35,472 nucleotides of DNA, taken from the IMG/VR virus record IMGVR_UViG_3300038701_001464, positions 1-35,472 of that record. One strand, given 5' to 3'. Origin of the DNA: a virus. Each line of letters starts with the position of its first letter. Position 1 is the stretch's first letter. The notes beneath the pieces were generated by a model that was not told the origin of the DNA, made no database searches, and worked only from the letters and a program-made list of their open reading frames with translations. Shown piece by piece: positions 1-35,472 of the stretch. Position numbers and translations under genes: made by a program.

Positions 1-366
1 AAGCGCGCCGAAAATGAACGTTTGCGGGCCGAAGCCGAGAAAGCGAGGCAAGAGGTCGACGAAAAAGCGCTAGAAATCGCCAGAATTGCCGCTGAGCGAG
101 ATAAAGCGGTTAGAGCTGAGCAAGAGGCCGCAAAAGCAAAAGAGAGCGATATGGCGGCTAGAATGGCGGAAATTGAAGCCGCCAAACAACAAGAAGAGCT
201 TATTAAATCCGATCAGACGCGCAAGCAAAGAGCCAAAGATGAAATTATCGACGATTTATCAGAAATCTTATTCAGCGCTGATTTAGATGATCTCGACGAA
301 GTTTTAGAGCTTATTTATCACTCTATCGAAAACGGATCCATTCGCAACGTTCGCATTGTAGATTAA
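1..366 (+). CDS. C-terminal part of DUF1351-like coiled-coil recombination-operon protein
   Basis: This open frame enters from the left edge (no start codon inside the window) and ends at a TAA at 364-366. It is the continuation of the gene that begins at 34708: the first ~42 codons are the same sequence, in the same frame, as the last codons at the right edge. Joined across the circle (34708-35345 then 3-366) the gene is 1002 nt, 333 aa. This part begins as a charged Ala/Glu/Lys/Arg helix (a long coiled coil) and ends in an acidic segment of about 50 residues rich in Asp, Leu and Ile. A TTG at 22 could be mistaken for a start, but the frame is open upstream and has no ribosome site there. 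It ends 35 bp before a convergent gene, with a bidirectional terminator between them. The exact role is unknown. Confidence 0.85.
   Translation, partial: KRAENERLRAEAEKARQEVDEKALEIARIAAERDKAVRAEQEAAKAKESDMAARMAEIEAAKQQEELIKSDQTRKQRAKDEIIDDLSEILFSADLDDLDEVLELIYHSIENGSIRNVRIVD
3..126. repeat. Left copy of 124-bp terminal overlap
   Basis: Bases 3-126 are identical to 35346-35469 (offset 35,343). The match breaks at base 2 (A against T) and at bases 127-128 (GC against CT), so the last few bases at the contig ends are probably edge errors. Both copies lie in the same frame of the same gene. The simplest reading is that the window is a circularly closed or circularly permuted phage genome of about 35,343 bp. 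Confidence 0.9.
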
Positions 367-370
367 AATA

Positions 371-402
371 AAAAAGCGCCGGTGATCATGCCGGCGTTTT
401 TC
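371..402. terminator. Bidirectional intrinsic terminator
   Basis: Stem CGCCGG (377-382) pairs with CCGGCG (391-396) across an 8-nt loop. It is followed by TTTTT (397-401) and preceded by AAAAA (371-375), so it can act in both directions. It sits between the plus-strand recombination operon ending at 366 and the minus-strand lysis operon ending at 401. On the minus strand the stop codon of the last lysis-operon gene lies just before the hairpin. Confidence 0.85.
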
Positions 403-871
403 AATTCCAAAATCTGCTTACTGTTAACCAAGGTTGCGGAACAAGCCCGAGAAATTTGCATTTGTGTATCGCGTTTGCAAATGTGTCATTCTTAAATTGC
501 TCTATGGTTTGGCTTTCGACCCACCACGGACCAAAAAAAAAATTACCATCATCTCGAACTACCGCCGGCTCAAGTTCAACGCGTAACGGAACGCTGGGGC
601 CGTTCCTTTCACCTAAGAAAAATTGAAGATCTCGAAATGCGCAATTTGGCCGCAAGCGGTTGCTTTCACCCCAGATATAAAACCCCACTTTGGGGCCGAC
701 ACGAAAAAGATTGTTTTGAATTGGCGGGGCTGTGATTATCTTTGTTAATGTCATCGGGGCCGCGGCTGGGGCAACGTAACCCTCGACTTTACCAATCCCA
801 ATTATCCATAAAGACAGCACGGTAATAATTAACCACCATTCCGGCTCGGATCGTCTAATTTTAAATCTCAT
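401..871 (-). CDS. Membrane-anchored hypothetical protein, last gene of the lysis operon
   Basis: A 156-aa protein of unknown function. An N-terminal basic patch is followed by one hydrophobic segment (about residues 13-28) that could be a signal anchor. The rest is a predicted periplasmic or soluble domain with two widely spaced Cys (NCAF and HKCKF). The ATG overlaps the stop of the upstream holin-like gene by 4 nt (ATGA), so it is translated as part of the lysis transcript and is the final gene before the terminator. Its position suggests a role in lysis or envelope interaction, but no domain was recognised. Confidence 0.7.
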   Translation of the reverse strand: MRFKIRRSEPEWWLIITVLSLWIIGIGKVEGYVAPAAAPMTLTKIITAPPIQNNLFRVGPKVGFYIWGESNRLRPNCAFRDLQFFLGERNGPSVPLRVELEPAVVRDDGNFFFGPWWVESQTIEQFKNDTFANAIHKCKFLGLVPQPWLTVSRFWN

Positions 872-1173
872 GATTTACCCCTAGAAAAATAGCTTCTTAT
901 GAACGCGTCTATCGATTTACTGTCGAGTACGGTTAATTGACGCATAACGGCCTCACCTGTCAACGCTATAACACACCCAGCAGGCACTTTATAGGTTTCC
1001 GGTGCTAATTCGAGCCATGCTAAAACGGCGTCCGTTGAGATAGTCGCGGCGAAAATTGATGCTGATAACGTAAACAATACGTTTATAGCTGAGCGCCGTT
1101 CGGACGTTCTAACTTTAAAAATTGCTGCGAGAGTAACCGCAATCCAGAAATATAAATCATGGCCTAAAATCAT
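868..1173 (-). CDS. Holin-like small membrane protein
   Basis: A 101-aa protein with three predicted hydrophobic segments: near residues 6-20, 31-54 and 62-77. A charged, Arg/Lys-containing C-terminus follows. Size and topology fit a class I holin, which would form the inner-membrane lesion that lets the endolysin reach the cell wall. It overlaps the outer spanin gene by a single base and the next gene by 4 nt. A second small membrane protein (1760-2032) is also a holin candidate, so which one is the holin and which an antiholin or accessory cannot be settled from sequence. Confidence 0.55.
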   Translation of the reverse strand: MILGHDLYFWIAVTLAAIFKVRTSERRSAINVLFTLSASIFAATISTDAVLAWLELAPETYKVPAGCVIALTGEAVMRQLTVLDSKSIDAFIRSYFSRGKS

Positions 1174-1499
1174 CAGTCACTCTTTTCGGTTCCCGTTGCA
1201 ATTAAATCATATTGCCTCTTTAACGTGTTATACCATTCGGCGCAACGCCCCCCCCTCGCGTTTGCAGAACCTAAAGCAATATCCGTTTTTATAACAGCAA
1301 CGTCTAGTCTGTCACCCTGTGAAACACCAGATCGCACACGTTTACCGCATTCCGCCGGCTGATTAGGTAATCTTAACGCCTCATCTTGCCTTGCTTTTTC
1401 CTCGGCTGCGGCTTTAATTATGTCTTCACTTGTTTGACAACCGGTTAAGGATAGCGGGATCAACATTACAATTAGCATTAACAGCGTTGTTGCTTTCAT
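1173..1499 (-). CDS. Rz1-like outer spanin lipoprotein
   Basis: A 108-aa protein with a typical lipoprotein signal peptide: a hydrophobic stretch (residues 5-18) followed by the lipobox LTGC with the lipidated Cys at residue 21. The mature part is charged and has two further Cys. Its start lies inside the 3' end of the inner spanin gene in another frame (74-nt overlap), the arrangement known for Rz/Rz1 pairs. The expected role is to sit in the outer membrane and join the inner spanin across the periplasm to fuse the membranes at the end of lysis. It lacks the strong Pro-rich character of lambda Rz1, so the call rests on the lipobox and the nested position. Confidence 0.75.
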   Translation of the reverse strand: MKATTLLMLIVMLIPLSLTGCQTSEDIIKAAAEEKARQDEALRLPNQPAECGKRVRSGVSQGDRLDVAVIKTDIALGSANARGGRCAEWYNTLKRQYDLIATGTEKSD

Positions 1500-1791
1500 A
1501 TTCCTCTAGCTCCAATTTCGCGTTAGCTGCGATTTCATCAGCTTGCGCGGCGGATTTCTCGAACTGCTCTAAAAGCTTTTCGTTAACCTCGATTTTTGCA
1601 TTCAATAACGCAATAGTTTGGTTTTGGGCTGCGATTACCGCCTCATCAGCCGCGTTACTCAATGCATCTTTAATCGCGCCCCGAACCTCGGAAAAATGAT
1701 AAAGCGTTAAAGCGCCGGCAATTAATACAACAATTCCTAATTTGGTTTTAAAAAAGAAATTAGCCGCCCATTTGATAATCAACATCATCAT
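1426..1791 (-). CDS. Rz-like inner spanin
   Basis: From the ATG at 1791 this gives 121 aa: one N-terminal transmembrane segment (about residues 12-32 after a short basic leader), then a long alpha-helical, Ala/Glu/Gln-rich periplasmic region typical of i-spanins, ending DPAILNRLSNK. A longer in-frame reading to 1836 exists. The triple ATG at 1783-1791 is preferred because GGAG (1800-1803) lies 8 nt upstream. It overlaps the upstream membrane protein by 32 nt and contains the start of the outer spanin gene near its 3' end. It would work with the lipoprotein at 1173-1499 in outer-membrane disruption. Confidence 0.8.
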   Translation of the reverse strand: MMMLIIKWAANFFFKTKLGIVVLIAGALTLYHFSEVRGAIKDALSNAADEAVIAAQNQTIALLNAKIEVNEKLLEQFEKSAAQADEIAANAKLELEEYESNNAVNANCNVDPAILNRLSNK

Positions 1792-2032
1792 TTTGCTTGC
1801 TCCAAGGTGATTGTGCTGATGTCCATTCCATACCATACGCGCCGAATAAAAAGGCGATCACCGGATAAAATGTAAATTCAATCAAGTCATACGGCTTTTC
1901 CATGTCATACCCGAAAACATCTAAAACAACGATAAAGACCGCCGCTATAAGCCATAAAAGCATTAAAAGCCAACCGGCCTCACGTTTTCCAGATCTGCCA
2001 CCTATGACATATTTTTTTAAGGCGCTAATCAT
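1760..2032 (-). CDS. Holin-like membrane protein with two predicted TM segments
   Basis: A 90-aa protein with a basic N-terminus, a strong hydrophobic segment (residues ~19-42), a short connecting loop with acidic residues and a second hydrophobic segment (~50-66), then a polar acidic tail. It starts 4 nt inside the end of the endolysin gene (ATGA overlap) and its 3' end overlaps the inner spanin. Being directly next to the endolysin makes it a good holin candidate, of class II-like topology. The three-TM protein at 868-1173 competes for that role. Confidence 0.6.
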   Translation of the reverse strand: MISALKKYVIGGRSGKREAGWLLMLLWLIAAVFIVVLDVFGYDMEKPYDLIEFTFYPVIAFLFGAYGMEWTSAQSPWSKQNDDVDYQMGG

Positions 2033-2853
2033 AATCTAGCCGCCTGAAAATGCATCGCGTCCTTGCCCCATAATCTGAGCGCCGGCAACCATCCATGTTT
2101 TTCCATGATATCTAAGAACGGCTTATATTCATCGCCGCAAAACAGGGCTTTAGGACATGAAACACGCAAGCCGTTCGGGGCTGCAAAAAAGTCGATTGCA
2201 ATTCCATACGCATGCATAGACCAGCGCGACCCACCCCGCATCTTGCGCGGGTTATAAGCGCCGGCATATCGATCTATCCCCAATCGGCGCATTTCATCCA
2301 TTCCGTAGTGCTCATGAACCTCGATTAATGCCGCCTCTAAATCGTCGGCAACGTCCTTATGAACTGTGATTTTGTTTGTTGATTGACGCAAATTGTAATC
2401 AATCCGTAGTTTAAATGGTAACTTGATAGTTTTTAAGCGCTTGCGAATTGTGCCGCTGTTTTTCCCAGCCGTACCATAAACGTTTTCAACGTCCCTTTGT
2501 CTAGGGCGCCGAATTGTTTTAGATGGCTCATAGCTCTTGCGCTCGGGGCGGTTTACGACTTCACGCTTGCCGTTTACGTTTTTGTATTCCCATGCGCGAA
2601 ACGCTTCTAATGTGTTTACGCCGGCTTGACCATCAACGGATCCAGCCTCAAAACCCCAGACATTCAAACACGCTTGCGCGGCTGCAATGCCTCGACGCTT
2701 CCAGCCCCAGCGCTTCGCCTTTGGGTATTGATGCGCTTGTGTTCGTTCAATTACCTCAATCGCGTTTTGAGTGAGCGGGCCTAAATCATTATCAATGCCG
2801 CCGGCATAGTAACCGGTTTTTGAAAGAATACGTTGAATGTCTGAAATATTCAT
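2029..2853 (-). CDS. Endolysin: M15 (VanY-type) peptidase with N-terminal wall-binding-like region
   Basis: A 274-aa peptidoglycan endopeptidase. The C-terminal domain (about residues 135-274) carries the M15 zinc signature SMHAYGIAIDF, giving ligands His214 and Asp221, and a downstream DAMHF motif supplying His268. The first 90 residues contain two short repeats of peptidoglycan-binding-domain type (xIQRxLxxxGYYxGGIDxxxGPLT and a similar QACLNVWGF...SVDGQAG). The known activity of this family is cleavage of stem-peptide cross-links. It lacks a signal peptide, so release should depend on a holin. It overlaps the upstream DUF1353-like gene by 4 nt and leads the lysis block. Confidence 0.88.
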   Translation of the reverse strand: MNISDIQRILSKTGYYAGGIDNDLGPLTQNAIEVIERTQAHQYPKAKRWGWKRRGIAAAQACLNVWGFEAGSVDGQAGVNTLEAFRAWEYKNVNGKREVVNRPERKSYEPSKTIRRPRQRDVENVYGTAGKNSGTIRKRLKTIKLPFKLRIDYNLRQSTNKITVHKDVADDLEAALIEVHEHYGMDEMRRLGIDRYAGAYNPRKMRGGSRWSMHAYGIAIDFFAAPNGLRVSCPKALFCGDEYKPFLDIMEKHGWLPALRLWGKDAMHFQAARL

Positions 2854-3242
2854 AATGGCGCTTTCTGTTTTTCAAATCTGGGGCCGAATAAACGAACTGC
2901 ATTATACATTATAGCGGCGTCCCGCTTTGATACACCTAACACGAGCATAGCCTCTTTGAAAACTTTATGTGCATCTTTAGAGCTCATTATATGCCGGTTC
3001 TTGCACAAGTAATCGTGAACAACCGCCGCCTTTGCATATTCACCGAATGGCGGATAAAAGCCCCAGAAAGCCCGCGGGATCGATGCAAAGTCAGTTTTAA
3101 ACCCAGCATCAACGGTAATATAAAATCTATCGCCGAATATATCAGTATAATAAACGAAAGGGGCTAAAACACTTGAAAGCGTTCGCCCCTCCTCTTTTTC
3201 CGCCAATATTCGAACATCTAACGGCGTAGTAAAACTAGACAT
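2850..3242 (-). CDS. DUF1353-like phage protein
   Basis: A 130-aa protein with the conserved features of the DUF1353 family: a central GFKTDFASIPR motif, then W..YPPFGEYAKAAVVHDYLC, then a short C-terminal helix region. In many phages members of this family sit between tail and lysis genes, as here, and their role is not established. The His-Asp pair in VVHDYLC and the Asp in the TDFASIP motif are the conserved polar residues. The start overlaps nothing. The stop overlaps the endolysin start by ATGA. Confidence 0.75.
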   Translation of the reverse strand: MSSFTTPLDVRILAEKEEGRTLSSVLAPFVYYTDIFGDRFYITVDAGFKTDFASIPRAFWGFYPPFGEYAKAAVVHDYLCKNRHIMSSKDAHKVFKEAMLVLGVSKRDAAIMYNAVRLFGPRFEKQKAPL

Positions 3243-3258
3243 ATCATCAAGCCTACTT

Positions 3259-3765
3259 TCAAACTCCGATAATTTCGGCTTTGCGTTCGGCCGTCAAAAT
3301 ATTCGCGCCACTGTCAATAACAGCTTGCAAACCGGCATCTACTTTTGGATGATCTAGCCAAACCTCATCAGCCAATGCTTCACTTAACCATAATTGAATA
3401 CGGGGCTCTTGATGCGCAAGCGTCATAATCCCGATTTTTTCATCATCAGTAAATCGGTCCATAAAATCGCGCGGCGGAACCGTTCTAGCCCTCATTGCCG
3501 CGTTTGCGTTGGATTGATCAACATATGGCGTAATTGTTACCGTGTCGGGATCGATGGCAATTGCGGCATTAATAGACGTCATATCGCGCGAACCAAAATC
3601 AAACCTATCTTTCATGTATGATAAATGAGCAATGTTCGCTTTCATCGCTTCTATTGGCTCACCTGCATCGACCTCACCAGCGATGATCGCATTGATAAGA
3701 TCGACGCTATCTTGCATCGCGCTATAATGAATTGTTAACTCTTCATTTGTTGGGGTATCAGACAT
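3259..3765 (-). CDS. Hypothetical protein downstream of the tail fibre
   Basis: A 168-aa acidic, mostly helical protein with no recognised domain. It has an N-terminal helical region (residues 1-55), a middle segment with repeated DPDTVTITPYVDQ-like polar residues, and a C-terminal helical part starting DFMDRFTDDEK. It begins 4 bp after the fibre stop codon, so it is translationally coupled with the fibre gene. That position is typical of tail fibre assembly chaperones, but this is inference from context only. Confidence 0.6.
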   Translation of the reverse strand: MSDTPTNEELTIHYSAMQDSVDLINAIIAGEVDAGEPIEAMKANIAHLSYMKDRFDFGSRDMTSINAAIAIDPDTVTITPYVDQSNANAAMRARTVPPRDFMDRFTDDEKIGIMTLAHQEPRIQLWLSEALADEVWLDHPKVDAGLQAVIDSGANILTAERKAEIIGV

Positions 3766-3769
3766 TTGC

Positions 3770-5680
3770 CTATCCTTTTAATGTTTTAATTTCTTTTTTG
3801 AGCTCATCAACTTGCTCCGATAGCTCTTGAATAGCTTTAGCCATGATCGGTATCAGGTTGCCATATTTAGCCTCATATCGATCTTCATTTTCAGTATGAA
3901 CAAGATCTGTAATTTCATTATGGCCAGCCTCAAGCAAATCTTGAGCAATGAAACCAAGTCGCGTTTTGCCGTCCTTAATGTTCCCGTCTCGGGTCTCCCA
4001 CTTATATTGGACAGGTCGAAGTTTATTAAGGAAATCCAAGCCAAACGGGTTTTCGATTACATCGGTTTTATCCCGCGCATCTGACAGCGAGGAAATGGAT
4101 GTGTCATTGCATCGAATTGTAGTAATGCCCGCATCTCCAAGTGTGACTTCGTTAGACGCTGTGGCAGAACTTGGTTGAGCGTTATAACCTAAACTTAAAT
4201 TATTATTTCCTGTTGTTATTGAGCTTCCGGCGTTATGACCAAACCCAGTGTTTTGACTTCCCGTTGTATTGGCATAAAGTGCTTGATAACCAGCGGCCGT
4301 ATTGTTGTTTCCCGTTGTGTTAGAAAGTAGTGCTTGTTGACCTATTGCGGTGAGGCTAATACCCTCTGTATTACTAAACAATGCTGCATAGCCCATTGCG
4401 ACATTTGCAAATCCGATTGTATTCGCATGGAGTGATTGATGACCAATCGCTACATTGCGGTAACCAGTCGTATTTGCTTCTAATGTCTCGTTACCATGCG
4501 CAACGTTTTGATAACCTGTCGTATTGTTTGCCGCCGATGCATAACCGACCGCAACGTTTGAATATCCCGTAGTATTGTCAACAAGCGCTGTATGGCCAAC
4601 CGCCGTATTGTTACTACCTGTTGTATTATAATACATCGCCTGATAGCCAAGGGCAGTATTGTTATTGGCTGCTGTAGAAGAATAAAGAGCTTGTCGCCCA
4701 AATGCACTATTATTTATGCCTGTCGTGCTGGTGCGCAAAGTATCGCGGCCCATCGCCGTATTACTTGTACCTGTTGTATTATCTTTAAGAGACTGATAGC
4801 CGTAAGCCGAATTACTATCGCCAGAGGTATTGTTATACATTGCCTGATAGCCGACACTGACATTAGCCGCGCCTGTCGTATTGGAAACCATATTTTGATT
4901 ACCAACAGAAACGTTGTTGCTCGCGGTCGTATTGTTTGAAAGCGCAATATAACCGATAGCCACATTACCGTTGCCTGTAGTACTGTCTTCTAATGCCTGA
5001 TAGCCAATTGCAACGTTACGATAGCCTGTCGTATTTGATTCTAGGGCCTCATTGCCAACCGCAGTATTTTGATAGCCTGACGTGTTGTAATACATCGCGC
5101 CGAAGCCTACTGAAACGTTACTGTTACCCGTTGTATTGCTATATAGCGACCTATACCCTGTCGCAGTATTGCTAGCGCCTGATGTGTTGTCATACAGCGC
5201 CTGATAACCATTAGCAGCGTTGTTTGACCCCGTAGTATTGCTATAGAGCGTTAGATAACCAATCGCTGTGTTGCTGCCTCCTGTTGTATTGGCGTTTAGA
5301 GCGCGATAGCCGCTCGCGACATTATAATTCCCTGTCGTATTGGAGTACAGGGCGGAATATCCGCTAGCGGTGTTTCTAATGCCTGTAGTATTGCTATACA
5401 GTGATTGATAACCAAGCGCCGTGTTGTAATCCCCCGTATTCGACGCCAAAGCATCAGAACCCAAAGCAACCGACGTGCTTGTCGAAATTATATCAAGCGC
5501 GGCTTTTAATGCGTCAATTGTGGTGACGCCGGTTCCGCCGGCTGCGACGGGTCGCGCATCATTGAGATCTGCAACAACATCATCTAAAAACGCGTTGTAA
5601 GGCGCACTTTCAATCGTTGTGTTAGATGTGACTTTTGTTCCGGTTGGTAAAGAATAAACACCGCTTCCGTTTCTAGGCAT
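3770..5680 (-). CDS. Tail fibre/spike with 25 head-like repeats and C-terminal S74 auto-cleaving chaperone
   Basis: A 636-aa fibre. Residues 1-85 are a probable virion-attachment region. Residues 86-510 are 25 consecutive 17-residue repeats of consensus N(T/V)A.GY.AL.SNTTG.., similar to trimeric-autotransporter head repeats and expected to form a left-handed trimeric beta-roll. Residues ~530-636 are a peptidase S74 intramolecular chaperone: Ser533 and Lys538 in SDARDK match the known Ser/Lys dyad five residues apart, followed by LRPVQYKW and LGFIAQDL motifs and a C-terminal coiled coil. In this family the chaperone folds the trimer and cuts itself off. Expected role: host receptor binding. 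Confidence 0.88.
   Translation of the reverse strand: MPRNGSGVYSLPTGTKVTSNTTIESAPYNAFLDDVVADLNDARPVAAGGTGVTTIDALKAALDIISTSTSVALGSDALASNTGDYNTALGYQSLYSNTTGIRNTASGYSALYSNTTGNYNVASGYRALNANTTGGSNTAIGYLTLYSNTTGSNNAANGYQALYDNTSGASNTATGYRSLYSNTTGNSNVSVGFGAMYYNTSGYQNTAVGNEALESNTTGYRNVAIGYQALEDSTTGNGNVAIGYIALSNNTTASNNVSVGNQNMVSNTTGAANVSVGYQAMYNNTSGDSNSAYGYQSLKDNTTGTSNTAMGRDTLRTSTTGINNSAFGRQALYSSTAANNNTALGYQAMYYNTTGSNNTAVGHTALVDNTTGYSNVAVGYASAANNTTGYQNVAHGNETLEANTTGYRNVAIGHQSLHANTIGFANVAMGYAALFSNTEGISLTAIGQQALLSNTTGNNNTAAGYQALYANTTGSQNTGFGHNAGSSITTGNNNLSLGYNAQPSSATASNEVTLGDAGITTIRCNDTSISSLSDARDKTDVIENPFGLDFLNKLRPVQYKWETRDGNIKDGKTRLGFIAQDLLEAGHNEITDLVHTENEDRYEAKYGNLIPIMAKAIQELSEQVDELKKEIKTLKG
4151..5425 (-). 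repeat. 25 tandem 51-bp coding repeats in the fibre gene
   Basis: Residues 86-510 of the fibre fall into 25 in-register units of 17 codons without interruption. Each begins with Asn followed by Thr or Val in most units and ends near NTTG plus two variable residues. The units differ at many codons, so the array has diverged rather than recently expanded. A few carry non-consensus forms, such as units ending STAANN or SATASN. Confidence 0.9.
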
Positions 5681-5697
5681 TTAATAAACTCCTGTAA

Positions 5698-7173
5698 TTA
5701 AGCGCCATTGCCCGCGGCAAGTGCTTTGTTAAATCGATCTCGTTCTGCTTCTAAAGCTTCCATTTCACGAGCAGCTAGAATTTTAAGAATGGCATTTTTG
5801 CGCGTCGGCCCTTTTGTTACCGTCGGCGCTTGCTTCTGCATTTCTTCATAAAGAGGGGATCGCTTGCGGACGTTTGCATCGACCTTTTTAAACGCGTTTT
5901 CCGTCATCTTGTTTGATGAGGATTTGAGCGCTCTACCAAGTAACGGCGGGGCAACAGCACCAATAATCCCGCCCATTGGCCCCGCGGCCATTGTGCCGGC
6001 TGTTGCGCCTAAAGCGGTTGATGATAAAGCCCCCAGCCCACCACCACCACCAAGATAATTTGATGCGTCGCGCGTTGCGTTTGCAGCTTTTGAGCCATGA
6101 ACAACGCCCTCAAGCTCTTTAACCTCATCAGCATTGAACCCAGCAACTTTCTTTTTCTGGTCTAATGCGGACGCGATTTTTGAGCGTATTGTGTTGCCTA
6201 TGTTTTGGCCTGAGTTTGCCGCGGCTGCGCGACGTTCCGCGCTGGTCTGCATTCCGCCAATGAGTTCCGAGCGCTTGCCCGCTGCATAATTTCCGTTTGC
6301 TTCTTCAAGCAACTTTGCTGCGATTGCCCGTCTTGGTCCCATACTTCCTGAGGGATCGGCAGGAATGCCGGCCTGATTTCCCGCGTCAAATTTTCCAGAA
6401 CCGCGAATAAAATCGTCCAAATACTTTTGGGCATATATTCCCGCTGCTTGCTCTGACGGATCAGTAAACTTTTGGCCCAATTTTCCGAATGATTTGCGAG
6501 CTGCATGTAATCCGTTGATGTCGGCAATTGCGCCGGCCGGCGGGTTTGCCAAATCGTTGAGTTGTCGGAATGTGTTAGGCGCTGTGACATCATTGAAACC
6601 CTCTGAGTTCATTTTAATCATGGCTTCTTTGGCCATTTGTGCAACGTCAGCCGCGGGATATTCCGCGCCGGTTGCCCTCATAGCATCATAGCCGCTTTTG
6701 CCAGCTTCTTTCAATTGAATTGCTGTCGGGGCGTCGGGAACCTGTTTATAAGTATTTCGAGATTGGCCGGCTATCGCTTTATCCCCAGATCTAACCATAG
6801 GATTAGCACCTGAAAACACGCCAGCAAATTCCGACGCGCGCCCGATAACATCATCAGACGTGCGCCCCGTCATAGGGTCGTTAATTTGAACCTTGCCGCT
6901 CATCACGTCGGCCGGCAATTGAAACGCTCGCTTGATCGGGCCCAATAGTCCCGCATCACTGTCGAATTTTACTGAACCATCTTCATAGCGAGACATCGGC
7001 AAAATAGAACCAGAAAACACCGGCTGATTAACTGCCTCTTGCGGCAATTGCTGGATTTGCTCGGTCGATACATTTTCGCTAGAAACATAAGCCTCGATAT
7101 CATCCGCCGGCGCGCCCTGCGAAATCATCTTTGCAACATTTCGTTTTACCCGTGCGATTTCTTTAACGTCCAT
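5698..7173 (-). CDS. Putative internal/ejection virion protein
   Basis: A 491-aa protein, largely helical and Ala/Lys/Glu-rich, with a glycine-rich hydrophobic stretch near residues 375-415 (GGGGGLGALSSTALG, then GTMAAGPMGGIIGAVAPPLLG). Such a stretch could insert in a membrane. It lies between the fibre and the 954-aa internal lytic protein, the place where short-tailed phages encode DNA-ejection proteins. No enzymatic motif was seen. The role as an ejection protein is inferred from position and the membrane-active-looking segment. Confidence 0.6.
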   Translation of the reverse strand: MDVKEIARVKRNVAKMISQGAPADDIEAYVSSENVSTEQIQQLPQEAVNQPVFSGSILPMSRYEDGSVKFDSDAGLLGPIKRAFQLPADVMSGKVQINDPMTGRTSDDVIGRASEFAGVFSGANPMVRSGDKAIAGQSRNTYKQVPDAPTAIQLKEAGKSGYDAMRATGAEYPAADVAQMAKEAMIKMNSEGFNDVTAPNTFRQLNDLANPPAGAIADINGLHAARKSFGKLGQKFTDPSEQAAGIYAQKYLDDFIRGSGKFDAGNQAGIPADPSGSMGPRRAIAAKLLEEANGNYAAGKRSELIGGMQTSAERRAAAANSGQNIGNTIRSKIASALDQKKKVAGFNADEVKELEGVVHGSKAANATRDASNYLGGGGGLGALSSTALGATAGTMAAGPMGGIIGAVAPPLLGRALKSSSNKMTENAFKKVDANVRKRSPLYEEMQKQAPTVTKGPTRKNAILKILAAREMEALEAERDRFNKALAAGNGA

Positions 7174-7176
7174 GAT

Positions 7177-10041
7177 CTATTCCAGTCCGTATTTGTCTTT
7201 TAGCGATTGATTGCTTGCGCCGTTGAGAGATGAACCTCGCGCCGCTTGCGATTTCAAGAATTGCTCATATGGGTTTGGCAACGCGCGAATTCGTTGCTCT
7301 GCCTCTTGCCATGTAATACCGCCATATTGAGGCGGACGTTGAGAAAGGGCCGCAATCTCGGCCGCTTTAACACGATGACCCATAACAGCCTCAAACGTTG
7401 CCGCGATCAAAGCGTTACCTTCCGGCGTGTTGCTCATGGCCGGCAAACTATCTAGGAACAATTGAACATCTTTATCCGATGATGAACCAGAACCAACTGG
7501 ACGCATTTGAGGCGCTAAACGTGAGGTGATAGCTCTAAAGCTTTCCATTTCCCCTAATCCGTCGATTTCAATTCCCATCGCTTGCGCATAAGGTCCAAGC
7601 GCTAATTTAACTTGCGCACCTTTACCCGTACCGATAACGCGGCTTAAATCCGACAATTGGCGCAATTGACCGATTAACTCAGGCGCGGCGTTGCCAGACA
7701 CGATGACGTCATTCATGCGCTTCGCTGCGAGCTTATCATTTTCCTCGATAAACTTGTTTGAATTGCTGTTAACATTAACCGTCGTATTTTGCGCGCCGGC
7801 CGCTTTAAGTGCTCGACGATATTCAAGAGGTCCGAGCGCCGGCTGTCCCAATCGATCCATTTCGCGCTTGTAATACTCGTATTCTTTTGAAGACGTGGCG
7901 AGATCTGGCTTGTTGCGCTCATACTCGAACTTTTCACGAGCCAGCTTGTCGGCTGGGCTCATGTAATTAGGATCGCCGGTTGCGAGCTCTTGTTGCATCT
8001 TTTTGATTTCAAGCTGTCGCAATGGGTCTGACTGTTGCAGTTCACGCTCTAACAACATTTGAATAGTGCTTCTTTGCCCATCGCTTAACCACGGGTTTTG
8101 TGAGGCTTCAATTAGCTCACGAATGCCGATCTGGTTATTTTGAGCAACTTGCACCGGTGCTTGTTGTTGCATCTGTTGAGGTGCTTGCGGCTGGGCTTGT
8201 TGTTGCTGCAACTGCGGATCAATACCACCCGAGCCGCCAACCGTCGGACGCTGTAACGTCGGGGCGGGAACTGGCGGATTTTGCGGCAAGGTAACGCGCG
8301 ACCCCTGATTTTGAGTTGATGCGGGTATAGGCAAATTGTTAACGTCAGAAAGATTGACGCTTGAGCCTTTTGGGGCATAACCCATAGGTGACGGCGGGCT
8401 TTGCATCAGATCCGCCGCATCATTTGGATTTAAACTCGCAACTTGAACCGGTCCGTTTTGCAACATTTGGCGCGGGTCAACTTGATTAATGTTTTGAGGT
8501 TGGTTAACGGGCTGATCGCCAAACATAGCAAGCGCTTTTTCGCGATGGCCTGACATTTGGTTCATGACTTTATCGCGAACCGTACCGCGCGCACCGCCAT
8601 TGTTTGCATCCGTGCGATTATACAAGCCAACCTCGCCGGCATTGATAGCCGAATAGATATCGAGTAAGCCCATACCCTCTTTTACGCCGTTATCGCGCAA
8701 GTATTTAACGATTGCGCCATCTGGTCCGAGCTGCGAACCTACCGGATTATTCCAATCAACGCCGTATTGCTTAGATTGCGGGACGCCGAACTGTATTAGG
8801 CCGCGATGCTGTCCCCATTGCGTCGTGGGGCCGGCCTTTGTTGGGTCAAATGTTCCCGCGGTTTCGTATGAAATGGCCGTTGCAAGATCCACCGGATCAA
8901 CACCAAGTTCGTTTGCAGCTGCAAGAATGCCGCCTTTAATGTCTTTGCCATCCCATTGCGGGGCCGGATTGTCAAAGTTTTGAGCAATCGCTTGCGCCGG
9001 CGTTTCGGCTGGGGTTGGCACATTTTCCGGCAACATTGCCATCGCTGGGGCGATTTGCGGTGTTTGGGGCTGAATTAGCCCGTCTGGATCGCTCATATTT
9101 CCTTGAGGATTGCCGACATTAGGCGTAGGGGCCGGAATAGGTGCTGATGCACCGCTAGGCAGTAGAACGCCGTCACGCTCCGCAATACCCTGATACCATT
9201 GAGGTGATCGCCCCATATTGTGCGCGCTCTTATTGTGCATGAAGCGAGGCTCGAATTGTCCATCTCGCTTGCCTGTATCGACATGCAGCGTATCTGGCAT
9301 GCTGTCATATGTGATAAACCGGCCCGCGCCGCGTTGTGTGAGCTCTTGAATTAGGCGCTGACGTGTTTTGTCATCCATACCGGCCATTGAAATATCCATA
9401 GCCTCGCCGGTGACATGCTTACTGCCATCACTTGAACCAATAGCCCGATTATATGCGAGCGGTCGATGTCCTGACGTTACGCCAATGTCGCGGCCCATTT
9501 CTTGACCAGCGCCGGCAACGACTTGAGATATTTTCTCGTCCTGCCCTTCACGCTGCCAATCTTTCGAATATTTGAGATTGCCGCCGCGATCCAATGCAGC
9601 CAAACCTTTGCCAGTGCTTTTCGGCTGGGAAACTTGTTTCGGCTCTAAACTTGCTACCTCGACGCGTTCGCCTTGCTTTTTATCCTGCAAAGCTTTTTTG
9701 ATCTTCTGTTTTGATGAAACTTTGGGCTCAATGTCACTAGTCGGCGGATTGTCAGATTGAGTTTGCGATGCGGCCGGCTGCGAAAATGCTCGATCCATGA
9801 TGTCGTTATAAACTTTTGCACCGCTTGCCTTTCCTGCTTTTTCCGCTTTATTTGCTCGACGCGCACGAATGCCCATTGCAAGCCCCGTTAGAGCATGCCC
9901 GATCCCCTCGCCAACATTTTGCGCGCTTCCGAAATTGGGAGACATAGCCTCGATCATGGCCCGCTGACGTTCTAGCTCTTGAGGTGTTTGAGCTTCCGCA
10001 TTGCCACCGAAAATATAAGACTTAATAAGATTGCGAGACAT
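7177..10041 (-). CDS. Large virion protein with M15 peptidase and lysozyme-like transglycosylase domains
   Basis: A 954-aa protein. Residues ~155-260 form an M15-type domain with SKHVTGEAMDI (His209, Asp216) and TLHVD (His253) as zinc ligands. Residues ~365-505 form a lysozyme/lytic-transglycosylase-like domain: ILAAANELGVDPVDLATAISYETAG with Glu393 as the likely catalytic acid, then HRGLIQFG and a conserved NAGE. A Pro/Gln-rich linker covers ~510-640 and the C-terminal 300 residues are helical. A virion protein with two wall-degrading activities would make the local opening for DNA entry. The neighbouring 491-aa and 335-aa genes are likely partners in the ejection complex. Strand, spacing (3 bp) and codon use match its neighbours. 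Confidence 0.8.
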   Translation of the reverse strand: MSRNLIKSYIFGGNAEAQTPQELERQRAMIEAMSPNFGSAQNVGEGIGHALTGLAMGIRARRANKAEKAGKASGAKVYNDIMDRAFSQPAASQTQSDNPPTSDIEPKVSSKQKIKKALQDKKQGERVEVASLEPKQVSQPKSTGKGLAALDRGGNLKYSKDWQREGQDEKISQVVAGAGQEMGRDIGVTSGHRPLAYNRAIGSSDGSKHVTGEAMDISMAGMDDKTRQRLIQELTQRGAGRFITYDSMPDTLHVDTGKRDGQFEPRFMHNKSAHNMGRSPQWYQGIAERDGVLLPSGASAPIPAPTPNVGNPQGNMSDPDGLIQPQTPQIAPAMAMLPENVPTPAETPAQAIAQNFDNPAPQWDGKDIKGGILAAANELGVDPVDLATAISYETAGTFDPTKAGPTTQWGQHRGLIQFGVPQSKQYGVDWNNPVGSQLGPDGAIVKYLRDNGVKEGMGLLDIYSAINAGEVGLYNRTDANNGGARGTVRDKVMNQMSGHREKALAMFGDQPVNQPQNINQVDPRQMLQNGPVQVASLNPNDAADLMQSPPSPMGYAPKGSSVNLSDVNNLPIPASTQNQGSRVTLPQNPPVPAPTLQRPTVGGSGGIDPQLQQQQAQPQAPQQMQQQAPVQVAQNNQIGIRELIEASQNPWLSDGQRSTIQMLLERELQQSDPLRQLEIKKMQQELATGDPNYMSPADKLAREKFEYERNKPDLATSSKEYEYYKREMDRLGQPALGPLEYRRALKAAGAQNTTVNVNSNSNKFIEENDKLAAKRMNDVIVSGNAAPELIGQLRQLSDLSRVIGTGKGAQVKLALGPYAQAMGIEIDGLGEMESFRAITSRLAPQMRPVGSGSSSDKDVQLFLDSLPAMSNTPEGNALIAATFEAVMGHRVKAAEIAALSQRPPQYGGITWQEAEQRIRALPNPYEQFLKSQAARGSSLNGASNQSLKDKYGLE

Positions 10042-11049
10042 TTATGCACCCTCTTTTTTTCGGCCTCGAATTGCTTCTGCATAGTTAACCATGAGCAATC
10101 CGGTTTCTGGATCTTGTGCAACGGCTTGCGGTTTCTTCTTAGCAACCTCTTGCGCCATCATACCAATTTCAGTTTGATCACTGCCTTTTTTGTTGTAGGC
10201 AAAAATTCCCAAACCGTCTTTGGTTTCACCAATTTTGGTTTTATTCTCTTTTATCCGTTCATCAGACAAAGCGAATAAGCCGCCAATACCGGAAATTACC
10301 GACCCAATACCCGCGGCGTTTTGCGCGGCATTAGCGGCTAACTGTTGATCATAATTCGCAATAATGCCGGCGTTGTCCGTTGTCGGCACGCTATCAACAT
10401 TAAAGCCCGTCATGAAATTAGGTTGTGAAACTTGACCGCCTGACAATAGTGCGCCGATCTGGTTAATTCGCTGATTGTCTTCTGTCAAAAGCTCTTGAGA
10501 TGCTTGCCCGCGGCCCTGCAATAATAGCTGGTTATAAGCATCGGTTTGGCTTTGGTTAAATGTCTCCATTTCCCGAGCGTATGCGTCGGAACCGGCCTTA
10601 ATGCCTTGATTGGCCAAGCGGTTGCGCAAATCTTCTTCTCGACGCTCAAACATCGGGTCCAATCGCTTAGAGCCCAAATCGAAAAGCCGGCTTTCTACTT
10701 CTTCATTCCCTAAAGAAAAATTGCCGGTGAGCTGGTCGCCGATAGTGTCGGATAAATTATTTCCCAGCGTCGCAAGGTTTAAACTTGCCGCGTCTTGCTG
10801 GTCTTTAATCGCTTGCTGCTCATCCGAAAGGGTTTGCGTTAGCGTAAATGTTGGGACGTCATAACTTTCGCCGGTATAGTCATCGGTCCATGAATACGAG
10901 CCTGTTTGCTCATATGTTTTTGTACCGTCGGCGGTTATTTCATTTGTGTTTGTCAAAAACGCATTTGCAATCGCCGTGCTGACATTAGAGCCCGTTTGAG
11001 CTGCACTTGTCTCTTGCGGCGGCGTTGGATCTGGGGCTTTTTTTCCCAT
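10042..11049 (-). CDS. Virion protein with C-terminal S74-like domain
   Basis: A 335-aa protein. The first ~250 residues are helical, with many Asn/Gln and a GSVISGIGGLFA hydrophobic patch near 247-260. A C-terminal S74-like module follows: SDERIKEN (Ser and Lys five apart, as in the catalytic dyad), then GIFAYNKKG and EIGMMAQEVAKKKP, ending in a short tail. It lacks the long coiled-coil stalk seen after the S74 domain in the fibre. Proteins of this type occur next to ejection and hub genes in short-tailed phages. Whether this copy self-cleaves is unknown. The start follows 3 bp after the GNAT-like gene stop. Confidence 0.7.
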   Translation of the reverse strand: MGKKAPDPTPPQETSAAQTGSNVSTAIANAFLTNTNEITADGTKTYEQTGSYSWTDDYTGESYDVPTFTLTQTLSDEQQAIKDQQDAASLNLATLGNNLSDTIGDQLTGNFSLGNEEVESRLFDLGSKRLDPMFERREEDLRNRLANQGIKAGSDAYAREMETFNQSQTDAYNQLLLQGRGQASQELLTEDNQRINQIGALLSGGQVSQPNFMTGFNVDSVPTTDNAGIIANYDQQLAANAAQNAAGIGSVISGIGGLFALSDERIKENKTKIGETKDGLGIFAYNKKGSDQTEIGMMAQEVAKKKPQAVAQDPETGLLMVNYAEAIRGRKKEGA

Positions 11050-11052
11050 TTT

Positions 11053-11523
11053 CTAAACCTTATCGTATTCGTTGTTTTGTAAGTGATAGCGGTTTGAGCG
11101 CCAAACGTCGTCATATAAGACATATAAAGCTTCATCTTGATCTCTACCGCGCAAACGCGGGATTACATGACAATCAAAGCCATAAGAGGTTAAAATGCGT
11201 TTCAACCTTGTATCCTTAGGTGATACCCGCATAACGACGGCTTGGCAAGATAGCTCGTTAAACGGATAACTAAACATTTTCCACAATATCGGACGGGTTA
11301 GCCATCTCGGGGTAACCGCGGCGCCTGAAATTTGAATAACACCAGCATCCTTGTCATAGTCATAATATAGCATGCCCGCGACGAGCTCTTGTCCTTTTAG
11401 GACCGCCATCGCCGTGCCATTCCCAAAGTCTTTCTTGAAGCCGTAAATCTGATGCGCCACCCAATCGGATAATTGCGCATATTCAACAGGATTTGTTTTC
11501 CAGTTTAGGAAATGCGGCGTCAT
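11053..11523 (-). CDS. GNAT-fold acetyltransferase-like protein in the virion operon
   Basis: A 156-aa protein whose middle looks like a GNAT fold: beta strands around MAVLKGQELVAGMLYYDYD and IQISGAAVTPRW, a helix starting RPILWKMFSY, then AVVMRVSPKDTRLKRILTSYGFDC, matching the family's alpha4/beta5 region where the N in N.RA..LY...GF is replaced by D.RLKRILTSYGF. The pyrophosphate-binding Q/RxxGxG/A loop is not evident, so an active enzyme is doubtful. The start overlaps the hub gene stop by ATGA. Such small GNAT-like proteins recur at this place in short-tailed phages, with unknown role. Confidence 0.6.
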   Translation of the reverse strand: MTPHFLNWKTNPVEYAQLSDWVAHQIYGFKKDFGNGTAMAVLKGQELVAGMLYYDYDKDAGVIQISGAAVTPRWLTRPILWKMFSYPFNELSCQAVVMRVSPKDTRLKRILTSYGFDCHVIPRLRGRDQDEALYVLYDDVWRSNRYHLQNNEYDKV

Positions 11524-13130
11524 GGAACAAAACTCCCGCCGGTATATGTTAGTAGATACGAGACGAGTTGAACGTTTGGCGTGGGCGTTGTCCCGAATGT
11601 AATCTGGATCTGGGGTAAAACAGTTTCGCCGGTTCGCCCGATTGAAACCATGCGAGTGTTTTTAACCTCTTGAACCGATCCGCCGTCCCATGTCGCAACG
11701 TCCCACAGGCCGCTATCCCATTGTGAGGATGAGTAATCAGCGACCGCACTTGGAGCCGCGGGAAAATCATATTGATAATCGACGCCGGCGGATATTTGCG
11801 GCGTGAATGGATGAGTTGCTAAGAACATCGCGCGCGCTTGTTGGAATGTTTTAGTAAATCCAATAGAACCGCAATGATCGGGATTTGCTGCATATTTTGC
11901 CGTGTATGGGGTTCCTGCATCAGACCCGCCGCTTTCCATGAGATACACGCAAGCGTCATTAGACCCGAAATAACCAAGGCCATCATATAATCCGGTGCAC
12001 CTCACATCCCATTGATCGAACTTTGCCCACGCGCCTGTCTCTAAATTGAAAGCAAAACATTGAGCCGGTATATCGTCGGAAATTCGAGGCTGAGAAACAA
12101 TCCCCATACTCTTTGATGAGATCTTTAAAACTTCCCACGGTAACGTTTGACGCTTTGCAACTTGAGCCTCCCATTCTGGTTCGATCGGCGCGGAAATAGC
12201 CGCCATGCTCAAAGCTGCATAATCTTTACCCAGCCGAATAGCAGCTGATAAAGGAACTAGCCCTTGCTCCGTGCAAATAAGCAAATCACCACCGGCGCGC
12301 ATAACGCAATTTTTACCAAGCGGCCGGCCGATGCGGTAAACGTTATCTAATACCCATGTTGACGCGCTTGCGGGGTTCGTTCCTGAATAAACGGCAACTT
12401 CCCCCTCGCTTGTGACAAATACGCATTTATCGCTCAAGCCGTCCCCTGCTCCAAGTGACCATGAACCACCAAAAACAAGATACCCGCCGCGCTTAACTAT
12501 ACCAGATAAGGAAAACTGGTTTGCAGCTCCCCCGATGCTATCCGTAGGCAAATACCAAGCGTCAAGCGTTCCGCTTTCAACGAAAAATAGGCGGCTTGCA
12601 TAAGACCACGTTTGCGACAATAAACGCGGGTCAACTCCCGTTATTGCAATTGTTGAAACTGTTGTTACTTGAGCCCAACTTGAGCCATCAAACACATATG
12701 GATAATCCGCACTGTCATCGTTGCAAATATACAAATATTCGCCGCCGGCCGTTCCGAATTGTTGCGCTGAATAATAGCCATCAGATTGCCCGATAATCGC
12801 TGCGGTTGGTATTGTGTCTGCATCCGCGGGGGATGTAATATCGTAAACTTTTGTTTCCGTCGCGGCGAAAAACGTCTCTGTCGCACCGTTCTTATAAGTC
12901 CACATAGATAAAACTTTATCGTCGAGTGTTGCGTGCTTAAAAGATCCACCGCGAACGCGAATACCTTGCGTTGTTGGAAACCAGTTATCAAGCACACGAG
13001 CCGATGCGCCGCCCACCGTTGCCAAGTTTTCATTTAGCACCCAGCCGCGAATTGGCGCGGGAAACGTTTTAGGCTTTGCCTTGCGTTGAGCGCTTGATGC
13101 TACCGGTTGTCTAAATGCTGCATGTCTCAT
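11520..13130 (-). CDS. Beta-propeller tail hub / packaged-DNA stabilisation protein (P22 gp10-like)
   Basis: A 536-aa, beta-rich protein opening with the conserved pattern PIRGWVLNENLA....GASARVLDNWFPTTQGIRVRGG, which marks head-to-tail hub proteins of P22 gp10 type. Repeated WTYKNG, YLYICNDD, LLICTEQG and similar blade-like strands follow. In that family the protein plugs the portal after packaging and connects to the tail needle and spikes. It follows the adaptor gene with a 4-nt overlap. Confidence 0.75.
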   Translation of the reverse strand: MRHAAFRQPVASSAQRKAKPKTFPAPIRGWVLNENLATVGGASARVLDNWFPTTQGIRVRGGSFKHATLDDKVLSMWTYKNGATETFFAATETKVYDITSPADADTIPTAAIIGQSDGYYSAQQFGTAGGEYLYICNDDSADYPYVFDGSSWAQVTTVSTIAITGVDPRLLSQTWSYASRLFFVESGTLDAWYLPTDSIGGAANQFSLSGIVKRGGYLVFGGSWSLGAGDGLSDKCVFVTSEGEVAVYSGTNPASASTWVLDNVYRIGRPLGKNCVMRAGGDLLICTEQGLVPLSAAIRLGKDYAALSMAAISAPIEPEWEAQVAKRQTLPWEVLKISSKSMGIVSQPRISDDIPAQCFAFNLETGAWAKFDQWDVRCTGLYDGLGYFGSNDACVYLMESGGSDAGTPYTAKYAANPDHCGSIGFTKTFQQARAMFLATHPFTPQISAGVDYQYDFPAAPSAVADYSSSQWDSGLWDVATWDGGSVQEVKNTRMVSIGRTGETVLPQIQITFGTTPTPNVQLVSYLLTYTGGSFVP

Positions 13131-13825
13131 GATACGGTTATACTTTTCGGATAAGCTGTTTTAACGCCATTGCTTCGACCGCGACGGCCGACAACAAGAT
13201 CTCGTGAGCCGCCATCTCTTGCAACTAGTCGTTCGAGCAAAAACTCATAATCCATCATTGGCTCGGCGTAGGATTGACCTTTACTTTCTTTCCATGCCCA
13301 AATGCATGCAAGCTTGAGCAACTGCTCATCAAGTCTAAATTCGTCCGTGTCGGCCGTGAATGCTGCTTTTGCAGTTCCGCCGCTATCTTTCGCGAACTTG
13401 TTGGAAATATAATAATACTTAGCTGTAACGCCGGTTGCGAGCGCCGGCTTGATGTGAAGCTGACCGCCGTAAAGGGTCCAAGCGTTAACAACAAAATCAA
13501 AAGATTGAATGTCGAGCCCTAACCAATCATCAACGCTGATAATGTGGCTTAGTGGCGTCTCAAGAGATGATGACCAGACTTTAGCATCGTTAATCATTCG
13601 ATCATAATCGGCGGGCATATCGTGATCTTCTGTCGATCCATCGCCGGTGATTGTTTCGAGTGTCATCAATAAACGCCAGTCATGACCGCGCATAATCCGC
13701 TCGCCCATTTCGTTCATAATTTCGAACAATTCGACGATTTCGCGATTTGTATTACTTGCCACCGTTTCAGGAACGGCAACACCAATCTTTTTCGCAACGG
13801 CTTGTGCAACGGTCAAAACTGACAT
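13127..13825 (-). CDS. Head-to-tail adaptor (P22 gp4 / T7 gp11-like)
   Basis: A 232-aa protein with the pattern of short-tailed phage adaptor proteins: an N-terminal helix region (VAQAVAKKIG..., LFEIMNEMGERIMRGHDWRLLM), a beta-rich middle with MPADYDRMINDAKVW and LGLDIQSFDF, and a late helix LLKLACIWAWKESKGQ. It lies between the capsid block and the hub gene, the standard position for the ring that binds the portal. The call rests on order and overall pattern. Confidence 0.7.
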   Translation of the reverse strand: MSVLTVAQAVAKKIGVAVPETVASNTNREIVELFEIMNEMGERIMRGHDWRLLMTLETITGDGSTEDHDMPADYDRMINDAKVWSSSLETPLSHIISVDDWLGLDIQSFDFVVNAWTLYGGQLHIKPALATGVTAKYYYISNKFAKDSGGTAKAAFTADTDEFRLDEQLLKLACIWAWKESKGQSYAEPMMDYEFLLERLVARDGGSRDLVVGRRGRSNGVKTAYPKSITVS

Positions 13826-13850
13826 TTTACTTTTTCCTTAACTAGAAAAA

Positions 13851-14576
13851 CTACGCGGCTTCTTCTTGTAGCTTTTTGTTATGTTCATGCGCGGCTTTTT
13901 GCGCACGTTCCAATGACCATCGAGCATCGTATTTGCCGCCCTGCTCCTCAAGCCATGTTGCGATAGTGTCTTTATCCCAATCCGCGAACGGGTTCTCATC
14001 ATCGTCATCATCATCGACCGCAACAGCGTCGGCCAACTGAGCTTCATTGCCGTCCATCTGAGCCTCAAGAGCTGCCAAACGTGCTTTTAGGGCTTCGTTT
14101 TCTTGCTCAAGTTCGGCGGATCCAGCTTTGGAAACTTGCTTTTCCAGATATTCAACAGCTTGATTTTTCAGATCTCGGGATTTCATGCCAAGCTTTGTTA
14201 ATGCTGAGCCGTCCATATCTGCGAGTGCTTCAACTGTATGGATATTAGCCGCTTTCAATGTCGCTTCTTTTGCTGATGTAAGCATAGGCAAATTGCCGAT
14301 TGGCGTTCCTTCAATAACCGCATCTTGTCCGCGTTTAAATGCTTCATACGGGCCGGCATGCAATTCAGCATAAGTCAAACGCTCATTGTCTGGGCCGAAT
14401 ACTGATGATTGATCATGCGCCGGCGCGACGAAAACCGATTTTGTGTCGCCCGCGATACGAATGCGCACTTTCTCGACGTCATCAAAAATCTTTGTTCCCG
14501 CTTCTGCGGATTTGCGTTTGTTGTGCTTTTTATCGATGAAAAAATCAACGACGAGATGTCCGAAATTACGTTCCAT
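13851..14576 (-). CDS. Hypothetical virion-region protein with helix-hairpin-helix-like segment
   Basis: A 241-aa protein. A beta-rich N-terminus (residues 1-100, with VRIRIAGDTKSVFVAPAHD) is followed by a helix-hairpin-helix-like motif around residues 103-146 (LKAANIHTVEALADMDGSALTKLG), a coiled coil (147-180), and an acidic stretch of seven Asp before a C-terminal helix. It comes just after an intrinsic terminator, so its expression may rely on read-through from the capsid transcript. A role in head completion is a guess from position. Confidence 0.6.
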   Translation of the reverse strand: MERNFGHLVVDFFIDKKHNKRKSAEAGTKIFDDVEKVRIRIAGDTKSVFVAPAHDQSSVFGPDNERLTYAELHAGPYEAFKRGQDAVIEGTPIGNLPMLTSAKEATLKAANIHTVEALADMDGSALTKLGMKSRDLKNQAVEYLEKQVSKAGSAELEQENEALKARLAALEAQMDGNEAQLADAVAVDDDDDDENPFADWDKDTIATWLEEQGGKYDARWSLERAQKAAHEHNKKLQEEAA

Positions 14577-14606
14577 TTTGTTTATTTTCCTGTCTGAGAG
14601 TGTTGC

Positions 14607-14631
14607 AAAAAAGCGGCCATTATAGCCGCTT
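14607..14631 (-). terminator. Intrinsic terminator after the cement-protein gene
   Basis: On the minus strand AAGCGGC (14631-14625) pairs with GCCGCTT (14617-14611) across a 7-nt loop and runs into TTTTTT (14612-14607). It is 17 bp downstream of the 162-aa gene's stop. It would give extra capsid and cement mRNA relative to the later tail genes. Confidence 0.8.
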
Positions 14632-14648
14632 AGATGTTTGGTTAAGGA

Positions 14649-15137
14649 TTAAGCGCTAGCGCCATCATCCGAGAAAGGCCGCTCAATAGCGAACGTTGCG
14701 AAACCGCTTGACGGTGTGCCTAGTGCTGATGTGCTTTTAGCACGTTTCACACGATCACCCGAGACGGCTGCATCATCAATGCTGCCCGCGGTTGCTGTAG
14801 CGTATACCAGTGCATCATCAGCGTAACTTGCAAGAGCTTTGCCAACTGCTTCACCTGAGATCTGATACCAGCCATATTCGCCGGCAACGCTTGCCGACAT
14901 AGCAACAGCAACAGGGCCGCTTGCATTAGCTGCGAGCAATGTTGTTGAATAATCAGCCGCATCATAGGTAACCCATGAACCAACCGCTGTACTTGCAACG
15001 CCTTTTAGATAGATAAATTCGCCGACGCCATATGTCGGATCCTTTGCCTTAACAATAAGACCCAGCTCGGCCTTTGCTGTGCTTGAGTTTTCGTCGATGG
15101 CTTGGCCGATCAGCGTATTTTCTGCGATAGTAAACAT
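14649..15137 (-). CDS. Capsid cement/decoration-like protein
   Basis: A 162-aa, Ala/Ser/Gly/Thr-rich, beta-type protein with very few basic residues. It has segments such as GEFIYLKGVASTAVGSWVTYD and GEYGWYQISGEAVGKALA that resemble small beta-barrel head-decoration proteins. It lies directly after the major capsid gene and before a terminator, the position of the cement protein in BPP-1-like phages. Expected role: trimeric clamp stabilising the expanded head. Confidence 0.65.
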   Translation of the reverse strand: MFTIAENTLIGQAIDENSSTAKAELGLIVKAKDPTYGVGEFIYLKGVASTAVGSWVTYDAADYSTTLLAANASGPVAVAMSASVAGEYGWYQISGEAVGKALASYADDALVYATATAGSIDDAAVSGDRVKRAKSTSALGTPSSGFATFAIERPFSDDGASA

Positions 15138-15171
15138 TTTAAATTTCCCGTTTTCTATAACTTGGAATGAA

Positions 15172-15194
15172 CCGGCGCTTATGTGTTGCGCCGG
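15172..15194. promoter_or_regulatory. Hairpin between capsid and cement genes
   Basis: Perfect 7-bp inverted repeat CCGGCGC / GCGCCGG with a 9-nt loop, in the 87-bp gap between the capsid gene and the next gene. On the minus strand there is no T-run after it, so it is more likely an mRNA-stabilising or weak attenuating element than a full terminator. Confidence 0.5.
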
Positions 15195-15224
15195 CGATTG
15201 TTTTAAAAACGATAGATAATTGGC

Positions 15225-16232
15225 TTATGAGGCCGGTGTACTATCGAAAAGCTTACCCGTGTGAAGCGGGTTGTTAAGCGTCAAGTTACCGTAGAAACCA
15301 ATGTGCTGCACAATGGCGTCTTGGTTAACCGGTGCTTGTTTGCCGCCGAACTTAACAAAGTTACGATCTGGGTGATAACGGAAACGCAAAGCATCCGTAT
15401 CAATGAAGTAACTTGTGTTTGCCGGCATTGCAGAACCGATACCACCTTCAAGCACAACGTCAACAGACTTACCAGAACCGTAGTATTTAAGGTTTGTGAA
15501 GCCTAGTTTACCAAGTTCATTTTCGTCTTGAATGCGTTGAATTGCGGTCGTTGCGGCCGTGTAAGCAATATAGTGCTCTTTAGAACACGCAATAACTGAC
15601 GGGCCTTTTTTGCCGCGGCTAAGATCAATCATGACATTATCAAAGATCGTCTTAACGCTTGATGAATTCACCTGAGTAATACCGGTAAAGTCTGAGTGAG
15701 CATCGAATGCGCTTGTACGCCAAATCGCATTATCAGCACGAGAAATACCGCCATAAGTGCCGGTTGTTGGATCTGTTGGAATTGCCATCGCAAGACCGCC
15801 GATCTGGTTGCTTTCTGTGCCATCACTGTGCAAATCTTCGGTGAAGCGGTCCAATAGTTCTTGTTCCGCTGCCGTAATATGCTCTTCCATGATGTCTTTA
15901 AGCTGATTACGTCCTGAGTTTTTCAAGATGTCTTCACCTGAAAGAGTAACGGAAACAGCCGCAAGTTTCGGCGTAAATTCCGCATCATTGAATAGCTCGG
16001 CCGGCGTTGGGTTCAAGTATTGATAACCAGCGTAGCGAGTATATGAACCGCTTTCATTGTAAAGAAGACGTTCGCGGATTGTTGGACCCGAGAAAGTTTT
16101 CATTTGCTTCTTTTTCTTCATCAAATACAAAATTGCATTCGAGTTAGAAACTAGATCCGCATAACCTTGTGAGCGGTCTTCTAGTGCAAGAGAAAACGCC
16201 TCTTGCAATCGTTCGTTTGAGTTCAAAGCCAT
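15225..16232 (-). CDS. Major capsid protein
   Basis: A 335-aa protein, a length close to the capsid proteins of BPP-1-type phages, and directly downstream of the scaffold gene. It has an N-terminal arm, an extended region with TFSGPTIRERLLYNESGSYTRY, a helix ending EQELLDRFTEDLHSDGTESNQIGGLAMAI (an HK97-fold spine-helix-like pattern), a P-domain-like middle with VIACSKEHYIAY, and a C-terminal beta region with YFIDTDALRFRYHP. No protease gene was found, so maturation is probably without a separate prohead protease. Confidence 0.8.
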   Translation of the reverse strand: MALNSNERLQEAFSLALEDRSQGYADLVSNSNAILYLMKKKKQMKTFSGPTIRERLLYNESGSYTRYAGYQYLNPTPAELFNDAEFTPKLAAVSVTLSGEDILKNSGRNQLKDIMEEHITAAEQELLDRFTEDLHSDGTESNQIGGLAMAIPTDPTTGTYGGISRADNAIWRTSAFDAHSDFTGITQVNSSSVKTIFDNVMIDLSRGKKGPSVIACSKEHYIAYTAATTAIQRIQDENELGKLGFTNLKYYGSGKSVDVVLEGGIGSAMPANTSYFIDTDALRFRYHPDRNFVKFGGKQAPVNQDAIVQHIGFYGNLTLNNPLHTGKLFDSTPAS

Positions 16233-16265
16233 TGCTCTTAATCCCTATTGCTTTTTAAATTGTCG

Positions 16266-17354
16266 CTAGATACCGATTTTCGCGAATGCATCGTCGATAG
16301 CTGAGCGTGCGGTTTCAGATTTTTTACGCGTTTTAGGGTTTGAGCCTCGCGCCGGTGAACCTGATAAAGAATATTGTTTGCGGGTCTGCTCCGCCTGTGG
16401 GCTAGGCTCTTGCTCGTCAGTATCGTTACCAGCTGGGGCGGGGTTGAGCCGATCCGCCATCTCGTAAGCTTCTGCAAGCGTGTTCGCCTTGTTCATTTCG
16501 AGAATTAACGCGATGTCTTCTGACAGCTCGTTAAATCTCGGGTTTTGCGCGGCGAAATCATCAATTGATTTATTCAACTGCGCTTCATGGTCATTTTTAA
16601 TCGAGGTTGTAACACCTGTCAATTGACCCTTTAATTCTTGGATTTCGTTTTGAAGCCCGCGAATAACTGCATCTTGCTGCGATGATGTAGCATCGGCCGG
16701 CTGATTTAGCACATGGGCCGCAACATCTTTTAGCGAGACGTTTGCATTTTTGCAGATCTCGTTTAGACCGCCCACCAAATCGCGACTTAACATCTGATCG
16801 ATATCAACATACTTTTGCATTTGATCGGCTAAATCGACGTTATTATCCTTTGCAAGCTTTTCGAATGGCTCAATGCCTTTAAAGCGTTCCTGATAGTTTG
16901 TTATGCCATTTTCGAGCTCTTTAACAGCGCGATCGATCTCAGCTCGCACCGGTAAAGGTGCATCCATCCAAGCTTTTTTTGCATCACCTGAGAAACGAGA
17001 GGGCGGCGAAACGAAAGCCTCTTTATCATCTGCTTTCTTGCCGTCTTTATCGCCGTCGGCCTTATCATCGGCCTTTACTTTGTCAGCTTCTTTTGATTTG
17101 TCCGCGGCGTCATCATCTGTTTTTTTGGATTTCTCGACGTCATCGGCTGGGGTTTTAGCCTTTTGCTCTTTTCCGTCTTTGCCGGCGTCATCGTCATCGT
17201 TATCAGCCAAATCAACAGCATCAAAAGCGCGATCAATAGCGTTTCGACTTGTTGGCTCGGCCTCGGCCGGTGCTGGGGCATCGTTACCGCCGCTTTCCGG
17301 TGTTTCGATTGTTTCCGGTGCTGGGTCGTTTGAGAAATCGTCTTCAATAGTCAT
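16266..17354 (-). CDS. Scaffold protein
   Basis: A 362-aa, highly charged protein. The first 110 residues are a disordered Asp/Lys/Ala-rich region (repeats of DDK, KAD and similar). Helical segments follow (RAEIDRAVKELENGITNYQERF, QDAVIRGLQNEIQELKGQL), with a C-terminal basic part (KTRKKSETARSAIDDAFAKIG) that could bind the capsid protein. The overall make-up and the position between portal and capsid fit a phage scaffolding protein. A short motif AIDxAFDA near residue 40 is echoed at the C-terminus (AIDDAFAK). Confidence 0.8.
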   Translation of the reverse strand: MTIEDDFSNDPAPETIETPESGGNDAPAPAEAEPTSRNAIDRAFDAVDLADNDDDDAGKDGKEQKAKTPADDVEKSKKTDDDAADKSKEADKVKADDKADGDKDGKKADDKEAFVSPPSRFSGDAKKAWMDAPLPVRAEIDRAVKELENGITNYQERFKGIEPFEKLAKDNNVDLADQMQKYVDIDQMLSRDLVGGLNEICKNANVSLKDVAAHVLNQPADATSSQQDAVIRGLQNEIQELKGQLTGVTTSIKNDHEAQLNKSIDDFAAQNPRFNELSEDIALILEMNKANTLAEAYEMADRLNPAPAGNDTDEQEPSPQAEQTRKQYSLSGSPARGSNPKTRKKSETARSAIDDAFAKIGI

Positions 17355-17380
17355 GTGTTTTACCTTCTGAGGGATTGCAA

Positions 17381-17716
17381 TTATGCGCCAAAGCCGGCGC
17401 GGGATAGTGCTTTATCAACCGTTTCGGATATTTGCTTACGATCCGGTTTGATTTTTGGGGCGGGCTTTGGATCGATAACGCTGCTATCGTTTCCAACTTC
17501 CACAACGCCGGCTTGTTTGTATGTTGCGCGTAACGCCGCCTTACTATCATACATTTGCCCGTCAAGCTGGCTTTGAACGGGTTCCATGGTGTCTGTGATA
17601 AATTGAGGGGTCGGCAAATCAGAGGCCGAATGAGCGCGCCTCGGGAAACACTCAACCGGCCATTCATCAATCTTGTGCCATTCTTTGCACGATCTGCAAA
17701 ATCTTTCTGTCGCCAT
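17381..17716 (-). CDS. Small zinc-binding-like protein between portal and scaffold
   Basis: A 111-aa protein that opens with a zinc-finger-like pattern FCRSCKEWHKIDEWPVECF (CxxC, His and a third Cys) and ends in a basic helix VDKALSRAGFGA. The helix resembles the AIDDAFAK motif in the scaffold. It overlaps the portal stop by one base (TAATG). Unknown function. Position suggests help in procapsid assembly. Confidence 0.65.
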   Translation of the reverse strand: MATERFCRSCKEWHKIDEWPVECFPRRAHSASDLPTPQFITDTMEPVQSQLDGQMYDSKAALRATYKQAGVVEVGNDSSVIDPKPAPKIKPDRKQISETVDKALSRAGFGA

Positions 17717-19905
17717 TACATTAGTCCGTTGCGTTGCGTGATTGCGTCTATTTTTTCAGATAAAGCCGCGACCTGAGAAAGAACCATTTCAAGCGCTTCG
17801 TTATTCTGCCCACCATATTGAGCGCGAATTTCTTCAAGCTCGATGTCTGCCCGCAATAGCTTTTCATCGGCTTCTTTTTCCTTAATGTCGAGCTCACGCT
17901 TTTTCAGGTCCGCATCAGCTTTTGCTTTCCCAGCATCTATGGATAGCTCTTTATTTTTCAGATCCATTTCAGCTTTTGCTTTCTGAGCTTCCATTTTAGC
18001 TTTTTCGGCTTGCGGGTCTTTTTCAGGCTGGGCCGCTTTTTGCTTCATGCCTTCAATAAGCTCATCGATAGCCGCATCAAGTTCACGGCCGGCACGGAAT
18101 GGCGCCAATGCGAATTTAAGCACTTGCCCCGCGAAATCGGCTGTTTTTGGCTCCGCGCTAATCATAGGCGCTAATTGCCCTAGTGCTTGCGCCAACATGC
18201 CCATAAATTCTGTGGTGCGCTGTTTAGCCATGTTCTCGTCCGGCTGAATTGTGCTGTTTGTCTCGATATCCAGCACAAATGGGCGGATTTTCTCGCTCGA
18301 TAAGAATTGCACCACTTGCTCAAATGTAATTTGCTTTTGCATCTCTTGAAACTGAGATTGTGCTTGCTGCATTTTTTGCTGAGCCTGTTTAACAAGCTGC
18401 TCAACCTTTTTAGGGTTTTGCTCGGCTTGCTGCATGAGCTCGGGGTTTTGAGACGCTTGAGCAACAACAGTTTTAAACTCAATTTGCATCTTTTGGATAT
18501 TGGCTTGCATCTCTTGCAATTTCTGCATTTTTTGAGCTTCACGCGGTATTTCATCATATTGAGAAAGCATCGCTAATTCTTCAACTGTGAAGTTTTCCGC
18601 TAAGATCTCGCCGGCGATGCGGGATAAGTCACGAGAGATGCGAATTAACTCCTCCTGCTTTTCCTTTACCCGAACCGAACCATATTGCGATTTCATTTGC
18701 TGAGCGCCTAATGTCTCATTCGCATTTGTGGAACCGCGCATAATGTCAGAAATGCCGGTAATCTGATAAACATCGTCGATCACCTGTTTACGCAATGCCA
18801 CGAGCTGCACAACAACGGCCGCAACTTTATCAACTGGCATCCATGTTATTGCTTTATCCATGCCAGAACCACCAAGGGCCGCGACATTAGGGACAGGGAC
18901 CAGCATAGCACCGTCTTCTGTCGATTGCATAGCTTTCTCGACGGCGGTTCCAATATCTTCATTACCAGCGCTATAGAAGCCCTTCATACGCAAGGCTTCC
19001 GAAAGCTTGGAAATCCGCGCCGTATATTCGTTAATCTCTTCAAGCTGATCTTTTACGAATACGAAATCTGGGACCGGAATTAGTGTGCGAGGCATCACCG
19101 ATGAGTAAGCCGGCCGCGGGCATGGGAAAAAGCCTTCAAGATTAAATTCAGGTTCCATGATATCAAGAACTTCTTTCGTGTCGGGACTAACCCAAACAAC
19201 GAGTTTTAGCTCTTTATGCCATAGCTCCCAAACCTCGGCCTTTTCTTCACCTTGCTTTTCATCATCGGCGGAACCGTTGGAATTTGCTACATATGTAGCT
19301 TGATTTACGGCGTCGAGCGCTTTAGGGAAACGTTCTTGCAAATCCTCTTTTGTCTCGTATGTGCGACGGGCTACCCAATCAACCTCTTTCCAGTCTCGGG
19401 CAACTGCATGGCGGAAATCTTCACGATCAACGTTCACAAAACACAAATATTGATTATCGTCGCGCTGTTTGCGAACTACCCACGGCGTTCCGCGGCCGTT
19501 TAGAGCCAACGCATCACGAACGGATTTCATCGTTAAATAGATATCATCCATTTCAAACGTAGCAATAAGGCTGCGTTCTAATATTTCCGCGCCATGACGT
19601 TTAATCGGTTTGCGATCTTTAAAACGAGCCGCAACAACGGGAACCGGCGGACGAGCAAGAATTGAGGGTTTCATGACTTCCATATTTGCCCAAAACATTT
19701 GCATTTCGCGATCTCGGCCGTCGCTGCCTAATCGCTCTAAATCAGCGTATTGCTTTTCGATGTTGGTGCATTTCTCTTGCCATGGTTGGAAAGTCTTTTC
19801 GCTTTCCTCAAGCATCTCAAGCCATTTGCCGGCGTCGCGATATTCTTCTAATAGGTCTACTGCGGCGGCTTCTTCTAGCACTTCATTTTCGTCTATCGTT
19901 TCCAT
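17716..19905 (-). CDS. Portal protein (P22-like)
   Basis: A 729-aa protein, close to the length of P22-type portals. The N-terminal half has the expected pattern (AGKWLEMLEESEKTFQPWQEKC, FWANMEVMKPSILARPPVPVV, VRDALALNGRGTPWVV, then a wing region with VWELWHKELKLVVWVSPDTKEVL). The C-terminal third is a long helical, Gln/Lys/Glu-rich region (residues ~430-525 and ~635-700) able to form an extended barrel. It lies between the terminase and scaffold genes. Known role: 12-subunit DNA entry/exit ring at one capsid vertex. Confidence 0.85.
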   Translation of the reverse strand: METIDENEVLEEAAAVDLLEEYRDAGKWLEMLEESEKTFQPWQEKCTNIEKQYADLERLGSDGRDREMQMFWANMEVMKPSILARPPVPVVAARFKDRKPIKRHGAEILERSLIATFEMDDIYLTMKSVRDALALNGRGTPWVVRKQRDDNQYLCFVNVDREDFRHAVARDWKEVDWVARRTYETKEDLQERFPKALDAVNQATYVANSNGSADDEKQGEEKAEVWELWHKELKLVVWVSPDTKEVLDIMEPEFNLEGFFPCPRPAYSSVMPRTLIPVPDFVFVKDQLEEINEYTARISKLSEALRMKGFYSAGNEDIGTAVEKAMQSTEDGAMLVPVPNVAALGGSGMDKAITWMPVDKVAAVVVQLVALRKQVIDDVYQITGISDIMRGSTNANETLGAQQMKSQYGSVRVKEKQEELIRISRDLSRIAGEILAENFTVEELAMLSQYDEIPREAQKMQKLQEMQANIQKMQIEFKTVVAQASQNPELMQQAEQNPKKVEQLVKQAQQKMQQAQSQFQEMQKQITFEQVVQFLSSEKIRPFVLDIETNSTIQPDENMAKQRTTEFMGMLAQALGQLAPMISAEPKTADFAGQVLKFALAPFRAGRELDAAIDELIEGMKQKAAQPEKDPQAEKAKMEAQKAKAEMDLKNKELSIDAGKAKADADLKKRELDIKEKEADEKLLRADIELEEIRAQYGGQNNEALEMVLSQVAALSEKIDAITQRNGLM

Positions 19906-19907
19906 GA

Positions 19908-21290
19908 TTAAACCTTAATACGTGTTTTCGTTTGAGGGATTGGCGGGCCTTCTAAAACGACGTTGCCGCGCGGGGTTGGTTTCTGTTTTTCGGCTGGGGC
20001 GCTCGGGGCGGATCTCCAAGCCAAACTTAAATATCTAAATGCATCGGATAAGTGAGATGTCCAATCATGCACCTCGCTAGCTTTAAACGTCTTGCGCGCG
20101 TCATCCCATTCCCTGCGATATTGCTCAAGTGCTGAAATCCCAATTTCTTCGCAACGGCGATCAAATACGCAATACGGCAAGGTACGACGAACGGCATTAA
20201 TTCCGTCAAGCTTTGAAGCCATTGGAACTACTTGTGGATTTAAGCCAAACTTTCGCATGGTTTCTAGCCTTGTTCTACCCGTTCCCCATTCCTTTACTTT
20301 GGCGTCGTGCGGAACGTAATCTATGCCGTCGCCCCAATTTCGCTTATATATCTGTTCTGCGAAATATTCAACGTCACCACCCGAGGCGCTTAAACAGTCT
20401 AAAATATAGATCTGATTACCGTAAACTTGAAACCACCAAATACTTGTATCGTCTCTAACTCCGATATCCCATGCGCGATGCACCGGAACATTGGGCCGCG
20501 GAACAATTGAGCGAATGCGCTTTTCTGCCCGAACCTTAATCATTTCTTTAGCATAGAACGCCCCGAGAATAGCCGCATTGAATGAGCAAAGATATTCTTG
20601 ATCGAATTGCGCGCGGCCTAAATCCTCGCCATAAATAGCGATGTATTCTTGCAAACTTTCGTCTAATTGATCTGGGGATAACGCGCCGGTATGATGAACG
20701 CTGCTAACTTCTGCGAACCATCGGGGCGATTTTACCGCCATATCATACATGGTTTTTGCGTGATTGCGTCCGCGTGGCGTGGTGATAAAAAGTGCGGTTC
20801 CGTTGTTTTCCTCAAGCATCGGCCGGTGATATGCCCACGCCGACGGATTAGCGAGCGCCCACTCTGAATAGGTAATCCAAACAGGACCAGCGCCGACGGT
20901 GCTGTCATATCTATCAGATCCAATCATCTGCCAAGTTGAGCCAGACTTGAACTTAATAAACATTTCGGTTTCGTTGGTGCTTTCCCGCGTCTCCAATGGA
21001 AACATTTCATCTATACGGCGTTTACCGGTGTGAGCGTTTACCGCGGTCCATAGCGCTTTACGGGCTTGCGCATATTCGGGCATGCAATGCCAGTAAGTTC
21101 CGACGCGGCCATTTGGAATATCATTTGGAAAGTTAGCGCACTTAAAAGCCGCATCGAGCGCGATCTCATCTTTACCCCATCGGCGATGCGCGATTTCTAT
21201 CGCTCTTGCACCCTGCACATTGAGCAAAGTTTCATGCAGCTCTTTTTGATACCATCGAACGTTCGCTATGCGCTCGACAACATCACTCAT
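19908..21290 (-). CDS. terL: Terminase large subunit
   Basis: From the ATG at 21290 this gives 460 aa. ATPase half: Walker A-like HRRWGKDE (residues 35-42, a known variant lacking the first Gly), Walker B-like PVWITYSEW with catalytic Glu143, and coupling motif FITTPRG (~168-174). Nuclease half: acidic residues Asp275 (AWDIGVRDD), Asp329 (VPHDAKVKEWG) and Asp416 (HLSDAFRY). The upstream GTG at 21341 would add 17 residues unlike the family. The ATG overlaps the small subunit stop by 8 nt. Role: motor and headful or site-specific nuclease for packaging. Confidence 0.9.
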   Translation of the reverse strand: MSDVVERIANVRWYQKELHETLLNVQGARAIEIAHRRWGKDEIALDAAFKCANFPNDIPNGRVGTYWHCMPEYAQARKALWTAVNAHTGKRRIDEMFPLETRESTNETEMFIKFKSGSTWQMIGSDRYDSTVGAGPVWITYSEWALANPSAWAYHRPMLEENNGTALFITTPRGRNHAKTMYDMAVKSPRWFAEVSSVHHTGALSPDQLDESLQEYIAIYGEDLGRAQFDQEYLCSFNAAILGAFYAKEMIKVRAEKRIRSIVPRPNVPVHRAWDIGVRDDTSIWWFQVYGNQIYILDCLSASGGDVEYFAEQIYKRNWGDGIDYVPHDAKVKEWGTGRTRLETMRKFGLNPQVVPMASKLDGINAVRRTLPYCVFDRRCEEIGISALEQYRREWDDARKTFKASEVHDWTSHLSDAFRYLSLAWRSAPSAPAEKQKPTPRGNVVLEGPPIPQTKTRIKV

Positions 21291-21561
21291 CAGGCTTTGG
21301 CTCGTAGTTTGTTTTATAAACGAACGTAACCGGATTATCACTATCGCCGGCGATCTGCATCGGTAATATTTTACCTAAAAGCGTCATGAATGCTTTGGGG
21401 TTTTGCTTGGCCTGCTTTTCGAGATATGCAACTAAACCTTTGTCTGGATCCAATTCGTTCCCGACGTTTTCGGCTGCGAGCAATATCGCATCTTTTAACA
21501 GCGCTGTTGTCTTGTTTGGCGTCCCTTTAGTGCGTCCGCCTGTTTTTTGACCTTTTGCCAT
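21283..21561 (-). CDS. Terminase small subunit-like DNA-binding protein
   Basis: A 92-aa basic protein beginning MAKGQKTGGRTKGTPNK, a pattern common at the N-terminus of small phage DNA-binding proteins next to TerL. A helix follows (TALLKDAILLAAENVG), then a second (AFMTLLGKILP). It is immediately upstream of and overlaps the large terminase. Typical role: recognise the packaging site and form a ring. It is shorter than most TerS proteins, so only the core is present. Confidence 0.7.
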   Translation of the reverse strand: MAKGQKTGGRTKGTPNKTTALLKDAILLAAENVGNELDPDKGLVAYLEKQAKQNPKAFMTLLGKILPMQIAGDSDNPVTFVYKTNYEPKPDE

Positions 21562-21627
21562 ATCTTATCTACTTCCGCCTATTTTAGACGGCTCCTTGTC
21601 GGTTTGAGCGACTACTTGTCAGATAAA

Positions 21628-21656
21628 GATATATGATGAACGGCTGAGAAAATCAA
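21628..21656 (-). promoter_or_regulatory. Candidate promoter for the packaging/virion operon
   Basis: On the minus strand TTGATT (21656-21651) and TATATC (21633-21628) lie 17 bp apart, in the 104-bp gap before the small terminase. Both boxes match the sigma-70 consensus at four of six bases, so it is only a candidate. The gap also holds a single TAGACG copy (21585-21590). Confidence 0.35.
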
Positions 21657-21665
21657 ACGTGTTGT

Positions 21666-21950
21666 TTACGATCTGTAAAGCTCTTCAATGTTCTCAGTTA
21701 TTATTTTGTCTAGTTCGGCATCGCGCGGCAATTGAGCATCTAATAGCGCTTTAAAATGGCCTGAAATTGTCGTTTTTCCCTCGCAAAGCAAAACTATTGA
21801 CACGAGACTTTCCTTTGTGATTTCGTTTATGCCGATGCACTCCGCAAACTCTCTATGTTCTGGCGGCGTATCAATAAAATCAACAGAAACCTCGACGCGG
21901 TCATCTGGGTTGCATTTTTTTAGCTTTTCAATCAATTCAGAAACCTTCAT
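21666..21950 (-). CDS. Hypothetical small phage protein
   Basis: A 94-aa protein starting MKVSELIEKLKKCNPDDRVEVSVD, a pattern shared by many small phage proteins (a helix ending in NPDDxVEV and a following strand). The strong site GGAGGG lies 8 nt upstream of the ATG. No function known. It is the last small gene before the packaging block. Confidence 0.65.
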   Translation of the reverse strand: MKVSELIEKLKKCNPDDRVEVSVDFIDTPPEHREFAECIGINEITKESLVSIVLLCEGKTTISGHFKALLDAQLPRDAELDKIITENIEELYRS

Positions 21951-21971
21951 GATAATTCCCTCCCTTTAAAT

Positions 21972-22181
21972 TTAATACAAAGCCCAATAAGCCGCTTGTT
22001 GCGCGTCTTCTGGTTTAATCTCACCTTTAGCAATCTTAATCAAAACCTCATTTGCGCGATCATCCATTTCTCGCTGGGTACGGTGTTCTGAGCTGATCAT
22101 AAGAGACAAGCAAACAAAAAACTCCGCTATACAAATCGCGGCGTCTGTAAACCAATCTAAAACTGCTTCTTTTACTGCCAT
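21972..22181 (-). CDS. Small membrane protein
   Basis: From the ATG at 22181 (AAGGAG at 22192-22197) this gives 69 aa. A hydrophobic segment near residues 12-30 (DAAICIAEFFVCLSLMI) is followed by a charged helix with REMDDRANEVLIKIAKG. A longer open frame to 22223 uses a non-ATG start and runs into the upstream gene, so it is rejected. Unknown function. Confidence 0.6.
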   Translation of the reverse strand: MAVKEAVLDWFTDAAICIAEFFVCLSLMISSEHRTQREMDDRANEVLIKIAKGEIKPEDAQQAAYWALY

Positions 22182-22185
22182 CTGA

Positions 22186-22434
22186 TTAATTCTCCTTTTT
22201 GCTGCATTTTGGACATGTAGCATAATTATTGCGATGAAAGATCCACCCCAATTTACGCCCCTGTTTTTTGCAATCCTGTTTTGATTTGCCGATTAGTTCA
22301 ACCGGAAACTCGTTATAAGAATGATTGACGCTGTTTACATTCTGGCAATACAAATGCATCGAATAACAGCCGATAACAGGGCTAAAAACCTCGGCCCCTT
22401 CGTCTACATGTGGTCCGAAATCATCTTGCGTCAT
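22186..22434 (-). CDS. Small Cys-rich (zinc-ribbon-like) protein
   Basis: An 82-aa protein with Cys/His pairs: C.......C near residues 23-30 (CYSMHLYC) and a C-terminal CPKCSKK. This is the four-ligand spacing of a treble-clef or zinc-ribbon fold. The middle (KSKQDCKKQGRKLGWIFHRNNYATCPKC) is basic. Its ATG overlaps the stop of a 39-aa ORF upstream by ATGA. No partner or substrate known. Confidence 0.55.
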   Translation of the reverse strand: MTQDDFGPHVDEGAEVFSPVIGCYSMHLYCQNVNSVNHSYNEFPVELIGKSKQDCKKQGRKLGWIFHRNNYATCPKCSKKEN

Positions 22435-22550
22435 CTTTTTTCTCTGTGTTTATGCGGCATTCTGCCAACTATTACCCCAAATATGTAAGGCGCTAAAAAT
22501 GCGGGTAACGGTACGTTGTCGAAAACCCAAGCGGCAATTTTACCTCTCAT
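22431..22550 (-). CDS. Short hydrophobic 39-aa ORF between two genes
   Basis: A 39-codon frame reading MRGKIAAWVFDNVPLPAFL, then APYIFGVIVGRMPHKHREKR. A second ATG three bases upstream (22553) is too close to the ribosome site GAGGTGA (22555-22561). The ORF has one likely membrane segment and a very basic C-terminus. Its stop overlaps the next ATG (ATGA), which matches the packing of its neighbours and argues that it is real. Confidence 0.6.
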   Translation of the reverse strand: MRGKIAAWVFDNVPLPAFLAPYIFGVIVGRMPHKHREKR

Positions 22551-22554
22551 CATA

Positions 22555-22878
22555 TCACCTCTTGTTTAAAAATCCCGCAATCAACTCGCCGAACTGGTCA
22601 CCTCTATTTTTAGAGCTGAAACTTAATAAGCTTTGCTTTCCGCCGGCTGGGTGATTAATCCCGATATATTGCGTTTCTGGTTCATATGAAAAAGACCAGC
22701 CATCGCTTAGCAATTCCTTTAACGTTTTATCTAGCGGCGGTTTTTGAGCTATAACGATAGTGTTGCTACCAATAAGCGCCGACGTGTGCTCGTTTATTGT
22801 TATATGCTCGCCGCGGTTTGTTTTTATAACGGTCCCGCTTGGCACTTTTTGAAAAGATATTCCGCTAATCTTCATCAT
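22555..22878 (-). CDS. Hypothetical protein
   Basis: A 107-aa soluble protein with mixed alpha/beta character (IVIAQKPPLDKTLKELLSDGW; QYIGINHPAGGKQSLLSFSS). No domain recognised. It starts with ATGATG, and its stop lies next to the 39-aa ORF's ribosome site. Part of the small-gene operon. Confidence 0.6.
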   Translation of the reverse strand: MMKISGISFQKVPSGTVIKTNRGEHITINEHTSALIGSNTIVIAQKPPLDKTLKELLSDGWSFSYEPETQYIGINHPAGGKQSLLSFSSKNRGDQFGELIAGFLNKR

Positions 22879-22884
22879 GTCACC

Positions 22885-23277
22885 TCAATTTGACCAGCAC
22901 GGATAAGCTCTAATCAAGCTATCATGGATTAACGAAAGAGCCGGCTTGTGCCATTCCTCGGGATATTCCCGCAAGTGCTTGACAACAATTCGATGTAATG
23001 TCCCGTTTTTTATGTCATCAGGAATACATGAGCCTATTAATTTATTCGCCTTTTCTCGCATTTCATTAGGGTCGACCGCCCCGCTTTTGAAGGCGGCGCT
23101 ATCAGCACCCCAGCGCAAGCCATCTATAGCCCCAACGACGTAAAGCAAACAAAATGGATTAGGCTTTTCTGACAAGCAAGTATTTGCGAGCGTCTCCCCT
23201 GTAATCATCGCTTTTGCTGGGAATGAGATAGCCGAAACCACCCCGATAATTGCAATTATTTTTGTTAATTTGAACAT
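22885..23277 (-). CDS. Secreted Rap1a/Tai immunity-family-like protein
   Basis: A 130-aa protein with a classic signal peptide (hydrophobic residues 7-21, cut expected after AKA). The mature part matches the Rap1a/Tai pattern: GETLANTCLS with its Cys, CLLYVVGAIDGL, CIPDDIKN...LHRIVVKHLREYPEEWHKPALSLIHDSLIRAYPC. Known members are periplasmic immunity proteins that bind type VI amidase effectors, and the fold recurs in phages and plasmids with unknown roles. Here it could protect the host wall from the phage's own or another hydrolase, but this is inference. It starts inside the upstream gene's 3' end (13-nt overlap). Confidence 0.65.
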   Translation of the reverse strand: MFKLTKIIAIIGVVSAISFPAKAMITGETLANTCLSEKPNPFCLLYVVGAIDGLRWGADSAAFKSGAVDPNEMREKANKLIGSCIPDDIKNGTLHRIVVKHLREYPEEWHKPALSLIHDSLIRAYPCWSN

Positions 23278-23756
23278 ATCAACCCCTTTCTGATTTCGTT
23301 TTCATAAAAATTCTGCACTATCATTTTTGCTGATTTTGCAGACTTTGCGGCCCCGAGAAAATTGCTTGCGTATTCAACCGCTTGATGGTGAGTGTGAAAT
23401 AAATTATCTCCATCTCCTATGTTTTGGACCCAAAATTCCTGATCGAAAATACCCATTGCGCGATAAGTAATTAACCCGCTATCTGACTTTTTTTCTTGCC
23501 ATTCTAGCTCTTTAATTTCTGCGACCCGCTGAGATGATAACGCCTTTTCTGCCTCGGCTCTATAAAGCTGCCATCGAGGGGAATAAACCGCGACCATTGG
23601 AACGCCTTCCGAATATTTAAGGCGCTCTTTTTCTGTGAGCGTGTCAAGAACACCGTGAGCGACAATTTCATTCGGGTCTAAGCCCATGTTTTTGCACATG
23701 CGTCTTGCCATCTTTTCAATTTGAACATCGCTCATGTCTTGCCTACTAGTCTTCAT
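23265..23756 (-). CDS. Hypothetical protein with MxRxMC helix N-terminus
   Basis: A 163-aa protein. An N-terminal helix IEKMARRMCKNMGLDPNE is a pattern common in phage small-gene blocks. Later parts are helical with a short WQL.RAEAEKAL segment and an EWQEKKSDSGLI turn. GAGG lies 7 nt upstream of the ATG at 23756. An internal ATG (23735) would shorten it by seven residues. Unknown function. Confidence 0.6.
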   Translation of the reverse strand: MKTSRQDMSDVQIEKMARRMCKNMGLDPNEIVAHGVLDTLTEKERLKYSEGVPMVAVYSPRWQLYRAEAEKALSSQRVAEIKELEWQEKKSDSGLITYRAMGIFDQEFWVQNIGDGDNLFHTHHQAVEYASNFLGAAKSAKSAKMIVQNFYENEIRKGLICSN

Positions 23757-23991
23757 TTTTCAGCCTCTTTATTTTGGGCGTGATATCTTTCATTGATGGC
23801 TCTTTAGCCTCATTAATATTGACGCCCATAGCCGAATACATCATTGCATCGAGCTGATGAGACATTTCGGCTGCAATTTCTTTCGACTTTTTTTGCATGT
23901 CTGGCGTTACAATATCGGGCATCTTTACCGAAAAAGAATGCTCATGAATAAACCCGTCGACGATTACAGTTTTCTTTTCTTTATCGCTCAT
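23746..23991 (-). CDS. Hypothetical protein
   Basis: An 81-aa protein starting MSDKEKKTVIVDG at the ATG at 23991, which overlaps the previous stop by ATGA. A longer reading would use a TTG at 24012 and is rejected. The rest is a helix region (KKSKEIAAEMSHQLDAMMYSAMG). Unknown function. Confidence 0.6.
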   Translation of the reverse strand: MSDKEKKTVIVDGFIHEHSFSVKMPDIVTPDMQKKSKEIAAEMSHQLDAMMYSAMGVNINEAKEPSMKDITPKIKRLKNED

Positions 23992-24314
23992 GGTTTGCCC
24001 GCCAATCCGCAAAAGCCTTTGTTTGATTGTTTAACCCTTATTTCTGGGTATGGCTCAACATGCGGCAAAGCATGCCCCGAGAAAAAGTGTGATTTATTTA
24101 TGGGGTCTTCCGGTTCAATTTTAACTTGCTCCGCAACATACTCGACCATCACCCAGCGCCATTGCGAGCATTTAGAAGCAATACAAGTATTCCAAACATC
24201 TTCTGGGACATTGCCAATTCTTTTAGGGCCAGTGCAATTAGCCGCCGCCTCTTGATCGTTTGAATGCCTTACATGCGGACACCATAACTTTGCGGCTTCT
24301 TCTTCTGTGTGCAT
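23988..24314 (-). CDS. Conserved phage zinc-binding-like protein
   Basis: A 108-aa protein with the recurring phage pattern EEAAKLWCPHVR ... CIASKCSQWRW. Four Cys (C12, C27, C44, C49) and two nearby His (H14, H17) could bind a metal. The N-terminal start is supported by GGGGGG a few bases upstream. The family is frequent in phage operons and its role is unknown. A 26-aa ORF ends just upstream. Confidence 0.65.
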   Translation of the reverse strand: MHTEEEAAKLWCPHVRHSNDQEAAANCTGPKRIGNVPEDVWNTCIASKCSQWRWVMVEYVAEQVKIEPEDPINKSHFFSGHALPHVEPYPEIRVKQSNKGFCGLAGKP

Positions 24315-24315
24315 T

Positions 24316-24396
24316 TTACCCCCCTATAGGATTGATTATATAAACGGCGACATGCTTGTGACGGCCGTCATCTGTTTTTTTGTAAATATCATGCAT
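24316..24396 (-). CDS. Possible 26-aa ORF
   Basis: A 26-codon frame, MHDIYKKTDDGRHKHVAVYI then INPIGG, that fills the gap between two genes and overlaps the upstream gene's stop. The ribosome site is weak (AAGG, 10 nt upstream) and there is no domain. It may be real or just a leader over the strong site used by the next gene. Confidence 0.35.
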   Translation of the reverse strand: MHDIYKKTDDGRHKHVAVYIINPIGG

Positions 24397-24625
24397 GATC
24401 ATCAACCTTTAACCCTGCTAATTCCAGCCAGAAAATAACACCTTTTTCAGCCGCCAACTTTGCAAGCTCTTTTGTTGGATGCGATTTTTTTGTTAATCTA
24501 ACACCTGAAAGCTTTAGGCCAACTTTCCAAACTGTGTCGCTTCCCCTTGGTTCAAAAGGCGTATTATCCCAAACCTCGGCAACTATAACCCTGCCAAGTT
24601 TTAAAACACTTCCTTCCCATTTCAT
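24389..24625 (-). CDS. Hypothetical protein
   Basis: A 78-aa protein starting at the ATG at 24625, whose first bases overlap the stop of the XRE gene (ATGA). A longer frame to 24658 lacks a good start. It is beta-rich at first (GSVLKLGRVIVAEVW, KVGLKLSGVRLTKK) with a C-terminal helix (TKELAKLAAEKGVIFWLELAG). Unknown function. Confidence 0.6.
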   Translation of the reverse strand: MKWEGSVLKLGRVIVAEVWDNTPFEPRGSDTVWKVGLKLSGVRLTKKSHPTKELAKLAAEKGVIFWLELAGLKVDDHA

Positions 24626-24828
24626 AACATTCCCCAATCTGCGGGTTTTTTGTCCCAATTCTCCAAGACTTTACAAGCGATAGGATTAGGCGGACGCGAA
24701 CTTTTAACATAGCTGGGCATTTCCCAGCGGCGAATAACAAGCGATGAGCTCATGCCGAGGATTTCGGCGAGCTGGGATTGCGTTAACCCCAGCGCTTCAC
24801 GTTTTGCTTTGAATTGTTCCGGCGTCAT
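24622..24828 (-). CDS. XRE/Cro-type helix-turn-helix regulator
   Basis: A 68-aa protein. Residues ~13-37 are a typical helix-turn-helix (LGLTQSQLAEILGMSSSLVIRRWE) followed by a short C-terminal part (PPNPIACKVLENWDK), the form found in small Cro-like regulators. A promoter-like sequence (25166-25194) lies upstream of the operon segment that includes it. It probably regulates a phage promoter. The target operator is unknown. Confidence 0.75.
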   Translation of the reverse strand: MTPEQFKAKREALGLTQSQLAEILGMSSSLVIRRWEMPSYVKSSRPPNPIACKVLENWDKKPADWGML

Positions 24829-24872
24829 TTGCGATACCCTTTACTAGATGATTTGCCATTAATTAGCTCCGT

Positions 24873-25118
24873 TTAAAGCGCAATTGCTTGCGCCAAATGT
24901 TTAAAATAGTCCGAAACGTCACCATTTCGAAAGTCTATTGCAATAAGCATTTTTTTGATTTGATTTTGTTCGTCGGATCCGCATTGATTTAGAATTGTAT
25001 CAGTCACAATTTGCAGCGGCATAACGTTTAGACCGCTAGGGCCTTCAACCTCGATCACCTCATCAAGGTTAACGTTTTTCTCTGAAATGAATGTTGTGAA
25101 CCATGTTTTAAAAGTCAT
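24873..25118 (-). CDS. Hypothetical protein
   Basis: An 81-aa acidic protein (MTFKTWFTTFISEKNV...) of a short form common in phages, with two helices and DEVIEVEGPSGLNVMPLQIV in between. AAGGG lies before the ATG. It is the first gene after the candidate promoter at 25166-25194. Unknown function. Confidence 0.6.
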   Translation of the reverse strand: MTFKTWFTTFISEKNVNLDEVIEVEGPSGLNVMPLQIVTDTILNQCGSDEQNQIKKMLIAIDFRNGDVSDYFKHLAQAIAL

Positions 25119-25165
25119 AATATTTACCCTTGTTTGGTGAGCTTCATTGCTCTTTTGATAAATTC

Positions 25166-25194
25166 AATTTAGTGCCATCGGCCCTAATTGTCAA
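25166..25194 (-). promoter_or_regulatory. Candidate promoter before 24873-25118
   Basis: On the minus strand a consensus TTGACA (25194-25189) is followed after 17 bp by TAAATT (25171-25166, four of six). The -35 box sits in the last codons of the upstream gene. It could start a transcript for the XRE regulator and the genes beyond it. Confidence 0.45.
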
Positions 25195-25447
25195 CATCTA
25201 TTTTAAAAGAAAATGCTAAATCGTTATCCGGTGATAAGACGAGGAAATCACCGCCGGTTTGAGCGTATGGCTTGCCGCGAATATATGCCTCAAGATCTTC
25301 GCGCTTCATATTTTTATAGCCGTTAAACCAATCGACGTTTAAAAATTCGACCGGTTGCCCGCCGTTGAAACAATAACCCGCATAAAGGCTTTCTGGCAGT
25401 TTATACACATGCACCATTGTCCCGTTTGGAGTGTTGAGGTTTTGCAT
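25184..25447 (-). CDS. Hypothetical protein
   Basis: An 87-aa mixed alpha/beta protein (MVHVYKLPESLYAGYCFNGG; EDLEAYIRGKPYAQTGG). GGGAT lies before the ATG. No family recognised. Confidence 0.55.
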   Translation of the reverse strand: MQNLNTPNGTMVHVYKLPESLYAGYCFNGGQPVEFLNVDWFNGYKNMKREDLEAYIRGKPYAQTGGDFLVLSPDNDLAFSFKIDVDN

Positions 25448-25464
25448 AATAAATCCCTGTTATT

Positions 25465-25737
25465 TCAGTTTACATTAATCGCATAAACCTGCACCGGATC
25501 GCTTCCGAAATGCGGGTGCGTGATTGTTGTTTTTTCAAACCCATTCCAAGGCCGTGTTATGCGGCGTTCTTGGTCGTCTCGTTTTGGATAGCCTTTAGTC
25601 AAAATAATCTGATCATATTCACGGCCTTCAAGACGCTTTGCCCAATACTCATTTTGTAGGCGAAACTCATATAATTTTTCGCCTGATTTGATCTGGTCAA
25701 AGTATTCAGATTTGAGAGGCAGGGTGAGCGTTCGCAT
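25465..25737 (-). CDS. ASCH-domain protein
   Basis: A 90-aa protein that is essentially one ASCH domain: LTLPLKSEYFDQIKSGEKLYEFRL, YWAKRLEGREYDQIILTKGYPK, then a late strand region with VQVYAINVN. ASCH domains bind RNA or nucleotides, and some act as amidohydrolases (YqfB family). The short length and missing extra helices suggest a binding role. Context: small accessory-gene block between other unknowns. Confidence 0.7.
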   Translation of the reverse strand: MRTLTLPLKSEYFDQIKSGEKLYEFRLQNEYWAKRLEGREYDQIILTKGYPKRDDQERRITRPWNGFEKTTITHPHFGSDPVQVYAINVN

Positions 25738-25749
25738 AGTCTTTCCCTA

Positions 25750-25938
25750 TTATTGCGGTAAAGGTGAGTGTTTAGGCTTGGCGGCTTGCTTTGCTCTAAT
25801 TTGATCAACCTTTGTCCAAATTCTTTTCAGTTCTTTTTCGCCCGCATCTTCCATAGACTGCTCGTTTGCATAACAAAGCGCAGCAAGGGTAACCATAACG
25901 CCGCCAACCGCCGCCATGAAAATAACGACAAAACGCAT
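25750..25938 (-). CDS. Small membrane-anchored protein
   Basis: From the ATG at 25938 this gives 62 aa: one strong membrane segment (FVVIFMAAVGGVMVTLAALCY) and then a charged helix (EDAGEKELKRIWTKVDQIRAK). The longer frame to 25974 lies inside the upstream gene. GGGCG lies upstream. Unknown function. Confidence 0.6.
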   Translation of the reverse strand: MRFVVIFMAAVGGVMVTLAALCYANEQSMEDAGEKELKRIWTKVDQIRAKQAAKPKHSPLPQ

Positions 25939-25940
25939 GC

Positions 25941-26162
25941 TTATCGCCCTTGCAAATCCTGCCCGACGTAACAAAGCTGACCCGCTGCGAGTTGGCGCTT
26001 ATATCGAGCCTGTTGACGTGTGCTCGAATGCGGATATTTCACGCCGGTCTTATTGCGTCGTTTTGGCGCTTTAAAATTCATAGGTTGCGGAACCTGCGCA
26101 ACGCTTGAAAAATTAGCAACGGCCGCGGCCAAAAAACCGCGAAAAGAACTATTGATAAACAT
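25941..26162 (-). CDS. Small basic protein
   Basis: From the ATG at 26162 this gives 73 aa. AAGGGA (26172-26177) is a good ribosome site, and it overlaps the stop of the broken gene upstream. A short hydrophobic start (FRGFLAAAVANF) is followed by a very basic tail (APKRRNKTGVKY, TRQQARYKRQLAAGQ). Could bind nucleic acid. Unknown function. Confidence 0.55.
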   Translation of the reverse strand: MFINSSFRGFLAAAVANFSSVAQVPQPMNFKAPKRRNKTGVKYPHSSTRQQARYKRQLAAGQLCYVGQDLQGR

Positions 26163-26175
26163 TATAAAAAATCCC

Positions 26176-26478
26176 TTATTTAAACAGCTTTGAAAAAAGC
26201 TTTTCTTGATAAACGGTAAAGGCGAAATTCTCAACACGGCGGGCTGTTGCAAGCTCATATTTTTCTGTTTTCGAGGTGTGACCACGAGCAAAAAGCGTTT
26301 CGATATCTACTAGCTCGAGCCATTCGCCCTGATGATCTTAGTCATCATCTGAGCGAATGATAGGAACGGCGAAATAATATTCTTTAATCTTTGTTTTAAA
26401 AACCGCTTGAACGACACAAATTTGATTTGTTTCGCGATTAACCACGTTACGGCCAATGTTTATTTTTTCTTCTGACAT
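26176..26478 (-). pseudogene. Gene interrupted by an in-frame UAA
   Basis: The frame starts at the ATG at 26478 (GAGGA upstream), runs 46 codons to IIRSDDD, meets TAA (26340-26338), and then stays open for 53 more codons in the same frame (DHQGEWLELVDIETLF...YQEKLFSKLF) to a TAA at 26178-26176. The second half has no ATG, GTG or TTG at all, so it cannot be a gene by itself. Its protein-like make-up and the link to the next gene's ribosome site suggest a single 100-codon gene. Options: nonsense mutation, sequencing error, or stop-codon readthrough. The UAA sits in the 7-nt loop of a GATGAT/ATCATC inverted repeat. Confidence 0.6.
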
Positions 26479-26503
26479 TTTCTATCCTCTTTCTTTTTAA
26501 TAA

Positions 26504-26674
26504 TCATTCACATTTCATATAAATATAATCGGCCAGCATTTCTTGATAATGCTTCAACGAAACTTGCAACGAGCTAACGTCACCGGTTGCCATGTTTATG
26601 CGCTCTTTAAGTAAAAAGTTCCGGTGTTTACAATGGGCTATTTTTTCAAGCCTGTACTCGTTGTCACGTTTCAT
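26504..26674 (-). CDS. Hypothetical 56-aa protein
   Basis: A 56-codon frame that starts 11 nt inside the end of the upstream gene: MKRDNEYRLEKIAHCKHRN, then a helical remainder with KERINMATGD and a C-terminal YQEMLADYIYMKCE. Packing with neighbours and codon use are as in real genes. Weak ribosome site (GAG). Unknown function. Confidence 0.55.
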   Translation of the reverse strand: MKRDNEYRLEKIAHCKHRNFLLKERINMATGDVSSLQVSLKHYQEMLADYIYMKCE

Positions 26675-26951
26675 TTTTCTCGGTTATCCCAAGCTGGTTT
26701 GAAAGCTCCCCCATCAAAGCCTCATCAAGCTCTTTCCCCGACCCGATAGCCGGCCCAGCCTCCGATAAAGCTTTGCTTAACCCCTGCGGATTTTCGCCCA
26801 AAATGTTGTTTTTGATATGCCCGCGAACTGATTTCAGTTTAGCAAGGTTTGTTTCAAGCTCGATGATTGCATCATCAATGCCTTTTAAATAAATTGTACT
26901 AGCATCGAATGCACGGTTAAGCTTTTCGCTTTTAATGGGCTCATTTGCCAT
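26664..26951 (-). CDS. Hypothetical coiled-coil protein
   Basis: A 95-aa protein with a central heptad-like helix (YLKGIDDAIIELETNLAKLKSV). No domain recognised. AGGA lies 10 nt before the ATG. It is preceded by a 66-bp gap with two TAGACG-type motifs, so it may begin its own transcript. Confidence 0.55.
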   Translation of the reverse strand: MANEPIKSEKLNRAFDASTIYLKGIDDAIIELETNLAKLKSVRGHIKNNILGENPQGLSKALSEAGPAIGSGKELDEALMGELSNQLGITEKNET

Positions 26952-26994
26952 AATAAAAAATCCTAATTCTATTAATAATAAAGATTACGTAACA

Positions 26995-27012
26995 CGTCTA
27001 TTGGGCGTCTAC
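26995..27012. promoter_or_regulatory. Pair of CGTCTA operator-like half-sites
   Basis: CGTCTA occurs at 26995-27000 and again at 27006-27011, 11 bp apart in the same direction, in the gap before the 95-aa gene. The same motif and 11-bp step occur at the divergent promoter (32960 and 32971), and related sites lie at 29287-29323. On the minus strand no strong -10/-35 pair was found here. Confidence 0.4.
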
Positions 27013-27017
27013 AAGAT

Positions 27018-27203
27018 TTATTTTTGCCTATGCCGTTTTAATTTACGCCCCGACAAATGGAACTTATGGCAAAACGGGCATTTGTAAACATCGACAAATT
27101 GCGGGTTGTTTTTCCGCTTTCTTAAACGACGCTGCACCGCAATGGCCTTATGCTGCTTTTCATAGGATAGCTTGCCGGTGCATTCTGGTTTGATGCCGCC
27201 CAT
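27018..27203 (-). CDS. Small basic zinc-finger-like protein
   Basis: A 61-aa, strongly basic protein (RRLRKRKNN) with a CxxC-type finger near the end: YKCPFCHKFHLSG, with His following. An extra Cys near the N-terminus (PECTGK) could complete the site. The first base of its ATG is shared with the upstream stop (TAATG). A nucleic-acid-binding role is likely. Confidence 0.6.
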   Translation of the reverse strand: MGGIKPECTGKLSYEKQHKAIAVQRRLRKRKNNPQFVDVYKCPFCHKFHLSGRKLKRHRQK

Positions 27204-27484
27204 TAATTTTGCGTCCTTCCACTGCTCCCCAAATCATCGGACTTTACTAATTTAGCCTGTCCGTTTTTAACGTCCTGCTCAACCATCAAATAATAGCTAA
27301 CGACCATCTGCATTAATTCATGAATTGACATTTTGCTACCATGAGCAAAAGAGGCTAAACACATGCAGCACAACGTCATAGCTCCCGACGCTGGATCGCT
27401 TTTATCTTTGGTTAAGGCAATGACCATATCAAGCACCTTGCCCATTTCATCCGACGTTACGACGTTTTCGTTTTCGTCTTTCAT
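27203..27484 (-). CDS. Hypothetical protein
   Basis: A 93-aa protein with a central hydrophobic helix containing three Cys (GAMTLCCMCLASFAHG) and a second helix (ELMQMVVSYYLMVEQDV). Might be a membrane-associated or metal-binding protein, but no family was recognised. Confidence 0.55.
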   Translation of the reverse strand: MKDENENVVTSDEMGKVLDMVIALTKDKSDPASGAMTLCCMCLASFAHGSKMSIHELMQMVVSYYLMVEQDVKNGQAKLVKSDDLGSSGRTQN

Positions 27485-27512
27485 TTTGAGTTATTCCCTT
27501 TTTGTTGCTGGA

Positions 27513-27755
27513 TTAATGGCCAACAGATTTTAAAAGAAAGTCACAAGATCTTGTGAGTAATTCGAGTTGCGCAATGGCTTCATCTCGCTCACGTCTTACT
27601 TTGATCAAACTTGCTTCCAAATTGTTGATTGTTTGCGCTTGAACCTTTGAGCCATCTTCTCGGCTAATCGGCTTAATCATGCATCTATCAAGCTGCAATT
27701 GAAGATACTTAAGCTTTTTTTTCAGCTCTATATTTTCGGCTTTATGCGTCCTCAT
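27513..27755 (-). CDS. Hypothetical coiled-coil protein
   Basis: From the ATG at 27755 (GAGGA upstream, and ATGA overlap with the end of the frameshifted gene) this gives 80 aa, almost entirely helical (AENIELKKKLKYLQLQL; NNLEASLIKVRRERDEAIAQL). A longer frame to 27791 is part of the upstream gene. Unknown function. Confidence 0.6.
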   Translation of the reverse strand: MRTHKAENIELKKKLKYLQLQLDRCMIKPISREDGSKVQAQTINNLEASLIKVRRERDEAIAQLELLTRSCDFLLKSVGH

Positions 27756-27989
27756 ATTAAATCCTCTTTTTGTCTCCAAATTAACACACATTTTTCGATA
27801 GTATGTTTGTCCTCACCCGCATATTCGGGATCGTAGGCCAAAATATCCGCAGCCAATTCTCCTGATGTCCAATCATCAATATCATGACCATTTTCACGGG
27901 CGTTTTGCATAGACTGAACAATGCCCTCGTAAATATCAGGCGGATTTTTTTAAATCATCTTCATCAATAAAAATTGGTCGCACCTTCAT
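27752..27989 (-). pseudogene. Gene with a 1-nt frameshift at an A7 run
   Basis: The ATG at 27989 overlaps the previous stop (ATGA) and opens MKVRPIFIDEDDLKK before stopping after 17 codons. A second frame, beginning at the same A run (minus strand A7, plus strand T7 at 27945-27951), reads NPPDIYEGIVQSMQNAREN then GHDIDDWTSGELAADILAY and ends with a TGA at 27752-27754 that overlaps the next ATG. The total length of 238 nt is 79 codons plus one base, exactly what one extra A would make. With A6 the protein is continuous at 78 aa. Sequencing error, a real mutation, or transcriptional slippage on the A run are all possible. Confidence 0.65.
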
Positions 27990-28267
27990 AATATCCGTCT
28001 CCAAACTTTTTCGCCGTTTTTATATCCGACCATCTGGGGTAAATAGCGAAAATCGGATAAAATATGCATCCCGAGCATTGTTCGACCATCAGGAACGCCC
28101 AAAATAACGTTATAATCTGAAAACCATGCCGGTTTTTGAACCTCACCCCAGCCCGCCGGCAACTCGTCGAATGCAATTGCAGCGCAACGCTTGCCGTCCC
28201 TTGACGCAACTGGAAACTTGCCGCCGTGATTTTCGCTGAATTTATGCCATTCGGGATGATCGCTCAT
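27986..28267 (-). CDS. Hypothetical protein
   Basis: A 93-aa soluble protein (MSDHPEWHKFSENHGGKFP; AAIAFDELPAGWGEVQKP), overlapped by ATGA with genes on both sides. No domain recognised. Confidence 0.6.
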   Translation of the reverse strand: MSDHPEWHKFSENHGGKFPVASRDGKRCAAIAFDELPAGWGEVQKPAWFSDYNVILGVPDGRTMLGMHILSDFRYLPQMVGYKNGEKVWRRIL

Positions 28268-28401
28268 TTCAAAACCTCAAAACAATAAACCTCAGAGAAT
28301 TTGCTTTCGCATTTGGCGCGCGCATCGTTATCGATTACCAGCGTTAACCAAACGGCCGACGCAACAACGATCAAAGCAAGTAAATAAATACGATTAATCA
28401 T
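28264..28401 (-). CDS. Small membrane protein
   Basis: From the ATG at 28401 (ATGA overlap with the upstream stop) this gives 45 aa: one membrane segment (YLLALIVVASAVWLTLVI) and a short exported-looking tail with two Cys. The longer frame to 28476 is a shadow of the upstream gene. Confidence 0.55.
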   Translation of the reverse strand: MINRIYLLALIVVASAVWLTLVIDNDARAKCESKFSEVYCFEVLK

Positions 28402-28775
28402 ATCGGAATAACCTTTGATTTGATTGCGGATACATGAGCGTCGAGTTTTTCGGCTCCAAATACGCTTTCTACCCATAAGAGATGGTCTAGGGCTGCGATA
28501 TTCCAGATTTCTGCACTATCAGGCCATCCGAGCAATAAAGCCATTCTGCGACGATCTGAGGCGGTTTTATCCTGATTTTGCAATCCAAGGCTTACGAGAT
28601 CCGCAAGGGCCGTTGTAAATGACTTGCCACTGAATGCCGCGTGCTCGTTAATTTCGCGCATTTGGGCGGCTGTGAAATATGCCGGCGTCTTGATTTTACC
28701 GTTGCCGCAATCATACCCTCGGACAAAGCGATATTTTACATCGTCGTTGCTGGGCTTAAATTGTTGGTTTGACAT
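28398..28775 (-). CDS. Hypothetical protein with RHH-like segment
   Basis: A 125-aa protein. Residues ~30-66 (KTPAYFTAAQMREINEH, then SGKSFTTALADLVSLGLQN) look like a strand followed by two helices, the outline of a ribbon-helix-helix. AGAGGA lies before the ATG. The rest is helical. A DNA-binding role is possible but not sure. Confidence 0.5.
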   Translation of the reverse strand: MSNQQFKPSNDDVKYRFVRGYDCGNGKIKTPAYFTAAQMREINEHAAFSGKSFTTALADLVSLGLQNQDKTASDRRRMALLLGWPDSAEIWNIAALDHLLWVESVFGAEKLDAHVSAIKSKVIPI

Positions 28776-28983
28776 AAAACATAATCCTCTTGAATTTAAA
28801 TAAATTTGGCAGTTTTTCGCCGTACCAAGGGCGGTTTTAAAGATTTCTACTTTCCTTTTGATTTATTTCGGCACTTCCCCGAACAACGGTTCAAACTCGA
28901 TCATAAACCGGCTGGGATGTTTCCATTGATAGCAAATCGTGCTCCCAGCAACCGCCCCTTTGCCTGAGTTTAAGCTCTATCGC
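28776..28983 (-). other. 208-bp gap with possible degenerate ORF
   Basis: No gene with a start was found. One minus-strand frame is open for 36 codons after a TAG (reading KGAVAGSTICYQWKHPSRF, then MIEFEPLFGEVPK, then TAA) and looks protein-like but has no start codon. It may be a decayed gene. A 7-bp inverted repeat (GCTGGGA 28911-28917, TCCCAGC 28943-28949) shares its sequence with the leader hairpin at 29207-29237. Confidence 0.3.
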
Positions 28984-29181
28984 CTAAAATTGTATTATGT
29001 CACTCGCCTCATACTCAGCATTAACGTTTTCTTTCGTTGGGTCGCACTCGTCACAAAACGGGCTTCCCACTTCCTGAACTTGATGGTTACACAAAGTGCA
29101 ATTTTCACGACAATCAAAGTCATCATCTAGCTCACTGTAATTAAGCGTTTTATTGTTATGCTGCCCTACTGTTTTTACCAT
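28984..29181 (-). CDS. Zinc-ribbon-like small protein, first gene after the leftward promoter
   Basis: A 65-aa acidic protein with five Cys in a zinc-ribbon-like arrangement (CRENCTLC then CDEC). AAGGAATTGGG lies before the ATG. It is the first gene downstream of the promoter at 29284-29312, so it is probably made early. Unknown function. Confidence 0.6.
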   Translation of the reverse strand: MVKTVGQHNNKTLNYSELDDDFDCRENCTLCNHQVQEVGSPFCDECDPTKENVNAEYEASDIIQF

Positions 29182-29206
29182 TTACCCAATTCCTTTCTTG
29201 ATTTAC

Positions 29207-29237
29207 GGCTGGGAACTCCGACGGGTAGCCCCCAGCC
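29207..29237 (-). promoter_or_regulatory. Leader hairpin in the leftward transcript
   Basis: GGCTGGG (29207-29213) and CCCAGCC (29231-29237) form a 7-bp stem with a 17-nt loop in the ~95-nt 5' leader between the promoter at 29284 and the first ATG (29181). Might tune translation or transcript stability. The stem sequence is echoed in the gap at 28911-28949. Confidence 0.4.
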
Positions 29238-29283
29238 CTGCAAAACACCAACTCTTGACGGTTCTTTGTGTTTCGGTAAATCC

Positions 29284-29323
29284 TTTATAGACGTCTATGA
29301 AGGCAAGGTCAATAGACATCTAT
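29284..29323 (-). promoter_or_regulatory. Strong leftward promoter with two operator-like palindromes
   Basis: On the minus strand TTGACC (29312-29307) and TATAAA (29289-29284) are 17 bp apart, each five of six to sigma-70 consensus. A perfect 12-bp palindrome ATAGACGTCTAT (29287-29298) overlaps the -10 box, and a near copy ATAGACATCTAT (29312-29323) overlaps the -35 box edge. This layout fits repression by a small dimeric protein. It would drive the genes from 29181 downward. Confidence 0.75.
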
Positions 29324-29332
29324 CATTTTTTA

Positions 29333-30118
29333 TTAATCATCCGTTTTTGTTACGATTGCCGTATTTGCGAGCTTGCTTGAAACGTCCGAAACCTCACGAA
29401 CTTTAATTCCAGCCGGTTTTTTCTTTTCCGGCTTCCATGTTTCAGATTTTTTAATACCTGACATGTCGCGCTTCAAAAGCCTATTAACGAACTCTTTGCG
29501 CTCTTTCTTATCTTTTTCTGATAATTGAAGCGGCGCAATATCAATCGCATTTCCATAATTATGCCGGCTTGCTTTTTCGTGCTTGCCATCCAAAACGTTT
29601 TCAGCATCTTTAATGACTAACATCTCGCCTTTTACCAGCTGTAAAATATTCCCCTGAATGGGCTTACGGCTGCAATTCGGTCCAGCAAGGTATTTTTTAC
29701 AAGCCTTGTCGATTGCCCATTGAGGATAACCCGAAAGTATATCAATCCAATCTTGCGCAATTGCCGCTGTGATATGCGCGTCTGATTGCATCGTGAAATA
29801 ATGGCTTAACAAAACCAGCACACGCCCCGAGATCCATTCACCGCTCGCCGGCTGCGTCATGTAATCAATATTTTGTTGGATCCGGTCGCGATCTGATTTC
29901 GTTATTTCGTTGTCCCGCGTCCGCAAATCCGTCAGCCATGCTTTGAATAGGGCTGCGTCTGATATTGTTGCTTCCGGCTGTGGTTCCGATGCGCTCGGCT
30001 GCTCGAATAATCCAATTTCTCCACGTTGCATCCCAATCTCGTTTAATTGCGTTTGCTCCACTAGCTCCGAGCCAGTAGTTTTTAAACTTTTCGGCTTCTG
30101 TTCGAATTTGTCCATCAT
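29333..30118 (-). CDS. Replication-associated protein (helicase-loader-like)
   Basis: A 261-aa protein. The first ~60 residues are Gln/Glu/Pro-rich and probably disordered. The middle (~95-170) is helical with SGRVLVLLSHYFTMQSD, WIDILSGYPQWAIDKACKKY and PIQGNILQLVKGEM, resembling proteins found just after replication initiators in many phages. The C-terminus is very basic. AAGGGA precedes the ATGATG at 30118. An alternative ATG at 30031 would shorten it by 29 residues. Its 5' part overlaps the initiator gene in another frame for up to 254 nt. The helicase-loader role is inferred from position. Confidence 0.65.
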   Translation of the reverse strand: MMDKFEQKPKSLKTTGSELVEQTQLNEIGMQRGEIGLFEQPSASEPQPEATISDAALFKAWLTDLRTRDNEITKSDRDRIQQNIDYMTQPASGEWISGRVLVLLSHYFTMQSDAHITAAIAQDWIDILSGYPQWAIDKACKKYLAGPNCSRKPIQGNILQLVKGEMLVIKDAENVLDGKHEKASRHNYGNAIDIAPLQLSEKDKKERKEFVNRLLKRDMSGIKKSETWKPEKKKPAGIKVREVSDVSSKLANTAIVTKTDD

Positions 30119-30737
30119 TCAATCCCTTTTCTCTGGAATACTGTATAAGCTCTTTTGAGAGGTTCCAATCCTCTGAAATTCTAGCACCCTTTTTCGACTT
30201 TGGTTTTTTCGGGGAAATCTGTTTTGCAGATTGACCGTCCAATAAAGACGAAGTCTTTTCGGGTTCGGGTTCGGGTTCGGGTTCGGGTTCGGGGTTTCGA
30301 TAGCCTATCGATAGCCTATCAATCTCATCGATCAAAAGCACATTGTTTTCGCTATACTTGCAGCGCTCTATGTCTTTGAGAACATTAAGTTTTTCAAGGC
30401 AATCTGGCAGGGATAAAGCAAGCTTAATCGCCCCTTGCGCATGTTTTGGGTTAGTAAAAGGGTCAAATTTTAGGAATTGTATCAACCTAACTAGGTTTTC
30501 TACCCTATCGAAAGCGCATAAATACCCTTTGCATAGGCTATCCATAGCCTTTAAATATCGCTTCACGTCCCAATTTAGATCCGCCGTTGCGTACCCATCT
30601 TTTAGAATAAAACAGCCGACCGAATTAACATGCGGGCAAGTATGAAGATACAAATATAACAATTTTGCATCATCTGAAACTTTGCTAAATTTTTGGCTAT
30701 TCCAGATCGATGTTGAAACTTTTCCATAATCACGCAT
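29865..30737 (-). CDS. Phage replication initiator protein
   Basis: From the ATG at 30737 (GGGG 10 nt upstream) this gives 290 aa. The N-terminal ~115 residues are a winged-helix-like replication domain (RDYGKVSTSIWNSQKF, AKLLYLYLHTCPHVNSVGCF, DVKRYLKAMDSL). A linker of EPEPEPEPEPEPEK follows. Residues ~195-255 form a DnaT/DUF1376-type C-terminal domain ending in the pattern DWDATWRNWIIRAAE. It contains the candidate origin repeats (30299-30550) and a six-copy hexanucleotide run. The start at 30764 lacks a ribosome site. Role: bind the origin and load the host helicase with its neighbour. Confidence 0.75.
   Translation of the reverse strand: MRDYGKVSTSIWNSQKFSKVSDDAKLLYLYLHTCPHVNSVGCFILKDGYATADLNWDVKRYLKAMDSLCKGYLCAFDRVENLVRLIQFLKFDPFTNPKHAQGAIKLALSLPDCLEKLNVLKDIERCKYSENNVLLIDEIDRLSIGYRNPEPEPEPEPEPEKTSSLLDGQSAKQISPKKPKSKKGARISEDWNLSKELIQYSREKGLNDGQIRTEAEKFKNYWLGASGANAIKRDWDATWRNWIIRAAERIGTTAGSNNIRRSPIQSMADGFADAGQRNNEIRSRPDPTKY
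30258..30293 (-). repeat. Six tandem TTCGGG hexamers coding for Glu-Pro
   Basis: Plus strand TTCGGG repeats exactly six times, coding for six Glu-Pro pairs in the initiator's linker. Copy-number change would keep the frame and only alter the linker length. Confidence 0.9.
30299..30550. other. Candidate replication origin: ATAGCCTAT iterons inside the initiator gene
   Basis: GATAGCCTATC, an inverted repeat with a central C, occurs twice in tandem at 30299-30309 and 30310-30320. ATAGGCTAT (the same core in reverse) is at 30533-30541 and a partial copy ATAGCCT at 30544-30550. As in lambda O, phage initiators often carry their origin inside their own gene, so these are iteron candidates. No AT-rich melting region was confirmed. 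Confidence 0.5.
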
Positions 30738-30778
30738 AATAAAAAACCCCGCTTTTTCGACCATAAAATAACATTGCT

Positions 30779-30976
30779 TTAATCATCTGATTTTACGCTC
30801 TCGGGTTCCCAGCCGGCGCGAATAGCTTTCAAATGACTGCCAACTGTCAAGCGGCTTAAACCAAGAATTTTCGCGCATTCTTTTTGATTTGAAAATGGAT
30901 TTTTCTGGAAAAAATGCCAAACACGAGCGCGGTTAATATCGCCGTGTTTTTTCATAAACTCGCCTTTTCTGCTCAT
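30779..30976 (-). CDS. Winged-helix/HTH regulator
   Basis: A 65-aa protein with NPFSNQKECAKILGLSRLTVGSHLKAIRAGWEP, a helix-turn-helix (residues ~28-52) with a basic recognition helix. The form MSRKGEFMKKHGDINRARVW is typical of small proteins encoded right before phage replication genes. It probably regulates, or assists, the replication operon. AAAGGA lies before the ATG. Confidence 0.7.
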   Translation of the reverse strand: MSRKGEFMKKHGDINRARVWHFFQKNPFSNQKECAKILGLSRLTVGSHLKAIRAGWEPESVKSDD

Positions 30977-30990
30977 AAAACTTTATCCTT

Positions 30991-31036
30991 TGCATTTTGT
31001 TTATTTATACAAAACATAAAGCGTTAAGGGATGCAA
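30991..31036 (-). promoter_or_regulatory. Weak promoter/operator candidate before the replication operon
   Basis: A 6-bp inverted repeat TTTTGT/ACAAAA (30995-31000, 31009-31014) surrounds a TATAAA -10-like box (31004-31009, minus strand). The nearest -35-like TTGCAT is 20-22 bp away, so the spacing is poor. It follows a terminator, so the downstream operon needs a promoter near here. Confidence 0.25.
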
Positions 31037-31054
31037 GAAAAAAATAAAAGACAT

Positions 31055-31094
31055 AAAAAAACCCTGCCAGCGGGGACGCGTGTTGGCAGGGTTT
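31055..31094 (-). terminator. Strong intrinsic terminator
   Basis: On the minus strand an 11-bp perfect stem (AAACCCTGCCA 31059-31069, TGGCAGGGTTT 31084-31094) with a 14-nt loop runs into a T-rich tract (plus strand A7 at 31055-31061). It ends the transcript of the RHH, RusA and 403-aa genes and separates it from the replication operon. Confidence 0.9.
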
Positions 31095-31169
31095 AGCTCT
31101 AACAGAATTGGGTTTCTTTTTAGAGGGACAAGGGTTTTATATCTTGCCGCCTCTAATTTTGCAAGAGAA

Positions 31170-32381
31170 TTAACCGTTATCCATAGTTTCCCGTTCGCGG
31201 TCGTAACCCTCATTCCACCAACGAGCCTCGTTTGATGCTTTTTTCCAAGGGTTTTTGTCTTTCGGCTTTTCAATTGCCGCCGCATTCGCCCCAGCTTGTC
31301 GCACTTTCTCGATTTGAGCTAGCGCCGCATCATACCCAGCCCGCCATAAGTTGAATGGACCTGTGCCGCCGTCAAATGGGTTTTCATCTGGGCCGGCGTC
31401 ATCGATAGCCGCTTGCGAACCCATGTCGTAAATTTCACGATCACCATCGGACAAATCAGTTTTATCGATTTTATCATCGGCCGCCGGCTGGGTTGCTTCC
31501 ATTTCTTCTTTTGCTGCTTCCGTTGTTTCGGCTGCAAAATCTGAGATGCTTTGATCATCATCGATAATCTCGCCGGTTGCTTGATTGTGCGCCGGTTCAT
31601 CATCAGGCTCTTTGCTAGCATTTTCAGTGCTTACCTGTGCATTTTCGGCCGCTTCGTCATCAGCTATAATAAATTGATATTTGCCTTTTTTATCAGCAGT
31701 CTCAATCAATCCGGCTTTATCAAGTATGTCGATATAATCTACTGCTTTATTATAACCAATATCAAAACGGCGTTGAATAAATGACGGGCCAAACGGTTCA
31801 TTATCCCCCAGCATTTCCATTAAAGTTTCTGCGATGTTCCCGACCGATAACTCTGCGGCTTCTTCTTTTTCAAGCGTCTCGTCTTCATCTGAAAACTCAG
31901 GCTCCGTTTTTTGCTCGGGCTCGTCGAACATTTCCGGCTGATCTTTTTCCGGTTCAATATCCGTCGATTGCTCTTTAAATTTATCAGCATCAACAATAAT
32001 TATTTTTGCGAGCTTGCCGTTGGAATGCTTCATATCAATAAGCATTTTATCGTCAGCTTTGCCCGACGCTGTAATTTTAATTGCTTGCTTGGCAATATCG
32101 AAATCAAACTTATCGAGTTGAACGTGCGCCGCGGTTTGGCCGGCCGTTGCAACAACCTCAACAGCTTTCATAATAATATCGCTTGCCCATTCGTAAGTAT
32201 TATCAATTTCGCGTTGCTGCTCTTTCTCGCTGAGCTGATTATAAGGCTTTAACTCGGTCGCTTTACGGCGCGCATTCAATAGATGATGATGCAAATCGCT
32301 AACTAGCGACGTTACATTGAAGCTCACACTTTCGTTAGTTTCCGCGTCAACTGTTTCGAGAATTGTTTTATTTTTGCCCAT
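31170..32381 (-). CDS. Fusion-like protein with FtsK-gamma winged helix and two RMF-like motifs
   Basis: A 403-aa acidic protein. Residues 1-135 are an unassigned domain (AHVQLDKFDFDIAKQAIKI, SNGKLAKIIIVDADKF). After an acidic linker, residues ~182-238 match the FtsK gamma DNA-binding winged helix: EPFGPSFIQRRFDIGYNKA, VDYIDILDKAGLIE. Residues ~332-353 (NPF....FNLWRAGYDAAL) and ~377-396 (NPWKKASNEARWWNEGYDRE) both resemble the ribosome modulation factor pattern CPY...W..GW..A. The gamma domain in FtsK reads KOPS sites; here it may bind DNA in the phage. AGGA lies before the ATG. The function of the whole protein is unknown. Confidence 0.65.
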   Translation of the reverse strand: MGKNKTILETVDAETNESVSFNVTSLVSDLHHHLLNARRKATELKPYNQLSEKEQQREIDNTYEWASDIIMKAVEVVATAGQTAAHVQLDKFDFDIAKQAIKITASGKADDKMLIDMKHSNGKLAKIIIVDADKFKEQSTDIEPEKDQPEMFDEPEQKTEPEFSDEDETLEKEEAAELSVGNIAETLMEMLGDNEPFGPSFIQRRFDIGYNKAVDYIDILDKAGLIETADKKGKYQFIIADDEAAENAQVSTENASKEPDDEPAHNQATGEIIDDDQSISDFAAETTEAAKEEMEATQPAADDKIDKTDLSDGDREIYDMGSQAAIDDAGPDENPFDGGTGPFNLWRAGYDAALAQIEKVRQAGANAAAIEKPKDKNPWKKASNEARWWNEGYDRERETMDNG

Positions 32382-32749
32382 TTCTGGAATTCCTCTTTTC
32401 TTGTTAGAATTATAACATTGTTATTTGTTGCCCATCTTATTCTATGATCGGCTAAATACCTGTCATCTGGCACTTTGTGCATGCGGACAAGCAAATCATG
32501 AATTGCCTTTGGTGCATTATCGATATCCATATTTGAGACGTTGCACGGGAAAAGTATTTCCGAACGCCAAATAAAATCGGGACATGCACCCGAAACCCCG
32601 AAACCGTCCTGTTGTCTCAACTCATGTTGAGCCAGTGAATACCAATTGCGATACTCCAACGATTTTATAATCGAGTTTCGAACGGGCTTGTTTTGTCGGT
32701 TAATACTTGGCGGCAATTCTGACAAAACAAACCGGCGTACCCTGCTCAA
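32324..32749 (-). CDS. rusA: RusA-like Holliday junction resolvase
   Basis: A 141-aa protein. The pattern LPPSINRQNK near the start, RNWYSLAQ, and the acidic motif DIDNAPKAIHDLL (Asp75, Asp77) followed by VPDDRY (Asp95/Asp96) is that of RusA nucleases, whose catalytic Asp residues sit at these places. The start is a TTG (32749) that overlaps the previous stop by TTGA, with AAGGA about 5 nt upstream. The first ATG would delete the catalytic region. It overlaps the 403-aa gene by 58 nt. Role: resolve branched DNA before packaging. Confidence 0.8.
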   Translation of the reverse strand: MSRVRRFVLSELPPSINRQNKPVRNSIIKSLEYRNWYSLAQHELRQQDGFGVSGACPDFIWRSEILFPCNVSNMDIDNAPKAIHDLLVRMHKVPDDRYLADHRIRWATNNNVIILTRKEEFQKWAKIKQFSKQLTRKLTKV

Positions 32750-32931
32750 TTTTTCCTTTCTTTTTTGCGATCATGTTTTTTATTCATTTCGCGAACCGCT
32801 TTCACGATTGCAAAATTGCGGCCGCGCTTACGGGGTAGCCCCAGATTTTCCGCGGCGTCTCCAACCTCTGACCATTCCTTATCGGTCAATTTGATTGTAT
32901 GCCCCTTTTTTTCTTCTGAATTAATAGACAT
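32746..32931 (-). CDS. Small RHH-like candidate repressor
   Basis: A 61-aa basic protein: a short strand (HTIKLTDKEWSEV) followed by two helices (GDAAENLGL, NFAIVKAVREMNKK), the outline of an Arc/MetJ-type ribbon-helix-helix. AAGGGTG lies upstream. It is the first gene left of the divergent promoter region at 32951-32991, where TAGACG-type half-sites occur, so it could be the protein that binds them and represses itself and the leftward promoter at 29284. This role is inference. Confidence 0.5.
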   Translation of the reverse strand: MSINSEEKKGHTIKLTDKEWSEVGDAAENLGLPRKRGRNFAIVKAVREMNKKHDRKKERKN

Positions 32932-32950
32932 TTTTCACCCTTATTTTTAG

Positions 32951-32991
32951 TTGACAAGACATCTAATAAACGTCTATAAGACGCTTGTAAA
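32951..32991. promoter_or_regulatory. Divergent overlapping promoters with shared operator sites
   Basis: Plus strand: TTGACA (32951-32956), 18 bp, TATAAG (32975-32980), for the exonuclease operon. Minus strand: TTTACA (32991-32986), 17 bp, TATTAG (32968-32963), for the RHH gene. CATCTA (32960-32965) and CGTCTA (32971-32976) are 11 bp apart in the space between, overlapping both promoters. Together they form a possible two-way switch. Confidence 0.7.
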
Positions 32992-33031
32992 CTGAAAATT
33001 GTCTAATGAATTGGTAAAATTAGGGGAAAAC

Positions 33032-33778
33032 ATGATAAAAGTTCCAGACTGGCAAGAAATAACCAAAATCAATGGCGCTGACCATTATTTTAACTTGCTG
33101 CAAAAGACTGATGAATGGCATTCGTTAAGAGCTGGGATTATTACCGGCTCAACAATGAAGCTTATTCTTAGCCCAAAACTCGCCGTTGCAAACAACGAGA
33201 AATCGCGCGCTCATTATTTTGAATTGGCGGCTGAAAGATTGTTTTCAGTCCCGACCGATCATTTTCAATCTTACGATATGAGACGCGGCGAAATTGAAGA
33301 GGATTTGGCTAAAAATATCTATGAGCGCGAATATGCGCCAATCAAAGATTGCGGCTTTATCATCAAAGATATTGACGGCGTGAAGGTTGGCTTTTCGCCT
33401 GATGGTCTTGTCGGCGATGAGGGAATGCTCGAATGCAAATCAAAGCTTTCTAAATTGCAAATCCGCAACATTTATGAGCACATGGTTAATCATGATGAAA
33501 CGCCAATCCCTAAAGAGGATATGTTGCAAGTTCAGTCCGGTCTATTGGTGAGCGGTCGCAAATGGTGCGATTATTTGAGCTATAGCAACGGCGTAAATCT
33601 GGCAATCATTCGCTGTTACAAAATTGAAGAATATCAGGACGCCATTGTTGAGGCTGCAAAAGAAGCTGAGAAAAAAGTTTCTGATATTGTTGAGAAAACA
33701 AAAGATCTAATCGACAACCCAAAATCTCGTATTTTTCCTGTCGAATGGATCGATCACCATGAGGATATCATAGCATGA
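33032..33778 (+). CDS. YqaJ/lambda-type 5'-3' exonuclease
   Basis: From the ATG at 33032 (GGGG 6 nt upstream) this gives 248 aa. Motifs of the YqaJ recombinase family: DEWHSLRAGIITGS near residue 27, GEIEEDLA (Glu90), GFSPDGLVG (Asp124), LECKSK (Glu134, Lys136) and MLQVQSGLLVSG (Gln167). These give the metal-binding catalytic set. A TTG at 32999 would leave almost no leader and has no ribosome site. Role: resect double-stranded DNA for phage recombination. It is followed by an unknown 199-aa gene with an ATGA overlap. Confidence 0.85.
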   Translation: MIKVPDWQEITKINGADHYFNLLQKTDEWHSLRAGIITGSTMKLILSPKLAVANNEKSRAHYFELAAERLFSVPTDHFQSYDMRRGEIEEDLAKNIYEREYAPIKDCGFIIKDIDGVKVGFSPDGLVGDEGMLECKSKLSKLQIRNIYEHMVNHDETPIPKEDMLQVQSGLLVSGRKWCDYLSYSNGVNLAIIRCYKIEEYQDAIVEAAKEAEKKVSDIVEKTKDLIDNPKSRIFPVEWIDHHEDIIA

Positions 33779-34374
33779 TAGATATTTCGCAAACCATTAA
33801 ACCCAAGTCCGACCAGCTAAACGCCGATGATTTAATCGGCGGTCCGCGCGTTATTCATATTCGCGACGTTAAGGCCGGCGGCTCACCCGAGCAACCTATT
33901 TCGATTTATTTCGATGGCGATGATAACAAACCGTATAAGCCGTGCTTATCAATGCGCCGGTTGCTTGTTGCTGCATGGGGCAAAGATGGTCAATCTTACA
34001 TTGGGCGCCATCTGAATTTATACAACGACCCATCTGTCGCATTTGGCAAGGTTGAAGTTGGCGGCATTCGCATTAGTCATGCGTCACACATTGATAAACC
34101 GCTAAACATTGCCCTGACAGTCTCAAAGGCTCGACGCAAACCATATGTTTTGCATCCATTAACAGCCGCCGACATTCCGCAAGAGCAATCAAGCGTCATC
34201 GATGAGCAAGACCTCATTGAGAATGCGACGAATGCGGCAACATGCGGGCTTGAGATTTATAAAAACTGGTTTGGCAATCTTAGCAATCAAGAGCGCGCCG
34301 TTTTGGTAAATAACGGACATCACGAAAAATGCAAAACCGCGGCGCAAAATGCAGATAATGAAGGGACGCAATAA
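33775..34374 (+). CDS. Conserved recombination-operon protein of unknown function
   Basis: A 199-aa protein with the conserved opening IDISQTIKPKSDQLNADDLI, then YKPCLSMRRLLVAAWGKDG, YIGRHLNLYNDP and GGIRISHASHI. The pattern recurs next to YqaJ exonucleases in phages. No Erf, RecT, Bet or ssDNA-binding protein was found in the window, so this gene is a candidate for the missing annealing or ssDNA-binding partner. That is inferred from position alone. It overlaps the exonuclease stop by ATGA. Confidence 0.65.
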   Translation: MIDISQTIKPKSDQLNADDLIGGPRVIHIRDVKAGGSPEQPISIYFDGDDNKPYKPCLSMRRLLVAAWGKDGQSYIGRHLNLYNDPSVAFGKVEVGGIRISHASHIDKPLNIALTVSKARRKPYVLHPLTAADIPQEQSSVIDEQDLIENATNAATCGLEIYKNWFGNLSNQERAVLVNNGHHEKCKTAAQNADNEGTQ

Positions 34375-34682
34375 TGCAAACAGATCAATATAAAGGCGTG
34401 CCGCGCGCAACGTGGGGCAATGAAATCATGCAAAAGATTTTAAAGCGCCAACATTACCAGCAATCCGTTGCTGAGCAAATCGACGATTACATAACGCGCA
34501 ATTGCGTTAAAATCGATGGCTCGGCCGTCTCTGAGCTCAAAATCGCCCGAGAGCGGCTAGATGTTATTCACAAGACTAATCAAAGTCTGCGCGTTAAAAA
34601 TCGCAAGCTTGAAACCGCCAACAAGTCTCTTTTGCACGTTGTTGAGGATCTAAAACGCAAGCTTGCAGAATACGAAAAGTAA
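34374..34682 (+). CDS. Hypothetical coiled-coil protein
   Basis: A 102-aa protein. After a short N-terminal region (RATWGNEIMQKILKRQHYQQ) it is one coiled coil (LRVKNRKLETANKSLLHVV). The first base of its ATG is shared with the upstream stop (TAATG). Unknown function. Confidence 0.6.
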   Translation: MQTDQYKGVPRATWGNEIMQKILKRQHYQQSVAEQIDDYITRNCVKIDGSAVSELKIARERLDVIHKTNQSLRVKNRKLETANKSLLHVVEDLKRKLAEYEK

Positions 34683-34707
34683 ACCCAAAAAAAGGAAATG
34701 GGACAAA

Positions 34708-35472
34708 ATGACAAACGAAACTCTAATTGAATTATCCGACGCCGAAAAAGCAAATCTTTTTAAAAATGATGAAATGCTGAAATTGGTTTTAAACCGCATC
34801 AAAACAAAAGCGGCGGAACATAAACCAGACATTACAACAACAGCCGGCCGCGAAAAAATCCGCTCACTTGCCGCCGGCATTGCTCGCACCAAAACAAAAT
34901 TAGATGATCTGGGCAAAAAAGAAAAAGAGGCCGCTCAAAAAATCGTCACACAAGTTGATGCGACTAGACGGACAATTAAGGCCGATCTGGATAAGCTCAA
35001 AGCAACAACGCGCCAACCGCTAACAGATTATGAAGACGAGCAAGAGCGCTTAGATAATGCTGTTATTGCAGATCTTGACGCATTGGCCGCGATTAAAAAC
35101 ATTCCATTTGGCGCGACAACGGAATTGATTAACGAGCGCATTCAAGAGTTAGCATCGATCTGCCGGCGCAATGATTGGCGCGGGAAAGATGAGCAAGCCG
35201 ATATCGCAATCGATGCGGCCGAAACTGCCCTCAAAAGCGCGCAAGATCATATCGAGCGTGAACTTGCGGAAAAAGCAAAACGCGAAGAACAAAACCGCCT
35301 TGCTGAAATTGAAGCCGACAAGCGCCGGCAACAAGAGGCCGAAATGCGCGCCGAAAATGAACGTTTGCGGGCCGAAGCCGAGAAAGCGAGGCAAGAGGTC
35401 GACGAAAAAGCGCTAGAAATCGCCAGAATTGCCGCTGAGCGAGATAAAGCGGTTAGAGCTGAGCAAGAGCTC
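34708..35472 (+). CDS. DUF1351-like coiled-coil protein, N-terminal part (continues at 1-366)
   Basis: The ATG at 34708 follows AAAGGA. The frame is open to the right edge, 255 codons here and 333 in the closed circle. The N-terminal ~120 residues resemble the DUF1351 pattern found near phage recombination genes (a helix with AGIARTKTKLDDLGKKEKE, then TTRQPLTDYEDEQERLDNAV). From about residue 170 it is a long charged coiled coil. The last three codons shown are probably edge errors. A Gam-like role (protecting recombination ends) is possible but not shown. Confidence 0.7.
   Translation, partial: MTNETLIELSDAEKANLFKNDEMLKLVLNRIKTKAAEHKPDITTTAGREKIRSLAAGIARTKTKLDDLGKKEKEAAQKIVTQVDATRRTIKADLDKLKATTRQPLTDYEDEQERLDNAVIADLDALAAIKNIPFGATTELINERIQELASICRRNDWRGKDEQADIAIDAAETALKSAQDHIERELAEKAKREEQNRLAEIEADKRRQQEAEMRAENERLRAEAEKARQEVDEKALEIARIAAERDKAVRAEQEL
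35346..35469. repeat. Right copy of 124-bp terminal overlap
   Basis: Identical to bases 3-126; see the left copy. It marks the closure point of the genome. Confidence 0.9.

Follow-up and report, generated by a model that had tools for sequence, protein, structure and literature searches.

Arrays of short boxes are bound by RHH dimers of MetJ (PMC4239095), omega (PMC4803016), RelB (PMC2812701), and R1 ParR, which uses 11-bp repeats (PMC9426499). In R1 ParR-parC and the omega/ParG arrays, the dimers sit on short direct repeats and autorepression occurs. MetJ is a SAM-dependent protein of 105 aa, and four contiguous boxes at 8-bp steps lie across the divergent metJ/metB genes of Escherichia coli. 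In the immI region of phage P22, the operator of the small strand-helix-helix protein Arc, ATGATAGAAGCACTCTACTAT, has inverted TAGA/TCTA elements. It lies in the promoter spacer right behind TTGACA and reaches the -10, and divergent promoters overlap there. The P22 arc-ant unit is bicistronic and is opposed by Mnt.

We analyzed a stretch of phage DNA of 35,472 nt (positions 1 to 35,472 of IMG/VR record IMGVR_UViG_3300038701_001464; here called the window). As in P22, a small protein (61 aa) with a predicted strand-helix-helix outline is encoded beside overlapping divergent promoters, with a box in the spacer right behind TTGACA. However, the boxes are palindromes with the core AGACGTCT, directly repeated at 11 bp, so the Arc-type TAGA half-sites suggested in an earlier note on this DNA do not describe them. 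The partner genes also differ, being YqaJ and RusA-like genes, and the 61-aa protein has no detectable sequence similarity to Arc or Mnt. The core equals the met-box consensus (PMC4239095), and repeated boxes span divergent promoters as at metJ/metB. However, they are spaced by 11 or 25 bp rather than 8 bp, and no similarity between the 61-aa protein and MetJ was detected. By analogy, its role might resemble that of lambdoid Cro, an early product that lowers both divergent early promoters in lytic growth. Cro, however, is an HTH protein opposed by cI, whereas an RHH-like fold is predicted here and no S24-type cI was found.

Boxes and putative promoters in three control regions

The boxes lie in three regions, named D (32955-32988), M (29287-29323), and L (26990-27012):

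32955..32966, + strand: box D1, core AGACATCT at 32957-32964 (7/8), immediately downstream of the rightward -35
32966..32977, + strand: box D2, ATAAACGTCTAT, core at 32968-32975 (7/8), ending at both divergent -10 hexamers
32977..32988, + strand: box D3, core AGACGCTT at 32979-32986 (6/8), overlapping the rightward -10 and touching the leftward -35
29287..29298, + strand: box M1, perfect palindrome ATAGACGTCTAT, filling the spacer that adjoins the leftward -10
29312..29323, + strand: box M2, ATAGACATCTAT, touching the leftward -35, 25 bp from M1
26990..27001, + strand: box L1, TAACACGTCTAT, core ACACGTCT (7/8)
27001..27012, + strand: box L2, TTGGGCGTCTAC, core GGGCGTCT (6/8), 11 bp from L1, overlapping a putative -35
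32951..32980, + strand: putative rightward promoter TTGACA-N18-TATAAG, ahead of the YqaJ operon
32963..32991, - strand: putative leftward promoter TTTACA-N17-TATTAG, ahead of the 61-aa gene
29284..29312, - strand: putative leftward M promoter TTGACC-N17-TATAAA
26986..27014, - strand: weak L promoter candidate TTGTAG-N17-TACGTA

The earlier note had proposed a shared operator over three control regions, and every site that it listed was confirmed. The palindrome and its near copy are at the positions claimed and overlap the leftward promoter, with M1 in the spacer beside the -10 and M2 touching the -35. Pairs of half-sites 11 bp apart were also found as claimed, in D between the divergent promoters (CATCTA from 32960 and CGTCTA from 32971) and in L (CGTCTA from 26995 and again from 27006). 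Region D has three boxes, compared with two in that note. The idea of a common operator set over early promoters is supported, with the boxes lying over putative promoters in D and M. The L pair is the weakest, and its -10 is poor.

These boxes are far more frequent than in shuffled sequence. Allowing at most one mismatch, the palindrome occurs at three sites (29287 itself, 29312, and 32966), compared with a mean of 0.033 over 60 dinucleotide-shuffled versions. Two CRTCTA pairs at +11 were observed (0.007 expected from 1,000 shuffles). With a summed score of at least 13 of 16 as the cutoff for AGACGTCT-like boxes, three pairs at the 11-bp pitch were found versus 0.0375 expected, and the triple run in D (32957/32968/32979) was never seen in 400 shuffles. 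When a matrix was built from the 29.3-kb sites only, 32966 ranked third (14.5; next, 9.9), whereas 26990 ranked no higher than about eleventh. By a provisional gene list, noncoding DNA makes up 2.2 kb of the 35.5 kb. The two M boxes, 25 bp apart, are off the 11-bp pitch.

The hexamers resemble promoters, and we predict from their sequence that they are active. The element ATARACGTN keeps one register in four putative promoters, ending right at the -10 in M, in the two D promoters, and in the weak L candidate. A single box, D2, abuts the -10 in both D promoters. None of the putative promoters has an extended -10 (TGn).

The 61-aa protein and neighboring genes

The gene order around the boxes is as follows:

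32746..32931, - strand: gene for the 61-aa candidate RHH repressor, first in the leftward operon, with an SD-like AAGGG before its ATG
32324..32749, - strand: RusA-like resolvase gene (weak match, E about 0.005); the end of the 61-aa gene overlaps it
31170..32381, - strand: 403-aa gene, third in the leftward unit, with FtsK_gamma and RMF-like stretches
31055..31092, - strand: terminator-like hairpin and U-run closing the leftward unit (-20.7 kcal/mol, z -3.8)
33032..33778, + strand: YqaJ-family exonuclease gene, first gene rightward, ATG with an SD-like AGGGG
28984..29181, - strand: gene for a 65-aa cysteine-containing protein, first behind the M promoter, with no family match
26664..26951, - strand: 95-aa gene, behind the L promoter

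The earlier note had seen an RHH-like outline in the 61-aa protein. The pattern and weak structural matches agree with this, but no sequence or family match does. A single-sequence AF2 monomer model, made without an alignment, has a disordered N terminus, an extended stretch, and then two helices (residues 17-29 and 34-59), with a pLDDT of about 70-85 over the core. In a hand alignment, T12, K14, and T16 are residues of the DNA-facing type in the strand. The top Foldseek matches were mostly RHH proteins (AtaR, Rv0298, VapB, PutA, KacA, CopG, NikA, and CdbA), all with E values above 1 and TM scores of 0.4-0.5. However, no RHH family match was found in Pfam, PHROGs, NCBIfam, or PDB sequences, with none to RHH_1 at E values up to 10, and hhalign gave no alignment with an Arc/Mnt/phiAX1 profile. 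The weak model and the sequence pattern suggest that this may be an RHH protein.

No homologues of the 61-aa protein were found in viral contigs, annotated phages, 84,980 genomes (searched with a peptide pattern), 50 related virus records, or 385 Alphaproteobacteria. Two matches at an E value of 0.009 were discarded as lying inside long unrelated frames. A toxin-antitoxin reading was also dropped, because the neighbor of the 61-aa gene looks RusA-like and not like a toxin.

A proposed autorepressor with early shut-off

We favor, with a probability of roughly 60%, a model in which an RHH dimer of the 61-aa protein represses its own operon (the 61-aa, RusA-like, and 403-aa genes), the divergent YqaJ operon, and two further leftward units, in a lytic early shut-off like that of P22 Arc. 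Several points argue for it. The boxes are enriched, lie on promoters, and keep one register relative to the -10. The box array is on the protein's own promoter, and no box of at least 7/8 precedes the genes of two other candidate regulators (see below). The protein has a strand-helix-helix outline and mostly RHH Foldseek matches, at E values above 1. P22 Pant shares the layout, with TTGACA followed by an annotated Arc operator in the spacer. Finally, the box arrays of MetJ, omega, RelB, and R1 ParR are precedents for binding by RHH dimers.

In this model, one dimer would bind each palindromic box of about 8-12 bp. The three D boxes, at 11-bp steps, would present one DNA face and could be occupied side by side. 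Because D2 lies between the two -10 hexamers, filling it would block RNA polymerase simultaneously at the YqaJ promoter and at that of the repressor itself. At M, the -10 and -35 are each touched by a near-perfect box; the two imperfect L boxes, 11 bp apart, would require cooperativity. After infection the early promoters would fire, the repressor would build up from its own early operon, and it would then lower expression of its own operon along with the nuclease operon and the two other leftward units in a negative feedback. Counting against this model are the orphan status of the protein, its lack of an RHH family match, the spacing of the M boxes, the poor L promoter, and the single-sequence, monomeric nature of the structural model.

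The circuit logic is well known; the motif and the protein are new. If the model is right, an uncultivated phage has a very compact early shut-off made of a 61-aa protein and an 8- to 12-bp box, a single box serves two divergent promoters, and an orphan family joins the RHH repressors. It would also provide a natural test for a trade-off between box quality and 11-bp cooperativity, with strong palindromes at M and a weak tandem at L. To most specialists it will look like a neat variant and come as no surprise. A more far-reaching version is doubtful: an undescribed RHH family, acting on met-box-like boxes at an 11-bp pitch, might have taken the place of cI/Cro at the divergent early promoters and might control the whole early program through the box common to both -10s.

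An exact 124-bp repeat is shared by the two contig ends; the contig thus looks circular, and the genome is probably complete. Neither the protein nor the motif is present in the relatives examined. No near-palindrome or 11-bp CRTCTA pair was found in 1.86 Mb of portal- or YqaJ-related loci or in another 0.36 Mb of loci, most of them prophages in genomes, and searches for close viral relatives of the 403-aa gene and YqaJ returned none. The sole viral-contig match to the M operator-promoter pattern was a chance hit to tRNA-like sequence in an unrelated contig.

Other readings of the boxes

The boxes could be bound by another regulator, such as an Xre-like, winged-helix-like, or unrecognized phage protein or a host repressor. 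We consider this unlikely. A short Xre-type protein is encoded at 24622-24828 (Pfam HTH_3, E value of 1.7e-5; phrog_7950 repressor, 2e-11) and a small winged-helix-like protein with an HTH signal at 30779-30976. These signals exceed the family support of the 61-aa protein for RHH, and palindromes are also bound by classic HTH dimers. However, no box of at least 7/8 lies upstream of either gene, whereas the array is on the promoter of the 61-aa gene, and HTH dimers usually need operators of about 14-20 bp, whereas the repeating unit here is at most 11 bp. As for a host repressor, MetJ uses contiguous 8-bp boxes and has been described for gammaproteobacterial groups (PMC4239095), whereas the structural relatives of this phage are mainly in Rhizobiales; MetJ was rejected as the binder on account of the box pitch.

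It is less probable still that the 61-aa protein binds the boxes as a lysogeny or immunity repressor, in a bistable switch with an opposing factor. This would be compatible with the binding part of the autorepressor model, and the 61-aa gene stands where the leftward and rightward early genes meet, as do the divergent repressor/HTH pairs of the related phages RHph_I3_18 and ppBjS10J-1. However, the gene is within an early operon with recombination genes, the divergent gene encodes a nuclease and not Cro, and no integrase (PF00589, PF00239), S24-type cI (PF00717), or ParA was found in the apparently complete genome. The earlier note had raised the possibility of a small regulatory switch without a classic cI. 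The lack of integrase and S24-type cI matches agrees with this, but a bistable switch is unsupported, and with the Xre-type protein, classic HTH repressors are not wholly absent from the genome. A single putative autorepressor with no opposing regulator fits early shut-off better.

We think it improbable that the motif is not a repressor operator but a consensus element of early promoters or an activator site. Its fixed register at four -10s would suit this idea. However, the lack of TGn disfavors an extended -10, other boxes lie over -35 elements in different registers, and a promoter would not need palindromes. No sigma factor or RNA polymerase is among the genome's matches, and because the spacers are normal (17-18), there is no MerR-like geometry.

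Very improbable is a partition centromere (ParR/ParG/omega-type) of a plasmid-like prophage, with autorepression secondary. The 11-bp repeats of R1 ParR (PMC9426499), the dual role of type Ib RHH proteins as repressors (PMC5016525), and the absence of an integrase match would suit it, but no ParA-type ATPase (AAA_31) was found in a search whose control worked (a ParM-type StbA_N search was empty, as was its control), and, unlike in the R1 and omega/ParG arrays, just two or three boxes per site are scattered over three promoters.

Boxes in three control regions

The earlier note had described a shared motif in three control regions, and every one of its sites was found in the window. The palindrome ATAGACGTCTAT occurs perfectly once (29287) and with one mismatch twice (29312 and 32966), and 0.033 sites of this type are expected per shuffle. 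CRTCTA pairs at 11 bp were seen twice versus 0.007 expected. We also scored 8-bp units of AGACGTCT, a consensus derived from box M1.

Control regions and candidate repressor gene
32955-32988: D; three consecutive AGACGTCT boxes at 11-bp spacing (32957, 32968, and 32979)
29287-29323: M; boxes M1 and M2
26990-27012: L; two AGACGTCT boxes (26992 and 27003)
32746-32931, minus strand: 61-aa protein, candidate ribbon-helix-helix (RHH) repressor

There were three 11-bp pairs of AGACGTCT boxes versus 0.0375 expected, and a D-type triple at this spacing arose in 0 of 400 shuffles. Because the consensus came from M1, that box is not independent evidence, unlike the 11-bp pairs at D and L. The case for L is weaker, with imperfect boxes and a poor promoter. 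When only the M boxes were used to build a matrix, ATAGACATTTTT (32924-32935), which overlaps the 61-aa gene's start codon, ranked fourth; it may be a weak additional box or a chance match.

The motif was absent from the related and comparison DNA scanned (1.86 Mb plus 0.36 Mb), which shows only that it is peculiar to this phage. No relative had both the 61-aa protein and the sites.

Register of the boxes against putative promoters

Putative promoters (consensus matches), written 5'-3' towards each -10; the slash is the border where box-side sequence ends and the -10 begins
M: TTCATAGACGTC/TATAAA
D, rightward: CTAATAAACGTC/TATAAG
D, leftward: CTTATAGACGTT/TATTAG
L: CCAATAGACGTG/TTACGT

Two -10 hexamers flank the palindromic box D2, and therefore this single box serves both divergent putative promoters. 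Putative -35 elements are covered or touched by D1, D3, M2, and L2. Judged from sequence, the layout is that of a putative repressor excluding RNA polymerase. P22 has the same geometry: TTGACA, then the annotated Arc operator ATGATAGAAGCACTCTACTAT, then TATATT. In a promoter scan, promoter-like sites were no more frequent in this region than in shuffled sequence.

The 61-aa protein and known RHH systems

In the product, MSINSEEKKGHTIKLTDKEWSEVGDAAENLGLPRKRGRNFAIVKAVREMNKKHDRKKERKN, a strand is followed by a helix, a G-turn, and a second helix. AlphaFold, run on the single sequence (mean pLDDT 70), places helices at 17-29 and 34-59; a dimer would be needed for the strand to form. RHH proteins made up most of the best Foldseek matches to the model, and none of these reached significance by itself (E > 1). 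Pfam, PHROGs, NCBIfam, and PDB sequences gave no match, and no collection searched contained a relative. We consider the protein quite probably an RHH protein, and put the probability that it binds these boxes at about 0.6.

Known Arc and MetJ residues and contacts gave orientation and are no more than a lead. The box core is that of the met box (PMC4239095), but the pitch is 11 bp, whereas met boxes have 8 bp; E. coli metJ-metB, read directly from sequence, has four boxes at 8-bp steps. R1 ParR is a known case of an 11-bp pitch (PMC9426499), and RelB and omega are other examples in which RHH dimers occupy short repeats that lie side by side (PMC2812701, PMC4803016). By the tests made, the 61-aa protein belongs to neither the Arc nor the MetJ family, but its mode of action is most likely Arc-like.

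In Acetobacter phage phiAX1, a pair of divergent Arc-type genes is separated by repeated boxes resembling TACCAAWWTGGTA (37812-37895 of its locus). This is another divergent phage RHH control region, but its operator differs from the boxes here.

Gene layout and proposed shut-off

The 35,472-bp record has an exact 124-nt direct repeat at its ends (3-126 = 35346-35469), and with the overlap collapsed, one open frame appears to span the joint. A circular, complete genome of ~35.35 kb is therefore probable. The structural genes point leftward. The portal has its relatives in prophages and phages, chiefly those of Rhizobiales (best identity, ~50%). The early genes extend leftward from 32931 and rightward from 32999/33032; ATG 33032, with an SD-like AGGGG, is the better start for the exonuclease gene YqaJ. 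Two portal relatives, RHph_I3_18 (which also has an integrase) and ppBjS10J-1, carry divergent repressor/HTH genes where their early blocks meet; here, the RHH-like 61-aa gene is at this junction.

An overlapping RusA-like gene and then a 403-aa gene lie 3' of the 61-aa gene, and a terminator-like hairpin with a U-run closes the unit (31055-31092, leftward strand; -20.7 kcal/mol, z -3.8). This hairpin is strong and, with a T-run on the leftward strand and an A-run on the other side (31055-31100), is likely the terminator of this unit.

The 61-aa protein likely works by early negative feedback: made early, it would shut off its own operon and would also turn off the YqaJ operon, the M unit, and the L unit. 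The genome had no matches to an integrase, serine recombinase, or S24 repressor, and no ParA ATPase was found, which argues for a lytic shut-off over a lysogeny switch.

Other candidate regulators are also encoded. A 68-aa Xre/HTH_3 protein (24622-24828), similar to phage repressor family phrog_7950, lies within the leftward small-gene block, far from the divergent promoters. Upstream of a winged-helix-like gene (30779-30976), an imperfect inverted repeat, TTTTGT...ACAAAA (30995-31025), differs from the AGACGTCT boxes and may be the operator of this regulator itself. Tandem GGTTCG units (30258-30299) encode a Pro-Glu repeat between two domains of a DnaD-like helicase loader. The 403-aa protein (31170-32381) oddly pairs an FtsK_gamma domain with an RMF-like stretch and has distant matches in Pseudomonas phages only.
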